Below are positions 1-64,000 of a DNA stretch of 64,000 nucleotides, piece by piece. A program made the position numbers and the translations under genes. The notes under the pieces were generated by a model that made no database searches, was not told the DNA's origin, and saw only the letters and a program-made list of their open reading frames with translations. This stretch comes from Desulfovibrio ferrophilus. Its GTDB lineage: Bacteria > Desulfobacterota > Desulfovibrionia > Desulfovibrionales > Desulfovibrionaceae. Every line of letters begins with the position of its first letter. Position 1 is the stretch's first letter. The stretch covers positions 2,562,905 through 2,626,904 of the forward strand of contig NZ_AP017378.1 in NCBI RefSeq assembly GCF_003966735.1, given 5' to 3'.

Positions 1-59
1 CAAAGGCCCGTGCTTCGTAACACATTCACTGGCCCATCCCTCTTGGTGCAGGAGTCGCC

Positions 60-1271
60 ATGAATGCTTCCCCTGGGCGAAAGCCCCGGCGCAACTCGCC
101 CCGCATCCTGTTTCTTCGTTTCGGCTACTTTCTGGAACGGGAACTGATGGCGGCCTTTGCCCTGACAGGAGCCGATGTCACGGCCTTCTGGCCCGAGCGC
201 GAAGCAGCACCCGGAGCACAGGGATATGTGACCTCACTTCTGGAGCGCATTCAGGCCCACCGACCCGACACACTGCTCAGCATCAATTTTCTGGGTGGAG
301 ACCTCGAAGGGCCACTCATGGACCTGCTGAACAAGCTGCGGTTGACGTTCGCCACATGGTTCGTGGACAGCCCGGAATTATTCCTACACGGGCGGTCCCA
401 CCTCACTTCTACCCGTTCCGTCCTGTTTTGCTGCGATCCCGACGCCCGGACAAAACTCGAACCCATGGGTTTCGATAACGTCCATCACCTGCCTCTGGCT
501 GCCGACAGCACCCGCGTCGACCTTGAGGCACCCATAGCGACCTCGGGCACGACTCTGCCAGTCTCCTTTGTAGGCTCCAACTGGGTGGACAAGCTCGGAC
601 GAACGCTGTGCAATTTCAACTTCCCGCGTGGACTCCTGCGCCATTACCGCTCTGCAGGGTGGGCCCTGGCGCAAGGCGACTACCAAAGCGACACCTTAAG
701 TTGTCTCCAAAAACGGTACCCAAAATTTGCGACCGCCGTTGCGCCACTAAGCGCCAGCGACAGACGCGGCGCACTGCATCTGGCCTGTTGGGAAGCCAAC
801 CGGGCCTACCGCCAACACTGCGTCTCCCGACTGGCCCCCTTTAACGCCACCATCGTGGGAGACAGGCACTGGCAACGGCAACTCGGCCCGCTCGCTTCGC
901 AATTTTCCCTGCATCCAGCAATTGGCTATTACACCCCCGACCTGCCACGCCTGTACCGCGCCTCAACCATCAACTTCGCCTGCTCGAGCACGCAGATGCC
1001 GGGGGCCGTCACCCAACGGGCCTTTGATGTCCCGGCGGCCGGAGGTTTCCTGCTCACGGACCGCAGGCGCCAGATGGATGAGTTGTTCGAACCGGATGTT
1101 GAAAGTGCCTGCTACGATACGCCAGAAGACATCCCCGAGGCCGTGGCCCGCTGGAGCAAGGACACGACCCGGGCAAGGGCCGTAACCCGCGCTGCACGAA
1201 AACGGATTGCCGCAGAGCACACCTACGTCCACAGAGTCCGGCGAATGATCGATATCTTGTGCGCCCAATAA
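60..1271 (+). CDS. CgeB-like glycosyltransferase
   Basis: 403 residues. The N-terminal half has the look of the DUF3880/CgeB-type glycosyltransferase family: a Rossmann-like opening (PRILFLRFGYF) and a segment around residues 95-130 with FATWFVDSPE and FCCDPDA, where this family places its nucleotide-sugar pocket. The C-terminal part has the glycosyltransferase-B features CSSTQMPGAVTQRAFDVPAAGGFLLTD and a late region resembling the family's second Rossmann fold. Proteins of this type probably transfer a sugar from a nucleotide donor in surface-polysaccharide or flagellin glycosylation; acceptor and donor cannot be read from the sequence. The ATG is preceded by GCAGGAG. A hairpin shared with the convergent tRNA-Thr ends the gene. 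The family call is fairly secure; the substrate is unknown. Confidence 0.75.
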   Translation: MNASPGRKPRRNSPRILFLRFGYFLERELMAAFALTGADVTAFWPEREAAPGAQGYVTSLLERIQAHRPDTLLSINFLGGDLEGPLMDLLNKLRLTFATWFVDSPELFLHGRSHLTSTRSVLFCCDPDARTKLEPMGFDNVHHLPLAADSTRVDLEAPIATSGTTLPVSFVGSNWVDKLGRTLCNFNFPRGLLRHYRSAGWALAQGDYQSDTLSCLQKRYPKFATAVAPLSASDRRGALHLACWEANRAYRQHCVSRLAPFNATIVGDRHWQRQLGPLASQFSLHPAIGYYTPDLPRLYRASTINFACSSTQMPGAVTQRAFDVPAAGGFLLTDRRRQMDELFEPDVESACYDTPEDIPEAVARWSKDTTRARAVTRAARKRIAAEHTYVHRVRRMIDILCAQ

Positions 1272-1290
1272 GGTATTTCTTGCGCACGAA

Positions 1291-1325
1291 AAAAGGCCGA
1301 CACCTGATGGCGTCGGCCTTATTCT
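1291..1325 (-). terminator. Intrinsic terminator of tRNA-Thr, shared with the convergent glycosyltransferase gene
   Basis: A 9-bp GC-rich stem (AAGGCCGAC/GTCGGCCTT) occupies 1293-1320. On the minus strand it is followed by six T residues, as expected for the tRNA transcript. On the plus strand it is followed by a weaker T-rich stretch, so it may act in both directions. Confidence 0.75.
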
Positions 1326-1329
1326 TTTC

Positions 1330-1405
<76 letters not shown>

Positions 1406-1538
1406 AAATTGCGTCAAAGACGCAGACGGCGATTTAAGTCATTCACCCGCGCGGGTCAAGAAAAAATGAGCGCTTCAGTCGCCTTTATGTGGCCGTTACA
1501 GCACCACATAATCAACCCTGCCGCGCGATCTTTGCTCG

Positions 1539-1558
1539 AAAACAAGGGAAAATCCTTG
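1539..1558 (-). terminator. Possible short intrinsic terminator after the PagL-like gene
   Basis: On the minus strand a short stem CAAGG/CCTTG is followed by TTTT, just past the stop of the outer-membrane protein gene. The stem is short, so this is tentative. Confidence 0.4.
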
Positions 1559-1571
1559 TCTGGCAATATTT

Positions 1572-2114
1572 TTAAAATTTGTATCCGAGCTTCAGACCAA
1601 TCGTATCAAGCCCCTCATTACTTGAGGCCAGATTGGCGTTGGACACATGATCAACAACAAGCAAGACATTCATCCGCTCATTGAGCGCATAGCCCAAGGC
1701 AACTCCCAATCGGAACAACAGACTCGTCCCCAGAGATTTGCGATCACTTTCATCGGTATCCAACTTGCCGTCGTGCAATGCACCGCCGAACATACCCTCA
1801 ACGAAGAATCCACGCCCGAGCTGTCCATCCCAGGTCAGACCTGCATAGACCTGCGAAGTGTCCCCCGTGACATTCAAACTCCCTCCGATGTGCGGCCTGG
1901 GCGCACCAATAGCCTGCAAAAAAACAGGAGAAACAAAGAGCACCTCAGCATTCAAATCCGCTCCGGACTCCCTATTAAAGCTTACAAAAGGGACATCGTG
2001 AGCCAAAACTCCTATCCGTGCTTCGGAAACCACCTCCGTGGCAGAGGCTGTCAGATCCATCCCCACAGTAATCATAATGCAGACAATAGCGGCAATGGCG
2101 CAGAACCGACGCAT
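1572..2114 (-). CDS. PagL-like outer-membrane lipid A deacylase / acyloxyacyl hydrolase family protein
   Basis: 180 residues from an ATG with an AGGAGG box 7 nt upstream. A longer in-frame start at 2177 lacks such a site. The N-terminus is a signal peptide ending near TASATE. The rest alternates like a small 8-strand beta-barrel and ends in an aromatic residue (LGYKF), as outer-membrane barrels do. The C-terminal His-Val-Ser-Asn-Ala stretch matches the PagL catalytic motif (His156, Ser158). Known PagL enzymes remove the 3-O-acyl chain of lipid A in the outer membrane and use a Glu 12 residues after the Ser. Here that position is Asp170, with Glu167 nearby, so activity is plausible but unproven. 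The gene is monocistronic. Confidence 0.65.
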   Translation of the reverse strand: MRRFCAIAAIVCIMITVGMDLTASATEVVSEARIGVLAHDVPFVSFNRESGADLNAEVLFVSPVFLQAIGAPRPHIGGSLNVTGDTSQVYAGLTWDGQLGRGFFVEGMFGGALHDGKLDTDESDRKSLGTSLLFRLGVALGYALNERMNVLLVVDHVSNANLASSNEGLDTIGLKLGYKF

Positions 2115-2306
2115 CAAACCCCTCCTCGTCTTAGGACTCATGAATAATACAGGTTCTAAAACGATACCATATTTCACACGGATTTCCAGATTGTTTTACC
2201 CTGTAAGCCATGGCTGGAAGAGATCTGATATGGAAAGAAAAAAATGGACAGATGTCATGGGGAGGAAGGCAAAACTCAGACACGAGGTCCAAAGCCCTCG
2301 CACAAA

Positions 2307-2338
2307 AAAAGCACACAGACTTGCTGCGTGCATTTTTT
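2307..2338 (-). terminator. Intrinsic terminator after the TraR/DksA-type gene
   Basis: The stem GCACACAG/CTGCGTGC at 2311-2331, with one mismatch, is followed on the minus strand by seven T residues. It lies about 70 nt past the stop of the zinc-finger gene. Confidence 0.7.
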
Positions 2339-2400
2339 CATCCAAGGCTGTTTACTCCCCGCTCTCTGCACATCTATAGATTTAAGCGGTACATCAAACC

Positions 2401-2736
2401 CTATTCTGCGCACTCCACACAGGTGATGCATTCGGGGATAGCCAGTAGCCGAGCCAGGGGGATGGGGTCACCGCATTCCGAGCAGAAACCGAATTCCTCG
2501 TCATCATCCACGCGGCTCAGGGTCGCTTCCAGCTTGCGCAGACGTTCGCGCCCCTTGGCGATGGAGGCCTCGTTGATGCCCTGATTGAGCATGGTATCCA
2601 GACGGGACAAACGCCCAATGGCGACATCCGGCTCCACGGGCCCTGTGTTCTCGGCCAGGCCCGTGATGGTCTCGCTCAGAGACTCAATTTCCTTACGGAT
2701 CTGTTCTTTGAAGTCGTTTTTCTGTTTCTCGTTCAT
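2401..2736 (-). CDS. Short TraR/DksA-family zinc-finger protein
   Basis: 111 residues from ATG at 2736; upstream AGGA supports this start over the longer reading frame. Residues 1-80 form a charged helical region (MNEKQKNDFKEQIRKE..., ESLSETI). The C-terminus holds a Cys4 zinc finger, CSECGDPIP...CITCVECAE, typical of the DksA/TraR/YbiI family. Family members bind in the RNA polymerase secondary channel and tune transcription in the stringent response. This one is shorter than DksA and lacks a clear coiled-coil tip DxxDxA, so a direct polymerase role is less certain. It follows the DUF1499 lipoprotein gene by 59 nt on the same strand and probably shares its transcript. Confidence 0.8.
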   Translation of the reverse strand: MNEKQKNDFKEQIRKEIESLSETITGLAENTGPVEPDVAIGRLSRLDTMLNQGINEASIAKGRERLRKLEATLSRVDDDEEFGFCSECGDPIPLARLLAIPECITCVECAE

Positions 2737-2795
2737 ACTGTTGTTCCTACCACAAAACCCATCGCTTGGCTTGTCTCCACAGCACTCGCCCAAGG

Positions 2796-3254
2796 CTATT
2801 GGTGACTCAACAACTCCCTCAGTAGTTCGATACGCGCCCGGTTCACCCCAAAGTCATAATACCCCAGCCGCGCGGCAGACCGCATGTGTACCGTATGCGT
2901 GCTGGCGTCGTAGAGACACTCCAGATCATCCACGAACCCGAACACCCGGCTGGCAAACTCGGCACGCAGGTAGGTCTCACCCTGCCCCACGACCCTTGCA
3001 CCGGGCAGGGCTTCCACGGCTTGCCGCACATGAGCCATGCCCGCCTCCGCGGCTTTACCACTCAGGACAACAGGGGCAACTCCGTGCCGCTCGTCTATAT
3101 CATAGGATGACACACAATTGGGGCTGGAGGGGCACAAGGCCAAGCGCCCGCCCTGCACGCCGATATTGGTAGGAACGGAGCCGGCACAGCCGGCAAGAAG
3201 GACTCCAAAAGCTGTGCAGACCAGCGCGAGAAGTGGAAGGTATTTATTTGTCAT
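2796..3254 (-). CDS. DUF1499 family lipoprotein
   Basis: 152 residues. A lipoprotein signal peptide with lipobox LLAGC (Cys about residue 23) implies membrane anchoring on the periplasmic side. The mature part starts with the family's typical LALCPSSPNCVSSYD stretch and continues through the DUF1499 core (YLRAEFASRVFGFVDDLECLYD and the HMRSAARLGYYDFGVNRAR ending). DUF1499 proteins have no established biochemical role. It sits upstream of the TraR/DksA-type gene on the same strand. The family assignment is firm; the function is unknown. Confidence 0.8.
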   Translation of the reverse strand: MTNKYLPLLALVCTAFGVLLAGCAGSVPTNIGVQGGRLALCPSSPNCVSSYDIDERHGVAPVVLSGKAAEAGMAHVRQAVEALPGARVVGQGETYLRAEFASRVFGFVDDLECLYDASTHTVHMRSAARLGYYDFGVNRARIELLRELLSHQ

Positions 3255-3374
3255 GCATTCTATTTAAATCGCAAAAGAATAATGAGCAAGCGCGGTTGCC
3301 ATATTTGCAACTCCCTCCAGACACAACAGGGAATCTCTTCGGTTCAGGTTTGAGAATAATATCGCCATTAGACG

Positions 3375-3407
3375 AAAAAATGCCCCCGAACAGGATTCGA
3401 GGGCATT
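3375..3407 (-). terminator. Intrinsic terminator of the amino-acid permease gene
   Basis: A stem of about 11 bp with one mismatch (AATGCCC...GGGCATT, 3379-3407) is followed on the minus strand by a run of six T residues. It lies 60 nt past the permease stop. Confidence 0.75.
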
Positions 3408-3464
3408 CTGAATGCTCTTTGCATCAGTGATCGCCTGACGCGTAAGACGATTGGATTCGGACTC

Positions 3465-4790
3465 TTAGCCCTTCTTATCGTTCATAAGCATCATACCAAT
3501 GCCGAAAATGGCCAACAGGATCACAAGGAAGTGAGCGAACATATCCTTCTGCACAGCACCCCAAATAATGTAGATGGAGCCACAACCAGCCAGAAGCGGA
3601 CAGATGAAACGGCTGACCGGGCCAAGGTCGGTGAAGGTCTTCATTACCCAGATATAAATGGAAATGTAGATGACATACAGGAAGGCGATGGGCAATTCGG
3701 AAATATCCATGAATTGGCCCCACCAGCCATTGAAGTTGCCGTACCAGACCACCAGCCAGATGCAGGAGAACAGGTAGCCAATCAATGCCGAATGGGTGGT
3801 GCTGTTGGTTGCGGCGTTAATGCGCTTGAACACCTCGGGCTTGGGCCCCATGTTGCGCGAGGCAATGGAATACATGCCACGGGCAGAACCCATGATCAAA
3901 CCGTTCAGGGTGCCAAGGCAGGAGATAATAACAAACACTGTCAGCAGAGTGCCACCCAACGTACCGAACACCATGGACATCACCTGAACGGGTGCTGCAT
4001 CGCCCTGAGCCAGGACCTGGTCATTGGTCAACACACCGGAAATACCCAGATAGTAGAGCATGTAAATGACCACTACGGCGATGGCACCAACCACAAGCGC
4101 CCGCGGCAGGGTACGCTTTGCATCTTTCAGTTCAGCGTTGATAACAGTGGCGATAATCCAGCCTTCGTAGGCAAATGCAGTGGACAGGGTCGCCACGGCA
4201 AGCCCTCCACCACCGCTGGAAACCATCTGGGCAGCCTGCGCAAAGTTTTCAAGGGTCTGGCCGGAAGTCAGGCCGACAAAACCGCCGACGATGGCAACCA
4301 GAGCCAGAGGGACCAGCTTGATGACAGTCGCAGAGACCTGCCACTTGCCCGCCAGAACCGGAGAGAAATAGTTGAGCAGGAAAAAGGCGGTCATATATAT
4401 AAAGGAAAGAGTCCAGACCCCATCTGTCCAGCCAATCAGACTCACGCTGTAGTTGGCCGAAACCCATGCCAGAACTGCCACCAGCGTGGGGTAGTAAACA
4501 AAGGTCATGAACCAGGCCACAAAGTAGCCAGCCTTGCTACCATAAGCCTCTTCAAAATAGTCAACCACACCGTTCACACGTTCGATGCGGGTAGCTATTT
4601 TCGAAAAAACATACGCGGTAACGATCATGATGGAGCCACCGATCAGCCATGCCAACAAGGCTGTGCACAGATCTCCATCTGAGGCTTTAAGTACATCGTC
4701 TGCCTTAAAGAATACCCCGGAGCCAATCACAATGCCCACAACCATGGCAGTTGCAGTCCAGAATCCATATTTCTTCTGTAAATTATCCAT
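3465..4790 (-). CDS. APC-family amino acid permease
   Basis: 441 residues from ATG at 4790, where MDNLQKKYGFW begins; upstream AAGGA supports it and the longer N-terminus of the open frame is not membrane-like. About twelve hydrophobic segments span the protein. The first helix carries VVGIVIGSGVFFKADD, the glycine-rich substrate/cation-binding signature of the APC superfamily, and helix 6 contains FAYEGW, typical of the same fold. It should move an amino acid or related amine across the inner membrane by symport or exchange. Specificity cannot be read. It is a single-gene unit with a terminator and a long leader. Confidence 0.8.
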   Translation of the reverse strand: MDNLQKKYGFWTATAMVVGIVIGSGVFFKADDVLKASDGDLCTALLAWLIGGSIMIVTAYVFSKIATRIERVNGVVDYFEEAYGSKAGYFVAWFMTFVYYPTLVAVLAWVSANYSVSLIGWTDGVWTLSFIYMTAFFLLNYFSPVLAGKWQVSATVIKLVPLALVAIVGGFVGLTSGQTLENFAQAAQMVSSGGGGLAVATLSTAFAYEGWIIATVINAELKDAKRTLPRALVVGAIAVVVIYMLYYLGISGVLTNDQVLAQGDAAPVQVMSMVFGTLGGTLLTVFVIISCLGTLNGLIMGSARGMYSIASRNMGPKPEVFKRINAATNSTTHSALIGYLFSCIWLVVWYGNFNGWWGQFMDISELPIAFLYVIYISIYIWVMKTFTDLGPVSRFICPLLAGCGSIYIIWGAVQKDMFAHFLVILLAIFGIGMMLMNDKKG

Positions 4791-5238
4791 AGATTTTGTA
4801 TCCTTGATTGTTGGTCTTGTCGGTTTGTTTCCTCGTTGCCACTTCAGTGCCCGCCAAGCGGGATGGCGAGGGACGAGTGTCAAAAAAAAACTTCAACATC
4901 GCTGTTAAAGTGGTGCGTATTGAGCAATGCAATAAGCCACACGTCGAGGTTTCTTGGCACCTCAAGCAGGCAATGTCTAGCGCGAAATGGTGAATTTTAT
5001 AGTCCGATATGTCAGTTTATCGAAAAAAACTGTCAAAAATATTCGCAACACAACCTTAGATAGCCTTACAAGCCTTGCTCGTCGTTTCTTTCTCATGAAC
5101 AGCGTGGAATGGTTTTACTTTGCCTAATTCATGGGCCCCGGCGCGGCCTTCTTTTGCACCGGCGGACACATAACGGACACAAACGCTGAAACCAAAGAAA
5201 AAGGGCTTACGAATTTCTTCGTAAGCCCTTGAACTTTC
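4791..5238. other. Gene-free leader of the permease plus tRNA-Pro 3' flank
   Basis: No convincing coding region. It holds the 5' leader of the permease (minus strand), including a GC-rich foldable stretch near 4838-4880 (GCCCGCC..GGCGAGG), and the terminator of tRNA-Pro at 5195-5230. I see no recognised riboswitch class. Confidence 0.4.
5195..5230 (-). terminator. Intrinsic terminator of tRNA-Pro
   Basis: A perfect stem of 13 bp (AAGGGCTTACGAA/TTCGTAAGCCCTT, 5201-5230) is followed on the minus strand by TTTTTC. Confidence 0.85.
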
Positions 5239-5315
5239 TGGTCGGGATGAAATGATTTGAACATTCGACCCCCTGAACCCCATTCAGGTGCGCTACCAGG
5301 CTGCGCTACATCCCG
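5239..5315 (-). tRNA. tRNA-Pro(GGG)
   Basis: A 77-nt minus-strand cloverleaf with acceptor stem CGGGATG/CATCCCG, anticodon stem CCTGA/TCAGG, loop ATGGGGT giving anticodon GGG, T loop GTTCAAATC, discriminator A and encoded CCA. It is followed by a perfect hairpin terminator. Confidence 0.93.
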
Positions 5316-5406
5316 ACGAATCTCAAGCACGCTTTCGCGTGCGGGGAAAGATTACCTAGAGCGTGGGCGTTCAAATGTCAACACCAAATTAAATTATAGC
5401 CCAAGT

Positions 5407-5649
5407 TTATTCATCTTTGCACTCTCTGCGGGGTGGATGTCGCGTCCACTCGACAAACCCCCAGATGGAAAGACCAGTATAAATAATGAACAAAAATGCC
5501 TGGGCATAGATTTCGTTGCGGACATTCACCGTGATCCAGCCCATATTGGCCACAACAAAGAACACAAAGCCCATTCTGCTTTTTTTGATATTCAGGATCA
5601 CTCCGGTCACGGAAAGGCAGGTCAGCATCCAGGTCAGGGCCGTCTCCAT
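5407..5649 (-). CDS. Small PnuC-like membrane protein
   Basis: 80 residues from ATG at 5649, preceded by GAGGAGG, which favours this start over the longer frame. Three hydrophobic helices are predicted: METALTWMLTCLSVTGVILN, GFVFFVVANMGWITVNV and FLFIIYTGLSIWGFVEW. The order NIKKSRMGFVFF...N..W and the Y-x-x-x-x-x-x-x-G-x-x-W ending resemble the half-repeat of PnuC/SWEET-type transporters. A nicotinamide-riboside role is only a guess, because the full PnuC protein is about three times longer. It may be a small membrane protein of unknown function. Confidence 0.6.
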   Translation of the reverse strand: METALTWMLTCLSVTGVILNIKKSRMGFVFFVVANMGWITVNVRNEIYAQAFLFIIYTGLSIWGFVEWTRHPPRRECKDE

Positions 5650-5700
5650 GGGTCCTCCTCGGTTTGCCCATAGGATACCCTGCCACACGGATTTCAGCCA

Positions 5701-5729
5701 AGAAAAAACCCCGGACTTGCCGGGGTTTT
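5701..5729 (-). terminator. Intrinsic terminator at the end of the thrS-merR gene cluster
   Basis: The stem AAAACCCCGG/CCGGGGTTTT (5705-5729) is followed on the minus strand by a T-rich tail. It lies directly after the merR-type gene, whose stop is at 5734, and marks the end of the translation-gene transcript. Confidence 0.85.
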
Positions 5730-5733
5730 AATT

Positions 5734-6072
5734 TTATCTGTCACTGAGGAGCCGCTTCAACTCCATCAGCTCGTCGCGCAGCTCCTGCTTGAGGCTGGAA
5801 TCCAGCCCCGGTTCACAGGGAGGCGGCTCATTCTCGCCTCGCAAGTCCTGCTCCAGGCGTTTACGAGCCCCCTCGATGGTCAGACCCTCACCGTGCAGCA
5901 ACGTCCGTATGCGCTCCAAAAGCGCCAGATGATCGTCGTTATACAGGCGCTGGCCCTTCTTCGTTCGAATGGGCCTGATCTGCGAGAACTCGGACTCCCA
6001 ATACCGCAGCACGGATGTATTCAATCCGAGCAACTCGGCGGCCTTGCCGATACGGTATGTTCTGCCCAGCAT
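5734..6072 (-). CDS. MerR-family transcriptional regulator
   Basis: 112 residues, with GGGAG before the ATG. Residues 4-72 form a MerR-type winged helix (TYRIGKAAELLGLNTSVLRYWESEFSQI...GQRLYNDDHLALLERI). A short charged coiled coil follows (SLKQELRDELMELKRLL), and there is no effector domain or metal-binding cysteine. In related delta-proteobacteria a MerR-like gene directly follows pheT, the position ihfA holds in enterics. It is probably cotranscribed with pheT, 158 nt away, and is followed by a terminator. Its target is unknown. Confidence 0.85.
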   Translation of the reverse strand: MLGRTYRIGKAAELLGLNTSVLRYWESEFSQIRPIRTKKGQRLYNDDHLALLERIRTLLHGEGLTIEGARKRLEQDLRGENEPPPCEPGLDSSLKQELRDELMELKRLLSDR

Positions 6073-6230
6073 CTGTATCTCCCAATCAACAGGTCATCCA
6101 ACTTACATCCTTCCATGCCGCCTCCGCCAGCACCCCGCCAGGAGTGCCGCAGAATAACGGACATGGACATCAGCCCCTGCATACGACCATTTGAGATTTA
6201 CATCAACGGCTCACGGTCAATATGGCAGAA

Positions 6231-8630
6231 TTACACGCGAACCGGCAACGCCTTGAGCAAACCCTCGACAACCTTGGAGTGACGCTTGTCCACTTCCTTG
6301 TCCTTCAGGGTCTTCTTGGCGTGGCGATAAGTCAGGCGCACGGTTACGTTGCGCACAGCCTCACCCTCGGGCTCGTACAGGTCCACCATGGTCACGTCTT
6401 CCAGCAGATCGACCTTCATGCCTTCGATGGCTCCGATGATCTGAGCCACGGACAATCCCTCAGGCGCAATGACGGTGATGTCGCGCCGGATGGGCGGGTA
6501 CACGGCCAAGGGTTCGAATCCGGGAGTCAGAGCCTCGAACATCTCACGCAGCAGGTCCACGTCCAATTCACCAAGCCAGACGTCACGACGGGCGTTGTAA
6601 TGGTCTGCCACATCGCCATTGACGCAGCCAAGCAGCCCCACAGAACGGCCATCCACAATCACCTGCACACAAGGCGTCAGGTAGGTATGCCCTTCCACGG
6701 TCTTGAAATTGGCCCCGGGCAATCCCAGATGCTGGAGCAGGTGCTCCACAAAGCCTTTGAGATCTTCATACTCGGCGAAATCTTCAGCGGGCCAGGGCCA
6801 GCGCTCGCGTTCGCGACGGCCAGTGACCATTAGCGCCAGACGGGTGGGCTCGTTGACTGTGGTCTCTGAGTGCTCATCCGCCCAGAAGACATGAGCCACT
6901 TCGAACAGACGGAGATGGCGGGAGCCATGGCCCACGTTGGTACGCACGTTACCCAGCAGGCCTGGAGCCAGCACGGTACGCATCATGTTCTGATCCTCGG
7001 ACAGAGGATTCATGACCGGGACGCGACCTTCCTTGGGCAGGCCCAACAAATCCAACTCGTCGTCGCCCACAAAGCTGTAATTGATCGCTTCGCGCAGGCC
7101 CACACCCCGTGCCCAATGCTTGAGCTTCATGGTGAACGTATAGCGCGTATCTTCCTTGCCGATGGAATCCAGCGACTTGGAAACTCGCGGCAACACAGCG
7201 GGGATACGATCCATGCCATAGACACGGGCAATCTCCTCAAACAGGTCCACCTCGCGCTCCAGGTCCAGGCGGTGGCTCGGTGCCTCGACGCTCCAGTCCT
7301 CGGCATTGGTGTCGTTGACCTTGCAGCCCATGCCAGTGATGGTGGTGCGGCAGAATTCTTCGGAAAGCTCGATGCCCAATAGCTTCTCGGCACGTTCGCG
7401 TCGGAATCGCAGAGTACGATTCAGCCAGGGACGAGGCTCGGACACACACATACCCGGCAGCAATTGTCCGGCTCCACACTCGGCCATGAGTGCGGCCGTG
7501 CGGTCGATACAATACTTGGCCAGCCCCTGGTCCACTCCACGTTCGAAGCGGTAGGACGCCTCGCTGGGCAGGCTCAAGCGGCGGGCGGTCTTGCGCACGG
7601 TGGGCGGATTGAAGACCGCCAGTTCGAGGAAAATATCAGTGGTACCTTCGTGGACTTCGGTCTCGGCACCGCCCATGACACCGGCCAGCCCCACCGGGCG
7701 CTCAGCATCCCAGATCAACAGGTCGGCGGCAGTGAGTTTGCGCTCCTGATCGTCCAAGGTGGTGAAGGTCTGGCCGTCGCTGGCCTGTCCCACGCGGATG
7801 GTTGCACCCTTGATCAGGTTCAAATCATAGGCGTGGTTGGGATGTCCCAACTCAAACATCACGTAGTTGGAGACATCCACCATGTTGCTGATGGGGCGCT
7901 GGCCCACGGCAATCAGGCGGTATCGCATCCAGGCCGGAGCAGGTCCGACCTGGATGCCCTTGATCACGCGCCCCTGAAACAGCGGACACTGGGCCGGGTC
8001 GTCAATGACGATCTTGACCATGTCCGAGCAGTCTTCGCCGGATTCATTGAGCTTGAGTTCGGGCAGGGTCAGAGGCAATCCATAGGCCAGTGCGGTCTCG
8101 CGGGCCAACCCCAGCACGGAGTTGCAGTCTGCACGGTTGGGGGTCACGCCGATGTCAAAGACCACCTGGTCCAGATTCAGGGCGTCCACCAGAGGGATAC
8201 CGACCTCAAGGCTCTCGTCCAGAACCATGATTCCGGAATGGCTGTCGCCCAGTCCCAGTTCATCCTCGGCGCAGATCATGCCCATGGACAACTGGCCGCG
8301 AAGCTTGGCCTTCTTGATCTTGAAGTCGCCAGGCAGCACTGCACCGATCTTGGCCACGGCCACTTTCTGCCCCTGGGCCACGTTAGGCGCACCGCAGACG
8401 ATGGGCAGCAGTTCAGCCTCACCCACGTCTACCTTGGTCACGGATAGCTTTTCGGCCTCGGGATGCCTGTCGCACTCCACCACGTGACCCACGACCACGT
8501 TCGCCAGGTGCTCAAAGGGATGGATGATTTCTTCCAGCTCGAGACCAAGCATGGTCAGCTTGTCACCCAGTTCCTGATCCGTGCCTTCGAAGGGCACGAA
8601 TTCCCGCAACCAATTCAGACTCAACAGCAT
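6231..8630 (-). CDS. pheT: Phenylalanine-tRNA ligase beta subunit
   Basis: 799 residues, the usual bacterial length. It forms the (alpha-beta)2 synthetase with PheS that charges tRNA-Phe in the cytosol. Domains in order: EMAP/OB-fold tRNA-binding domain (about 40-150), B3/B4 editing domain (about 210-385; the core DVSNYVMFELGHPNHAYDL is visible), B5 (about 405-475), the catalytic-like core (about 480-690) and the ferredoxin-fold anticodon-binding FDX-ACB domain (about 705-799; VYPPIRRDITVIAPEG). The start is MLLSLNWLREFVP with GGAGG nine bases upstream. It is separated from pheS by 210 nt that contains a strong terminator, so it may need readthrough or its own promoter. Confidence 0.97.
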   Translation of the reverse strand: MLLSLNWLREFVPFEGTDQELGDKLTMLGLELEEIIHPFEHLANVVVGHVVECDRHPEAEKLSVTKVDVGEAELLPIVCGAPNVAQGQKVAVAKIGAVLPGDFKIKKAKLRGQLSMGMICAEDELGLGDSHSGIMVLDESLEVGIPLVDALNLDQVVFDIGVTPNRADCNSVLGLARETALAYGLPLTLPELKLNESGEDCSDMVKIVIDDPAQCPLFQGRVIKGIQVGPAPAWMRYRLIAVGQRPISNMVDVSNYVMFELGHPNHAYDLNLIKGATIRVGQASDGQTFTTLDDQERKLTAADLLIWDAERPVGLAGVMGGAETEVHEGTTDIFLELAVFNPPTVRKTARRLSLPSEASYRFERGVDQGLAKYCIDRTAALMAECGAGQLLPGMCVSEPRPWLNRTLRFRRERAEKLLGIELSEEFCRTTITGMGCKVNDTNAEDWSVEAPSHRLDLEREVDLFEEIARVYGMDRIPAVLPRVSKSLDSIGKEDTRYTFTMKLKHWARGVGLREAINYSFVGDDELDLLGLPKEGRVPVMNPLSEDQNMMRTVLAPGLLGNVRTNVGHGSRHLRLFEVAHVFWADEHSETTVNEPTRLALMVTGRRERERWPWPAEDFAEYEDLKGFVEHLLQHLGLPGANFKTVEGHTYLTPCVQVIVDGRSVGLLGCVNGDVADHYNARRDVWLGELDVDLLREMFEALTPGFEPLAVYPPIRRDITVIAPEGLSVAQIIGAIEGMKVDLLEDVTMVDLYEPEGEAVRNVTVRLTYRHAKKTLKDKEVDKRHSKVVEGLLKALPVRV

Positions 8631-8786
8631 TGATTATTGCCTCCGTCGGACCGGCCCGTGGCCGACCGCGAGAAATTTCGGAAAGATGCCGCACAGCGCA
8701 TACGGCAAGTCGTCCTGCATACCCGGAATCGCCCCGATTTTCAACTTACGGGGTGGTGACGGGAGCCAAGCAGGGCACGGCTTATG

Positions 8787-8817
8787 AAAAAGGCCCCGAA
8801 CCTCTCGGTCCGGGGCC
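8787..8817 (-). terminator. Strong intrinsic terminator between pheS and pheT
   Basis: On the minus strand an 11-bp GC-rich stem (one G-U pair) closes on a GAGA tetraloop at 8803-8806 and is followed by TTTTT (8791-8787). It sits 24 nt past the pheS stop and about 160 nt before the pheT start. Confidence 0.85.
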
Positions 8818-8840
8818 CTAAACGTCGTTGTGGCTAAGTC

Positions 8841-9893
8841 TTAAGAAAACTGAGACAGGAAGCGGGTGTCGTTCTCGAAGAACATGCGCAGGTCACCGAT
8901 GCCGTATTTGAGCATGGCAACTCGCTCCACGCCAAGGCCAAAGGCAAACCCGGTATAAACCTCCGGGTCATACTCCACAGCCTTGAACACTTCGGGATCG
9001 ATCATTCCACAGCCGAGAATCTCCACCCAACCAGTCTGCTTGCAGACTCGGCAGGGAGCGCCTGCAACTTCTCCGGAACCACCGCACATGCAGCAGCTGA
9101 TGTCCACTTCGGCACTAGGCTCGGTGAACGGGAAGAAGCTGGGACGGAAACGCACACGCGTATCCTTGCCGAAAATCTGCTGCAGAAACGAGGTTAACGT
9201 TCCGCGCAGATCGGCCATGGACACTTCATGATCAACCAGGAACCCTTCGATCTGGTGGAACATGGGCGTATGCGTCAGGTCGGAGTCCCGACGATAGACC
9301 TTGCCCGGTGCCACCGCTGCCACGGGGGGCTTGCGCTCCATCATGGTACGGATTTGCAGGGGCGAGGTGTGGGTGCGCAGCACCACATTATCCGTGACAT
9401 ACAGGGTGTCCTGCATATCGCGGGCGGGATGCTCAGGCGCCAGATTCAACGCCTCGAAGTTATACCAGTCGGTCTCGATCTCCGGCCCGCTGACAACCTC
9501 AAACCCAAGCCCGGTAAAGACCTGACAGATCTCTTCCATGACCAGAGTAATGGGATGCAGCGAACCCATGGCAGGGGTGCGCCCGGGCATGGTCGGATCG
9601 AACCGGGACAGGGCAGCGTCGACACCGGCACGGGCCAATTCGGCCTCGCGCGCGGCAAACAGCTCGGTCAACTCCGTTTTCACGGCGTTACCGGCTTTGC
9701 CGACCAACGGCTTGTCCTCAACCGGCAGGTCCTTCAACGTCGCGAGTTTCGCGGCCAGAAGACCCTTTCGGCCCAGATACTTAACCCTGATTTCCTCAAG
9801 CCCGTCACTGTCGGATGCACCAGTCAGTGCATCCTTCAATTCGGGGACAAGGGACTCCAACTCCGTGACGAGAATAGAACCCGCTTCAGACAC
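8841..9893 (-). CDS. pheS: Phenylalanine-tRNA ligase alpha subunit
   Basis: 350 residues. N-terminal helical arm (about 1-95) then the class II catalytic domain. Visible motifs are [21 protein letters not shown], the [17 protein letters not shown] stretch, motif 2 ([21 protein letters not shown]) and motif 3 ([20 protein letters not shown]). It activates phenylalanine as part of the PheST tetramer. The start codon is GTG at 9893, one base past the rplT stop, so translation is probably coupled. A Cys-rich insert (CCMCGGSG...CRVCKQTG) is present, as in many bacterial PheS proteins. Confidence 0.97.
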
Positions 9894-9894
9894 T

Positions 9895-10248
9895 CTAGTT
9901 CACCTTGGACTTTGCGATCTCGGCAATCTTGCCGAAGGCCTCTTTGTCACGCACTGCGATGTCAGCCAGAACCTTGCGGTTCAACTCAACACCGGCCTGA
10001 TTCAGGCCGTGAATGAGCTTGGAATAGGACAGACCGTGCATACGCGCAGCAGCGTTGATGCGGATGATCCACAGCTTGCGGAACTCACGCTTACGGACCT
10101 TGCGATCGCGGTAAGCATAGACAAGGGCGCGCTCAACGGTTTCCCGTGCCGTGGTGTACAGCTTGCTGCGAGCACCACGATAGCCCTTGGCCATCTTCAA
10201 ATATTTTTTATGACGCCTCTTGGCGACTTTTCCTCTTTTAATTCTCAT
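9895..10248 (-). CDS. rplT: 50S ribosomal protein L20
   Basis: 117 residues, strongly basic N-terminus ([25 protein letters not shown]). Conserved through [44 protein letters not shown]. It binds 23S rRNA early in large-subunit assembly. In well-studied bacteria L20 also represses its own operon by binding the infC-rpmI-rplT leader. A GGAGG box precedes ATG. It lies 80 nt after rpmI and abuts pheS. Confidence 0.97.
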
Positions 10249-10328
10249 CGTTCGTTTCCTCCTTTCGACCTGCGTACCTGGGTCACCCCGGCCTGACAGG
10301 CAGAACGATCAATCAATGAATGGATAAA

Positions 10329-10538
10329 CTACTTTTTCAACGTGGCCTTGGGCACCATGCGGCGCACGGCACTCTCATTGGACTTGTCAACCAAAGTGGC
10401 CTTACCAAGACGGTTCTTACGCTTCTGCGACTTCTTGGTGAGGATGTGACGGAGCCCCTGACGGCGGCGGGAAATCTTGCCCGAGCCGGTCAGCTTGAAA
10501 CGCTTGGCGGCGCTCCTGTTGGTCTTGATCTTGGGCAT
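10329..10538 (-). CDS. rpmI: 50S ribosomal protein L35
   Basis: 69 residues, starting MPKIKTNRSAAKRFKLTGSGK at ATG 10538 with AAGGAG seven bases upstream. The longer open frame upstream is not protein-like. The length and basic composition are typical of L35. It lies between infC and rplT, as in most bacteria. Confidence 0.96.
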   Translation of the reverse strand: MPKIKTNRSAAKRFKLTGSGKISRRRQGLRHILTKKSQKRKNRLGKATLVDKSNESAVRRMVPKATLKK

Positions 10539-10682
10539 AATGCTCTCCTTCAAGTGAATACAATAAACCACAACGACTTTGCTTCGGGCATCCCGAAGCT
10601 CAGGGCGAGCCGAAGCCCTCCCCAAGTATATGCATACCCGCGCGGAGCGCGGTGCTAGCGTCTAAGCTCGGAGAACGAGCGG
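10539..10682 (-). promoter_or_regulatory. Structured infC-rpmI intergenic leader, possible L20 control region
   Basis: The 144-nt spacer can form several hairpins on the minus strand (GCTCG..CGAGC, CCGCGC..GCGCGG and CTTCGGG..CCCGAAG). In E. coli and Bacillus, L20 represses translation by binding a structure here or upstream. That this spacer does the same is inference. Confidence 0.35.
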
Positions 10683-11213
10683 CTACGGCTGCTGCAATTT
10701 GATGGGTGCCAGCAAAAGGCTCATCGTGCGGCCCTCGGAACGCGGCTGCTGCTCGACCTTGGCGAGATCACCCACGGCTTCGACCATGCGCTGCAGGATC
10801 ATCATTCCACGATCCTTGTGCACAATCTCGCGACCCCTGAAGAATACGGTGACCTTCACTCGGTCGCCGCCCTCAAGGAAACGCAGCACGTGCTTCAACT
10901 TGGTGTTGAAGTCGTGATCATCGGTTTTAGGCCTCACCTTGATCTCTTTGATCTGGACCGTGCTCTGCTTTCTACGGGCTTCCTGCTGCTTTTTCTGCAG
11001 CTGGTATTTGTACCTGCCGTAGTCCATGATCTTACACACGGGTGGCCGGGAATTCGGCGCGACTTCCACCAGATCAAGACCCAGATCCATTGCCATCTGC
11101 AATGCATCCTGAGTGGCCATAATGCCCGCTTGCTCGCCGTCGGCCCCGATCACGCGCACTTCGCGCACACGGATCTGCCTGTTACACCGGGATTGGGTAG
11201 CTGCTGAAGCTAT
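10683..11213 (-). CDS. infC: Translation initiation factor IF-3
   Basis: 176 residues if read from AUA at 11213. IF-3 binds the 30S subunit and discriminates initiator tRNA and start codons. The N-domain is clear ([48 protein letters not shown]), then the C-domain ([40 protein letters not shown]-type end). The first standard start codon (GTG, 11168) would delete the conserved NRQIR strand. The frame stays open upstream to a TGA at 11217-11219. The codon AUA at 11213 lies 8 nt after a GGAGGA box, within the 3' end of thrS. Rare AUU/AUC/AUA starts are known for infC and let IF-3 control itself. Family certain; start inferred. Confidence 0.93.
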
Positions 11214-13131
11214 AGCTCATTCCTCCTCGTTTGAACGGTTCCTGACACTCGGTCAGTACCATTCCTGCGGCCTCATCAAAAGTTTTAAGGCCGAGATTCT
11301 CGCCCCGCAAACGCACATTCACGCCGCCGGACTCCACTTCCTTGTCCCCTATCACAAAGATATAGGGAATTTTTTGTACTTGCGCTTCACGAACCTTATA
11401 ACCCAATTTCTCATTGCGCAAATCCGCCTCAACACGCACCCCACGTTCACGCAGGGCCGTCAAGGCGGTTTCGGCGAATTCCTTCTGGGCATCGGTCACG
11501 GTCACGATCCGCGCCTGGACTGGTGCCAGCCAGGTGGGGAAGGCTCCGGCATAGTGCTCGGTCAGCACTCCGATGAAGCGTTCGACGGAACCCATGATGG
11601 CCCGATGGACCATAACGGGGCGGTGTCTTTCACCGTCCTCGCCGATGTATACCATGTCAAATCGTTCTGGCAAGGTGAAATCCACCTGAATTGTGGAGCA
11701 CTGCCATTCGCGGCCCAGGCAATCACGCAGCTTGACGTCGATCTTGGGACCATAGAAGGCACCGTCGCCCTCATTGATCTGATACGGCAAACCCATATCA
11801 TCCATGGCGTTCATCAATGCGCTGGTGGCGCGCTCCCAGTCCTCTTCAGAACCAATGGACTTTTCGGGGCGGGTGCTGATTTCCATCATGCACTCGAACT
11901 CGAACAGCCCCATCAGCGCCTGAATCCAGTCCATGACTCCCTTGATCTCGTCATGCAACTGATCCGGACGGCAGATGATGTGGGCATCATCCTGAGTGAA
12001 CTGGCGCACACGCAGCAGGCCGTGCAGCACTCCGGACATCTCGTGGCGATGGACCACGCCGAACTCGAAATATCGCTTGGGCAGATCACGGTAGCTTTTG
12101 AGCCCCGTGTTGTAGATCATCATGTGCGCAACGCAGTTCATGGGCTTGACGCCATAGGGCACATCATCGATCTCCGTGAAATACATGTTCTCACGATAGT
12201 TCTCATAATGGCCCGAGGTCTCCCAAAGCTCGCGCTTCAAAATCTGTGGGGTACGAACAATGTCGTAACCGCGCTTGAGCATCTCGTGGTTCACGAAGTC
12301 CTCAAGAATGGTCCGCAGCAACGCGCCTTTGGGATGCCAGTAGGCCATGCCCGCGCCACCTTCCTCGTGGAAGCTGAACAGATCCAGCGCCGGGCCGAGC
12401 TTGCGATGATCACGCTTCTTGGCCTCTTCCAGCTGATTCAAGTGCTTCTTGAGATCCTTTTCGGAACCAAAGGCCGTGCCGTAGATGCGCTGCAGCATCT
12501 TGTTCTTCTCGTCACCGCGCCAGTAGGCACCGGCCACGGACATCAGCTTGAAGGCCTTCAATTTGCCGGTGGAGGGGATATGGGGACCACGGCAAAGATC
12601 GGTGAACTCACCATGGGCGTAGAGGGAAAACTCCTCACCGCCCAGATCGTCCATGATCTCACCCTTGTAGTGCTCACCCAGGCCTTCGAACAGGGCCTTG
12701 GCCTCGTCCTTGGACACCTCGCTCCGCTCAAAAGGCAGATCACGCCCGACACTGCTCTTCATCTCGGCTTCGATGGCCTCGAGATCATCGGGAGTGAAGG
12801 GACGCTCAAAATCGAAATCGTAGAAGAAGCCGCTCTCGATGGAAGGCCCAATCGTCACCTGCGCATCGGGGAACAACCGCTTCACGGCTTCAGCCATGAT
12901 GTGGGCGGCACTGTGACGGATCACGTCCAGCCCCTGGGGAGTGTCTTCGAACACGGCCTGCAGCTCTGTACAACCGTCGCCAATGGGCCTGGACAGGTCC
13001 AGAATGGTTCCACCACAGTCAGCGGCCACCACCTGTTTGAATTTCTTCTTGGACAATGCCTTACTCAGGACATCACCACAGGTATCACCCGCCTGCGCCT
13101 CGACAACTTCTCCACCAACGGAAATCTGCAC
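11182..13131 (-). CDS. thrS: Threonine-tRNA ligase
   Basis: 649 residues, start GTG at 13131 with CGGGAG seven bases before it. Domains in order: TGS (1-60), tRNA-SAD editing domain (about 65-230; [24 protein letters not shown]), class II catalytic core (about 240-540), anticodon-binding domain (about 545-645). Visible core motifs are [12 protein letters not shown] (zinc-ligand Cys), [28 protein letters not shown] (motif 2) and [20 protein letters not shown] (motif 3). It charges tRNA-Thr and edits mischarged Ser-tRNA. Its last codons contain the infC ribosome site and start. First gene of the translation cluster, preceded by the tRNA-Val terminator. Confidence 0.97.
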
Positions 13132-13190
13132 GAATCGTCTCCCGATGTAGTTTCCTTATTATAGGAGCCTGACCTTCCAAATCCATAAAA

Positions 13191-13214
13191 CAAATAGGGA
13201 GGCCAAAGCCTCCC
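13191..13214 (-). terminator. Terminator after tRNA-Val
   Basis: Stem GGGAGGC/GCCTCCC (13197-13214) followed on the minus strand by TATTTGTTTTAT. It separates tRNA-Val from thrS. Confidence 0.75.
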
Positions 13215-13231
13215 TTGATAATCAGAAAAAA

Positions 13232-13306
13232 TGGTAGGCCCGAGCAGATTTGAACTGCTGACCCCTTGCGTGTCAAGCAAGTGCTCTCCCCCTGAGCTAC
13301 GGGCCT
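13232..13306 (-). tRNA. tRNA-Val(GAC)
   Basis: 75-nt cloverleaf: acceptor stem AGGCCCG/CGGGCCT, anticodon stem CTTGC/GCAAG, loop TTGACAC with anticodon GAC, T loop GTTCAAATC, discriminator A and encoded CCA. Confidence 0.93.
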
Positions 13307-13481
13307 ACCCTGCGTTTGGGAAGAGAATCTATATTGCCCTAGGCCACGGGTGTCAAGAAGATATCTGCCTTTTTTTCCAACACCACAAGAACAGGCCACA
13401 CAGGAAGCTCCAATGCTCCCGGCAGGCGTTGCCAACCTGTCGGTGCCATTGTACCTTTGTGAACATTCATTAGGAGTGCCC

Positions 13482-14177
13482 ATGCCGCAGAAACAACCAC
13501 CACTATTTTCCGTCATCACCCCCAGCCGTGGGAATCGTCCTCTGGCCCTGGCCCAGGCCATTGCCAGTGTCGACGCCGCAGCAGCTTACGCCATTGCAGA
13601 ACTGCCTCCCGCAGGAGTCGAGATGCTTGTGGGCTTTGACGGAGTCAAAGGCCAGCGCACCAGCCCAGATGGTCATCCCGCACCGGATTACGTCCGCTTC
13701 TTCGACCTGCCCCATGACGGCAACTTCGGCAACGCCATTCGCGACACCCTGCTCCGGGCAGCGCGAGGCCGATTCGTGCTCTTCGTGGATGATGACAACG
13801 CCCTGACCCCAGAGGCCTTCAGCCTGTATCTCCAAGGCCTGGAATACGAGATGCAGGTTGGGCGCATCGATGTCAGCCGGGCCTTTGACAAGCCTTTCCT
13901 GCCCGAAGACGCCCCTGGCAGGGAGTTGGTCCGCCAAGGCAACATCGACCCCTTGTGTCTGTGCCTGTCCCGCGAACTGATCACCATTCGCTGTGGAGGT
14001 TGGCAGGGTGAAGGCGGCTATGAATCCGACTACCTGAACATCCTGCGCTATGCCCGACGCGCCCGATCCATCCGCAGGATTGACCAACTTGTGGGCATCT
14101 ACGATGCCGGATGCGGACTGGACGACACCGGATTCAACTCCAGACAGCTCAAGCAGACGGACAGGAAAACGACATGA
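13482..14177 (+). CDS. Glycosyltransferase family 2-like protein
   Basis: 231 residues from ATG at 13482 (TAGGAG six bases upstream). The N-terminus PPLFSVITPSRGNRPLALAQAIASV is the nucleotide-binding opening of GT-A folds. FVLFVDDDNALTPEAF supplies the DDD metal/sugar-binding motif near residue 103. The protein is short and has no membrane helix, so it acts in the cytosol on a nucleotide-sugar. It overlaps the next gene by ATGA, and the two are presumably made together to add and then acylate a sugar. Acceptor and donor are unknown. Confidence 0.75.
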   Translation: MPQKQPPLFSVITPSRGNRPLALAQAIASVDAAAAYAIAELPPAGVEMLVGFDGVKGQRTSPDGHPAPDYVRFFDLPHDGNFGNAIRDTLLRAARGRFVLFVDDDNALTPEAFSLYLQGLEYEMQVGRIDVSRAFDKPFLPEDAPGRELVRQGNIDPLCLCLSRELITIRCGGWQGEGGYESDYLNILRYARRARSIRRIDQLVGIYDAGCGLDDTGFNSRQLKQTDRKTT

Positions 14178-14791
14178 GCGACCATATCCACCTCGCCATG
14201 CGCGGCGAAGACAACGAAATCCAGCACAGGGACTGCGACTTCGACAACGTCACTCTTGACATCATCGGCAATGACAACACCATTATCTTCGGTCGCTATG
14301 CCCGCCTCAGAAACACAACGCTGACCCTGCGCGGCAGTGGCCATCGCATCCATATCGGGGCTCATTGCGAAATCGAGGCCCTCAACCTGCGCCTGCTCCA
14401 CGGCAAAGGATTGTTTGCAGTGGGGGATGGCAGCTTCATTCTGGAGATGGAAGCCAGCATTTTCGAAGGAACCCGCTGCACTCTGGGGCGCGACTGTCTG
14501 GTTTCACGCGGTGTCACCATTGCCACAGGTGACGCCCACTCCATTCTGGACACGGAAACAGGCCAGCGGCTGAACCCCTCTGACGACATTACCATAGGGG
14601 ATCATGTCTGGCTGGGGCTGGAGGCCATGCTTCTCAAAGGGGCAACCATCGGAGCAGACTGCGTGATCGGAGCCAGAGCCGTTGTGACCGGGAACATCCC
14701 CTCAGGAAGCCTGGCTGCAGGGGCACCGGCCAAGGCCTTGCGCCAAGGCATCACCTGGGACCGCGAACTGATCCCCATGGCAAAAAAATAA
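14174..14791 (+). CDS. Hexapeptide-repeat acyltransferase (O-acetyltransferase type)
   Basis: 205 residues. The ATG overlaps the glycosyltransferase stop (ATGA). The repeating hydrophobic-hexapeptide pattern (NDNTIIFGRYARLRNT, HRIHIGAHCEIE, IFEGTRCTLGRDCLVSRGVTIATGD) predicts a left-handed beta helix. The C-terminal part has DDITIGDHVWLGLEAMLLKGATIG and NIPSGSLAAGAPAKALR, typical of the sugar O-acetyltransferases (CatB/NodL type). The active-site His would be in GDAHSILD or GDHVWLG. It probably acetylates a sugar laid down by the neighbouring transferase; this is inference from coupling. Confidence 0.8.
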   Translation: MSDHIHLAMRGEDNEIQHRDCDFDNVTLDIIGNDNTIIFGRYARLRNTTLTLRGSGHRIHIGAHCEIEALNLRLLHGKGLFAVGDGSFILEMEASIFEGTRCTLGRDCLVSRGVTIATGDAHSILDTETGQRLNPSDDITIGDHVWLGLEAMLLKGATIGADCVIGARAVVTGNIPSGSLAAGAPAKALRQGITWDRELIPMAKK

Positions 14792-14900
14792 TTCATCTCC
14801 ATCGCGCGGCACTGGACAAAACATCAATCCGGCCTTAGTTGCTGCACGTTGGCAACGACAAAGACATATAAGCTCTTTCGAATGAGCAAGGAGATTCACT

Positions 14901-15173
14901 ATGGATATTGCAACCGATCGCAAATGCCCCCACTGCGGAGAAATTCTGCTGCCCTGGGAAGGACCACCGGAGACCGGATGGGGTATCATCCTGGTCTGCA
15001 ACAACAACCAGTGTCCACACTTCAGTTGCTCCAATGAGACCGTGGCTCAGTACCAGCCCGAATCCAAACTCGGATTCCGCTATGCCGAAGACCCGGTCAA
15101 CAACTATGCCTCCTTCAATCTGGCCGCATACTGTGGCGCCACCTTCATGGACCTGGCGAAACAGAATCAATAA
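14901..15173 (+). CDS. Small zinc-ribbon protein
   Basis: 90 residues with AAGGAG nine bases before ATG. Residues 8-43 contain a Cys4 ribbon: CPHCGEI (pair 1) and CNNNQCPHFSC (pair 2 plus an extra Cys). A conserved-looking acidic and aromatic tail follows (YQPESKLGFRYAEDPVNNYASFN). There is no signal peptide or helix-turn-helix. The paired CxxC knuckles predict one bound zinc. I do not recognise the family and assign no function. A terminator follows. Confidence 0.7.
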   Translation: MDIATDRKCPHCGEILLPWEGPPETGWGIILVCNNNQCPHFSCSNETVAQYQPESKLGFRYAEDPVNNYASFNLAAYCGATFMDLAKQNQ

Positions 15174-15194
15174 CGGCGAAAGACTCCATTTTTT

Positions 15195-15228
15195 CAGGCC
15201 TGCAGCTCCGGTTGCGGGCCTGATTTTT
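15195..15228 (+). terminator. Intrinsic terminator after the zinc-ribbon gene
   Basis: Stem CAGGCC..GGGCCTG (15195-15222, with internal mismatches) followed by TTTTT at 15224-15228. Confidence 0.7.
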
Positions 15229-15283
15229 CGCCCCCTGTCTTCCACCTTGTCTATTCCAAAGCCGATCGTTATAGTCAGCATCT

Positions 15284-18200
15284 ATGCCACGCCCTGTCTC
15301 CCCCTTTAAACCGACCACACAACGCCACTATCTCCTGCTCCATGGCGTGGGGCTGCTACTGCTGTTCCTGATCTTCTGGACGCTCAATCTCTGGACCGAC
15401 CGTCGGGCCGTCATCCGCCATGAGGCCATCTTCAACGAGCAGCAATCCCTTCAGGTACAGCTGGCCGCTCAGGCCATGCACTCGCGCATGAACGAGGTTT
15501 TTTCCGCGCTGGAAATCTACACCCAGTATTCTTTTCCCGAGCTTGAACGCGGGCTGCGAGACGTCTCCTCCATCCAGACCCTGCTGGACACCACCACTGT
15601 CAACATCCCAACCCTGCTTACCCTGGCCTATCTTGATGCCCCGGATTCCATTGTCGCCCAATCGGGCGGCAAGGCTGCAGGAGGAAAAGCGACCCGGCTC
15701 CTTCTCGACTGGTCCGAAAAGTATTGGTCCACCTTTTCAGATGGCCGCGCCCTGCCCCTTGTCCCTCCGCTTCATGCATCCCGGGATATCCAGGCCATGG
15801 GGCTTTTCTACCCCGTCCTGGTTGATGGCAAATTCAGAGGGATTCTCACCGGCATCGTCGATCTGGGCACCGTCATCAGAACACACATCGCCCCATTGCG
15901 CTCTGGCCAGCATGGAGCCGCCTTCATCCTTGGCAGCACAGGGCAGGTTCTGTTCGACCATGAGGCGCAACTCATCGGGCGAAACGTCTTTGACGGGCTC
16001 CACGCCAGTCACCCCGAAGTCCTGGAAATAGATACGCGCATGCTCTCCGAGCCTTCCGGAACCGGAAGTTATTCCTACATCCTGCGCCAAGATGGTCCAC
16101 CCACCCGCAAGCTTGTCGCTTGGCGAACTGCCCACTTTGGCGACCAATCCATCATCATCGCCCTGTCCGCCCCGGACACCGAAGTCAATGCCTCCATGAC
16201 TGCCATTCGCCATGAGCGTCATATCATCGGAGCCCTTTTGCTGCTGTGCCTTGCAGGCATGAGTTTCCTCACCTACCGCAAGGCAGTGCAGCCAGACATC
16301 CAGGCCAGCCACCGACGGCTTCTGGACATAGTCGAATTCCTGCCGGACCCGACGTTCGTCATTGACCATGAAGGTCGGGTTATTGCCTGGAACCGGGCCA
16401 TTGCCGCCATGACCGGCTTCAAGGCCAAAAACATGCTTGGTAAAGGCAATTTTGAATACGCGGTCCCTTTTTACGGAGAACGGCGCCCCGGCCTGATTGA
16501 CCTGGTGGGTAAAGACTACACCGAGCTGATCGGCCGGTATCATTCCGTCACACGTGACGGCCACGCCATTTACGCCGAGACATTCGTCCCCAACGCGTAT
16601 GCAGGCAAAGGCGCTCACGTCTGGGCCACGGCTTCCCAACTTCTGGACAATAACGGCAATGTCGTGGGTGGTATCGAGTCCATCCGCGATATTACGCACC
16701 GCAAGGTTGCAGAGCAGCAAATCCGCGAAAGCGAGGAGCGCTACGCTCTGGCCGTGCAGGGGGCCAACGACGGCATCTGGGACTGGAATCTGGAAACGAG
16801 CAGCATCTATCTGTCCCCGCGCTGCAAGCAGATTCTCGGGTATAGTGACGAGGAATTCGAGAGCATTCCCGGTCACTGGCAATCCCACGTGCATCACGAC
16901 GACGTGGAACAAATCAACAGTGCCGAGGAAGCCGTCATCGAAGGTCGCGAGGACTCCTTTGCCGTGGAATATCGTGTCCGCCGCAGGGATGGCAGTTATC
17001 ACTGGGTCCTGGACAGAGGTACCGGCGTCGTGGATGACGACGGTCAAACCACGCGAATTCTGGGTGCCATCTCAGACATCAACACCCGCAAGGAAAACGA
17101 AACCGTCTCCGCCATCATGTTGGCCATGTCCAGTGCGGTCACCACCACACGAGATCTGAAAACACTCTATGCCGCGGTGCACGCCATTCTCATTGAACAC
17201 ATCGGAGCCGAAACCTTTTATATTGCCCTTGTGGACACGGAACGCGACCTGATCGACTTCGTTTACGCCAAGGACCAGGAACACGGCATCCCCTGGGAGC
17301 CCGTCGCCATCAGTTCCCTGAAGGGGAAAAGCCTGACCCTGGCGGTTTTCAACCAGGCCAAACCCCTGATCATGAACCGTGAGCAGCAGTTGAAATTCGG
17401 CGTCATGGGAGCCCCCGCAGAAGTCTGGATGGGCGTCCCTCTGATCATCAAGGACAAGGTCATCGGCGTGATGGCGGTCAATGATTATGAGGACCCCAAC
17501 CGCTACAGCGAAAAAGATCTGCGCCTGTTGTCTTCAGTCTCCGAACAGGTGGCTCTGGGCATCGAACGCAATATGAATGAGGAGCAGCTCACTCACCAGG
17601 CCCTACATGACGACCTGACGAGCCTGCCCAACAGAGCCCTGTTCATGGAGCGCCTGGGACGAGCCATTCGGCGCTCCGAACGCCGCACGGACTACCGCTT
17701 TGCCGTGGTCATGATGGATCTGGATCGATTCAAGATCATCAACGACAGCCACGGGCACCTGACCGGTGACGAGGTCCTCAAGGAAACGGCCCGACGCATC
17801 GCCCCCGTACTGCGTTCAGTGGACACCCTGGCTCGTCTGGGAGGCGATGAATTCGCCATTCTACTGGAGGAATTCGACAAACCACAGCAGGTCGTTCACA
17901 TCGTGCGCCGCATTCAGGAGTCTGTCTCCGCCTCCATCATGGTGGGAGATCACGAGCTACGCACCACAGCCAGTGTCGGCATCGTCATCAAAACCGAGGA
18001 CTACGCCAGCTCCGAAGAACTGCTGCGGGACTCGGATATCGCCATGTACCAGGCCAAGCAGCAGGGCAAGGGGTTGTTCCGGGTCTTCAACCGCACCATG
18101 CACCTTGCCGCCATGGCGGCCATGGCCCTGGAACACGACCTCGAGCGGGCACTGGCTGCCAGAGAATTCAAACTCCAGTATCAACCGATTTTCGACGCCC

Positions 18201-18892
18201 AAACCAGAGCCCTGAGCGGATTCGAGGCCTTGATCCGTTGGCATCACCCCGAACGCGGTCCGATATCCCCTGCGGAATTCATCCCCGTAGCCGAAGAGAC
18301 AGGCATCATCATCCCCATCGGGCAATGGGTCCTCAAACAGGCCTGCGCCACCATGGCCGAATGGCTCACGCTCCCCGGCTCCAACGAGGGGTTGACCATC
18401 TCGGTCAACCTGTCCGCCAAACAGGCCTCGCACACCAACCTGCTGGCCATGGTGCGCCGGACATTGCACCAGACGAATCTTCCACCTCATCGCCTGAAGC
18501 TGGAACTCACGGAAACCGCTGTCATGGAATCGCCGGACGCTTCGCAGATGATTCTGGAGCGATTGAAAGTTCTGGGGGTGCAGCTGGCCATTGATGACTT
18601 TGGCACCGGCTACTCTTCCCTGTCGCATCTGTCGCGACTGCCCATGGATTCCCTGAAGATCGACCATTCATTCATTGTGGATCTGCTCGAGACCGAGGAA
18701 AACAAGGAAATCGTCAAGGCCATCGTGGTCCTGGCCCAGGCGCTGGAGCTTGAAGTCGTCGCAGAAGGGGTGGAAAATGAAGCTCAACTGGAACAGGTCA
18801 GGCAATTAGGCTGCAACATGGTGCAGGGATTCCACCTGGGCCGGCCCATGGACGAGGTCGACGCCCGGGCTCTGCTGTCTCAGCACTCGTAA
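15284..18892 (+). CDS. dCACHE-PAS-PAS-GAF-GGDEF-EAL cyclic-di-GMP enzyme
   Basis: 1202 residues. TM helix about 18-37, a periplasmic dCACHE sensor (about 40-310), a second TM (about 312-330), two PAS domains (about 340-455 and 485-600), a GAF domain (about 610-770), GGDEF (about 775-935) and EAL (about 950-1195). The cyclase site GGDEF is intact (853-857) and an RxxD product-inhibition site (Arg844-Asp847) sits exactly five residues upstream. The phosphodiesterase motif is EAL at 981-983 (FEALIRWHHPERGP), and the DDFGTGYSSLSHL and LEVVAEGVE motifs are present. It should both make and break c-di-GMP in response to an external ligand. No clear ribosome site precedes the ATG. Dominant activity cannot be told. 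Confidence 0.92.
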   Translation: MPRPVSPFKPTTQRHYLLLHGVGLLLLFLIFWTLNLWTDRRAVIRHEAIFNEQQSLQVQLAAQAMHSRMNEVFSALEIYTQYSFPELERGLRDVSSIQTLLDTTTVNIPTLLTLAYLDAPDSIVAQSGGKAAGGKATRLLLDWSEKYWSTFSDGRALPLVPPLHASRDIQAMGLFYPVLVDGKFRGILTGIVDLGTVIRTHIAPLRSGQHGAAFILGSTGQVLFDHEAQLIGRNVFDGLHASHPEVLEIDTRMLSEPSGTGSYSYILRQDGPPTRKLVAWRTAHFGDQSIIIALSAPDTEVNASMTAIRHERHIIGALLLLCLAGMSFLTYRKAVQPDIQASHRRLLDIVEFLPDPTFVIDHEGRVIAWNRAIAAMTGFKAKNMLGKGNFEYAVPFYGERRPGLIDLVGKDYTELIGRYHSVTRDGHAIYAETFVPNAYAGKGAHVWATASQLLDNNGNVVGGIESIRDITHRKVAEQQIRESEERYALAVQGANDGIWDWNLETSSIYLSPRCKQILGYSDEEFESIPGHWQSHVHHDDVEQINSAEEAVIEGREDSFAVEYRVRRRDGSYHWVLDRGTGVVDDDGQTTRILGAISDINTRKENETVSAIMLAMSSAVTTTRDLKTLYAAVHAILIEHIGAETFYIALVDTERDLIDFVYAKDQEHGIPWEPVAISSLKGKSLTLAVFNQAKPLIMNREQQLKFGVMGAPAEVWMGVPLIIKDKVIGVMAVNDYEDPNRYSEKDLRLLSSVSEQVALGIERNMNEEQLTHQALHDDLTSLPNRALFMERLGRAIRRSERRTDYRFAVVMMDLDRFKIINDSHGHLTGDEVLKETARRIAPVLRSVDTLARLGGDEFAILLEEFDKPQQVVHIVRRIQESVSASIMVGDHELRTTASVGIVIKTEDYASSEELLRDSDIAMYQAKQQGKGLFRVFNRTMHLAAMAAMALEHDLERALAAREFKLQYQPIFDAQTRALSGFEALIRWHHPERGPISPAEFIPVAEETGIIIPIGQWVLKQACATMAEWLTLPGSNEGLTISVNLSAKQASHTNLLAMVRRTLHQTNLPPHRLKLELTETAVMESPDASQMILERLKVLGVQLAIDDFGTGYSSLSHLSRLPMDSLKIDHSFIVDLLETEENKEIVKAIVVLAQALELEVVAEGVENEAQLEQVRQLGCNMVQGFHLGRPMDEVDARALLSQHS

Positions 18893-18899
18893 AGACGCG

Positions 18900-19313
18900 T
18901 CAGCTTCCCCCCTCAATCTCGACGGTCAACGTATTCTGCCCATCCTGGCGCGAATACTCCCAGGCATCCACAAAATTACGCACCAGGTGCAGGCCAAACC
19001 CCCCGTGCTCGTCACCGCTCAGGCCTTCCCGCTGCTCAGCCTCGAACGTCGGATCAAAGGGAACACCCCGGTCCTCGAACATCACACTGACTCCCCGTCC
19101 GCAAACGGTCACCGTCACCCCCACTCCTCGACGCTCGCCCGCAGGCACATGGCGCACCGCGTTGGACAGGATTTCCTCCAGCACCAACTCCAGTACATAT
19201 CTCGCCCGCTCACCAAGGTCATAGGCACTCGTAAAGCCCCTGACCTGCTCGACGCAGTCTGCCAGTGTCTGCCAATCCCGATCCATCTTGAGCGACAGGG
19301 CTGCTTCTGACAT
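18900..19313 (-). CDS. RsbW-like anti-sigma factor kinase (HATPase)
   Basis: 137 residues forming a single GHKL ATPase domain of the RsbW/SpoIIAB type. The N box (EEILSNAVRH), the G1 region (FEDRGVPFDP) and the G2 loop (GFGLHLVRNFVD) are intact. Such kinases phosphorylate a STAS antagonist on Ser and sequester a sigma factor or another partner. The STAS gene lies 23 nt upstream in the same operon, so the two form a partner-switch pair. GGAGAG lies just before ATG. No cognate sigma factor or PP2C phosphatase is in the window. Confidence 0.85.
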   Translation of the reverse strand: MSEAALSLKMDRDWQTLADCVEQVRGFTSAYDLGERARYVLELVLEEILSNAVRHVPAGERRGVGVTVTVCGRGVSVMFEDRGVPFDPTFEAEQREGLSGDEHGGFGLHLVRNFVDAWEYSRQDGQNTLTVEIEGGS

Positions 19314-19336
19314 CTTTCTCTCCGGGCCGGGCGGCC

Positions 19337-19675
19337 TTAATCAAACAGGGCCATGGCCGCTGGCACGTCTGAAGTCGTTGTCACCATCTTGTCGATACCG
19401 GCGATACGCAGTCCCTCTTCCACCAAGGGCCGGGCAGCGGCCAGAACCAGCTTCGCTCCCTTTTCGTCAAGATTCTTCTGAGCCTCGATGAAAAGACGCA
19501 TGCCCACAGATGCCATGAATTCCACCCCGGACATATCAATCACCGTATTCCTGCCCGCAGAGGTGACTAGACCCTTGAATTCATCAGATGCAGCCTGCAC
19601 CCCTGCCGAATCCATACGACCGGACAAACTGACAAGAACGACATTCCCTGCGCTCTGAACCAGACTGGTTTTCAC
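19337..19675 (-). CDS. STAS-domain anti-sigma factor antagonist
   Basis: 112 residues, GTG start at 19675 with GAGGAGG seven bases upstream. A single STAS domain: VVLVSLSGRMDSAG, then NTVIDMSGVEFMASVGMRLF, which keeps the phosphorylatable Ser of the DxSxVxFxxSxG loop. The unphosphorylated protein would bind the neighbouring RsbW-like kinase and release its target; phosphorylation would reverse this. The cluster is convergent with the c-di-GMP enzyme gene. Confidence 0.85.
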   Translation of the reverse strand: MKTSLVQSAGNVVLVSLSGRMDSAGVQAASDEFKGLVTSAGRNTVIDMSGVEFMASVGMRLFIEAQKNLDEKGAKLVLAAARPLVEEGLRIAGIDKMVTTTSDVPAAMALFD

Positions 19676-20008
19676 GACAAGACCTCCTCACGGCCACAAC
19701 AACCATCAACAGATAATGGATTATTGTGTATAAGCTTGTTCTTTTTGTTCATTCCTTGTAACCAAATCGTCAGAATCGGTAAGGATCGTCCAGATCCCGT
19801 CCCCGGGAAACCAACAGGTGCCTTTCGCAGGGGGTGGCAAAAGGGTTGGAATTCCGGGATCATTGAGTATTTCTTTTGTTTTTTCTGGAAATATGACTTC
19901 ATTTATGCCCGTATAACGGGCAAGGGGCAACCCCTGTGAGCTCACACGCCGTGCATCATAACTGATGCCGGTGTTAAATGCTGATTCAACTTTATCCGGA
20001 GGTGTTTG
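19676..20008. other. Divergent promoter region between the STAS gene and the peptide-transporter operon
   Basis: 333 nt without a credible gene. Two small hairpins lie just upstream of the binding-protein gene: GCCCG..CGGGC (19907-19921) and GGGG..CCCC (19924-19934). T-rich tracts lie at 19745-19760 and 19870-19885. I cannot assign a promoter with confidence. Confidence 0.35.
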
Positions 20009-21628
20009 ATGAAACGTTTTGCATTGCTGATCGCGCTCATCCTGTCCATCGCTCTGATGGCCGGTTGCGGCGAGCAGAAAGAAGAAAAAGTGGAAAAGAA
20101 AGAGGCCAAACCTGCCGCGGCAGCCAAGGTTTCCGCAGAAAAGGGTGTCCTGCGCCTGGCCATGGATGCCGACCCCGTATCCCTGGACCCTCATGTCCAG
20201 CTGTCCGGCGGCATGCTGCAGTACTCGCACATGGTGTTTGATCCCCTGGTCCGCTGGACCAAGGACATGCAGTTCGAGCCCCGTCTGGCCACCAAGTGGG
20301 AGCGCACTGATCCCCTGACCGTCCGCTTTACCCTGCGTCAGGGCGTCAAGTTCCACTCTGGCAATGCTTTCACTGCCAAGGACGTTGTCTGGACCGTGAA
20401 CCGCCTGAAGATCAGCCCTGACTTCAAGGGTCTGTTCGAAATCTTTGAATCCGCCACTGCCATCGACGATTTCACCGTCGAGCTGAAGACCAAGGTGCCC
20501 TATCCGCTGCTGCTGAACATGGCCACCTACATCTTCCCCATGGACAGCGTGTTCTACACCGGTACCGATGAAGCCGGTAATCCCAAGGACGCCATCGTCA
20601 AGGTTGGCCCCTCCTACGCTCTGACTCACGAGTCCGGCACCGGCAAATACAAGGTCACCCATCGCGAGCAGGGCGTTCGCATGGAATTCACCAAGTTCGC
20701 CGAATACTGGGATACCGAGGCAGGTAACGTCGACAAGATCATCCTGACCCCGATCAAGGAAGACGCCACCCGCGTGGCAGCCATGCTTTCCGGTGACGTG
20801 GACTTCATCATGCCCGTTCCTCCGCAGGACTACGACCGCCTGGAGAAGGACCCCAATGTCAACCTGATCACCATGGCCGGTTCGCGCATCATCACCATGC
20901 AGCTGAACCAGAAGCGCCGTCCTGAACTGGCCAACAAAAAGGTCCGTCAGGCCATCGCCTACGCCGTGAACAACGAAGGTATCGTTGAGAAGATCATGAA
21001 GGGTAAGGCCATGGCCGCCGCCCAGCAGGCTCCCGAAGGCTACTTGGGCTACGTTGCCGAGTTGAAGCCCCGCTTCGACCTGGAAAAAGCCAAGCAGCTG
21101 ATGAAGGAAGCCGGCTACGAAAACGGCTTCACCTGCACCATGATCGCTCCCAACAACCGTTACGTGAACGACGAAAAGATTGCCCAGGCCTTCGCCTCCA
21201 TGGTCGCCAAGATCGGCATCAAGGTCGAACTGAAGACCATGCCCAAGGCTCAGTACTGGGATGAGTTCGATGCCCGCGCCGCTGACATCCAGATGATCGG
21301 CTGGCACCCTGACACCGAAGACTCCGCCAACTACACCGAGTACCTGCTGATGTGCTTCAACGCCGACACCGGCCTTGGCCAGTACAACAGCGGCAACTAC
21401 TGCAACCCCGAAGTCGACAAGCTGATTGCCGACTCCAACGCCGAAACCGACGTTGCCAAGCGTACCGCCATGCTGCAGCAGGTTGAGCGCATCCTCTACG
21501 ACGATGCCGCCTTCATTCCCCTGCATTGGCAGTACCTGTCCTGGGCCGTTTCTCCCCAGGTCAAGAACGCTGACGAAATCGTCAACGTCATGAACTTCCC
21601 GTACTTCGGGAACCTGAAGATGGACTAA
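20009..21628 (+). CDS. Peptide ABC transporter substrate-binding lipoprotein (family 5)
   Basis: 539 residues. ATG at 20009 lies seven bases after GGAGG; the TTG just before it is not used. The signal peptide ends in lipobox LMAGC, so the mature protein is lipid-anchored in the periplasm. The Lys/Glu-rich linker is followed by the SBP-family-5 fold: LRLAMDADPVSLDPHVQLSG, FEPRLATKWERTDPLTVRFTLRQGVKFHSG, VRQAIAYAVNNEGIVEKI. It should deliver oligopeptides or a related solute to the permease encoded downstream. A 360-nt hairpin-rich gap separates it from the permeases, which is consistent with higher expression of the binding protein. Confidence 0.9.
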   Translation: MKRFALLIALILSIALMAGCGEQKEEKVEKKEAKPAAAAKVSAEKGVLRLAMDADPVSLDPHVQLSGGMLQYSHMVFDPLVRWTKDMQFEPRLATKWERTDPLTVRFTLRQGVKFHSGNAFTAKDVVWTVNRLKISPDFKGLFEIFESATAIDDFTVELKTKVPYPLLLNMATYIFPMDSVFYTGTDEAGNPKDAIVKVGPSYALTHESGTGKYKVTHREQGVRMEFTKFAEYWDTEAGNVDKIILTPIKEDATRVAAMLSGDVDFIMPVPPQDYDRLEKDPNVNLITMAGSRIITMQLNQKRRPELANKKVRQAIAYAVNNEGIVEKIMKGKAMAAAQQAPEGYLGYVAELKPRFDLEKAKQLMKEAGYENGFTCTMIAPNNRYVNDEKIAQAFASMVAKIGIKVELKTMPKAQYWDEFDARAADIQMIGWHPDTEDSANYTEYLLMCFNADTGLGQYNSGNYCNPEVDKLIADSNAETDVAKRTAMLQQVERILYDDAAFIPLHWQYLSWAVSPQVKNADEIVNVMNFPYFGNLKMD

Positions 21629-21988
21629 TGATTCAAGTCTTCCGGTAAGATGGAGAGGGGGTTGTCATTCAGCCTGTGAGGGTGTAGTCCCCTCTCCTCC
21701 GGAGGTTTTCCACGGCCCGCAAGCCCAAACTGGGATTGCGGGCCGTATTGAAGCCTCGGGTCAACCCCTCGGGTTGGCGATTGCTCATGCAGACCCTTCA
21801 AGAATTGTGAACTGTAATCCTCAGCCGTTGACGAGCCTCGACTCCTACGGATGAAGAAAAACAGAACGGCGCAAGAGAAATTCAAGATCGTGGCGTATGA
21901 GCAATGCGTGAGAGTTTGAATTTTTCGCAGCAACAATGCAGGTGGCTGTTTTTGAATGGCCTGCTAACCCCAACCAACGAAATCAACC
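21629..21988 (+). other. Hairpin-rich spacer inside the peptide-transporter operon
   Basis: No gene. Hairpins: GGAGAGGGG/CCCCTCTCC (21652-21660 with 21689-21697), the palindrome CCTCCGGAGG (21696-21705), and a stem of about 14 bp at 21712-21746 (ACGGCCCGCAA/TTGCGGGCCGT plus an inner CCC/GGG) with no T-run. A run-blocking role for exonucleases and partial termination are the likely functions. Confidence 0.5.
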
Positions 21989-22966
21989 ATGTTCGCTTTT
22001 ATTGTCCGTCGCATCGCCCAGGCGTTGATCGTCATGCTGGTCATCAGCATGATCGGCTTTGCCATCAAGAAAGCCGTTGGTGACCCCGTCCGTGATCTGG
22101 TCGGCATCTCGGTCTCCGTTGAGGAACGCAACAGGATCGCCGACGATCTGGGCCTGAACGATCCCCTGCTCACCCAGTGGGTACGTTTTGTGAAGAATGC
22201 CGCCCACGGCGATGTGGGCCAATCCTTCTTCTTCAAGAAGCCCGCCATGGAAGTCATCATCAAGAAAGCACCGGCGACCCTTGAGCTGGTCCTTGTCTCC
22301 TCGATCATGATCATCCTCATTTCCATACCCGTTGGCATTTATGCCGCCGTCAAACCAAACACGGTCCTCTCACGTTTCCTCATGGGAGGCAGTGTGGTCG
22401 GTGTCTCCATCCCGGTCTTTTTGACGGCCATCATGCTGATCTATATTTTTGCGGTTCAACTCGGCTGGCTGCCCTCATACGGGCGGGGAGAGACCGTCAA
22501 CGTCTGGGGCCCATGGGACTCCGGACTGTTCACCAAGGACGGCCTACGCCACCTGATCCTGCCCGGAATCTCCCTGTCATCGGTCATGCTCCCATTGTTC
22601 ATCCGTCTGGTACGCGCCGAGATGAAGGAAGTTCTGGAAGCCGAATACATGAAGTTTGCCCGCGCCAAAGGCCTGGCCCCGTGGCGGATACTGCTGGTAC
22701 ACGGTTTCAAGAACACGCTGTTGCCGGTCATCACCGTAGGTGGTGTGCAGTTGGGAACCATGATTGCCTTCACCGTTCTCACCGAGACAGTCTTCCAATG
22801 GCAGGGCATGGGCTTCATCTTCCTGGAGGCCGTGGAACGCGCCGACTCGTCGCTGCTCGTGGCCTATCTCGTCTTCGTGGGCGCTATCTTCGTCTTCGTG
22901 AACACTCTGGTGGACATCATCTACGGCATGGTGAACCCCACCGTCCGCGTGGCAGGGAGGAAGTAG
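21989..22966 (+). CDS. dppB: Peptide ABC transporter permease (DppB type)
   Basis: 325 residues, six predicted TM helices. The N-terminus MFAFIVRRIAQALIVMLVISMIGF is typical of DppB/OppB. The cytoplasmic EAA loop sits at about 220-245 (EYMKFARAKGLAPWRILLVHGFKNTLLPVITVGG). It forms the inner-membrane channel with the next gene, two bases downstream. The symbol reflects family, not proven substrate. Confidence 0.88.
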   Translation: MFAFIVRRIAQALIVMLVISMIGFAIKKAVGDPVRDLVGISVSVEERNRIADDLGLNDPLLTQWVRFVKNAAHGDVGQSFFFKKPAMEVIIKKAPATLELVLVSSIMIILISIPVGIYAAVKPNTVLSRFLMGGSVVGVSIPVFLTAIMLIYIFAVQLGWLPSYGRGETVNVWGPWDSGLFTKDGLRHLILPGISLSSVMLPLFIRLVRAEMKEVLEAEYMKFARAKGLAPWRILLVHGFKNTLLPVITVGGVQLGTMIAFTVLTETVFQWQGMGFIFLEAVERADSSLLVAYLVFVGAIFVFVNTLVDIIYGMVNPTVRVAGRK

Positions 22967-22967
22967 C

Positions 22968-23885
22968 ATGGGCAGACTCAGACAATTCAAGGATTCATTC
23001 TTCATTTACAGTTTCCTGCGCGACCCGGTCGCCATTGGCAGCTTCATCGTGCTGGTCTTTTTCCTGATCGCCGGTTTTTCTGCGCCACTGACGGCACCGA
23101 CCAATCCCTATGACGCTGCACAAATCGATGTCATGGACGCCGAAATGGCCCCCATGTGGAGCCCCGGCGGCGACGCCAAATTCCCCTTGGGCACCGATGC
23201 CCAGGGCCGTGACATGCTGTCCACCATCCTCTACGGAACCCGCGTCTCGGTACTCATTGGTCTGGGAGCCGTCGCCTTGCAGGCCTTTTTGGGCATCAGC
23301 ATCGGTCTGATCTCCGGCTATTCCGGAGGACGGCTGGATTCACTGCTGATGCGAGTGGCCGATGTCCAGCTCTCATTCTCGACATACATGGTCGCGATCT
23401 TTCTGGGAGCCATCTTCCAAACGGCCTTCGGAGTGGGCAAATACGAGGAAATAGCAGTCCCATTCCTGATCATCGTCATCGGACTAGCCGAATGGCCACA
23501 GTACGCACGAACCGTGCGCGCCTCGGTCCTGGCTGAAAAGAAGAAGGAATACGTTGAAGCCGCCCGGGTCATCGGGTTGCCCGCCTGGCGCATCATGTGG
23601 CGCCATATCCTGCCCAACACCATGACGCCGGTTCTGGTCATCTCCACCGTACAGGTGGCCAATGCCATCATGAGCGAAGCCGCCCTGTCCTTCATCGGAC
23701 TGGGCATGCCAGTGACCCAACCGTCCCTCGGCTCGCTCATCAAGTCCGGCTTCGAATACATTTTCAGCGGCTCGTGGTGGATCACCCTGTTCCCCGGTAT
23801 CGTGCTGGTCGGCCTGATTCTGGCCATCAACCTGCTCGGCGACTGGATGCGGGACTTCTTGAACCCCAAACTCTACAAGAACTAG
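22968..23885 (+). CDS. dppC: Peptide ABC transporter permease (DppC type)
   Basis: 305 residues. N-terminal helix, then FPLGTDAQGRDMLSTILYGTRVSVLIG (the standard DppC/OppC start of the transport domain), the EAA loop (EYVEAARVIGLPAWRIMWRHILPNTMTPVLV) and the final helices. It pairs with the preceding permease, and the ATPases follow at once (5 and 11 nt gaps). The gene order is canonical. Confidence 0.9.
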   Translation: MGRLRQFKDSFFIYSFLRDPVAIGSFIVLVFFLIAGFSAPLTAPTNPYDAAQIDVMDAEMAPMWSPGGDAKFPLGTDAQGRDMLSTILYGTRVSVLIGLGAVALQAFLGISIGLISGYSGGRLDSLLMRVADVQLSFSTYMVAIFLGAIFQTAFGVGKYEEIAVPFLIIVIGLAEWPQYARTVRASVLAEKKKEYVEAARVIGLPAWRIMWRHILPNTMTPVLVISTVQVANAIMSEAALSFIGLGMPVTQPSLGSLIKSGFEYIFSGSWWITLFPGIVLVGLILAINLLGDWMRDFLNPKLYKN

Positions 23886-23889
23886 AGCC

Positions 23890-24876
23890 GTGAAAATACA
23901 GCCCGAACAGCATAACGGGGACAAGCTCCTCGACGTCCAGGACCTCACCGTGAAGTTTGCCATGAGAAAAGGCACTCTCCCTGCGGTGAACAATGTCAGC
24001 TTCACCCTGAACCGCGGCGAACGCCTCGGCCTGGTGGGCGAATCCGGGGCTGGCAAATCCGTGACCGGCTTTGCCATCCTGAACCTGATCAGCAAGCCCG
24101 GATTCATCGACACCGGCAAGGTCATCCTCGAGGGCCAGGACATCTCAGCCCTGAAGGAAGATGAAATGCGCAAGATCCGCGGCAATCGGATCAGCATGAT
24201 CTTCCAGGACCCCATGATGACCCTGAACCCGGTTCTGACCATCGGCACTCAGATGGTCGAGACCCTGCAGGCACACCGCAACATATCCAAGGCCGATGCC
24301 GAAAAAATCGCGCTGGAGAAGTTGCACAAGGTCTACATCCCCTCGCCGGAAAAACGCCTCAAGCAGTATCCACACGAGTTTTCCGGAGGTATGCGCCAGC
24401 GCATCGTCATCGCCATTGCGCTGCTGACCGATCCCAGCCTGATCGTCGCCGACGAGCCCACCACGGCTCTGGACGTGACCATCCAGGCCGAGATCATGGA
24501 TCTGTTGCTGGAGCTGTGTGAGAAGGACAACATGGGACTGATCCTGATCACCCATGACTTGGCCGTTGTCTCGCAGGTGACCCAGAAGATCGCCGTCATG
24601 TACGCTGGCCGCATCATCGAGATGGGGCTGACCCAGGAGATCGTCACCAACCCCCTGCACCCCTACACACAGGGACTGATCAAGGCCCTGCCGCAAGCTG
24701 GCGCCAAGGGGGCTCGTCTGGAACAGATCCCCGGAATCATGCCCAGCCTGTACAACATGCCTTCCGGCTGCGCTTTCAACCCCCGCTGCACCAAGAAGTG
24801 CACCATCTGCTCCGAGGAGATGCCCGCGCTAACCTCTCGGGAAAGCGGCAGCCTCGTGGCTTGCCACTGCGTGTAG
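23890..24876 (+). CDS. dppD: Peptide ABC transporter ATP-binding protein (DppD type)
   Basis: 328 residues, GTG start. Walker A GESGAGKS, Q-loop FQDPMMTLNP, signature FSGGMRQRI, Walker B LIVADEPT and H-loop LITHDLAVV are all intact. The C-terminal oligopeptide-transporter extension keeps the Cys cluster CAFNPRCTKKCTIC, which in some family members binds an iron-sulfur or metal centre. It energises transport as a heterodimer with the next protein. Confidence 0.92.
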   Translation: MKIQPEQHNGDKLLDVQDLTVKFAMRKGTLPAVNNVSFTLNRGERLGLVGESGAGKSVTGFAILNLISKPGFIDTGKVILEGQDISALKEDEMRKIRGNRISMIFQDPMMTLNPVLTIGTQMVETLQAHRNISKADAEKIALEKLHKVYIPSPEKRLKQYPHEFSGGMRQRIVIAIALLTDPSLIVADEPTTALDVTIQAEIMDLLLELCEKDNMGLILITHDLAVVSQVTQKIAVMYAGRIIEMGLTQEIVTNPLHPYTQGLIKALPQAGAKGARLEQIPGIMPSLYNMPSGCAFNPRCTKKCTICSEEMPALTSRESGSLVACHCV

Positions 24877-24886
24877 GAGACTGATC

Positions 24887-25918
24887 ATGAAAGTTGAACC
24901 CCAAACACCCAAATGCCTGCTTGAGATTGATAATCTCGTTAAGCATTTTGATATTTCCGGCGGATTTCTGGAGCAGTTACGCCTCCAGGGCGGACGCGTG
25001 ACCCGTAAACAGACCGTGGTCAAAGCCGTCAACGATGTCACCCTCGGCATCCTGCCCGGCGAGACCCTGGCTGTGGTCGGTGAATCCGGTTGTGGCAAGT
25101 CGACCCTTGCCCGTACCGTGATGGGGCTGTACCCCCCCACTTCCGGAGCAGTGCACTACGAAGGGCATCGCATCGATCAGTTGTCGCCCAAGGCCATGAT
25201 GCCCTACCGCACCAAGATGCAGATGGTCTTTCAGGACCCCTATGCCTCCCTGAACCCGCGCATGACCGTGCGCCAGATTCTGGAGGAGCCCCTGCGCTTC
25301 CATGTCCCCGGCATCTCCAACGGGGATGTGCACGACAAGGTCGCTGAAGTCATGACCCAAGTGGGTGTTCGTCCCGGCTGGGCAGACAACTATCCCCACG
25401 AATTTTCCGGCGGTCAACGCCAGCGCATCAGCATCGCCCGCGCGTTGATGGTGGACCCGCAGTTCATTGCCGCGGACGAGCCCATTGCCGCTCTGGACGT
25501 TTCCATCCAGGCCCAGATCCTGAACCTGCTCATGGACGCCCAGGACCAGCGCGGCCTGACCTACCTGTTCATCAGCCATGACCTGTCGGTGGTGGAGCAC
25601 ATCGCCACCCGTGTGGCGGTCATGTATCTGGGCACCCTGTGCGAGTTGACAACCAAGAAGGAACTCTTCAGTTCTCCGATGCACCCCTATACACAGGCTC
25701 TGCTGTCGGCCATCCCGCAGTTGGGTGTCACCAAGCAGGGCAGCCACGTCAAACTTTCCGGGGATGTACCCACGCCCATCAACCTGCCTCCGGGCTGCGT
25801 CTTCCACGGCCGTTGCCCACATGCCCAGGATCGCTGCCGGCACGAAATTCCCAAGTTGATTGAGCCCGAGACCGGTCGTTTTGTGGCCTGTCACGGAGTG
25901 GAGGAAGGCCGTCTGTAG
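24887..25918 (+). CDS. dppF: Peptide ABC transporter ATP-binding protein (DppF type)
   Basis: 343 residues. Walker A GESGCGKS, Q-loop FQDPYASLNPRM, signature FSGGQRQRI and Walker B FIAADEPI precede the H-loop FISHDLSVV. The C-terminal GCVFHGRCPHAQDRC matches the OppF/DppF family extension. It completes the canonical SBP-B-C-D-F operon. Confidence 0.92.
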   Translation: MKVEPQTPKCLLEIDNLVKHFDISGGFLEQLRLQGGRVTRKQTVVKAVNDVTLGILPGETLAVVGESGCGKSTLARTVMGLYPPTSGAVHYEGHRIDQLSPKAMMPYRTKMQMVFQDPYASLNPRMTVRQILEEPLRFHVPGISNGDVHDKVAEVMTQVGVRPGWADNYPHEFSGGQRQRISIARALMVDPQFIAADEPIAALDVSIQAQILNLLMDAQDQRGLTYLFISHDLSVVEHIATRVAVMYLGTLCELTTKKELFSSPMHPYTQALLSAIPQLGVTKQGSHVKLSGDVPTPINLPPGCVFHGRCPHAQDRCRHEIPKLIEPETGRFVACHGVEEGRL

Positions 25919-25926
25919 CCGTTGTC

Positions 25927-26229
25927 ATGGCCGCTTCTGATCATCCCTGGACCGTGTATCTGCTCCGCTGTGCGGACGACACACTGTACTGCGGCATAAC
26001 CACGGACATCGAACGCAGACTCCGTGAGCACAACGCGGGAACAGGCGCCAAATACACCCGTTCCCGCACACCGGTTGTCCTGGCTGCCAGCGCCCGGTTT
26101 GAAGATCGGAGCGTGGCCAGCCGCATCGAGTACGCGGTCAAGCAACGCCCCGCATCCGACAAAATTGATTTCCTGGTCAAAAAGGAGCAGGAGCAAGGAC
26201 TTCCGCTTCAGACAACAAACGAACAATGA
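25927..26229 (+). CDS. GIY-YIG nuclease-fold protein (YhbQ/UPF0213 type)
   Basis: 100 residues. GIY-YIG motifs: VYLLRCADDTLYCGIT (the two beta strands), the helix DIERRLREHN, and EDRSVASRIEYAVKQR with the metal-ligand Glu. Related proteins are single-domain endonucleases or DNA-repair-associated factors of uncertain role. The ribosome site is weak. Its stop overlaps an ATG (ATGA at 26226) that opens a longer form of the following exonuclease frame. Confidence 0.85.
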   Translation: MAASDHPWTVYLLRCADDTLYCGITTDIERRLREHNAGTGAKYTRSRTPVVLAASARFEDRSVASRIEYAVKQRPASDKIDFLVKKEQEQGLPLQTTNEQ

Positions 26230-26333
26230 CCCCTTGGGTTGCGACCTTGGAAAAGGCAGCCCTTCAGTGTATACTCATTTTTACGAACACCGCGCGAAAT
26301 CATCCGGGACTCAACGCGCTGAGCACAATCACC

Positions 26334-26966
26334 ATGATCGACATCGAACAATATCGCAGAAAAATCAGTAAGGACGAGATCAACGAGCTCCCCCTCCAAG
26401 GCTATGAGGGCGACATCATGCTCGTGACCAATGAGGAAGACGCCGAGTACGCCGTAAACGAAATCGCGGACGAACCGCTCTTGGGATTCGATACCGAGTC
26501 CCGCCCCGCCTTCAAGAAAGGCATGTACTTCCTGCCTTCCCTCATTCAGATCGCCACCAGCTCAAAGGTTTACATCTTTCAGCTCTCCAAGACCCCTTTC
26601 CCCGAAGCCCTCAGAGCCATCTTCGAGGACAAGAAGGTCATCAAGTCCGGCGTTGCCGTGCGTGATGACGTCAAGGATCTGCAAAAGCTGGAACCCTTCA
26701 AGGACGCTGGGTTCCTGGACCTGGGCGCCATCGCCCTGGAGCACAAGCTGGAGACCCATGGCCTGCGCAACCTTGCCGCAAAATTCCTGGGTATCCGTAT
26801 CTCCAAGGCTGCGCGCTGTACCAACTGGGCGAACAAGAGCCTGACCAAGGCCCAAATTCGCTACGCCGCCACCGACGCCTGGATCAGCCGTGAACTGTTC
26901 CTGCAGATGAATGATGCAGGACTGATTCCCACCAACGGCAACGGGAAAAAACCCAAAAAGAAATAG
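26334..26966 (+). CDS. DEDDy 3'-5' exonuclease domain protein (RNase D-like)
   Basis: 210 residues from ATG at 26334; a longer in-frame start at 26226 overlaps the previous stop, but its extra segment does not look like the family. DEDDy catalytic residues are visible: Asp53/Glu55 in GFDTES, the second motif around VAVRDDVKDLQ, and Tyr177/Asp181 in YAATD. No HRDC domain is present, unlike RNase D itself. It should degrade or trim RNA or DNA 3' ends in the cytosol. The C-terminus is lysine-rich. It may be cotranscribed with the GIY-YIG gene. Confidence 0.82.
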   Translation: MIDIEQYRRKISKDEINELPLQGYEGDIMLVTNEEDAEYAVNEIADEPLLGFDTESRPAFKKGMYFLPSLIQIATSSKVYIFQLSKTPFPEALRAIFEDKKVIKSGVAVRDDVKDLQKLEPFKDAGFLDLGAIALEHKLETHGLRNLAAKFLGIRISKAARCTNWANKSLTKAQIRYAATDAWISRELFLQMNDAGLIPTNGNGKKPKKK

Positions 26967-26990
26967 TACAGACTCTTCCCCTAGGGAAGC

Positions 26991-27037
26991 AGCAACGAGC
27001 CCCATGCCGGTAATCCAGCATGGGGCTCGTTGCTTTT
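26991..27037. terminator. Bidirectional terminator between convergent genes
   Basis: A perfect 17-bp stem (AGCAACGAGCCCCATGC with its complement) encloses a 10-nt loop and is followed on the plus strand by TTTTC. It serves the exonuclease gene and perhaps the convergent hydrolase gene. Confidence 0.85.
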
Positions 27038-27090
27038 CAATTTCAGTCCGACCTGAAACGACCCATTAAAAATGATCATCCGTCAAATAA

Positions 27091-28077
27091 TCAGGCAAAT
27101 CGATCCAAAAATTCCACTGCCCGTTGTTCGGAATAATACGGTCCGGCTGCGCCATTCACGGCAAAACCAACGTGCCCACCCGTCTGCGGTGTTTCCAGGT
27201 GCAGCCATTGACTGCCGCGGGCCATGTCATAAGGGTAACACCCCTCGGACAAAAAAGGGTCATCCTGGGCGCTGAGGGTCAAAACGGGAATCTGGATCCC
27301 CTCGAGCACACGGGCGCTGCTACATTTTTCGTAGTAGTCGGCGGCGTCCCTGAAACCATTACAGGGAGCGGTGTAGGCATCGTCAAATTCCCGGAAAGTG
27401 GTCATCCGACTCAGTCCATCCACGGGGATGCGATCAGGAAAAATCTCATGCTTCTCGCGCACCTTTTGGCGCAGGCTGCGCATCAGATAGGCTTGATAGA
27501 CCCGCGAGAATCCCTGTTCCAGCACCCGAGCACACCCAGCGAGATCACACGGGGCCGACACGGCAACAGCACACTGCAACTGGACAGGCACACGCTGCGG
27601 GTCCTCTCCCAGATATTTAAGCGTCTGATTCCCACCCATGGAGAACCCAACCAGCGCAGCACGGTTGTACTGCCCTGCCCCAATGGCATAGGTCAGGGCA
27701 CTATGCACGTCATCGGTCTCACCACTGTGGTAAAACCTTGCCAGGCGATTCATCTCGCCAGAGCAACCGCGGTGATTCATGGCCACGCAATCCCAGCCCG
27801 CGCCATTCAGAGCCTTGACCATCCCTTGCAGGTACTTGCGCCTTGAATGGCCCTCCAAGCCGTGAATGACCAGAGCCACACCCCCCGCACGCTGTCCCTG
27901 TGAGCCTGGGGCCAGACTCCAGTCAAGATCAAGGAAGTCACCATCAGGCAAGGTCAGACGTTCGCGGGTGTACTCAAGGGAGAGAGTGGGCCGCCGCAGG
28001 ACCGGATACAGTGTCTGCACGTGGCCACCCGTCAGCCAATACGATGGGTTGTATGAGGATGCTTCTATCACAGGCAT
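27091..28077 (-). CDS. YheT-family alpha/beta hydrolase
   Basis: 328 residues with the YheT/ABHD3-type opening: NPSYWLTGGHVQTLYPVLRR, then the oxyanion region VIHGLEGHSRRKYLQG. The nucleophile elbow is VGFSMGGNQTLKYLG, the acid region is LSAQDDPFL and the catalytic His is in TGGHVGF. It is probably an esterase or lipase-like enzyme in the cytosol; the substrate is unknown. Stop at 27091 and a shared terminator downstream. Confidence 0.85.
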   Translation of the reverse strand: MPVIEASSYNPSYWLTGGHVQTLYPVLRRPTLSLEYTRERLTLPDGDFLDLDWSLAPGSQGQRAGGVALVIHGLEGHSRRKYLQGMVKALNGAGWDCVAMNHRGCSGEMNRLARFYHSGETDDVHSALTYAIGAGQYNRAALVGFSMGGNQTLKYLGEDPQRVPVQLQCAVAVSAPCDLAGCARVLEQGFSRVYQAYLMRSLRQKVREKHEIFPDRIPVDGLSRMTTFREFDDAYTAPCNGFRDAADYYEKCSSARVLEGIQIPVLTLSAQDDPFLSEGCYPYDMARGSQWLHLETPQTGGHVGFAVNGAAGPYYSEQRAVEFLDRFA

Positions 28078-28182
28078 GGCGGCACTATAGCCCCAACCAT
28101 CGGAAATGCAACGGTTCTGGATGTTTGAAACACCCCGTCGTATTTTGTTGCGTTATGCGAACCTTGAGGCTAAATTTTTGAG

Positions 28183-29547
28183 ATGAACGCAATCACAACA
28201 TCGGTCTTCGACCTATTCAGCATCGGCCCCGGACCATCCAGTTCGCATACCATCGGCCCCATGCGAGCGGCCTATGATTTTCTGACACGGGTCCGTGAAC
28301 TGCCTCCCAGCGAACTGACCCGTGCCGGCAAGCTCACAGTGCAATTGTTCGGGTCCCTGTCCGCCACCGGAGACGGTCACGGCACGGACAAGGCTGTTCT
28401 TGCGGGATTGCTGGGATATCTGCCCGAATCCGTGCCTCAGGAACTACTGGATGACCTCTTGGAGCACCCCAAAGACACCCATCCACTACCCGTGGAGGAT
28501 TGCCGAGTGATGCTGGGACCGCAGACCGTGATCTTTGACAACCTTGAGCACGACTTCCCGTTTAACAACACCCTTGTGCTCACGCTGCTGGCCGGTTCCA
28601 CCCCCCTGCTGACAATGGAATATTACTCCACCGGTGGCGGATTCGTTCAATGGAAGGGCTGGCAGGAGCCGGATTTGGGTCAGCCACCCCACCCCTATGA
28701 AACCATGGCCCAGCTCAAGGCTCAGCTTCAGGCCAAGGATTTGCGCCTGCACCAGTTGATTCTGGAGAACGAGAAAGCCCTGCACGGACGCAGTGAACGC
28801 GAAATTTACGACCAGCTGGACCTTATTGCCCGATCCATGGAAAACGCCGTGCGCCGGGGCTGCGACACCGAAGGCAAGCTGCCGGGCTGCATCGGCCTGT
28901 CACGCAAGGCCCCGACTCTGGTGCGCCGAGCCAAGGAATCCGAGCATAGTGCCGATCGCTTTCTGATGCTGCTGGATGCCTATGCCATGGCGGCGGCCGA
29001 AGAAAATGCGGCAGGACACGTGGTGGTCACCGCGCCCACGTCCGGTTCCTCCGGGGTCATCCCCAGCATTCTCTACGCCCTGCACAACCATATGGGTTCT
29101 GATCGCCAGACCATCCGCGAGGCCTTCCTGACCGCTGCTGCCGTGGGCTTTCTGGTCAAGCACAACGCCTCCATTGCTGGAGCCGAAGTTGGCTGCCAGG
29201 GTGAGATCGGCACGGCCTCGGCCATGGCCGCAGCCATGCTGGCCTACGCCAAGGGCTATCGCTTCCAGGTAGCAGAAAACGCCGCGGAGATCGCTCTGGA
29301 ACACCATTTGGGGCTGACTTGCGACCCGGTGGGCGGTTACGTGCAGATCCCCTGCATCGAACGCAATGCCATGGGCGCGGTGAAAGCCTACAATGCCTAC
29401 CTGATGGCCACCCTCGGCGATCCCACAACCCAGATCATCGATCTGGACAAGGCCATCTGGACCATGAATCAGACCGGACGCGACATGCATTGCAAGTATA
29501 AAGAGACCAGCCTGGGTGGCCTGGCCCTGAATAATCCAAAATGCTAG
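28183..29547 (+). CDS. sdaA: L-serine ammonia-lyase (iron-sulfur)
   Basis: 454 residues, single-chain type. It deaminates L-serine to pyruvate and ammonia using a labile 4Fe-4S cluster. N-terminal beta domain: SVFDLFSIGPGPSSSHTIGPMRAA. Cluster cysteines are Cys338 (VGCQGEIG), Cys380 (LTCDPVGGYVQ) and Cys391 (QIPCIERN). The chain ends exactly at Cys454 (LALNNPKC), matching the known tail-in-mouth Cys that caps the cluster in bacterial enzymes. It stands alone, followed by two strong stem-loops. Confidence 0.93.
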   Translation: MNAITTSVFDLFSIGPGPSSSHTIGPMRAAYDFLTRVRELPPSELTRAGKLTVQLFGSLSATGDGHGTDKAVLAGLLGYLPESVPQELLDDLLEHPKDTHPLPVEDCRVMLGPQTVIFDNLEHDFPFNNTLVLTLLAGSTPLLTMEYYSTGGGFVQWKGWQEPDLGQPPHPYETMAQLKAQLQAKDLRLHQLILENEKALHGRSEREIYDQLDLIARSMENAVRRGCDTEGKLPGCIGLSRKAPTLVRRAKESEHSADRFLMLLDAYAMAAAEENAAGHVVVTAPTSGSSGVIPSILYALHNHMGSDRQTIREAFLTAAAVGFLVKHNASIAGAEVGCQGEIGTASAMAAAMLAYAKGYRFQVAENAAEIALEHHLGLTCDPVGGYVQIPCIERNAMGAVKAYNAYLMATLGDPTTQIIDLDKAIWTMNQTGRDMHCKYKETSLGGLALNNPKC

Positions 29548-29899
29548 CGACCAATCACCGGATTTGCAGTAACCAACGGTATTGAGGCAGGGCTACAGCC
29601 CTTCCTCGATACCGTACCCCCCACTCGGGGCTTTCGCACAACGCCCCGGGTGCTGTTTGCGACATTCTCATTTCCGCGCCCTGCCAAAGCGTGAGCCCTC
29701 TGCCCCTTCACTCTTCCCCGACACAAGCCATGACTCGATTTCATATTTACAGCGGGCACAAACGCTTCCTGCAGGCATGGATATGCCTCCGGCAATATGC
29801 TATCGGAAACACGTAGCCATAAAAAGTATCATATACAGCGCCCTTCACGCTTAAAACCCTGAGTCAGCGGCTCAGGCTCCTTTTGGGGAGGAATAGCGA
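29548..29899 (+). other. Gene-free interval with two stem-loops after sdaA
   Basis: No coding potential that I trust. A stem of about 18 bp with one mismatch and one wobble closes on TACA (29576-29615). A second stem CACTCGGGGC/GCCCCGGGTG spans 29622-29652. A third small hairpin, CCTGA..CTCAGG, lies at 29859-29878 just before yeeE. None has a strong T-run. Confidence 0.45.
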
Positions 29900-30424
29900 A
29901 TGGACAAGTTTACATCGCCAAGGCCTTGGAACCCCTATCTTTGTGGCGGACTCAGTGGACTGCTCGTCGTTCTTTCGGTTTGGATTGCAGGCAAATACTT
30001 TGGGGCATCCACAACCTTTGTTCGCTCGGCAGGACTCATCGAGCAACTATTCGATCCCGAGCGGGTGGCAGTCATGGACTATTTCATCAAGACGGCCCCC
30101 AAAATCGACTGGCAATGGATGTTCGTGGCTGGAATTTTCATCGGCTCGTACCTTGCGGCCAAATTCATTGGCGGATTCAAGATCCAGGCAGTGCCCGATA
30201 TGTGGCAAGAGCGTTTTGGCCCGAGCACGGCCAAGCGCGCCCTGGTGGCCTTCATTGGCGGCGTTATTGCCATCTTTGGAGCACGTTTGGCGGGTGGTTG
30301 CCCCAGTGGGCATGGCCTGAGCGGAACCCTCCAGTTATCCCTGAGCGGATTCATCGCCCTGGTCTGCTTCTTTCTCGGGGGCCTGCTCACTGCGAGGATC
30401 ATCTACGGCAGGGAGGGGAGATGA
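29900..30424 (+). CDS. YeeE/YedE-family sulfur transport protein, first half
   Basis: 174 residues with GGGGAGG before ATG. Four to five TM helices. The signature cysteine sits in LAGGCPSGHGLSG (about residues 135-147), the pattern of YeeE/YedE thiosulfate or selenium transporters. In TsuA the full transporter has two such halves; here the halves are separate genes overlapping by ATGA, so they probably assemble as a heteromer. This suggests uptake of thiosulfate or another sulfur species, consistent with a sulfur-metabolising host. Confidence 0.85.
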   Translation: MDKFTSPRPWNPYLCGGLSGLLVVLSVWIAGKYFGASTTFVRSAGLIEQLFDPERVAVMDYFIKTAPKIDWQWMFVAGIFIGSYLAAKFIGGFKIQAVPDMWQERFGPSTAKRALVAFIGGVIAIFGARLAGGCPSGHGLSGTLQLSLSGFIALVCFFLGGLLTARIIYGREGR

Positions 30425-30945
30425 GTCTGTACTACGGATTGATCACTGGAATCCTGTTCGGCTTTCTGCTGCAACGCGCCGAGGTTATCCGTTATGATCG
30501 CCAACTCGGTGCTTTACGACTGTTGGATATGACCATCGTCAAATTCATGCTGTCCACGGTGCTTGTCGGCATGGTGGGCATTCACCTGCTCTATGACATG
30601 GGCCTGGTACAACTCGACATCAAGACCGCCGTGCTGGGCGGCAACATTCTGGGCGGCCTGCTCTTCGGCATCGGCTGGGCAATGCTGGGCTACTGCCCAG
30701 GGACTTCCGCCGGGGCACTGGGAGAAGGCCGATGGGACGCCCTGTGGGGCATTTTTGGAATGCTTGTTGGCGCGGCTCTGTATGCCGAAGCCTACCCCGC
30801 AATCAAGGTCACAATCCTGACCTGGGGTGACCTTGGCAAGACAACCCTTCCCGGACTGCTTGGCATCAATCACTGGATACTGGTCGGGCTGTCCTGGGCA
30901 GGGGGAATTGCTCTGTTCCGATGGTTCGAACAAAAGGGACTATAG
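30421..30945 (+). CDS. YeeE/YedE-family sulfur transport protein, second half
   Basis: 174 residues from the ATG that overlaps the stop of its partner. Start chosen because the membrane protein begins there (MSLYYGLITGILFGFLLQRAE); the open frame runs further upstream only as shadow. The signature is LGYCPGTSAGALGEGRWDALWG. Four or five TM helices end in WAGGIALFRWFEQKGL. Together with the previous gene it forms a complete two-half transporter. Confidence 0.85.
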   Translation: MSLYYGLITGILFGFLLQRAEVIRYDRQLGALRLLDMTIVKFMLSTVLVGMVGIHLLYDMGLVQLDIKTAVLGGNILGGLLFGIGWAMLGYCPGTSAGALGEGRWDALWGIFGMLVGAALYAEAYPAIKVTILTWGDLGKTTLPGLLGINHWILVGLSWAGGIALFRWFEQKGL

Positions 30946-30952
30946 CACGTAG

Positions 30953-30985
30953 CGCCAACTGTTGATCACTCAACAGTTGGCGTTT
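30953..30985 (+). terminator. Terminator of the yeeE pair
   Basis: A 12-bp perfect stem (CGCCAACTGTTG with its complement, 30953-30982) followed by TTTC; also shared by the convergent arfB gene. Confidence 0.75.
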
Positions 30986-31413
30986 CAATCCTCGGAACTG
31001 ACCTTGCCGCGAGTCTTCTTCAGGCCTGCACGTTGCTTCTTCGAGTCCAGACGGCGATGCTTGGAGGCCAGTGTAGGCCGGGTCTTACGCCTGGCCTTGG
31101 GGCGTTTCAAGGCCTCGCGCAACAGCTCGGCAAACCGTTTGACGGCCAACTCCTTGTTGGACAACTGGCTGCGAGTGTCGCGCGCAGTCAAACGCAAAGC
31201 TCCATCGCGCCCGATACGATTGGCGAGCTTGTCCTGAATTCTGACACGCTGCGGCCCGGACAGCGAGGGCGACCCCGCAACATCAAAAATCAACGTTACG
31301 CTGGTGGCGACCTTGTTCACATTCTGACCGCCGGGTCCACCACTGCGCACAGCCGTGAATTGCACCTCATCCATGGGGATGCTCAACTGAGCATTGATAT
31401 AAACGATATCCAT
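30985..31413 (-). CDS. arfB: Peptidyl-tRNA hydrolase ArfB (YaeJ) family
   Basis: 142 residues with the release-factor catalytic loop SGGPGGQNVNKVATSVTL (GGQ at 28-30). A strongly basic tail follows (KARRKTRPTLASKHRRLDSKKQRAGLKKTRGK) that in ArfB enters the empty mRNA channel. It lacks a codon-recognition domain, so it should hydrolyse peptidyl-tRNA on stalled, non-stop ribosomes. The gene is single and convergent with yeeE. Confidence 0.9.
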   Translation of the reverse strand: MDIVYINAQLSIPMDEVQFTAVRSGGPGGQNVNKVATSVTLIFDVAGSPSLSGPQRVRIQDKLANRIGRDGALRLTARDTRSQLSNKELAVKRFAELLREALKRPKARRKTRPTLASKHRRLDSKKQRAGLKKTRGKVSSED

Positions 31414-31535
31414 CTTATTCTTGACCCTTTTATCCTATCGAAATACTAGGGCACAGCCGATTCGAATCGGCATTGACCCCTAGCGAACAAGTCTTATACT
31501 CCCCCTCCGAACCAAGCAACACCGGAGGACTCCCC

Positions 31536-31955
31536 ATGAAGATTGCCATTCCCACGAAAACCGACGACAATGGCGTGCATATCGTAGACTCGCATTTTGG
31601 ACACTGCGAATTCTTCACCGTACTGACCCTGGACGACGAGACCAAGGAAGTCCTGGTCGAAGAACATGTGGCCGCCCCCGAGGGCTGCGGTTGCAAATCC
31701 AACATCGCCGCCACCATGGCCTCCGAGGGTGTGACCACCCTTCTGGCTGGCAACATGGGTCAAGGCGCCGTGAACAAGCTGGCCGAATCCGGCATCCAGA
31801 CCATCCGCGGTCTGGAAGGTTCAGTGCGCGAAGGCCTGCAGGCCTGGCTGGACGGAAAGGTCCAGGACCAGCCTGATATCTGCGACCATGACCATGGTGA
31901 TGACGGCCACGGCTGCCACCATCATGAAATTCCAACCTTGAAACCCCTGAGCTAG
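31536..31955 (+). CDS. NifX/NifB-type dinitrogenase cofactor-family protein with His-rich tail
   Basis: 139 residues from ATG at 31536 (GGAGG seven bases upstream). The fold MKIAIPTKTDDNGVHIVDSHFGHCEFFTV...VTTLLAGNMGQGAVNKLAESGIQTIRG is that of the NifX/NafY/NifB-C-terminal superfamily, which binds iron-sulfur or FeMo cofactor precursors. A His/Asp-rich tail (DHDHGDDGHGCHHHE) adds a likely metal-binding end. No nif genes lie nearby, so a direct nitrogenase role is not supported. Many anaerobes have such orphan proteins. It is immediately followed by the next gene with no gap. Confidence 0.85.
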   Translation: MKIAIPTKTDDNGVHIVDSHFGHCEFFTVLTLDDETKEVLVEEHVAAPEGCGCKSNIAATMASEGVTTLLAGNMGQGAVNKLAESGIQTIRGLEGSVREGLQAWLDGKVQDQPDICDHDHGDDGHGCHHHEIPTLKPLS

Positions 31956-32246
31956 ATGAAAGCACCAGCCCCGCAAATCCGCATCAAACGGTTCCCCATC
32001 GATCCTCAGCTGGCATTTTACCGCCTGAGCATCGAGGACTCCGTACGTACGGATCTGTTGGCCCTGCTGGTGGAGCGCATCCAGGCGCAACTGGCCGACG
32101 CGACCAGTGAAACCAAGGTCAACCTTACAGCGGACGGCGGAGCATTCATCATGGCCTTCCTGCCCGACAAACGTCCCCTGAGCAAACAGGACGTGCAGGC
32201 CCTGACAGATGCCGCCGTGCACGAACATATCAAGGAGCATCAATGA
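31956..32246 (+). CDS. Hypothetical protein following the NifX-like gene
   Basis: 96 residues. The ATG directly follows the stop of the NifX-like gene, and its own stop overlaps the next ATG (ATGA at 32243). Three genes therefore form one tight unit. The sequence ([36 protein letters not shown]...[15 protein letters not shown]) is soluble and helix-rich with no signal peptide or metal motif. I do not recognise the family. Confidence 0.6.
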
Positions 32247-32733
32247 CCAAACCCAAGGACTGTCCCTGCGGTTCCGGCAAGGAATACACGGCCTGCTGCG
32301 AGCCCATCATCAACGGCACCCCTGCTCCCACTGCCGAAGCACTGATGCGCTCGCGCTACAGCGCCTATGTGGTGGGCAACATCGACTACATCCAGACCAG
32401 CCTGGCCCCGAGAAGCACAAGAGTTTCGATCCCGAAGGCGCGCAGCAGTGGTCCGACTCCGCCACATGGCTGGGCCTGACCGTTCATGACACCAAGGACG
32501 GCGGCCCCGACGATGAGACTGGCGAAGTGGAATTCACCGCCGTCTTCGAACAGTCCGGTGGACGCAACGAACATCACGAATACGCCCAGTTCCGCCGCGA
32601 AGGCGAGCACTGGCTGTATGTGGACGGCAACATTGTCGGAGCCACCGTGCGTCGCGAAACCCCCAAGATCGGTCGCAACGAGCCCTGCCCCTGCGGCAGC
32701 GGAAAAAAATACAAGAAGTGCTGCATGGGCTAA
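32243..32733 (+). pseudogene. SEC-C motif (YchJ/UPF0225-like) protein gene broken by a one-base frameshift
   Basis: Two frames together give one protein of about 163 residues. From ATG 32243 the frame encodes the N-terminal SEC-C knuckle ([13 protein letters not shown]) and [22 protein letters not shown]. At the C4 run 32406-32409 the sense shifts to the next frame ([16 protein letters not shown]...), ending with a second knuckle ([15 protein letters not shown]). Restoring one C would join them. SEC-C knuckles bind zinc; the YchJ family has no firm function. Either a recent mutation or a sequencing error; both halves otherwise look intact. Confidence 0.8.
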
Positions 32734-32910
32734 TCAGCCCTTTCTGGCCCGGCCTGGCAAAACCGTCAGCCGGGCCAGCAGCCCTTGAATGACTTCCGCT
32801 CCCAACCCTGGGCAAGGCAGGTGTCTCGAGACGACTTCCCACACAGGGTACAAAATGACTCCCACGAGTCCTGCCCCACAGTACCGATTCTCTGAAGCGC
32901 TGAAGGACAC

Positions 32911-33633
32911 ATGACCAACACCCCTCCGCATGCCCCCCTCCCGGCTTACAGCGTCCGTGAAAGCTCCCGGGCCAAGCGAGTGACCTTGCGTGTCAGTCCA
33001 CGCTCGGGGGTGGAAGTGGTCGTGCCCAAGGGGTTTGACAGGGACCGGGTGCCAAGCATCGTGGCCGACCGTAAGGAGTGGCTGCATCGACAGATTCAGC
33101 GGCTGTCGGAGGGTGGATGGTCTTCCGAACCACCGCTCATGCCCGGGGAACTGAATCTCCAGACCCTGGACAGGGTCCTGCGCATCGATATCGCGCACAA
33201 CCCGCGCAAAGCTCCGGCCCTGACCCAGAGCGGACCGGACAGCCTTCTGCTCACAGGGGACTCGTCTGATCAATCAGCCTGCCGCAAGTGCATCCTGACC
33301 TGGCTCAAACAGCAGGCACGGTTGCACCTTGTTCCCTGGCTGCGTGAGCTGTCTGAAGAAATACACCTGCCCTTTGAGCGCGCCCGAGTCCGGGCTCAAA
33401 AATCACGATGGGGAAGCTGTTCGGCCCGCGGCACCATCAGCCTGAACTGCAAGCTGCTCTTCCTGCCCCGGCCCCTGACCAGGCACGTATTGCTTCACGA
33501 ACTGGCCCACATCAAACAGCTCAACCACTCTGCCGAATTCTGGGCCCTGCTGCACTCGCTGGATCATCACGGCGCAACCCATGACCACGAGTTATCCGGG
33601 GCCTGGAAGCATGTTCCGCGCTGGCTAGGCTAG
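32911..33633 (+). CDS. DUF45/YgjP-type zinc metallopeptidase-like protein
   Basis: 240 residues, from ATG 32911. Carries the YgjP/DUF45 pattern: VTLRVSPRSGVEVVVPKGF, the mid motif RVRAQKSRWGSCSARGTISLNCKL and the zinc site HELAH (196-200) with a third His in LNHSAEFW. These soluble metallopeptidase-fold proteins are related to the HtpX/M48 group. Function is unclear. No obvious operon partner. Confidence 0.85.
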   Translation: MTNTPPHAPLPAYSVRESSRAKRVTLRVSPRSGVEVVVPKGFDRDRVPSIVADRKEWLHRQIQRLSEGGWSSEPPLMPGELNLQTLDRVLRIDIAHNPRKAPALTQSGPDSLLLTGDSSDQSACRKCILTWLKQQARLHLVPWLRELSEEIHLPFERARVRAQKSRWGSCSARGTISLNCKLLFLPRPLTRHVLLHELAHIKQLNHSAEFWALLHSLDHHGATHDHELSGAWKHVPRWLG

Positions 33634-33641
33634 ACAGGCAC

Positions 33642-34166
33642 TCAATACGCCCGGGCCTTATCCCTTGGACCTGCCCCATCGACAGAGACCTGCGCCGCAC
33701 CATCGCCAAAGGCGACCTCCACGATGATGTCACCATACAGCGTGGTAAATGCCAGACAGAGCACCGGATCACCACAATGAACGATGGCATGCCCCTGCCC
33801 CGTGATGACCTGGGGAATCGCAGCGCTGAATGTCTGGCCGATTTGTTCCAATCCCTGGCGGGCCTTGCCCGAGATCACATTGGTCAACTCACCCACGGCA
33901 TCGATGACGCACTCATCCATGCAGGTCATCCGCTCGCCAAGCATGTTGCCCACAATAGCCAAGGCGCAACGCTCAGAGAATGTCACGGCAATGGTGCCCT
34001 GCACCTCTCCCGTAATACCGATCAGCCCCGACACATCGCCACGAGCTGAGCTGTCCTGCTTCAGATACGGGCTTCCCGGTGCCGCCCGCACCTGGGCCAT
34101 GGTGGACAACACTTCCACCACGGCATTCAGAAACGGATTCACCACGTCCACATTGATACGAGCCAT
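33642..34166 (-). CDS. CheX-like chemotaxis phosphatase
   Basis: 174 residues from ATG at 34166, preceded by a GAGGGGG box (an upstream extension is not family-like). The N-terminus MARINVDVVNPFLNAVVEVLSTM is the standard CheX/CheC opening. The catalytic helix DECVIDAVGELTNVISGKARQ has Glu93 and Asn96 in the ExxN arrangement used to dephosphorylate CheY-P. One such motif, rather than two, favours CheX. No che genes are adjacent; the gene upstream is a sensor kinase. Confidence 0.85.
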   Translation of the reverse strand: MARINVDVVNPFLNAVVEVLSTMAQVRAAPGSPYLKQDSSARGDVSGLIGITGEVQGTIAVTFSERCALAIVGNMLGERMTCMDECVIDAVGELTNVISGKARQGLEQIGQTFSAAIPQVITGQGHAIVHCGDPVLCLAFTTLYGDIIVEVAFGDGAAQVSVDGAGPRDKARAY

Positions 34167-34444
34167 AAGCCCCCCTCGCCAAACCAGGCAATGGGGCAGA
34201 AAACGGATGGAGATTCGGGAGAGGGTCGTTGCGACTTTGCGGCGCTTCGGCCTTGTGCATGGAGGATGCGGCCATCCAGGCAACCCGGCGTTCTCATTGA
34301 GATCCGTGGCTTTCCGTCCCTGCCTCGCAACAGGTTTGGCTTTATACTGAACAACCCCATCTTATTGGGTCTGGCAGCAAAGGGTCAACTCAAAAAACGA
34401 TTCGCCGATATCAAAGAATCTTCGGGCGAACAGACTCCTGAAAG

Positions 34445-36253
34445 TCAGGACTTGGGCAACGTCACCCAGACGGCAGTACCCTCGTCCTCGGAGGTGCTGA
34501 AACCGATGTCACCGCCATGCACCTGAGCAATCAGCCGGGCGCTGTAGGTCCCCAGCCCGGTCCCCTTGGGTTTGCCGCTGGTCACGTATTTATCAAAAAA
34601 ATGTTCACGCACGGACTCTGGAACAACCCCGTCATTCCAGACCGTGGCTCTGGCCTGACCATTATTTTCGAGCCGGATACGAACCTCGCCCCGCTGAGGA
34701 GACGCTTCCACTGCATTCTGAACCAGATTGGCAAACAGCGTATAACACAGCAGATCATCTCCACGGATACGCCCGCTTCCTTCAGAGGGGTACTCCTCCA
34801 GCATAAATGCCACCTGCCGGCGCTTCGCCTTCTCGGCCAGATCCTCCATCACTCTCTCCATAACAAGCGAAAGGTTCACAGGTCTGGCGGACATCTCAAA
34901 GGTGCCCTGCTCCATGCGATACAAATCCAGAGAACGGTTGAGCAGGTCCAACATCTTGAATCCGTTACCAGCAATGCGGGCAACCATATCCCGCTGCTCC
35001 TCATTCAGGTCCTGCTCGTCATGAAGCAATTCGGCATAGGAAATGATCGACGACAACGGAGTCCGCAAATCATGGCGGGTGATGCTGTCAACATCGGCCC
35101 GCAGCTGTTCGGCCTGTTTCCGATCGGTGATGTCCTGGAAGCTGCCATCAAGACGCTCGGGGCCATTCCCCAGGTCCAAAACCCGTCCCATGACCCTGGC
35201 GTGGCGGGCTTGGCCGCTGGTGGTTGAGTACCGAACTTCCCGATCAAACATGGATTTTTCCACCAGAGCCTTGTCCATGTCGGCCTGCAAAGATGGCAAA
35301 TCGTCGGGATGAATATGTCGCTCAATCAACCGGCCCGAAGGCGCCATCTCCCGCGGGGAATAGCCCAGAAGGCGATACAGTTCATCAGACCAACCAGTCT
35401 CACCTGTCTCCAGATTCTCGTGCCAGCTCCCGAACCGGGCCAGCCCCTGAGCCGCCTGCAACTCCTCACGGCTGCTGTTCAACTTCCGGAACAAAACATC
35501 CTGCGGTCTGGCGTATCCAGCTTCCACCACGGCCTTGAAAATGAGGTAGAACGAGCCCACCTTGGCAAAGTGCCCCACAATCAACGAGAGGTCATAGACA
35601 CTCACGTAGAACGTGAACAACAACTCCGCACCCACTGAAAAGACAATGGAGAGAGAGATCAACCAATAGGCGGCCCTTCCAATCACTGCACGGGCACGCC
35701 CCAGAGTGAGCAGAGCCAGCAGGAACAGGACGCAGATCGCAATCTCGCTGATTCGCTTGAATGGTGTCAGCCCCTGTCCATCGACATAGCAATCCGGAAA
35801 ATAGCCCATAAAGATGCCAGCGATCAGCCCCATACCCAGCAGGGCATAGCCCCAGAACGCAGCGGTCAAATTAATCCTTCTGCTTGCCAGCAGGCCCGCA
35901 ACCAAAAGGGCACAGCCTTCCAGATATCGCCCTGCTATCCATAGCTGGGTGGGAAGATTGGCATCATGCCCGGGGAAGACCCCCATCCCCTTGAACGCCA
36001 GGGTATGCAGCAGGTCGATTGTAGCTATATGGAAATAGGCCGCCCCGAGCAGAATGAGATATCCGCTCTGAATACGCTCACGCGAGCTGTAGGCCAACAC
36101 GAACATCGAGAAGGCAACAACAACGCTGAACAGTTCTGAGAGCGTATGGAACAACAAAAAATTGTAAGAGGAGAAAAGCACCAGCACGACCGTGATAAAC
36201 AGACCGGCGGCTACTTCAAGCCAGGAGTCAAAGACATAGAGTACTTTTTTCAT
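34445..36253 (-). CDS. MASE3-PAS histidine kinase
   Basis: 602 residues from ATG at 36253, six bases after AAGGA. About seven TM helices form an N-terminal MASE3-type sensor (HIATIDLLHTLAFKGMGVF...ANLPTQLWIAGRYLE). Then a PAS/PAC domain (about 275-385; GSWHENLETGETGWSDELYRLLGYSPREM), a HisKA helix (RHDLRTPLSSIISYAELL) and a HATPase with N box (LFANLVQNAVEASP) and G2 (GTGLGTYSARLIAQVHGG). No partner response regulator is adjacent, so it is an orphan or signals in trans. A divergent kinase gene lies 222 nt away. Confidence 0.88.
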   Translation of the reverse strand: MKKVLYVFDSWLEVAAGLFITVVLVLFSSYNFLLFHTLSELFSVVVAFSMFVLAYSSRERIQSGYLILLGAAYFHIATIDLLHTLAFKGMGVFPGHDANLPTQLWIAGRYLEGCALLVAGLLASRRINLTAAFWGYALLGMGLIAGIFMGYFPDCYVDGQGLTPFKRISEIAICVLFLLALLTLGRARAVIGRAAYWLISLSIVFSVGAELLFTFYVSVYDLSLIVGHFAKVGSFYLIFKAVVEAGYARPQDVLFRKLNSSREELQAAQGLARFGSWHENLETGETGWSDELYRLLGYSPREMAPSGRLIERHIHPDDLPSLQADMDKALVEKSMFDREVRYSTTSGQARHARVMGRVLDLGNGPERLDGSFQDITDRKQAEQLRADVDSITRHDLRTPLSSIISYAELLHDEQDLNEEQRDMVARIAGNGFKMLDLLNRSLDLYRMEQGTFEMSARPVNLSLVMERVMEDLAEKAKRRQVAFMLEEYPSEGSGRIRGDDLLCYTLFANLVQNAVEASPQRGEVRIRLENNGQARATVWNDGVVPESVREHFFDKYVTSGKPKGTGLGTYSARLIAQVHGGDIGFSTSEDEGTAVWVTLPKS

Positions 36254-36475
36254 CTCCCATCCTTCACAGGCCATTGTCCTTCATTTTCAGACACATCCAA
36301 CCACGCAGCTCTGAGTCCTGTACCACCAACAGCCACACCTCGCAAAACATAGTGTTGAGACTCAATACAAACAGAATCGAAGACTATCCATCATCCAGAC
36401 CTTGCAATTACACCGCAATTTGTCATTATTGCATGAGCCCATAATAGTTTTAGGCCTTCAGCGCGGACGGAGCCC

Positions 36476-37885
36476 ATGAATCAGAACGACAAACCGCCCC
36501 CAAGCCCGGGGCTTATCACGAGCATCCATTGCCCGCGTCCGGCAAGGGCCGATCCCATCGCCGCGCGCATCAAGGCCAAAACAGCCGATTACTCCAGCTA
36601 TGAATTCACGGAGCCCCAAAGCGGTGCCCTGAACATCTTCTTTGACCTGGTTCAGGAGTTCGAGAGCGAAGAGGATTTCCGAGCCATCTGCGTCATGGTC
36701 CCAAAGGTAATTTTCGGCCTGGACTGCGCCCTATACCTAGTAACTCCCAAGCTCAACCTGCGCTGCATCGCATGCACCGGAAGTGATGCCCTGCACCCAG
36801 GGTTGTTCCAAACCTCGCCAGCAATCCCGCAGCATCCCGACCGGCGGGACGAACACTGGTATTTCCCCATCCGGGCCAACCCCAGACACATCAAAGAACT
36901 GCCCTTTGATCCACCCGGAGACGTCATCGGCTGCCTAGAGGTCCATCCCGCGGAACGCATGGCCTCTGGTGACAGTCTCTTCTGGGAGAAATATGCCAAT
37001 CGCATCGGATTCCAGTTGCACAACCGCATGATGCACGAAACCAACGAACGGCACCTGAGATTCATCCGCAGTCTGGCCAAAGACATCGGCCACAATGTGA
37101 TCGTGCCCAACATGTATTTCAAGCTGTTCTTCAATCGACTCAAACGCACCATCGACCAGCTCGGTCCTCTTCAGCGCCGCATGCTCAACGCGGGCAGCCC
37201 TCACTGCGCCGACGTCATGGACTTGCAGACCAAGCTTGATGCCCAGTTCTCCGAGATCATCACCCACTACGAGCAAACCAGCCTGTACCTTGAAACCCTG
37301 CTCAGGCAGAGCCATTTCGAAAAAGGCCACTATGTTCTGGAGCGTCGGGCCTGCGACATGGTCACCCAGATCATCGAACCCCAATTGCATCACTACCTGC
37401 CACGACTGGCAGAGAATAACATCGAGGTTGACCAGTGCCCCCCCCCGGGCCCATCGCCCGCCAATGAACTGTATGTGGATGTGGGGCTCATGGCCCAAGT
37501 TTACGCCAACCTGTTCTCCAATGCCCTCAAATACACCTCTCCTCCGCAGGACGGCTCGGGACAAGGTAAAAGCCTGTCCTGCTCCATCCAGCGCATCCCT
37601 CATGCCCTGGGCCCCGGCAAACCCGGAATACGATTTGGCCTCTTTACCACAGGCCCCCCCATTCCCGAGGAGACAGGTTCGCAACTGTTCCAGGCAGGAG
37701 TACGCGGCTCCCAAGCCGAAAAAGTGGAAGGCACCGGACACGGTCTGTTCTTCGTCAAACAGATCGTTGAGCTACACGGGGGGCGAGTTGGACAACGAGC
37801 TACGGCGTCTGGAAACGAATTTTACCTGATCCTGCCCGCCACATTAACAGCCAGGCAGGCGGTTGACCTGGAGGCGACTCCATGA
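36476..37885 (+). CDS. Soluble GAF-type histidine kinase
   Basis: 469 residues, no TM helix. Residues about 50-185 resemble a GAF sensor (FFDLVQEFESEEDFRAICVMVPKVIFGLDCALYLVTP). The phosphoacceptor helix is atypical: SLAKDIGHNVIVPNMYFKLFFNRL with His206 in an HNxxxP box. The ATP-binding domain keeps the N box (VYANLFSNALKYTSP) and the G2 box (GTGHGLFFVKQIVELHGG), although G1 reads TTGPPIP. The stop overlaps the start of the next gene (ATGA at 37882). It is probably the active kinase of a two-gene module. Confidence 0.82.
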   Translation: MNQNDKPPPSPGLITSIHCPRPARADPIAARIKAKTADYSSYEFTEPQSGALNIFFDLVQEFESEEDFRAICVMVPKVIFGLDCALYLVTPKLNLRCIACTGSDALHPGLFQTSPAIPQHPDRRDEHWYFPIRANPRHIKELPFDPPGDVIGCLEVHPAERMASGDSLFWEKYANRIGFQLHNRMMHETNERHLRFIRSLAKDIGHNVIVPNMYFKLFFNRLKRTIDQLGPLQRRMLNAGSPHCADVMDLQTKLDAQFSEIITHYEQTSLYLETLLRQSHFEKGHYVLERRACDMVTQIIEPQLHHYLPRLAENNIEVDQCPPPGPSPANELYVDVGLMAQVYANLFSNALKYTSPPQDGSGQGKSLSCSIQRIPHALGPGKPGIRFGLFTTGPPIPEETGSQLFQAGVRGSQAEKVEGTGHGLFFVKQIVELHGGRVGQRATASGNEFYLILPATLTARQAVDLEATP

Positions 37886-39324
37886 TCACCACCCCAGCGC
37901 GTATCCTGAGCATCGAGGATGACAAGAACGTTCGCAATTCCATCGTGGCCTGGTTGGAAGACAGCGGCTTTGAGGTGCTGGAAGCCTCGGACGGAGCCAT
38001 GGGCGTCGATATCTTCCTCGAACAGTCACCGGACCTCGTGCTTCTGGATATGGGCCTGCCCGAACTTTCGGGACTCGAAGTCCTTGAGCGTATTCATCAG
38101 CATTCACCGGAAACACCGGTGGTCATCGTTTCGGCCAACGCCAACATCTCCGATGCCATCGGCGCCTTCAAAGCCGGGGCCTGGGACTATGTCATCAAGC
38201 CCATCCTCAACTTCGACGTGTTGGAACAAACCATCCGCAACTGCCTGGAACGAAGGGCCCTGAAAGAAAAGGTCCGCCGTGCCGAGCAGCGCTACAGGGA
38301 TCTTGTCCAGAACCTGCCCGTGCTGATTTTCACCCTGGACAAGGATCTCACTCTTCGCTTCATCAACGATACCAGCAGCGAAATCCTGGGGTATGCCCCC
38401 GAAGAACTGGTGGATATCCCCGGGAAATTCATGGGTCTGATTGCCTCGGAGAGCCGTGATCAAGTCACCAAAACCCTTGAACAATCCTGCCTCGATAACT
38501 CTGGGTTCGCCCTGGAGTTCAAGATGCGCCACAAGAAGGGCTACCAACTGCGTTTACAGGCCAAGTCCATCGGTTCCGGATGCGATGACAACGACCAATC
38601 CGAGGCCCCCATCAAGGGCATCATCACCGACGTCACCGAGCGGGCCTTCCTGGATAAAGTTCTGGTCCAGCGCGAAAAACTCAACACCTTGGGTGCCGTC
38701 TCCCACGAGTTGGCCCATGAAATCCGCAATCCACTCATGTCCCTGGGAGGATTCGCCAAACGTCTGGCGCAAAAGCACCCGGATATCACCGAGGCTGAGA
38801 TCATTCTCGAACAGGCCCGTCGGCTGGAAGGGCTCATGAACCGCATCAGTGCCTATGTGGCTCCGGTGCCGGTCAAGACCGAAGCGGTCAACGTGTCGGC
38901 CATCATGACATACTGCCTGGACCGACTGACTCCGTGGCTTGTTCCCCGGGGACTGGACGTGCGCCCCAGGCTCGACATGCAGATTGACGACATTCCCTCG
39001 GACGCTGCCCTTCTGACCGAAACCTTTGCCAGTGTCTTGAATCACCTGACCCAAAAAATGAGCACACAGGGCAAACTTATTATCACGACCAGCCAGACTC
39101 CGTCGCACGTTACTGCGGAATTCAACCTCGCCGATGACATGGCCGAGGTTTTGCCTCCTGACGCAGAGACCCTGCTCATGCCTTTTGAAGAAGGCGGTGG
39201 AACTTTGGACCTGGCTCTGGCCTATCGAAACCTGAAAAATCTTGGAGGAATGCTGACTTTTACACTCCAGGACAACGGCAGCGCAATCATCACCGCCTCT
39301 CTGCCCCGGGAACAACCAGCATAG
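37882..39324 (+). CDS. Receiver-PAS-HisKA protein with degenerate ATP-binding domain
   Basis: 480 residues. Receiver domain 1-125 is complete: acidic residues at 12-14, phospho-acceptor Asp56 (LVLLDMGLPELSG) and Lys in DYVIKP. A PAS domain follows (about 140-255). The HisKA helix is intact (SHELAHEIRNPLMSLGG, His279). The C-terminal domain, however, lacks canonical ATP-binding boxes: N-box asparagines are replaced (SVLNHLTQKM), the DxGxG box is missing and G2 reads EEGGGTLDLALA. It is likely a pseudokinase scaffold or phosphotransfer adaptor for the overlapping upstream kinase. Start overlaps that gene's stop. Confidence 0.8.
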   Translation: MITTPARILSIEDDKNVRNSIVAWLEDSGFEVLEASDGAMGVDIFLEQSPDLVLLDMGLPELSGLEVLERIHQHSPETPVVIVSANANISDAIGAFKAGAWDYVIKPILNFDVLEQTIRNCLERRALKEKVRRAEQRYRDLVQNLPVLIFTLDKDLTLRFINDTSSEILGYAPEELVDIPGKFMGLIASESRDQVTKTLEQSCLDNSGFALEFKMRHKKGYQLRLQAKSIGSGCDDNDQSEAPIKGIITDVTERAFLDKVLVQREKLNTLGAVSHELAHEIRNPLMSLGGFAKRLAQKHPDITEAEIILEQARRLEGLMNRISAYVAPVPVKTEAVNVSAIMTYCLDRLTPWLVPRGLDVRPRLDMQIDDIPSDAALLTETFASVLNHLTQKMSTQGKLIITTSQTPSHVTAEFNLADDMAEVLPPDAETLLMPFEEGGGTLDLALAYRNLKNLGGMLTFTLQDNGSAIITASLPREQPA

Positions 39325-39494
39325 CCCATTCTCAGGCGCAGTATGCGAAAAGAAGTGGACTCTCCGCCCACCGGACTATTGAACATCTCAGTGCCATTAG
39401 TCGCCACCACGCAACAACAGAACAGGCCCCACATGTTCAACCATGCGGAGCCTGCTTCGTAATTCCGCCCGATCAGGAGAGGAATGAATGGCGC

Positions 39495-40328
39495 CTAGGA
39501 TTCGCCACCGGACACGATATGAATGTCGCGCTGTGGGAAGGGAATGGAGATGCCATTCTCGTCCAGGGCAAGCTTGATACGCTCGGTCAAATCAAACCGC
39601 GCGCCCCAGTAGTCCTCGGTTTTCACCCAGGGGCGGACCACCAGATTCACGCTGCTGTCCCCAAGCTCGGACACGGCAACAGTGTAGGCAGGGTCATCCA
39701 GCACCCGGGACTCAGCCTCAAGCAACCCCTGCACCACGCTCTTGGCCTTGGCGATATCATCGCCATAGCCGATGCCGATCAGCAGATCGATACGCCTGGT
39801 GTTGTTGGCCGTGGCGTTGGTAATCACATCACCGGTGATCTTGGTGTTGGGTACGATGATCTTCTGGTTATCCGGAGTGGACAGAACCGTATTGCCCAAG
39901 GTCACATTCTTGACCGTCCCGGATACGCCTGCCACGGAGATATAGTCCCCCACGGTGAAGGGCCGAGCCAGAATCAAGACCACGCCCGAAGCAAAGTTTG
40001 CCAGATTATCCTTTACCGCCAGGCCGATGGCCAGACCCAACGTACCCACAATGGCGATGAACGAGGTGGTATCGACCCCCAACTGCCCCAGAGCCGCGAT
40101 GAGCACTGTCAGCACCAGAACATAGAACACGACGTTGCCCACGAAATTCGACAGCAGGATATCCACTTCCCGCTTCTCCAAGGTCCCCTGTGCCGCATCT
40201 CTCACGCGCCGTGCAAACCAGATACCCACCAACAGGATCAACAGCGCCATGAGCAGATCAATTCCATTAACTGTCAACCAGGCAATGATCTGGTCACTAT
40301 GTTTACTGACATCAAAATCGAGATTCAT
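39495..40328 (-). CDS. Small mechanosensitive channel (MscS family)
   Basis: 277 residues from ATG at 40328 (GGGGGAGG five bases upstream). Three TM helices; the third is glycine/alanine-rich (TSFIAIVGTLGLAIGLAVKDNLANFASG), the pore helix of MscS. The beta domain begins ILARPFTVGDYISVAGVSGTVKNVTLGNTVLSTPDNQKIIVPN, and the C-terminal alpha/beta domain follows. Heptameric osmotic safety valve in the inner membrane. Single-gene unit. Confidence 0.92.
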   Translation of the reverse strand: MNLDFDVSKHSDQIIAWLTVNGIDLLMALLILLVGIWFARRVRDAAQGTLEKREVDILLSNFVGNVVFYVLVLTVLIAALGQLGVDTTSFIAIVGTLGLAIGLAVKDNLANFASGVVLILARPFTVGDYISVAGVSGTVKNVTLGNTVLSTPDNQKIIVPNTKITGDVITNATANNTRRIDLLIGIGYGDDIAKAKSVVQGLLEAESRVLDDPAYTVAVSELGDSSVNLVVRPWVKTEDYWGARFDLTERIKLALDENGISIPFPQRDIHIVSGGES

Positions 40329-40385
40329 GAATCCTCCCCCCGAAATGGGGCTCATATTAAGTTCTAAATAGCGGACACCGCCGGT

Positions 40386-41288
40386 CTAATAAGGCGGCTG
40401 TCCTTTTTCCTTGCCGAAAACAAAAGGATAAGCCTGAATGGCCTTCAACGTTTCCAGAGTCATGTCATAGGCGGGCAGATCAATGCGCATGCGCTTGTCC
40501 AGCCGGGCTCGAGTCAGTGCATCGGAGACTGTGGGTTGAGCCATGAGCAGATCCTGCAACTCCCCGCTGGCATAGGCCTTGGACAACCCCTGTTCCAATA
40601 TCCGATGAAGCTCATGATGCTCGCGGGACACGAAAAAGAAAATGGCAAAGGGATAGACCACCACAAGCCGCTCTTCCACCGCCAGGGTGGGGTACTCTTC
40701 ACGATAGGACTCATACTCCGGGTAGACCTCGAAAAGCCCACGCGAAAAAAGATCAAAACGCCCCCAGGCCAACATGGGAAACAGATCCCGATATTGTTCT
40801 CCCTGCACCACGGTAAGTCCTGCGTTCTCCAGAATGGGGATATCAGACCAGCCCCGACCCTGCCCCACACTGAACGCCTGCAAATCCTTCAAGGTCTTAA
40901 CCGTGGACAGACGCTGTTGCGAATCCCTGCGAATGAGCATGATCCGGTATCCACTCCCCAGCCCAAGGTAGATGGGGACATGTACGGCAAGCATCTGCTC
41001 CTCGAATCGGGGATTTGTTCCCGCGACAATGGTATACGGATCGCTTGAGTTGATGACCAGATCGGTATTGCTCAATTGCGACGGGGGATAGCGCACCACG
41101 GAGACATTACCGATGTATCCGCTTTTTTTCAGGGCCAACTCAATCAGGGCCTTATAATACCCCTCCACCGGTCCACGTCCTGGCTCCACCAGCAGTGTCA
41201 CATCCTGCGACAGTCCACCACCGGGTAGCGGGTATGCTCCCATCAGGAATGGGACAAGACAGCACAGGATCATTAAACCTTTACCCAT
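40386..41288 (-). CDS. Orphan periplasmic substrate-binding-like protein
   Basis: 300 residues from ATG at 41288, with AGGAGG upstream. Signal peptide MGKGLMILCCLVPFLMGAYPLPGGG. The mature part looks like a type-2 periplasmic binding fold (TLLVEPGRGPVEGYYKALIELALKKSGY, DLVINSSDPYTIVAGTNPRFEEQMLAVHVPIYLG, LFSRGLFEVYPEYESYREEYPTLAVEERLVVVYPFAIFF), as in SBP_bac_3 proteins that feed either transporters or sensor kinases. No transporter or kinase lies next to it in the same operon. Ligand unknown. Confidence 0.65.
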   Translation of the reverse strand: MGKGLMILCCLVPFLMGAYPLPGGGLSQDVTLLVEPGRGPVEGYYKALIELALKKSGYIGNVSVVRYPPSQLSNTDLVINSSDPYTIVAGTNPRFEEQMLAVHVPIYLGLGSGYRIMLIRRDSQQRLSTVKTLKDLQAFSVGQGRGWSDIPILENAGLTVVQGEQYRDLFPMLAWGRFDLFSRGLFEVYPEYESYREEYPTLAVEERLVVVYPFAIFFFVSREHHELHRILEQGLSKAYASGELQDLLMAQPTVSDALTRARLDKRMRIDLPAYDMTLETLKAIQAYPFVFGKEKGQPPY

Positions 41289-41467
41289 CTGTGTCCTCCT
41301 GAATGAGCATTCCAGATAAGACATTATCAGACATTCTTGCCTCTATTCTATGCCACGCCCCGAACTTTCGGTCCAGCATGGGCTCCAAAATCCTACCTGT
41401 TCACGTTGCTGTTGACCTCTCCCTCCTGCTGCCACTATCAGTAATCAATGCCAACAACAAGGAGGCC

Positions 41468-41616
41468 ATGAAAGTGGCAGGCAAACCCGTCCGCCCAGGT
41501 AAAATCGCCAAGGAACTGGGCTGGAATCAAAGGATGTCTCCAAAGTCATCCAGGAACTTAAAAAGCAGGGCAAGGTCCACTCGCCCAAGCGCTGCTTTTG
41601 GTCAGCAAGCGAATAG
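41468..41616 (+). pseudogene. Small winged-helix regulator gene broken by a one-base frameshift
   Basis: Reading ATG 41468 gives MKVAGKPVRPGKIAKELGW, then the frame is lost. From about 41523 the next frame gives LESKDVSKVIQELKKQGKVHSPKRCFWSASE and a TAG at 41614. Together they match a short MarR-like or winged-helix protein of about 50-60 residues, with the helix-turn-helix (PGKIAKELGLESKDVSKVIQELKKQGKV) complete if one base is added near 41518-41524. The start is uncertain because AAGGAGG abuts the ATG too closely and the same frame is open upstream. A decayed gene or a sequence error. Confidence 0.6.
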
Positions 41617-41847
41617 CCCAAAACACATCACCAACCAAGGCCCGTCTCGGAAGAGTCGGGCCTTGCTCATGACAAGAAGAACCTTTCGTAGGGGCACTTT
41701 ACGCTCCTTTGATTTATGGATACCAACAAATACAATCAATTACTCCTACAAGTATGAACTGTGAACTGCAGCGTCCAAACTCGAATTCGCAATCTCGCAT
41801 CACACGCACCCCACTCTCCCGGAAATGTGCCAGGAAGGTAGCCTGCA

Positions 41848-43359
41848 ATGCCCGACATCCATGTATCCCCACACCGTATCCCCCTGGGAAGTCTCTCCGT
41901 ACCGGTCCATCTGATTATGGTCAGGCCCACCGTGCAGTTTACCTCACAGATCTCTCACCTGCTGGGCTTCAGCAAAACCGACAGCCAACTTCTCGGCATG
42001 GCTGTGGAAGAAGCCTTCGGGAATGCAATCAGACATTTCTCTGGCCCTGTGGAGGGGGAGGCCATCGACGTGGAATTCTGCGTTCATGAAAATTCGCTGG
42101 TAATCTCCATTCGCGAAAGAGGTATTCCTTTCACCCCACAGCAAGGGCAGCGCTACACTCCCGACGATCTCGAAAACATGGACATGCCCGGACTAGGCAC
42201 ACTGCTCATGCAAAAGGCCGTGGATTCCCTCGAATTTTTGAGCCACGGGCGCAAGGGCAAGGAGACCCGCCTAATCAAGACCATCCCCTATGGGGCGCTG
42301 CCCCAGGAACTGCTGGAGGTCCAGCCTGTGCGGCGCGGGCGCGATCGTCCCACGGTCAAGAACGCCATCGTCCGCCCCGCTACCCGGGAGGAACTCCCTC
42401 ATATCTGCCAGCTGGCTTGGCGCTGCTACGGCTATACCCAGGAAGCCTTTCTCTATGATCTCGAGGCGCTGACCGAAGCATTCGACAAGGGAACCTTCGT
42501 ACCAGTGGTGGCCATCGACCCGGCCAGCAACCAGATGGTCTGGCACGCGGGCCTGAAGATTCATGATCCGAATGTCCCTGTGGGCGAGATGGGGCTGGCT
42601 TTCATCGACCCGGCCTTCCGTTGCCCAGGGGCGACACAACAGATGGCGGACGCCGTCACCGCCATGGCGAAGAAAGCCGGGCATCGTGGAACCTTCGACT
42701 GCTCGGTGACCACCCACACCTTTTCTCAGAAGGCCATGCAGAACTGCTATGGTTCCAGGCCATGCAGCATCATGCTGGCCATTACTGCCTCGGGGATGCA
42801 TGCCAAAGAACTGGCAACGTCGGTCCAACCCAAGGGCTCGGTGGTCAACCATTACCGTGCCTTCGACCGCTCTCCTGCCACGGTGTACGTTCCCGAGCGA
42901 CATAGAACAATGGTCTCCAACATCTACGGCTGGCTTGAATTGCCCCGGGAAATTGGAACCCCAGACACTGAGTACCCTCTGGGCGAATCCAGAGTCAGTG
43001 TCTTCCCGTTGCCCGACGAGCTGAACGTGGTGTTCATCATAGTGCATGCCATCGGACCCGATACAGCGAAAGAGATTGCAGAAGCCTTGCGCCAGTGCAA
43101 ACGCGAGCGACGGGATGCCGTATACGCCTTTCTCCCTTTGGGTGCTCCCGCCAGCCCTATGCTTGTAGAAGAATGCGAAGCACTGGGACTCTCCTTTGCC
43201 GGAGTCATGCCTCATATCCATGATGGTGATGACCGCATGCTCATGCAGCGAGTTGACATCGTACTGGATATGGACACCATCCGTGTCTACGGCGAACAGT
43301 CCAAACAGCTCTTCGATTACATTCAGCGGGAACAGCAGAGAGTCGATCAGGGGGTGTGA
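41848..43359 (+). CDS. RsbW-like HATPase fused to a GNAT-like domain
   Basis: 503 residues. Residues 1-150 are an anti-sigma-type GHKL domain: N box (LLGMAVEEAFGNAIRHF), G1 region (ISIRERGIPFTPQ, with Glu where the usual Asp is) and G2 (MPGLGTLLMQKAVDSLEFLSHGRKGKETRLIK). Residues about 170-325 look like a GNAT acetyltransferase fold (IVRPATREELPHICQLAWRCYGY...GEMGLAFIDPAFRCPGATQQMADAVTAMA). The last 150 residues (NVVFIIVHAIGPDTAKEIAEALRQC...) are a third region I do not recognise. It may combine serine phosphorylation with acetylation or ligand sensing. It precedes the yifB remnant. Confidence 0.75.
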   Translation: MPDIHVSPHRIPLGSLSVPVHLIMVRPTVQFTSQISHLLGFSKTDSQLLGMAVEEAFGNAIRHFSGPVEGEAIDVEFCVHENSLVISIRERGIPFTPQQGQRYTPDDLENMDMPGLGTLLMQKAVDSLEFLSHGRKGKETRLIKTIPYGALPQELLEVQPVRRGRDRPTVKNAIVRPATREELPHICQLAWRCYGYTQEAFLYDLEALTEAFDKGTFVPVVAIDPASNQMVWHAGLKIHDPNVPVGEMGLAFIDPAFRCPGATQQMADAVTAMAKKAGHRGTFDCSVTTHTFSQKAMQNCYGSRPCSIMLAITASGMHAKELATSVQPKGSVVNHYRAFDRSPATVYVPERHRTMVSNIYGWLELPREIGTPDTEYPLGESRVSVFPLPDELNVVFIIVHAIGPDTAKEIAEALRQCKRERRDAVYAFLPLGAPASPMLVEECEALGLSFAGVMPHIHDGDDRMLMQRVDIVLDMDTIRVYGEQSKQLFDYIQREQQRVDQGV

Positions 43360-43398
43360 TCCGGACCAGCTCTAGCCCGGCGCAATGATTTTGACAGG

Positions 43399-43537
43399 CT
43401 AGAGGGGATTGCGGTCCATGGTGCGATAATTCACGGCTTCGGCCAGTTGCGGCACCCCGATGTGCTCAGCGCCTTCAAGATCGGCAATGGTGCGGGCAAT
43501 GCGCAGAATCCGCGTATAGGCGCGGGCCGACAGGCCA
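43399..43537 (-). pseudogene. Fragment of the yifB/comM 3' end
   Basis: On the minus strand the region encodes [19 protein letters not shown]...[11 protein letters not shown] and a stop, the last 46 codons of a YifB/ComM protein. The upstream part of the gene is absent; the reading frame before it is unrelated. The intact yifB is at 51925-53454. Nucleotides 43427-43537 match its 3' end except at one position; the very last codons differ (RTMDRNPL here, RSLDRGKS there). It marks one edge of the cassette. Confidence 0.85.
43427..43537 (-). repeat. Left copy of the yifB 3'-end direct repeat
   Basis: 111 bp identical to 51953-52063 except one base in GGTGCG(g/a)GCAATG. The copies have the same orientation and are about 8.5 kb apart. 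Identity stops abruptly at CAGGCCA on one side and loses continuity at TAATTCACGG on the other. Confidence 0.95.
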
Positions 43538-43633
43538 TGAATTGGCAGCAGGTGCCTTTGCCCCATAAAACAGAGAACTCCTTTGAATAAAGCCCCCGCA
43601 CACGAAGACACTCAGGGGATAGGTAGGAAGCGT

Positions 43634-43671
43634 TTAAAAAAACCGGGCCCCGGACACATGCCGGGACCCGG
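43634..43671 (-). terminator. Intrinsic terminator of the lyase-TRAP operon
   Basis: Stem CCGGGCCCCGG/CCGGGACCCGG (one mismatch; 43643-43671) followed on the minus strand by seven T residues. It is 97 nt past the dctM stop. Confidence 0.85.
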
Positions 43672-43767
43672 AGGGGACTGGTCAACGCAGAGATCATGAG
43701 TTGAGTTCTGCGCTGACCTCCCGAATCGACGCCCTGGGAGTTCTTAGGGCGACACCATGGAGCCTGT

Positions 43768-45045
43768 CTATTGCATCATGTGATTCGGGATAAAGAGAAC
43801 GATATCGGGACACAGGATCAACACGACCATCACCAACACCAGGATCAGCAAGTATGGCAGAACGCCCATGGACAGCTTTTCGATACTCACCTTGCCCAAG
43901 TCGCAGGCCACGAACAGACAGAGACCCACAGGTGGGGTGACCTGACCGATGGACAGCGTCAGCACCAACAACACCCCGAAATACACGGGGTCGATGCCTG
44001 CAGACATAATCACCGGGTGGAAAATGGGAGCCATGAGGACCACGGCCACGGCATTATCCAGGAACGTGCCCACCACCAGCAAGGATGCACAAATCATGAA
44101 CAACAGAATGGAAGGATTTGTGGAGACGCTAAGCATGGAGTTGGTCAGAGCCTGAGGAATCTGTTCGCTGGCCATCAGGTAGCTAAAACAATGGGCCGTA
44201 GCTACCAGGAACATGATGACCGCTGCGCTTTTGGCGGTACTCAGCACGACTTCGTAAAGTCGCTTATTGTCGAGCTGCTTGTAAACATATCGACCTATAA
44301 TCAGGCCGTAGACCACGGCTACAACCGCCGCCTCAGTGGGTGTGAACACACCACCGTAGATACCGCCCAGAATGATCAATGGCATGAGCAATGCCAGCGA
44401 GGCGTCTTTGATGGCTTTCATGGTCTGGCCTAAGCCCACCTTATCGCCACCGCCATAGCCATGGCGCTTGGCAACCACGTAGTTCACACTCATGAGCGCA
44501 CTGCACATAAGCAGACCGGGCAGGACACCACCCAAGAACAGTTTACCCACGGATGCGCCGGTGATGACGCCGTACAGGACCATGGTGATACTCGGGGGGA
44601 TGAGCAGACCAATGGTGCCCGACGCAGCAACGCAAGCAGCGGAGAACACGCGAGAGTATCCCTTCTCACGCATAGGGCCGACCATAACCGAACCGATGGC
44701 CGCGGTTGTGGCCGGGGCCGAACCGGAGATGGCACCGAAGAATGTGCATGCCGCCGTGGCCACGTGCGCCAGACCGCCCGGAAAGCGCCCGAAGAAACAG
44801 TTGGCCAAGTTCACCAGGCGTGAGGACACACCACCCGAGGACATGATGTTTCCCGCCAGGATAAAAAACGGAATGGCCATCAGAGTGAACGAATCGACAC
44901 CGCCGTAGGCCTTTTGAACCAACACCATCAGCGGCACATGACTGTGCATGACAAGGGCCACCAGCGAGGACAGCCCCAAGGCCACAGCGATGGGTACGCC
45001 GACGAGAACGAATATAAAAAAGCTAAGAAAGAGGGTGGTTCCCAT
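43768..45045 (-). CDS. dctM: TRAP transporter large permease (DctM)
   Basis: 425 residues from ATG at 45045, after TAGGGG. About twelve TM segments. Sequence signatures: MAIPFFILAGNIMSSGG, AACTFFGAISGSAPATTAAIGSVM, TIGLLIPPSITMVLYGVITGASVGKLFLGGVLPG and TPTEAAVVAVVYGLIIG. It forms the sodium-driven transport core with DctQ. The gap to dctQ is 10 nt. It is the last gene of the operon and is followed by a terminator. Substrate probably a small organic acid, inferred from the lyase neighbour. Confidence 0.93.
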   Translation of the reverse strand: MGTTLFLSFFIFVLVGVPIAVALGLSSLVALVMHSHVPLMVLVQKAYGGVDSFTLMAIPFFILAGNIMSSGGVSSRLVNLANCFFGRFPGGLAHVATAACTFFGAISGSAPATTAAIGSVMVGPMREKGYSRVFSAACVAASGTIGLLIPPSITMVLYGVITGASVGKLFLGGVLPGLLMCSALMSVNYVVAKRHGYGGGDKVGLGQTMKAIKDASLALLMPLIILGGIYGGVFTPTEAAVVAVVYGLIIGRYVYKQLDNKRLYEVVLSTAKSAAVIMFLVATAHCFSYLMASEQIPQALTNSMLSVSTNPSILLFMICASLLVVGTFLDNAVAVVLMAPIFHPVIMSAGIDPVYFGVLLVLTLSIGQVTPPVGLCLFVACDLGKVSIEKLSMGVLPYLLILVLVMVVLILCPDIVLFIPNHMMQ

Positions 45046-45055
45046 AATTATACCC

Positions 45056-45553
45056 CTAGGATTTGCCAAGGATGGTTTGGACATGCATCAGCGCGTGGTA
45101 CAGGACGTTGAGGGCCATAAACAGGCTGCCGATGGGCACAGCGAGGTAGACAATACCCACGGGAATAAAGCCCATGGAGGACGAGACCTGTCCCAGGGAC
45201 AGAACCCGCGAGGCCACCACGACACCATCCGTGACGAAGACCCACAGAAACCACAGGCACAGAGCGTCGGCGATCAGGAACATACCCGCCTGGAGCCTCG
45301 GATTGCCGATACGCTCGATGAAGTAGGACACCTTGATATGTGTATTTTCGTAGAAGGCCACACTGGCACCGCAGAAGGTCAGCCAGATGAAGATGTAACG
45401 TGCCAGCTCTTCAGACCAGGACAGCGGATCTTGGAACACGTAGCGGCAGACCACCTGCGCGAAGATCAGCAGGGTCATCATCGAAAAGGCCACCGCGATC
45501 AGCATGGACAGGTATTTGTTAAAGAACGTGTTCACCGCTCGCAGCAATTGCAT
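45056..45553 (-). CDS. dctQ: TRAP transporter small permease (DctQ)
   Basis: 165 residues, four TM helices, with the family core RYVFQDPLSWSEELARYIFIWLTFCGASVAFYENTHIKVSYF. It stabilises the DctM subunit in the inner membrane. Translation of dctM starts 10 nt after its stop. A perfect 15-bp hairpin separates it from dctP. Confidence 0.93.
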   Translation of the reverse strand: MQLLRAVNTFFNKYLSMLIAVAFSMMTLLIFAQVVCRYVFQDPLSWSEELARYIFIWLTFCGASVAFYENTHIKVSYFIERIGNPRLQAGMFLIADALCLWFLWVFVTDGVVVASRVLSLGQVSSSMGFIPVGIVYLAVPIGSLFMALNVLYHALMHVQTILGKS

Positions 45554-45576
45554 GGGGAGACTCCTTTGCGGCAGGG

Positions 45577-45610
45577 CGTTCGTGGGCGGGATAAATCCCG
45601 CCCACGAACG
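45577..45610 (-). promoter_or_regulatory. Perfect hairpin between dctP and dctQM
   Basis: A 15-bp perfect stem (CGTTCGTGGGCGGGA with its complement) closes on a 4-nt loop at 45592-45595. No T-run follows on the minus strand, so it is more likely to protect the dctP message or limit dctQM expression than to terminate strongly. Confidence 0.7.
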
Positions 45611-45635
45611 TTGGGGGTGTTGATCAGTAACTGAC

Positions 45636-46610
45636 CTATATGGCTGATTTGATTTCCTTAATCAGTGCGCCAAACTTGCCCTCGTAATGTTCATACAAGG
45701 CCTCGGAGGCGGCTGCGAAGGTCTTGCGCTGAGCGGTATTCACCTTCATCTTGGTCTTGAGGAATTCGAGCTTCTCGCTCGCTTCCTCGGCGACTTTGGC
45801 ACGGCTCCAAACGGCAATCTCAGCGGCACTCTCGTGCAGGATCTTCTGCTGCTCTGGGGACAGAGAGTCATAGATCACTTTGCTCATGACCAACGGCTCA
45901 CTCACATGGATGTGACCAGTCAGGGACAGGTACTTCTGCACCTCATAGAACTTCTGGGTCACGACGTGGGCCACTGGATTTTCCTGGCCATCCACGGTGC
46001 CCAACTGCAAAGCCGAGTACAGTTCGCCAAAGGCCATGGGCGTGGGAGACGCACCAAAGTCCTTGAACGATTCAATGAAGATATAACCGCTGGGGGTACG
46101 CACCTTCAGGCCCTTAAGGTCTGCGGGGGTATTGATGGGGTGCTTGGAGTTGGTGATGTGACGAAAGCCATTCTCCCAGTAACCCAGCACCACCAGGCCC
46201 TTTTTGGCCAGGTTAGCAGACAGTTCTTGGCCCACTGGACCATCGAGAACTTTGCCCACATGCTCGATGTCACGGAATAAGAAGGGCATGTTCAACACAC
46301 CCATGGTTTCTTCGAAACTGGACAGCAGCACGTCGGAAGTCAGGACCATGTCCACAGTGCCAAGCTGCGCGCCTTCAACCAGTTCACGCTGTTTGCCAAG
46401 CTGGTTAGCCGGGAAAACTTTGATCTCCATGTCTCCATGGCTTTTCTTGGCGACCATGCCGCTGAGCAGCATGGCCCCGGCGTGGTACGGATGGTCGATG
46501 GGCGCCAAGTGCCCCAGCTTGAGCACGGTTTTAGCCTGGGCCATACCGGGCACAGCCAGCAGAGTCACGGCGAAGACGAATAGCAGAATGCGTCGGATAC
46601 CTTGTTTCAT
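45636..46610 (-). CDS. dctP: TRAP transporter substrate-binding protein (DctP)
   Basis: 324 residues with a signal peptide ending near GMAQA. The periplasmic DctP fold is clear: VLKLGHLAPIDHPYHAGAMLLSGMVAKKSHGDMEIKVFPANQLGKQRELVEGAQLGTVDM, GFRHITNSKHPINTPADLKGLKVRTPSG (the conserved Arg that binds a carboxylate is in LKVRTPSG) and LQLGTVDGQENPV. It captures an organic acid and delivers it to DctQM. The lyase gene lies 30 nt upstream. Confidence 0.93.
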   Translation of the reverse strand: MKQGIRRILLFVFAVTLLAVPGMAQAKTVLKLGHLAPIDHPYHAGAMLLSGMVAKKSHGDMEIKVFPANQLGKQRELVEGAQLGTVDMVLTSDVLLSSFEETMGVLNMPFLFRDIEHVGKVLDGPVGQELSANLAKKGLVVLGYWENGFRHITNSKHPINTPADLKGLKVRTPSGYIFIESFKDFGASPTPMAFGELYSALQLGTVDGQENPVAHVVTQKFYEVQKYLSLTGHIHVSEPLVMSKVIYDSLSPEQQKILHESAAEIAVWSRAKVAEEASEKLEFLKTKMKVNTAQRKTFAAASEALYEHYEGKFGALIKEIKSAI

Positions 46611-46640
46611 GACAGTCTCCTTGAGAGTGGCTACGGGTTG

Positions 46641-47504
46641 CTAGGCGTATTTTTTCTCGGCCTCGTAGTACTTGTTCAACCCGATGAAATCGTTGAACTC
46701 CTGGAAGGTCAGCAACTCGTCCCAGATATTTTTGGTCGTTGTGTCCTTCCTCAGAGTTTCGCAGTAGCCACGCACGGCATTGGCTGCGGCGTACAGAGGT
46801 CCGGTGCAGTAGATGGCGATGTTAAAGCCCATCTCTTCCATCTCGGCCACGTTGGGCATGGGGCTGCGGCCACCTTCGAGCATATTGGCCAGCGTGAAAG
46901 CCTCAGGGAACGCCTCATTGATTTTGCGCATCTCCTCTTCGCTCTCGGGAGACTCAACAAACAACAGGTCGGCGCCCGCTTCCTTGTAAGCAGCGGCACG
47001 GTCCAGAGCTGCCTGCAAACCGAGATCGGTGCGGGCGTCAGTGCGGGCGATGATCACAAAGTCCTCATCGATGCGCGCATCGCAAGCGGCCTTGATCTTT
47101 TGAATCATTTCTTCTTGGGGGATGACCTTACGGCCCAACATATGGCCGCACTTTTTGGGGAAGACCTGATCTTCGAGCTGAATGGCGCAAACACCTGCTT
47201 TCTCGTACTCACGCACAGTGCGCATCACATTGACAGGGTTGCCGTAACCGGTGTCACCATCGGCGAGGATGGGCACATCCACAGCTTCGGCCATGCTGGC
47301 GGCGCGCTGGACCATTTCACTCATGGTCAACAGCCCCACGTCGGGCTGTCCGAGCATACTGGCAGACTGGCCATAGCCGGTCAGATACACAGCGTTAAAG
47401 CCGACGGCCTCGATGATTTTGGCGCTGAGCATATCGTATGCGCCGGGAGCGACGAGTAATTCCTTGGCAGCAAGCAGATTGCGAAGACGGGTTGTCTTTT
47501 TCAT
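46641..47504 (-). CDS. Isocitrate lyase/PEP mutase superfamily enzyme
   Basis: 287 residues from ATG at 47504 (GGAGG ten bases upstream). (beta/alpha)8 barrel family with the metal-site ADGDTGYGN (about 81-89) and the catalytic-loop motif KKCGHMLG at 117-124 (Cys119). The family includes methylisocitrate lyase, 2,3-dimethylmalate lyase and oxaloacetate decarboxylase. It lacks a simple discriminating residue I can use. First gene of the sigma-54 operon with the TRAP transporter, so it should cleave or modify the imported acid. Substrate unassigned. Confidence 0.85.
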   Translation of the reverse strand: MKKTTRLRNLLAAKELLVAPGAYDMLSAKIIEAVGFNAVYLTGYGQSASMLGQPDVGLLTMSEMVQRAASMAEAVDVPILADGDTGYGNPVNVMRTVREYEKAGVCAIQLEDQVFPKKCGHMLGRKVIPQEEMIQKIKAACDARIDEDFVIIARTDARTDLGLQAALDRAAAYKEAGADLLFVESPESEEEMRKINEAFPEAFTLANMLEGGRSPMPNVAEMEEMGFNIAIYCTGPLYAAANAVRGYCETLRKDTTTKNIWDELLTFQEFNDFIGLNKYYEAEKKYA

Positions 47505-47865
47505 GATGAGTAAACCTCCAATTTGTTTCCCCCTCTTTCGCAAGGCATGTGCCAAACCCCATACGACACAGAAACATACTTAAATAACAGACGCTTAAGC
47601 ATACCATAGCTTTAAGAAAGGCTTGCAGGGAGGTATGACCAGAGTTATGGAATTCTCAGGGATCGGCGCTGCGCGCTGGAGCGGAAAACCATAGGGGAGG
47701 GACCTTCGCAGGAGTAAACATGGACAACATGCCATGGTGCATGACTATTACATTTATTATAGGTATTTGATTTATTTCATTACATGCTAGTTTCTTTTCC
47801 CCAATGACCCTTTTCGCAAGGACGGCCATGCCGGCTCGCCCCCAACAGCAGCACAGGTGTCCACC
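47505..47865. other. Divergent regulatory region between the lyase operon and the sensor kinase
   Basis: 361 nt with no gene. It contains the sigma-54 promoter at 47540-47555 (minus strand) and, upstream of it, CTTAA-N11-TTAAG (47579-47599) and another TTAAG (47612-47616), possible activator sites. AT-rich tract at 47745-47790. The kinase's own promoter was not identified. Confidence 0.5.
47540..47555 (-). promoter_or_regulatory. Sigma-54 (RpoN) promoter of the lyase-TRAP operon
   Basis: On the minus strand TGGCAC-ATGCC-TTGCG matches the -24/-12 consensus TGGCACNNNNNTTGCW at every invariant base, with GG and GC ten bases apart. It is about 36 nt upstream of the lyase ATG, and its regulator, a sigma-54 activator, is encoded in the same cassette. 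Confidence 0.82.
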
Positions 47866-50460
47866 ATGTTTGACCAAGTGCCGATTTTCAATGGCTTAAG
47901 AGCCGCCCTCCGTGAATCTGCCCGTCTCCGAGGAACCGCCGTCTTTCTGGTGGCCCTCATGGTGGTCCTGACCGTAACCGGTTACGAGGCCGCGCACATG
48001 ATGCGTATGGAAAACCGACGGGCAGCCCACGAGCTGTCTGCCAAGCTCGTTGCCGAACAAATCAGGGTCATACTCCATGAACGCCTCGACATGGCCAAAC
48101 GCCTGGCCCGAAACCCCACCATCATCCAGATATACGACCAAGGTTCGCCCAATGCTCTGGATTCGCGCACGCTCTTGAACACGGTCAACGAAATGGCCGC
48201 CACCTCGCTCATCTACACGCTCTCTGACACCGGACGGACTTTTGCCAGCGCGGATTCTCTAGAGGCTCCACTGGTGGGAAAGAACTACGGGTTCCGCCCC
48301 TATTTCAAACAGGCCATGAATAACGAAATCTCCATCTACCCAGCCATGGGCGCGTTCACCAGCAAACGTGGCGTCCACCTGGCAGTGCCCATCTACGGTG
48401 ACAAACATGACACCCCGTTAGGCGTGCTGGTCATGAAAATCGGAATGGAGGAAATCGACGAAATTCTCGCATCACAGCCCAACAAAATGGCCATGGCTTC
48501 ACCGGAAGGAGTGATGCTCTCCACCAATCAAGATGGTTGGCTGCTGCATTCACTGGCCCCGCTCACGCTCGGGGTACGCCAACGTCTGCGCAAAAGCCGC
48601 CAATTCGGGCCAGACAACATCCCGCCGCTGCAATATGACCTCTCCGGCCAGCGCGTGCGCATGGATAAGGAGTGGTACAACATCATCCGGGTACCGCTCT
48701 CCATCCCCGGCTGGAACATCATCTCCTGCCAGGCGAACCTGACACCCGCACCACTGACCCTGTTCCAAACCTTCCTGATCACAGGAGGAACGAGCATCAC
48801 TGGCGGCATGGCGACATTGATCTTTTTCCTGGCCGTAAACATTCAAAACCGCAAACACACCGAGCGCAAATTACGACGAACCGAGGAGAAGTACCGCAGC
48901 ATCTTTGAAAATGCTGTTATGGGCGTCTACCAGAGCACGATACAAGGTCGTTTCTTGGAAGCCAGCCCATCCATGGCGACCATTCTGGGCTACGACAGTC
49001 CCGCCGACCTCATTGAATCCGTGCAAGACATGCGTGACATCTATTACGACGCCAATGACAGAGACGTGTGGCTACGGCTATTGACCGAGCACACGCAGTT
49101 CACAGGCTTCGAGACCCGCTATCTCACGAAGAACGGCGATCCCATCTGGGTTTCACTATCCAGCCGCCTGGCCCGCGGCGAGGAACATGAAGGGGAGTTC
49201 ATTGAAGGATTCTGCCTTGATGTCAGCGAAAAGAAGGAAGCCATTGAGGCCCTGCGGCGTGAACGCGACATCCTGTCGCGTATCATGACGACCAGCCCCG
49301 CCAGTATCGTACTCAGCGACGCACGAGACAACGTGACCTACGCCAATGCGAGGGCCGAGCAGCTCCTGGGTATCCGGCCGCTGCCGTATGGAGGAGGATT
49401 CACACGGCCTGAATTCTCGATATTCACTCTGGACGGCGCCCCCATCCCCGAGGATGAAACACCAGCGAATCGTGCCCGCCGGGAAATGGCTATGGTACGC
49501 AAGGACCGCTGTGTACTGCGTTGGCCCGAAGGCCGCGAGATCATCGTCTCGGTGTCCATCGCCCCCATGTTCGGTCCCGGCGGCGACGTGGTGGAACTGG
49601 TGTCGCTTTACGAAGACATCACCCCCATCGTACGCGCAGAGCGCGAGGCCGCCGAGCAACAGCAGCAATTGTTCGAGGCAGACCGAATGATCGCCATGGG
49701 TGTTCTGACCTCGGGTATCGCCCATGAGATCAACAACCCCAACACCTACATTCTGTCCTCGGCCCAAACCCTTGCCGACGCCTGGGAACAGGCACGGGTG
49801 ATACTCGATGAATTCTACGAGGAGAATGGCGACTATGAACTGGGTGGCATCCCTTACTCCATCCTGCGCGAGACACTGCCATCACTGAACACCCGCATCC
49901 TGGACGGTTCGCGACGTATCGGACGTATCATCAAAGAGTTGCTGGTGTTCTCACGACGGGACATGGGTGAGGCCACCGAAGCTGTGGACCTGAACCGCGT
50001 CATCAGCACCTCCGAGATTCTGCTTTCCAGTATGATCCGCAAGAGCACTGACCATTTCAACATGAACCTGTGCCCAGGCGAGCTTGTGGTGCAGGGCAGT
50101 TTCCAACGTTTGGAGCAAGTACTCATCAACGTTATCCAAAATGCCTGCCAAGCCCTGCCGGATGCGGGCCGTGCCATTACGGTCAGCTCTGAAAAGAGGG
50201 GTGAGCTAGCCCTCGTCATGGTCCACGACGAGGGCCAAGGCATATCCCAGAAAAACCTTGGACGAGTCATGGACCCGTTCTTCACCACCAAGCGCGACTG
50301 CGGAGGAACGGGCCTGGGCTTGGCCGTGTCTTCCACCATCGTGCATGACCTCGACGGGTCCATCCATTTCGACTCCCATGAAGGCCGGGGCACCACTGTC
50401 ACCCTGACCTTCCCCCTCAAGAGAGGGATAGATTCCTCTGGAGACTTCGATGCCGAATAG
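47866..50460 (+). CDS. dCACHE-PAS histidine kinase of the TRAP cassette
   Basis: 864 residues from ATG 47866; a GTG start nine bases earlier is also possible. One TM near residues 25-45, a periplasmic dCACHE ligand domain (about 50-300; ADSLEAPLVGKNYGFRPYFKQA, KRGVHLAVPIYGD), a second TM about 310-330 and two PAS domains (about 345-590). HisKA helix GIAHEINNPNTYI (His about 620). HATPase complete: VLINVIQNACQALP, DEGQGIS, GGTGLGLAVSSTIVHD. DctB-like layout: it should sense an organic acid in the periplasm and phosphorylate the adjoining response regulator. Overlaps that gene by 11 nt. Confidence 0.93.
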   Translation: MFDQVPIFNGLRAALRESARLRGTAVFLVALMVVLTVTGYEAAHMMRMENRRAAHELSAKLVAEQIRVILHERLDMAKRLARNPTIIQIYDQGSPNALDSRTLLNTVNEMAATSLIYTLSDTGRTFASADSLEAPLVGKNYGFRPYFKQAMNNEISIYPAMGAFTSKRGVHLAVPIYGDKHDTPLGVLVMKIGMEEIDEILASQPNKMAMASPEGVMLSTNQDGWLLHSLAPLTLGVRQRLRKSRQFGPDNIPPLQYDLSGQRVRMDKEWYNIIRVPLSIPGWNIISCQANLTPAPLTLFQTFLITGGTSITGGMATLIFFLAVNIQNRKHTERKLRRTEEKYRSIFENAVMGVYQSTIQGRFLEASPSMATILGYDSPADLIESVQDMRDIYYDANDRDVWLRLLTEHTQFTGFETRYLTKNGDPIWVSLSSRLARGEEHEGEFIEGFCLDVSEKKEAIEALRRERDILSRIMTTSPASIVLSDARDNVTYANARAEQLLGIRPLPYGGGFTRPEFSIFTLDGAPIPEDETPANRARREMAMVRKDRCVLRWPEGREIIVSVSIAPMFGPGGDVVELVSLYEDITPIVRAEREAAEQQQQLFEADRMIAMGVLTSGIAHEINNPNTYILSSAQTLADAWEQARVILDEFYEENGDYELGGIPYSILRETLPSLNTRILDGSRRIGRIIKELLVFSRRDMGEATEAVDLNRVISTSEILLSSMIRKSTDHFNMNLCPGELVVQGSFQRLEQVLINVIQNACQALPDAGRAITVSSEKRGELALVMVHDEGQGISQKNLGRVMDPFFTTKRDCGGTGLGLAVSSTIVHDLDGSIHFDSHEGRGTTVTLTFPLKRGIDSSGDFDAE

Positions 50461-51877
50461 CGAACAGAAACGATTTCGAACTTTGGCTGTGGACGACGAG
50501 CATGAAGTGCTGGAAAGCTTTCGCCTGACGCTCCTTGCCGGAGGCATGCGCGACGTGCAGACCTGTGATGACGGACGCGAGGTGCTGAGCATCCTCGACG
50601 CAGACCCTTCCATCCGATTGGTACTCCTGGATCTGATCATGCCCTACATGGGAGGCCAGAGCCTGTTGAAATCCATCCAGGAGACGCATCCAGAGGTGGT
50701 GGTAGTGGTCATCACCGCCCTGGACGACCTGAACACCGCCGTGGAGTGCATGAAGGATGGGGCGTTCGACTATCTGGTAAAACCCGTGGAAAAAGTGCGG
50801 CTGCTCTCGTGTGTGAAACGGGCTTACGAGCACCAATTCATGGTCAGCGAAAACCGGGCACTCAAGAAGCGAGTGCTGTCGGACACACGGGAACACCCCA
50901 AAGCCTTTGAAGGCGTGGTCACGCGCAGTCCAGCCATGCTTTCACTATTCCAATACGCCGAGGCCATTGCAGCTTCGCCCGAGGCCGTACTCATCACCGG
51001 CGAGACCGGCGTGGGCAAAGAACTTGTGGCGCGAGGCATCCATGCCATGAGCGGACGAAAAGGCAAGCTGGTGTCCGTAAACGTCGCGGGATTGGACGAA
51101 CAAAGCTTTTCTGACACGTTGTTCGGCCATCGCAAGGGGGCTTTTACAGGTGCCCACAGCAACCGCGACGGACTTCTGAAGACTGCCGAGAATGGGACCC
51201 TGTTCATGGACGAAATCGGCGACCTGACTCCCGCCTTGCAGGTCAAACTATTACGGCTATTGCAGGAGCGCGAATACTATCCCCTGGGTTCCGACCTACC
51301 GCGCAAGGCCGACGTGCGCATCCTGGTGGCAACCCATCGCAACCTCCGCGAGGACTCAGGCGGCGTGCCCTTCCGGCGCGACCTGTATTACAGACTACAA
51401 ACACATCTCGTCCACATCCCGCCGTTGCGTAAACGCAAGGAAGACCTTCCCTTGCTGGTGAATCATTTCCTGGCGCTGACGGCGGCCAAACTGGACAAGA
51501 AGACGCCCAGCGCGCCCAAAGAACTGGTGTCACTGCTGAGCAGCTATTCCTTCCCCGGCAATATCCGTGAACTGGAGACGATGCTGTTTGACGCGGTGGG
51601 CAAACACCGGGGCGGATTACTGTCCCTGACCTCCATCAAGGAACGCATCTTTGAAGGACACGTCGAAAACCATCATGAGGGGGAAGAGGACGACGGTCGC
51701 ACAAGTATATTCACTCACGCGGACACGCTGCCCACGCTGCACGAGGCACGCATCCAGCTCATTGAGGAGGCTCTGCGGCGTTCAGGGAACAATCAGTCTG
51801 TAGCCGCCCGCTATCTGGGTATCTCCCAGCCAGCCCTCAGCAGGCATCTCAAACGTCAGCAGAGTGAAAATCAATAG
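50450..51877 (+). CDS. NtrC-family sigma-54 response regulator
   Basis: 475 residues. Receiver (1-120) with the acidic pair (VDDEHE), phospho-acceptor Asp (LVLLDLIMP) and Lys (LVKPVEK) all present. AAA+ domain: Walker A GETGVGKE, GAFTGA loop that contacts sigma-54, Walker B TLFMDEIGDL and arginine finger region. Fis-type helix-turn-helix at the C-terminus (NNQSVAARYLGISQPALSRHLKRQ). Starts inside the kinase gene. It should activate the sigma-54 promoter upstream of the lyase and TRAP genes. Confidence 0.95.
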   Translation: MPNSEQKRFRTLAVDDEHEVLESFRLTLLAGGMRDVQTCDDGREVLSILDADPSIRLVLLDLIMPYMGGQSLLKSIQETHPEVVVVVITALDDLNTAVECMKDGAFDYLVKPVEKVRLLSCVKRAYEHQFMVSENRALKKRVLSDTREHPKAFEGVVTRSPAMLSLFQYAEAIAASPEAVLITGETGVGKELVARGIHAMSGRKGKLVSVNVAGLDEQSFSDTLFGHRKGAFTGAHSNRDGLLKTAENGTLFMDEIGDLTPALQVKLLRLLQEREYYPLGSDLPRKADVRILVATHRNLREDSGGVPFRRDLYYRLQTHLVHIPPLRKRKEDLPLLVNHFLALTAAKLDKKTPSAPKELVSLLSSYSFPGNIRELETMLFDAVGKHRGGLLSLTSIKERIFEGHVENHHEGEEDDGRTSIFTHADTLPTLHEARIQLIEEALRRSGNNQSVAARYLGISQPALSRHLKRQQSENQ

Positions 51878-51924
51878 CAATACGGAAGAATATCCTCCGC
51901 AAACATCCATCGGGACACTTCCTA

Positions 51925-53454
51925 CTAGGACTTCCCCCGGTCCAGGCTGCGGTAATTCACGGCTTCGGCCAGTTGCGGCACCCCGATGTGCTCAGCGCCT
52001 TCAAGATCGGCAATGGTGCGAGCAATGCGCAGAATCCGCGTATAGGCGCGGGCCGACAGGCCAAGACTGTTCACGGCCTTGCCCAGAAAGTCCTGGCCCC
52101 GCTCACCAGGAGCGCAGTGCTCATCCAACAGCTTGCCCGATAGATCCGCATTGGTGCGCACGGGCAATCCAACGTAGCGATTCGCCTGCACCGTTCGCGC
52201 GGCCTCGATACGCCCACGCATGGACGCCGAATCCGCACCAACACCACTCTGCTTCAAGTCCTGATAAGGCACCGCCGGCACCTCCACATGCAGATCGATT
52301 CGATCAAGCAATGGCCCGGAGATCCTGCTGCGATATTGCCCCACCTGACGCGCCGAACAGGCACAAGCGTGCTTGTTGTCACCAAGATAGCCACACGGGC
52401 AGGGGTTCATGGCCGCCACCAGCATCACATCCGCTGGGTAGGTCAAAGACACTGCCGCCCGCGAGATGGTCACGTGTCCATCTTCCAGGGGCTGACGCAA
52501 CACCTCCAGCACATGCTTCTTGAACTCGGGCAGTTCATCCAGAAACAGCACTCCCCGGTGCGACAGGCTGACCTCGCCGGGGCGGGGATAGGCACCGCCA
52601 CCCACCAGCCCGGGATGGGAAATTGTATGATGCGGGCTGCGGAACGGGCGCGAAACCTTCAGGGATTCGCCATTCAAAAGACCAGCAACGGAATAAATCT
52701 TGGTCACTTCCAGAGCTTCGTCGAACTCCAGAGGAGGCAGCACCGTGGGGATACGCGAGGCCAGCATGGTTTTGCCACTGCCCGGAGGGCCCATGAACAG
52801 CAGGTTATGCCCACCAGCCGCTGCGATCTCGATGGCCCGCTTGGCGTGTTCCTGGCCCTTGACCTCGGAGAAATCCACATGAAACCCGGAGCGGCCTTCC
52901 CACAGCGCCTTCACACCTGGCGCGACGGGCTCCAGTATCAATTCTCCGGTCAACAGGCGGACGACATCAGCCAAAGTCTCGGGCGCGTACACCGCTACGT
53001 CTTCCACCACTGCGGCCTCGGCGGCATTACCCGGAGGCACGATCAAGCCCCTGGCCCCTTGCTCACGGGCCTTCAAGGCCAAGGGAAGAATCCCCGGAAC
53101 GGCCTTGAGCTGACCATCCAACGACAATTCACCCGCCAGCATCCAGCCATCCAGCGCCACCTGCGGTAACACGCCCGAAGCCGCCAGCAGAGCCGCTGCC
53201 AAAGGCAGGTCATAGCCACTGCCTTCCTTGCGCATGTCTGCCGGTGCGAGGTTGACCGTAATCCTTGAGGGGGGAATGCGAAAACCCGAATTCTTGAGCG
53301 CGGTAAAGACACGCTCCTTGGACTCGCGCACTGCGCCCTCGGCCAGACCAACCATGGTGAAGGCTGGCATCCCGGAGCGGGACAGATCGACTTCCAATTC
53401 AACCCGGAAGGCGTCGATACCCAACAGGGCGGCTGTGGACACTTTGGCTAACAC
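51925..53454 (-). CDS. comM: YifB/ComM-family Mg chelatase-like AAA ATPase
   Basis: 509 residues from GTG 53454 (TGGAG upstream), so that the protein starts VLAKVSTAALLGIDAFRVELEVDLSRSGMP. N-terminal ChlI-like domain, then AAA core with Walker A (FMGPPGSGKTMLA), Walker B (GVLFLDELPEF) and a zinc-type Cys cluster (CPCGYLGDNKHACACS). C-terminal Mg-chelatase subdomain ends [31 protein letters not shown]. In competent bacteria ComM is a branch-migration helicase in transformation. The 3' end is duplicated at 43.4 kb. Confidence 0.93.
   Translation of the reverse strand: MLAKVSTAALLGIDAFRVELEVDLSRSGMPAFTMVGLAEGAVRESKERVFTALKNSGFRIPPSRITVNLAPADMRKEGSGYDLPLAAALLAASGVLPQVALDGWMLAGELSLDGQLKAVPGILPLALKAREQGARGLIVPPGNAAEAAVVEDVAVYAPETLADVVRLLTGELILEPVAPGVKALWEGRSGFHVDFSEVKGQEHAKRAIEIAAAGGHNLLFMGPPGSGKTMLASRIPTVLPPLEFDEALEVTKIYSVAGLLNGESLKVSRPFRSPHHTISHPGLVGGGAYPRPGEVSLSHRGVLFLDELPEFKKHVLEVLRQPLEDGHVTISRAAVSLTYPADVMLVAAMNPCPCGYLGDNKHACACSARQVGQYRSRISGPLLDRIDLHVEVPAVPYQDLKQSGVGADSASMRGRIEAARTVQANRYVGLPVRTNADLSGKLLDEHCAPGERGQDFLGKAVNSLGLSARAYTRILRIARTIADLEGAEHIGVPQLAEAVNYRSLDRGKS
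51953..52063 (-). repeat. Right copy of the yifB 3'-end direct repeat
   Basis: Partner of 43427-43537, with 110 of 111 bases identical. This copy lies inside the intact yifB reading frame (residues about 464-500). Confidence 0.95.
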
Positions 53455-53745
53455 GAAAAACTCCAGGGATATCGTTCCATTGGTATCGACTTGCATATCT
53501 GGATTGACGGGTAATCTCAAGGTGAAGACAGAAATGCCGCCCCCCGACAGAATTGGTGTTACAGGCGAAACGTACAGCTCAATGGCAGACCGGCACTTCT
53601 CCACAGTGCATCAATTCAACCCAAGACACCACGAACCCCACGGGTCAATAAACAGCCTCCCAATATTCATGAATGTTCGACAAATTATTTCATCTATTGT
53701 AATCATAAATCTCTCTTTATTATCACCCCTACTAAAGGAGTGCAT

Positions 53746-56076
53746 ATGCGCAGATTCGCCATAACTGCATTTGCATTGCTGTCAATCCTCATCATGCAAA
53801 CACCTACTACGGCTCTTGCAGCTACAAAAACAAACCTTGTCCTCATTTTCGATGCCTCGGGCAGCATGTGGGGACAGATCAACGGCAAGGCCAAAATCAC
53901 CATCGCCAAGGAGGCTCTCGACGGCATCGTCAAGGACCTCCCCGACGACATTGATATTGGCCTCGTCACATACGGACACAGACGAAAAGGCGACTGCGAC
54001 GATGTAGAGACACTTGTCCCCCTCGGTCCCATCGACAAGCAGGCCTTCCTGACCAAAATCAAGGACATCAACCCCAAAGGCAAGACCCCCATCGTCCGTT
54101 CGATCCGCATGACCGCGGAAGCCATCAAGCACCTTGAGGACGAAACCACTCTCCTGCTCGTCTCCGACGGAGAAGAAACCTGTGATCCCGACCCCTGTGC
54201 CTTTGTTGCCGAACTCAAGAAACTGGGCATCAATTTTGTGATGCACGTGGTCGGCTTTGATGTTGGAGGAGAGACGGAAGCTCAGCTCAAGTGCATGGCC
54301 GAAGCTGGCGGCGGAGAATACTTCCCGGCTTCGGATGCGGACAAACTCAAGGGCGCACTGGACACCGTGGTCAAAAAGACCGTGGCCAAGAATCTTGTCG
54401 TGAATTGCTTCGATGACAAAAAGACGCCCGTCTCCGTCATGATTTCCGTGCTCGACCCATCCGGCAAGCTCGTTGCCTCCGATGGCGGAAGACGTGTCAG
54501 TTTCGGCCTCGCCCCGGGAACATACACCCTGAAAATCAACCCGGACACCCTGTCTGAAAACAAGGTCATCAAAAACGTCACTGTGACTGCGGACCAGGTC
54601 ACCCGAAAGGACATTGTTTTTGGCAAATCACAAGTCATCGTAACAATGAAGGATGGTGATGGGAGCGACGTCCCGGGCTATATCCGCATTGTGGACCAGA
54701 AGACCGAACAATATGTTAAAGAAGGCGACCACAAGGGAGCATCCTCCGGCTTCATCGTATCACCAGGTGAATACGTGGTGGATATGGAGTGCTCCAACAC
54801 TGGCAGGCGTATTAAGAGCGAGGCATTTACCCTCCGATCTGGTGAGAACAGAAACATCAACGGCATCTGTGCCAATGCGCGAATCGGTGTGCTTGTCGTC
54901 GACGAAAACGGCAAAGCAGTCACCGGCTATATCCGCATCGTCGACATTCCCACGGACTCCTATGCGGACGAGGCTGATTCCCGATCCTCAATGCGCTTCT
55001 TCGAAGTACCGCCGGGCAGGTACAAGGTCGACGTAGAATGTCCGAATGAATCACGCTTGCGCTCCCTTCCTTTTGGCATCGGTCAGGGCCAGGAAAACCA
55101 GGTGACCGTCAACTGTCGCACCAAGGTTATTAAGACGACCCTGCCCAAACCTGATGACGTAATCTCGACACCACCGCAAAGTAACAATTCAGCTGTACAG
55201 CCCCCAGTCCAGGCATCGCAATCCGCAACAGCAGCACCCCCCAAGCAGACTGTGCGCGAGACCAAGCCACCGTCGCAGTCAACAGCACTGCCCCCGACAC
55301 AATCGCCTCAGGACATGCAGGCCATGGCCGACCAGATGCAAGCGCTGGCCCAGACACAGGCCGCAGCGGCCCAAGCCGACGCCATGGCCCAAATGCAAGC
55401 CACCATGGCTCAAATGCAGGGCAATCAACTCCCGCAATTACCACAGACTCCGACCCAGCAGGCAGCAGCCAGCGGAGCGGATGCCCGCCTCACGGACAAA
55501 GACATGAATGAAAACCCCAAGGACATCGCGCTGCCGCAGGCGGCTGACGGTCCGGCCGGATATTCAGCCCAACGGCCCACGGCAGAAGACCATGGCGCAC
55601 AAGCCACTGGAACCGTTGGTGCACCCCCTTCCCACGTGGACTATTCCAACGTCGGTGCCCAGGATACGGGTGGAGGTCTCAGCGACCAGGACGAACATCC
55701 AGAACAGGGTCACAATCCATACGCAGGCATGTCCAAAGAGGAGATGCAGGCCGCCTTTGCTCGGGACATGGGCATGCAGGGACCGCAAGGAACAGGCAAT
55801 CACAACCGAGACAACTGGCAATTGGGCAAGGCCTATCCATTGCAGTGCAAGCGACATGAGAACACGTTGGGCAATCGGCTCGACACCTGCACCCAGCAGG
55901 CTCAAAACCAGGGCCGTTCGGATATCCTAGGAAGGATACAAACCGCCCGCACCAACCTTGCTGCCCTCGCCAAGCAACGCGAGCAAAGGGTCCCAAAGGA
56001 TGTGCTGCAGCAGACCCTGAACAGATGTGTCCAAGAAGTTCACGCCATCCAGATCAGCCTAGCGCAGGGACAATAA
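53746..56076 (+). CDS. Secreted VWA-domain protein with repeats and Met/Gln/Ala-rich tail
   Basis: 776 residues; ATG at 53746 has AAGGAG five bases upstream. Signal peptide ends near TTALA. VWA domain about 28-205 with an intact MIDAS (DASGSMWG, then a Thr at TPIVRSIR and DGEETC). Residues about 220-460 hold three similar carboxypeptidase-regulatory-like beta repeats; the last two share GYIRIVD and PGxYxVDxEC at about 82-residue spacing. A Pro/Gln-rich linker leads to a Met/Gln/Ala-rich stretch (MQALAQTQAAAAQADAMAQMQATMAQMQ) and a conserved-looking C-terminal segment with two Cys. It should bind a metal and perhaps a partner outside the inner membrane. Role unknown. Confidence 0.8.
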   Translation: MRRFAITAFALLSILIMQTPTTALAATKTNLVLIFDASGSMWGQINGKAKITIAKEALDGIVKDLPDDIDIGLVTYGHRRKGDCDDVETLVPLGPIDKQAFLTKIKDINPKGKTPIVRSIRMTAEAIKHLEDETTLLLVSDGEETCDPDPCAFVAELKKLGINFVMHVVGFDVGGETEAQLKCMAEAGGGEYFPASDADKLKGALDTVVKKTVAKNLVVNCFDDKKTPVSVMISVLDPSGKLVASDGGRRVSFGLAPGTYTLKINPDTLSENKVIKNVTVTADQVTRKDIVFGKSQVIVTMKDGDGSDVPGYIRIVDQKTEQYVKEGDHKGASSGFIVSPGEYVVDMECSNTGRRIKSEAFTLRSGENRNINGICANARIGVLVVDENGKAVTGYIRIVDIPTDSYADEADSRSSMRFFEVPPGRYKVDVECPNESRLRSLPFGIGQGQENQVTVNCRTKVIKTTLPKPDDVISTPPQSNNSAVQPPVQASQSATAAPPKQTVRETKPPSQSTALPPTQSPQDMQAMADQMQALAQTQAAAAQADAMAQMQATMAQMQGNQLPQLPQTPTQQAAASGADARLTDKDMNENPKDIALPQAADGPAGYSAQRPTAEDHGAQATGTVGAPPSHVDYSNVGAQDTGGGLSDQDEHPEQGHNPYAGMSKEEMQAAFARDMGMQGPQGTGNHNRDNWQLGKAYPLQCKRHENTLGNRLDTCTQQAQNQGRSDILGRIQTARTNLAALAKQREQRVPKDVLQQTLNRCVQEVHAIQISLAQGQ

Positions 56077-56281
56077 CCGCCCCTTCACCCAAAAGCAGGG
56101 CGCCATCGACCTGGTTCGATGACGCCCTGCTCACTTGTCTTCATATCCCAGCCTCGATCGGCCCCATCCGTGCACCCTTTCCACCATTGATTTCTTCAGC
56201 AGCAAAAGATAGCGTCTCCAACTGTTTCACATACTGCCCCAGCATCATTATCGGAAACAGCCACGAGACTCAGGCGCCCCC

Positions 56282-56968
56282 ATGCAGCTCGATTTGTTCA
56301 CCATCCTGGGTATTGAATCCGCCATCTGCCTGCTTTTTGGCATCTGGCTACTGCTGTATTCTTTTCTGACCCAGCCATTCCCAGGAACCCGCTGGTCCGC
56401 CCTGGCCTATCTGCTCTGGGGAATCTGCACTCTGCTCTCTGCAGCACGCGGCAACCTGCCTGATAATCTGACGCTTTTCGTTGCCCACGCCCTGCTTGCC
56501 ATCGGTATGGCCTGCTATCATGAAGGCCTCCTGCGCCTGCTCCGCGCGCCACGGCAACTGCCTGGTATCGGCCTGGTCCTGGCCTCCATCGAAATTTTTT
56601 CAGCCTACTATTTCGGAATCCATCAGGATGATCTCCAGACCCGGATCATTATCTCGTGCATTGTGCTGATCATTTTCAGCCTGCTGGGCATCTTCCGTAT
56701 CCGCGAATTCGGCACCGCCAGCGGAGATATGGTGATCCATCTGCGCATCACCACACTCTTCCTGATGGTGGTGGCCGTTGCTTCCATCATCCGCATCACC
56801 ATCAACGTCCTCTCCCCCATGCCAGCCGGTCGGCTCATTGCCGGAGCTCTCCAGGCTGCCCCCCACATCGCCTACCTGATCTTTTTCATGGGAAGCGCCT
56901 TGAATCTGACGTGGATGAGCCTGCGCCTTCACGACCAGTTCCCGCCTGATGCCTCTTCGCATTGCTGA
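56282..56968 (+). CDS. Orphan seven-helix membrane protein
   Basis: 228 residues with about seven TM helices (LFTILGIESAICLLFGIWLLLY, LAYLLWGICTLLSAARG, LFVAHALLAIGMACYHEGLLRLL and so on). This resembles the membrane sensor found in front of GGDEF or kinase domains (7TM MASE-like), but no output domain follows. It starts 205 nt after the VWA gene on the same strand. It could be a free sensor module that pairs with a cytoplasmic partner, or an unrelated membrane protein. Confidence 0.65.
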   Translation: MQLDLFTILGIESAICLLFGIWLLLYSFLTQPFPGTRWSALAYLLWGICTLLSAARGNLPDNLTLFVAHALLAIGMACYHEGLLRLLRAPRQLPGIGLVLASIEIFSAYYFGIHQDDLQTRIIISCIVLIIFSLLGIFRIREFGTASGDMVIHLRITTLFLMVVAVASIIRITINVLSPMPAGRLIAGALQAAPHIAYLIFFMGSALNLTWMSLRLHDQFPPDASSHC

Positions 56969-57142
56969 GCAGATCTCCCAGCCCCCCAAGGCCTGCCATG
57001 AGACAACATCACCTTGGGCACCGTCTTCAGACCACAAGACCACCTTTGCTCCTGAGGGCAATTCTGCGCTGGAAAGACGACACCACATCCGTATCTTTCA
57101 CCAGAACGAGCAACAGATCATTCCCCTCTGATCTTCATCCAT

Positions 57143-57177
57143 AAAAAACGACCCGCCTCCTTGCGGAAGCGGGCCGT
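57143..57177 (-). terminator. Terminator of lepA-lepB
   Basis: A stem with mismatches, ACGACCCGC...GCGGGCCGT (57148-57177), is followed on the minus strand by TTTTTTA. Confidence 0.7.
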
Positions 57178-57203
57178 TGCAACAACTCAATCTATTCGAA
57201 TAT

Positions 57204-57803
57204 CTATTCCACCAAAGAACCGATACGGCTCCAACGGACATCCAGCAGGCTGGCCCATGACCAATAGATGCGCCAGGCCTTGCCCACGATGGCATCACGC
57301 CCGACGAATCCCCAGTACCTGGAATCCATGGAATTATTACGATTGTCTCCCATCATGAAGTAATGCCCTTCGGGCACCTTCACTGGGCCGAAGTGGGTCC
57401 GCACCATGGGGTTACGCGGCGGCAATCCGGCCAGATACGGCTCGTCCACGGCCTGACCATTACGCACCAGATGGTTATCCACCACCTCGATGGTATCGCC
57501 GGGCAGACCGATCACGCGCTTGATGTAGTCCTTGCTGGGGTCCTTGGGATATTCGAAGACGATGACGTCACCAAACTCGGGATCGGACACCGAGAACAGC
57601 GTGATGTCCGTAAACGGCAGCTTGATGCCGTACAGGAACTTGTTGACCAGCAGGTGATCACCGATCTGCAAGGTCTGGAGCATGGACCCCGAAGGAATCT
57701 TGAACGCCTGAACCACGAAAGAACGAATAAACAGAGCGAGCAGCAGAGCGAAAATCAGGGCTTCTACCCATTCGCGTAGAACTTCATGCCATTTGGGATT
57801 CAT
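57204..57803 (-). CDS. lepB: Signal peptidase I
   Basis: 199 residues. One N-terminal TM (VEALIFALLLALFIRSFVV) precedes the catalytic Ser40 (KIPSGSML) and Lys95 (YIKRVIGLPGD); the GDNRNNSMDSRYWG box is present. It cleaves signal peptides of exported proteins at the inner-membrane surface. GGAGAAAGG precedes ATG. It follows lepA by 82 nt. That gap can form a partial hairpin followed by TTTT, so the two genes may be only partly cotranscribed. Confidence 0.95.
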   Translation of the reverse strand: MNPKWHEVLREWVEALIFALLLALFIRSFVVQAFKIPSGSMLQTLQIGDHLLVNKFLYGIKLPFTDITLFSVSDPEFGDVIVFEYPKDPSKDYIKRVIGLPGDTIEVVDNHLVRNGQAVDEPYLAGLPPRNPMVRTHFGPVKVPEGHYFMMGDNRNNSMDSRYWGFVGRDAIVGKAWRIYWSWASLLDVRWSRIGSLVE

Positions 57804-57885
57804 ATAATTTTCCTTTCTCCTTCCTGCAGGAAGGGATGAATGCGCAAAACAACCCCCGGAAGGTAGGCTCCCGAGGGCCAGTTGT

Positions 57886-59691
57886 CTAGTCTTCGTCGGC
57901 CTTTAATGCCGACAGGAAGGCTTCCTGAGGAATCTCGACGTTGCCCATCTTCTTCATGCGCTTCTTGCCCTTCTTCTGCTTTTCCAGCAGCTTGCGCTTA
58001 CGAGAGATGTCACCGCCGTAGCATTTGGCGGTCACGTTCTTGCGCAGGGCAGGATTGCGTTCCCGAGCGATGATGCGCTGGCCGATGGCGGCCTGAACGA
58101 CCACCTCAAACAACTGGCGAGGGATAGCACGCTTGAGTTTCAAGGCAACCTTGCGGCCATAGATGGTGGCCCGCTCACGGTGCACGATGATGGACAGGGC
58201 ATCCACGGGATCGCCGTTGATGAGCATATCCAGCTTCACCAGATCGGCCACACGGAATTCCTCGACCTCGTAGTCCAGGGAGGCATAGCCCTTGGTGACG
58301 GATTTGAGCCTGTCGAAAAAGTCGTAGACCACCTCATTGAAGGGGATATCGTAGGTGATCATCACGCGGGTAGCCGTCAGATAGCGCATGTCGCGCTGGA
58401 TGCCGCGCTTTTCCTCACACAACTTGAGTACCGCGCCCACGTAATCATTGGGGACGTGAATCTCCAGCTTGGCAAAGGGCTCTGCCATGGACTCGATCAG
58501 TGAAGGATCGGGCATCTTGCTGGGGTTGTCGATGTAAATCGTCTCGCCCTTATTGTTCACGAGCTTGTAAGCCACGGACGGGGCAGTGGTGATCAACTGG
58601 GCATCGAACTCGCGCTCCAGGCGCTCCTGGATGATTTCCATATGCAGCAAGCCCAGAAAACCAGCGCGGAATCCAAAGCCCAGAGCCTGGGAGGTCTCGG
58701 CCTCGTACCAGAAGGCAGCGTCATTGAGCTGCAGCTTCTCCAGTGCGGCCTTCAAAGGCTCATACTCCGAGGGCTCCACGGGATACAATCCACAAAAGAC
58801 CATGGGCTTGATCTTCTTGAATCCCGGGAAAGGTGTGTCCGTAGGATTTTTGGCGTCGGTGATGGTATCACCCACAGGCGCGTCGGAAAGTTCCTTCATG
58901 CTGGCACAAAGGAAGCCGACCTCGCCGGGGCCCATGGATTTCACTTCCTTGGCTTCCGGGGAGAACACCCCCAGGTTCGTGACCTCGAAATCGCGCTTGG
59001 TGGAGAAGATGCGAATCTTCTGCCCCTTTTTCACGGTGCCTTCGAGCATCCGGAACAGGACCGTGACTCCGCGGTAGGAATCGTACCAGGAATCGAAGAT
59101 GAGCGCCTTGAGTGGCCCATCCGGGTCCCCTTCGGGCGGAGGCAGCTTTTCCACAATGCTTTCCAGCACTGCATCCACATTCTGGCCGGTCTTGGCCGAG
59201 ACACAGATGGCGTCGGTGCAGTCCAGGCCGATGATATCCTCAATCTCCTGAGCCACAGCGACCGGATCGGAACTGGGCAGATCCGTCTTGTTCAGGACCG
59301 GGATGATCTCGAGGTCGTGATCCAGAGCCAGGTAGACGTTGGCCAGGGTCTGGGCCTCAACGCCCTGGGTGGAATCCACCACCAAAAGCGCCCCTTCGCA
59401 CGCGGCCAGGGAACGGGAGACCTCATAGGAGAAGTCCACGTGCCCGGGGGTGTCGATAAGGTTCAGGATGTATTCCTGCCCGTCCTTGGCCTTGTACGGA
59501 ATACGCACGGCCTGGGACTTGATGGTAATGCCACGCTCGCGCTCGAGGTCCATCTTGTCCAAATACTGTTCGCGACTGTCGCGCTCGGACACCAAACCGG
59601 TGATTTCGAGAACGCGGTCGGCCAGGGTGGACTTACCGTGGTCGATGTGTGCGATAATGCTGAAATTGCGTATATGTTGTATCTTACTCAT
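57886..59691 (-). CDS. lepA: Elongation factor 4 (LepA)
   Basis: 601 residues from ATG at 59691, where [26 protein letters not shown] begins; upstream extension is not conserved. GTPase motifs G1 (AHIDHGKS), G3 (DTPGH) and G4 (NKTD) are complete, followed by domains II-V and the LepA-specific C-terminal domain ending [25 protein letters not shown]. It remodels ribosomes during initiation or stalled elongation. lepB follows. Confidence 0.97.
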
Positions 59692-59889
59692 TGTTCTTCG
59701 CCGGTATGGGCCGGTATAAGGGAGGACATCCCCGGAGATGTCCGGGGTGTGGGCCTTGTGTAAGGTATTTGAAGCAGGAAGTCTAATACCGGTTACCCCG
59801 GCCAGAGCCCTTGGAGCAACCGCACGCAAATCCTGAAATAATCCATAGTGGGCATTCCGGGAAAAAGTCCTGTCAATCTGGGATTCAAC

Positions 59890-59921
59890 AAAAAAAGGGG
59901 GGAGGCCATCAGCCTCCCCCC
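59890..59921 (-). terminator. Strong terminator of the chemoreceptor gene
   Basis: A perfect 10-bp stem (GGGGGGAGGC/GCCTCCCCCC) with a 5-nt loop is followed on the minus strand by seven T residues. It lies 26 nt after the MCP stop. Confidence 0.88.
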
Positions 59922-59947
59922 TATACCATTACGCAATTGCCGGCATC

Positions 59948-62194
59948 TTAGACCTGCATTCTGCCGATGATTCCCTTGAGATCCTGAGCCAGCCGCGCCA
60001 GATCCATCACAGCCTGTGAGGATTGTTCCATTGCATCTGCTGTCTCAATGGCAATCTGATTGATTTCGTCGGTGGCCTGCGTCACCTGTTCACTGGCAGC
60101 GGACTGTTCCTCGGCCGCGCTGGCGATGGATTGAACCTGCGAGGAGGTTTCCTCGACCATTCCCAGAATGCTCTGCAAGGACGCTCCGGCTTCTTCGGAT
60201 TTCGTTGTGATCCCCTCGATGACCTTGCCTGCCTCGCCCATACCGAGGACCGTTTCCTTGGCAGCCTGCTGGATGGATAATACCGCCCCACTCACTTCCT
60301 TGGTGGCGGTCATGGTCTTCTCAGCCAATTTGCGGACTTCGTCGGCCACAACAGCAAAACCTCGACCCGCATCTCCTGCGCGGGCGGCCTCGATGGCCGC
60401 ATTAAGTGCCAGAAGATTGGTCTGATCCGCTATGTCCTCGATGACCTGCACGATGTCACTGATGCCATCCGACTGCGTACACAGATTATCCATGGTCTGA
60501 TGCACACCATGGAAATCGCTGTACACGCCATGGATACCATCAACCACTTCCCCCACAACGGTCGAACCTGTAACCGCGCTCTCCCTGGTACGTTCAGCGA
60601 CATTTGCCGCATCCGAGGCATTGTGCGCCACTTCGAGAACCGAGGCGTTCATCTCCTCCATAGCTGTGGCGGTTTCTCCAGCTTTGGCGCTCTGGGCACC
60701 GGCGCCCTTGCTGGACTGCTCCACCTGGCAGGACAACTCCTCGGAAGCCGAGGCAATTTGATCGGAAATGGCAGTGGCATCAGCAGCGGCGGCAGCAATG
60801 ACCTGATGGGCCTGTTCTATGGCCTGCTGTTGCTTTCGTGCCTCGGTCAGATCCACACACAGCAACACGGAACCAATCAACTCGCCATCCAGATCATGGA
60901 TGGGTGAAGCCACGATATTGGCAATGATCTCCACCCCGGCAAGGTTGGTGAAGACGTATTCCTGATCAAGAGTTTCTCCCCGGGCCATGGCTTGCTGCGA
61001 CATGGTTTCGGCGTTGTTGTCAAATATGAAGCGCGAATGTGCCCAACCCAAGAAACCTTCAGGAGCCCCTGAGCGGCCCGTGAATTCCACCATCTGCGGG
61101 TTGACGAAGGTCACCTTGTCGTCACGATCAGTGGTCAGGCTGGGGATGGGGATGGATTTGAGTACTCCTTGGGCAAACCCGAGTTTGACCTTGAGTTCAC
61201 TGACCATGATTGAAATGTCCTCATGCAGAGACTCGAGTTCGCCACTGAAACCATCCGCACTCACCTCGCTGAAATCACCACCCGCCACCTGTTGAGCGTA
61301 TGACTGCAGGCGCGCAAGAGGGACAGTAATGGAACGAATGGTCAGAGTCACAGCAATCAACAACAGGATCGCCATACCAATTTCCACGGAGCTGGAAATC
61401 AGCCCAATACGCGAATTAATATCCTCAGCAATGGTACTTAAGCCGTGTTCCAACTCCTGCACCAGGGGCATCAACTCATGGGCACTGTCCGACACAGCGC
61501 TCTTGCTTACACGCAACAGTTGGTCCTGCTTGGCATAGGCTTCAAAAGCCTGGGCATATTCGTTGACCAGAACCAGCATGGCCCCAGCTTCCTTACTGCC
61601 CCCCTGCGCACCAAACAACTCGATGTCCCTGCGCAACCTCATCAAATCAGCCTTGAAAGTCGCCATATTCGCATCATCGTGAGTGATGATGAAGTTCTTC
61701 TCATGGCGCCTGAGCATAAGCAAATTCTGCAGCAGACCATCCTCATCCAGATTGGTCATCTCTATGTGGCCTTCCAGCTGCCTGGCGGCTCCACGCAGTC
61801 TGCCCCGCAGCCCATCCTCGCGGGTATAGCCCATGGCCTGAAGGACCTCTGCCGTGGCCAGAAAATTCTTCTCGTATTGCGCAGCCTTGGCGTTGATCTC
61901 AGCGACCAGGGCAGCGAAGTCCGGCTCCAGAGCTTCAGCCGTGCGCACATCCTCGCCCAACTCGGCGACAAATTGCCGCACTTTTTCTACATAGATATCA
62001 GCATGGCGATCATAGAAATCCTTCTCGGCCCGCCGTGCCTCAAGCAACGACACCTTGGCTCCAAGAGCCACTTCGTCGGCGTGTTCGGCATCCAGTTTAT
62101 ACCTACCGCCAACCAGTCCAACACCAAAAACCATTGCGAACGCACCCACTGCAATCGCAGCAATGAGTATCAATTTTCCCTTTACAGACACCAT
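59948..62194 (-). CDS. Methyl-accepting chemotaxis protein with HBM sensor and cytoplasmic PAS
   Basis: 748 residues from ATG at 62194 (AAGGGAG upstream). TM1 about 8-28; a helical bimodular (HBM-like) periplasmic domain shown by two RRxEK(D/N)F stretches ([10 protein letters not shown] and LRRHEKNFI); TM2 about 270-290; a HAMP-like region; a PAS domain (about 350-455); then the MCP signalling helices with tip [29 protein letters not shown] domains bind small organic acids such as TCA intermediates in known receptors. No CheR-binding pentapeptide is seen at the C-terminus. It probably directs chemotaxis. Confidence 0.9.
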
Positions 62195-62504
62195 GTTCTC
62201 CCTTTTCTCCGGATAGGCGATTGAGCCACTCCCCTCCCCCCTCCAAAGGCTGGCAGGCTCAACTTTTACAACTGCAGAACCGCCTTCCTTCTGACATATC
62301 ACAAGGAGTTTGTGAACAATAAATAATCCATCAGACAAATATAGACATGTATGCATCTGACATATCAGTCAGTTCATACAAAAACTCTTTATTCACCATT
62401 CACCGGGCCGTTCCTGCCACTGACCGGGCAGCCCCCTTGCACCTGATCTATTTTCAGGATATTCCCGATGTTATGCTCCAAAACCCCACGGGAAACGAAG
62501 CCAC
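62195..62504. other. Divergent spacer between the MCP and LytTR genes with a 12-bp direct repeat
   Basis: No gene. The 12-mer TCTGACATATCA occurs at 62290-62301 and again at 62356-62367, in a short AT-rich region. It may be a regulator site for one of the divergent genes. A ribosome site (GGGA) precedes the LytTR ATG. Confidence 0.5.
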
Positions 62505-63368
62505 ATGCGCCATCTGAACACTCTGCTGCTGCACCCCGACTCCGAGGTCCGCGCCACCTTGCGCGGTTACCTTGAGGACGTGGAATTTCTGCGCGTGCTG
62601 GGTGAGGCCGTAACCGGATTCGAAGCCCTGGAACTTCTGGAGCACGTGCCCTACGGGGTGTTCTTCGTGGGTATGGAACTGGCCGAAGGAGTCTCCGGTC
62701 TTGAGTTGGCGCAGATGCTGGCCGGGCGAAAGCACAAACCGGCTCTGGTTTTTATCGCAAATGACGAATCCCAGGCCTTTTCCGCTTTCGAGCTGGGAGC
62801 CACCGATTATCTGCTCTGGCCCACCACCCCGGAACGATTCAAGCAGACCTTGCAGCGGCTGCGCCAATTCCAGGCGCATTACAAAGAGATCCCGCCCCCG
62901 TCCTGGACCGAAGACGAAGATGAAACAGCCGACGAGCATACCCTGCAACTGCCTCTGGGCGAAGAGGAAGAAGACCGTTTCCTGAAAGCCCTGTCCCAGG
63001 CCTGGGAATTCTCCAATATCAGCCGCCCCGTGGAGATCGAAAAGCTGCCCATCAACATGGACGGCCGCACCATCCTGATTCCCTATACACAGATCATCTT
63101 CGTGGAAGCCTACGAGGATTACTCATATGTTCACACCGCTTCGCAGAAGTACCTGACCTCCTACAGATTGAAGACCCTGGAGGAAAGGCTCAGGCAGTAT
63201 CGATTCTTCCGCGTGCACAGAAAATTCCTGGTGAACCTGGAAATGGTCACCGAAATCGCCTCGCTGCCGGGCAGCAACTTCATGCTGCGCACCCAAGGCA
63301 AGACCCGCATCGAGTTGCCCATCAGCCGCAGGCGAATCACTGAGTTGAAGAAAATACTCGGGCTGTGA
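62505..63368 (+). CDS. LytTR-family regulator with a degenerate receiver
   Basis: 287 residues. N-terminal receiver-like domain (1-125), acidic linker, LytTR DNA-binding domain (about 185-285; RTILIPYTQIIFVEAYEDYSYVHT, RFFRVHRKFLVNLEMV). Three residues needed for phosphorylation are altered: the acidic pair is HPD at 10-12, the phospho-acceptor is Gly56 (FFVGMELAEG) and the Lys is Trp105 (LLWPTT). It is probably a constitutively controlled or partner-controlled regulator. It precedes acs, which it may regulate. A terminator ends the gene. Confidence 0.88.
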   Translation: MRHLNTLLLHPDSEVRATLRGYLEDVEFLRVLGEAVTGFEALELLEHVPYGVFFVGMELAEGVSGLELAQMLAGRKHKPALVFIANDESQAFSAFELGATDYLLWPTTPERFKQTLQRLRQFQAHYKEIPPPSWTEDEDETADEHTLQLPLGEEEEDRFLKALSQAWEFSNISRPVEIEKLPINMDGRTILIPYTQIIFVEAYEDYSYVHTASQKYLTSYRLKTLEERLRQYRFFRVHRKFLVNLEMVTEIASLPGSNFMLRTQGKTRIELPISRRRITELKKILGL

Positions 63369-63390
63369 TGCCCGCACAGGCGACGGCATG

Positions 63391-63418
63391 ACCGTTCAAC
63401 GCCATGAACGGTCCTTTT
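63391..63418 (+). terminator. Intrinsic terminator of the LytTR gene
   Basis: Stem ACCGTTC/GAACGGT (63391-63412) followed by CCTTTT. Confidence 0.65.
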
Positions 63419-63504
63419 GCCGAAATTCGAACCTCGAACCGCCTGATTCACGATACAAAGACGCCTCTGCCGGACAATTTGTCTCGACTTAGGGAGACGC
63501 ATCC

Positions 63505-64000
63505 ATGGACCAGACCGGAGCACTAGACGCATTACTGCACGAGGAACGGGTCTTCCGACCGCTTCCGCAGATGGTGATCGAGGCCAACTTGAACCCGCAT
63601 GAGCTGGAACAGGCTCAGGAGCAGGCCAATCGGGATTTCCTTTCCTATTGGGAAGACGCAGCCCATGAATTGGACTGGTTCAAGAAGTGGGATCAGGTGC
63701 TGGACGACTCCAATGCCCCCCACTACCGCTGGTTCCCCGGCGCGCGCTGCAACATCGTCTACAACGCCCTTGATCGCCACATTGAGACCGCCAACAAGAA
63801 CAAACTGGCACTCATCTGGGAAGGCGAACCGGGCGACCAGCGCAAGTACACCTATTACGAACTTTACCGCGAGGTGAACCGCTTCGCCAACGCCCTCAGG
63901 TCTCTTGGCGTCGCCAAGGGCGACCGGGTGGTGCTGTACATGCCGCTTCTGCCCGAAACCACCATTGCCATGCTGGCCGTAGCCAAGATCGGGGCCGTGC
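63505..64000 (+). CDS. acs: Acetyl-CoA synthetase, N-terminal part
   Basis: Runs past the window end; 165 codons are visible from ATG 63505 (GGGAG upstream). The sequence has the AcsA N-terminal ACS domain ([63 protein letters not shown]). The AMP-binding core begins with [51 protein letters not shown]. It activates acetate to acetyl-CoA. A LytTR regulator lies upstream. Confidence 0.93.

Follow-up and report, generated by a model that had tools for sequence, protein, structure and literature searches.

The gene at 41848..43359 (+) of the window, the whole 64,000-nucleotide stretch of Desulfovibrio ferrophilus DNA (contig NZ_AP017378.1) analysed here, encodes a protein in which an RsbW/SpoIIAB-like HATPase domain is fused to a GNAT-fold domain and to a C-terminal domain (CTD), and this HATPase-GNAT-CTD protein belongs to an old bacterial family without a name. 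The architecture, the family, a single old fusion, the gene neighbourhoods and the conservation of residues are directly established. We think it quite possible, if somewhat short of probable, that a partner switch has GNAT-CTD, a module with an acyltransferase fold, as its client and that the kinase-like regulator has been fused onto it. This partner-switch reading draws on the operons of unfused relatives and on the fusion itself.

Results

The reading frame starts with ATG and codes for 503 aa. Its likely ribosome-binding site, AGGAAGG at 41832..41838 (+), lies 9 bases 5' of the start codon. On one flank there is a gene for an SBP-like protein (40386-41324, −), and on the other, as the sequence-only reading had noticed, a yifB remnant: a fragment of 43 codons at 43408-43536 (−). 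An intact yifB is located at 51925-53604 (−), 8.5 kb from the fragment. The fragment is 84% identical to the end of YifB in L033, the locus of the nearest relative, and the intact copy is 69% identical to the L033 YifB. We regard the fragment as what is left of a second copy since lost, or as the mark of a rearrangement. The three-part layout proposed for the protein (HATPase, GNAT and a third domain) was borne out by Pfam, by a family profile and by a structure model. No single Pfam or NCBIfam model spans the whole architecture, only the front parts being named. Full-length homologues in single open frames occur in many genomes, so that the fusion is not a product of chance, of assembly or of a frameshift artefact.

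The RsbW/SpoIIAB-like domain covers residues ~10-147 (41875..42288, +). In the protein from the window HATPase_c_2 (PF13581) matches residues 26-144 with E 7.7e-15 and 55.5 bits (cut-off 27.4). The best-matching sequence in PDB is that of RsbW (6m36), over residues 33-134. RsbW and SpoIIAB are also found in PDB by the 26-row family profile, and they are the best fold matches to the HATPase part (E 1.2e-6, low-confidence model). The RsbW/SpoIIAB equivalog models of NCBIfam stay far under their cut-offs (29.9/145, 24.8/155.05 and 24.7/135 bits). By sequence comparison both N-box residues, E55 and N59, are present (42010..42024, +); they correspond to the catalytic Glu and the Mg-binding Asn of SpoIIAB/RsbW. 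The G2 glycines G115 and G117 are retained as well. Where G1 has Asp in RsbW, the window's protein does have the Glu reported earlier, E90 in SIRERGIPF (42115..42117, +). A special role for this Glu is not supported: across 69 fused relatives the G1 residue is D in 29, E in 19, S in 10, N in 6 and another residue in 5, and the relative in L034, 54% identical to the window's protein, carries Asp. As family members may have Asp, Ser or Asn in its place, Glu at G1 was rejected as a hallmark.

In the same 69 fused HATPases E55 is found in 63, N59 in 46 and D126 in 68, and E-N together with D or E in 39. The near constancy of E55 and D126 indicates that the fused domain is under constraint. At the same time N59 is gone in 23/69 and the G1 carboxylate in 21/69, so many of the fusions cannot be ordinary kinases. 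The small separate kinases encoded in operons have E-N-D in 15/16 cases. Thus the fused HATPase has been free to drop kinase residues in many lines while the fold stayed, a pattern that is expected if binding is more important than phosphorylation. Judged by its residues, the HATPase of the window's protein may still be a kinase.

The GNAT-fold domain (residues ~173-330; 42364..42837, +) is real, as seen with profiles, with a consensus and with a model. Taken alone, the window's protein matches PF00583 over residues 185-285 with E 0.015 and 16 bits, under the cut-off of 20.7. The consensus of fused relatives reaches E 8.3e-15 with the same family, and the 26-row full-length profile detects GNATs of known structure at E 1.8e-4 to 7.6e-3 (3lod 1.8e-4, 1s3z 2.3e-4). 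A structure model of residues 166-503, built from three sequences, has a mean pLDDT of 53, with values of ~60-91 in most of the GNAT region. The GNAT fold anticipated by the sequence-only reading was recovered in this prediction with Z up to 15.8 (5yge_A, 147 residues, 4.7 A); for 3lod Z is 15.7 (141 residues, 2.8 A). The alignments to GNAT structures always cover the first 180 residues of the model, i.e. protein residues ~169-345.

Four residues of the GNAT part are near-invariant in 133 rows: E247 (126), R258 (126), H290 (124) and Q294 (131). The last two belong to the family motif V(T/C)xHxx(S/T)Q, which in the window's protein reads H290-T-F-S-Q294 (42715..42729, +). At the position of the CoA P-loop the protein has R258-C-P-G-A-T263 (42619..42636, +), which departs at its final residue from the GNAT consensus Q/R-x-x-G-x-G/A. 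The full consensus is satisfied in 9/63 fused and 5/70 unfused rows, the shorter Q/R-x-x-G in 44/63 and 38/70, respectively. No conserved Tyr is present at the usual place of the general acid (alignment columns 294-301 of the family). According to passages in PMC4964394, which give this P-loop consensus, atypical P-loops exist in proven GNATs and a Tyr general acid is not universal, being found in 62% of characterised GNATs. As few rows conform to the P-loop consensus and the general-acid Tyr is not conserved, CoA binding cannot be taken for granted. The retention of E247, R258, H290 and Q294 makes it likely that GNAT-CTD holds an active site, and it does not assure a textbook acetyl-CoA enzyme.

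The CTD (residues ~336-503; 42853..43356, +) matches no named family, and the earlier statement that the third domain could not be assigned stands: in a scan of 136 members, one of them the protein from the window, each Pfam family was hit by two members at most at E<=1. There was no GNAT family in the best 25 of the 39 Pfam families matched, and the CTD consensus matched none either. The CTD profile found no relative in PDB, where the best chain, a designed protein, had E 7.4. For residues 382-456 the order beta-beta-alpha-beta-alpha-beta is predicted with low confidence (pLDDT of the CTD mostly <60). This order of strands and helices is reminiscent of the latter half of a GNAT, and hhalign gives a suggestive register between CTD and GNAT, but with a probability of 0.5-0.9%. 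When the model of residues 166-503 was compared with known structures, none of the chains listed aligned mainly to the CTD, and this gave no evidence of a new fold.

Regarding the distribution of the family, some match was found in 32/59 genomes of near relatives (source genome included), and part of the matching rows was taken into the locus set. In a sample of 395 genomes from the phylum, 110 gave a match to the family profile at E<=1e-15. The full fusion is present in at least 36/395 (hand count), a lower bound because at most three candidates per genome were scored at E<=1e-15. The locus set comprises 69 distinct fused relatives and 78 unfused GNAT-CTD genes, with ORFs called mechanically; among the unfused loci those with a HATPase nearby were sampled first, followed by other unfused rows listed. 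Thirteen 'other' GNAT-CTD ORFs of odd length were kept outside the 69 and 78, and G377:C228, G448:C1:2574069 and the split G099:C260 lie outside the locus sample. The nearest relatives over the full length are those in L033 (a Pseudodesulfovibrio MAG, 58% identity) and L034 (a MAG labelled Muiribacteriota, 54%). A search of plasmids with the window's protein gave no match, scans of viral contigs revealed no relative, and PHROGs gave no match to it; the L037 protein had one weak acetyltransferase match in PHROGs. At L133:7567-11790 there is a tandem of four GNAT-CTD genes.

Members come in three forms: fusions (~500 aa), stand-alone GNAT-CTD proteins (~340 aa) and a divergent form (~440 aa). 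The C-terminal parts of the 16 proteins of the ~440-aa form match GNAT-CTD (hhalign 99.1%, E 1e-18, 279 columns), and these proteins have lost the N-box Asn as well as the G1 Asp. They appear to be degenerate copies of the HATPase-GNAT-CTD layout. A FastTree phylogeny of 134 GNAT-CTD rows (64 fused, 70 unfused) has 3 changes of state. With a midpoint root, 67 unfused rows lie on one side and the 64 fused rows plus 3 unfused ones on the other (support 88). So few changes suggest that fusion was an old and almost unique event. Among the three exceptions is L064, where a small HATPase gene immediately precedes the GNAT-CTD gene; this looks like a later split.

The source genome itself encodes three full-length paralogues, the window's gene among them, with 26-30% identity to the query. 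Their surroundings bring up an explanation that we consider quite improbable, namely that the paralogues serve unrelated local roles in motility or the envelope, one of them behind fliI, and that the window's copy is free-standing with no switch partner left. None of the three paralogues in this genome has a STAS gene nearby. One of them (L036:7797-9431, in G000:C1) stands behind a flagellar run in which Pfam recognises FliF, FliG and a FliI-type ATPase, the gap to the last of these genes being 22 bp, and a fusion paralogue in a genus-mate (L039:7980-9461) likewise follows a flagellar run. The closest relative, in L033, is flanked by chemoreceptor genes. However, the flagellar link is seen at 2 loci only, no flagellar gene was found beside the window's copy, and this explanation is silent on the molecular mechanism.

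The partner-switch reading is suggested by the neighbours of the unfused relatives. Of 78 unfused GNAT-CTD genes, 10 have a STAS gene no more than 300 bp away, 0.41 being expected from the density in the window's genome (10 matches in 3.72 Mb, one genome); the remaining 68/78 are without STAS inside 300 bp. In L125, L126, L128, L130 and L132, one locus in each of five genomes from five families, GNAT-CTD is followed on one strand by STAS, then by a small HATPase and then by a SpoIIE phosphatase; 4/5 of these operons have an intervening gene for an NMT1-like binding protein. In L125 the phosphatase is a dCache-HAMP-SpoIIE (PP2C) protein. Outside the phylum, the Candidatus Thiodictyon plasmid NZ_CP020371 carries a GNAT-CTD gene, annotated 'hypothetical protein', near genes annotated as ATP-binding, SpoIIE and STAS. 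That unfused relatives often stand beside other parts of a switch suggests that here the switch controls an enzyme and not a transcription factor.

The sequence-only reading had asked whether the fusion co-occurs with STAS proteins elsewhere. This is so for the unfused relatives, it is weak for the fusions and it fails for the window's gene. Within 2 kb a STAS gene accompanies 4/69 fusions (L106, L112, L117 and L124), with 1.08 expected and P 0.02 against a rough background, and L112 and L117 share one clade. In L124 the STAS gene near the fusion is followed by a SpoIIE gene. No STAS was found near the 30 fused loci L033-L067, which are mostly from the window's own order. Next to the window's gene there is no STAS, kinase or phosphatase gene, and the nearest STAS is 22 kb away. 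At the genome level a SpoIIE match is present in 33/36 fusion genomes and in 208/359 others (Fisher P 2.5e-5, hand count, relatedness ignored). It is missing in 3/36 fusion genomes (G267, G335 and G411) and only weak in G271 and G293. Two STAS proteins that adjoin a fusion or GNAT-CTD gene, L106:1583-2800 (−) and L163:6738-7991 (+), continue for ~300 residues of no Pfam family. They were considered as STAS-GNAT-CTD fusions and rejected (hhalign 0.24%).

If the partner of the HATPase were a sigma factor, GNAT-CTD might have no acyltransferase activity at all. Pfam groups the HATPase with RsbW, the P-loop consensus is rarely met and the Tyr is not kept, and the 16 paralogues of ~440 aa, lacking N-box Asn and G1 Asp, demonstrate that non-catalytic versions exist. 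We nevertheless consider this improbable. E247, R258, H290 and Q294 are kept over 133 rows in an active-site-like manner, and in many fusions the part that decays is the HATPase. Furthermore, sigma-70 region 2 has 30 matches in the genomes of the five full operons and 0 on the operon contigs; as these contigs are 4 to 81 kb long, the absence is a local statement. In the window, inspection of the 38-48 kb ORFs by eye revealed no sigma gene.

The RsbW-like/STAS pair previously noticed at 18.9-19.7 kb of the window is real. It consists of an RsbW-like gene (18900-19313, −) and a STAS gene (19337-19675, −), both 22 kb from the fusion gene. A common network of this pair and the fusion, as had been proposed, is not favoured: in a tree the HATPase of the pair groups with 15 partner-type kinases (support 99), apart from the fused domains, and the pair has a more obvious candidate client next to it. 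This is a large gene at 15284-18892 (+), read by eye as PAS-GGDEF-EAL, which is convergent with the pair and 8 bp apart from it. In view of the cyclase precedents it is no less probable as the client of the pair than the fusion. The pair and the PAS-GGDEF-EAL gene possibly form a switch with c-di-GMP output, by analogy.

The neighbours of the fusions point to acyl-activating pathways. LuxE and LuxC are found near 5/69 fusions (L042, L051, L124, L191 and L200; by Pfam in L042 and L124), the background being assumed as 1-3 LuxE per 4 Mb genome. ThiF stands beside the fusions in L044 and L119, in L119 together with a carboxyltransferase, and several fusions adjoin MFS genes. Proteins of 1328-1350 aa enclose GNAT-CTD at four loci (L068, L069, L072 and L074). 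The one that was scanned, from L068, is an AMP-ligase - GNAT-CTD - aromatic amino acid lyase fusion. Further GNAT-CTD genes are adjacent at these four loci, and molybdenum hydroxylase genes occur at three.

We also noticed a recurring orphan cluster composed of molybdenum hydroxylase subunits, an MFS transporter, often a HisC-like aminotransferase, GNAT-CTD and often switch genes. It occurs at L062, L068, L069, L072, L125, L126, L128, L129, L132, L134-L136 and L139, and at L204. The Candidatus Thiodictyon plasmid also carries the molybdenum hydroxylase/MFS/HisC-like set with switch genes. On a Salmonella enterica plasmid (L205; CP054717, 105597-116109) genes for LuxE, LuxC/AMP-binding, a PaaK-like ligase and a family GNAT are consecutive; a CTD was not detected on this GNAT, and the row is flanked by recombinase and toxin-antitoxin genes. 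LuxE/LuxC genes have been reported from flagellin glycosylation islands of Enterobacteriaceae and Aeromonas (passages in PMC4875605 and PMC7874193), and a HATPase-GNAT protein does not figure in those passages.

These neighbourhoods bear on the strongest rival of the switch reading. The protein could be a pathway acyltransferase, working in an orphan acyl-activation route, in which the HATPase has left STAS and acts in cis as an allosteric domain, as a nucleotide sensor or in dimerisation. The LuxE/LuxC and ThiF neighbours, the carboxyltransferase, the MFS genes and the AMP-ligase fusion in L068 fit it, as do the decay of kinase residues in many fused HATPases and the 65/69 fusions without STAS inside 2 kb. 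On the other hand, the unfused half recurs beside STAS, kinase and phosphatase, four fusions adjoin STAS, and the conservation of E55 (63/69) and D126 (68/69) means that the HATPase is constrained. On balance we find this rival rather unlikely, yet worth serious attention.

Discussion

In the partner switch that we tentatively favour, GNAT-CTD, an acyltransferase-fold enzyme, would replace the sigma factor as client. Upon a signal the phosphatase would dephosphorylate STAS, dephosphorylated STAS would occupy the HATPase, and the activity of GNAT-CTD would be changed as a result of this occupation. In the fusion the HATPase would be tethered to its client. Phosphorylation could be carried out by the tethered domain if E-N-D/E is retained, as here, and otherwise by a separate kinase. 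We infer STAS binding, kinase competence with a Glu at G1, acyl transfer and the direction of control, as well as the carry-over from the unfused relatives to the window's gene. The presence of HATPase and GNAT-CTD in one protein, kept in 69 fused relatives, argues for a functional link between them.

A wider proposal, which we put forward with more reserve, is that there may be a class of partner switches with a GNAT-type acyltransferase as client. In this class STAS and PP2C would set acyl transfer in LuxE/AMP-ligase and molybdenum hydroxylase pathways, the old branch would be a switch in cis within one polypeptide, and the CTD would be a new regulatory or acceptor-binding domain. If this is true, a step of acyl transfer is set directly by partner switching. 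Many Gram-negative genomes have RsbW and STAS pairs that lack a sigma factor, and for few of these pairs is the client known. A concrete candidate client for such pairs can be named from the operons of fixed order, with no sigma-70 gene on the contig, and from the HATPase-GNAT-CTD proteins in one piece. Whatever the mechanism, the family and its CTD would make useful new annotation models.

Comparison with known systems

No description of an RsbW-like HATPase fused to GNAT was found in the open-licence PMC literature, and a term search for 'acetyl' gave nothing in the searched text of PMC8256260, a review of STAS-only proteins. The window's protein has in common with RsbW/SpoIIAB (PF13581) the HATPase_c_2 fold, the N-box E and N and the G2 glycines. 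It differs from them in being fused to GNAT-CTD, in having a Glu at G1 and in lacking an adjacent STAS or sigma gene. An active GNAT beside a second domain is known from the two-GNAT proteins Eis and MshD (passages in PMC4964394), and in this respect the window's protein is similar; unlike their second domain, which is a GNAT, the CTD shows no sequence relation to GNAT.

Fusions of an RsbW-like domain as such have precedents in TciR of Vogesella (REC-RsbW; sections of PMC12826045) and SypE of Vibrio fischeri (RsbW-REC-PP2C). As far as these accounts go, their targets are unknown or other than sigma factors, and the partner domain is a receiver or PP2C, whereas here it is a GNAT.

The closest parallels to the proposed mechanism are partner switches that act on an enzyme: HsbA-HsbD and SiaABC-SiaD in Pseudomonas aeruginosa and BgrV-BgrR in Sinorhizobium meliloti. 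Their enzyme clients HsbD, SiaD and BgrR are all diguanylate cyclases, as stated in portions of PMC8457831. A GNAT output would be new for partner switches, since the enzyme outputs known so far are of this one kind. In the HsbA, SiaABC and BgrV switches a STAS-type protein, a kinase and a phosphatase act on the enzyme, and the unfused relatives have operons with the same components: genes for STAS, kinase and PP2C phosphatase stand together with that of the candidate enzyme in L125, L126, L128, L130 and L132, though not at the window's gene. What sets the present case apart is a GNAT-fold module as candidate client and, in the family of the window's protein, the fusion of the kinase-like domain to it.
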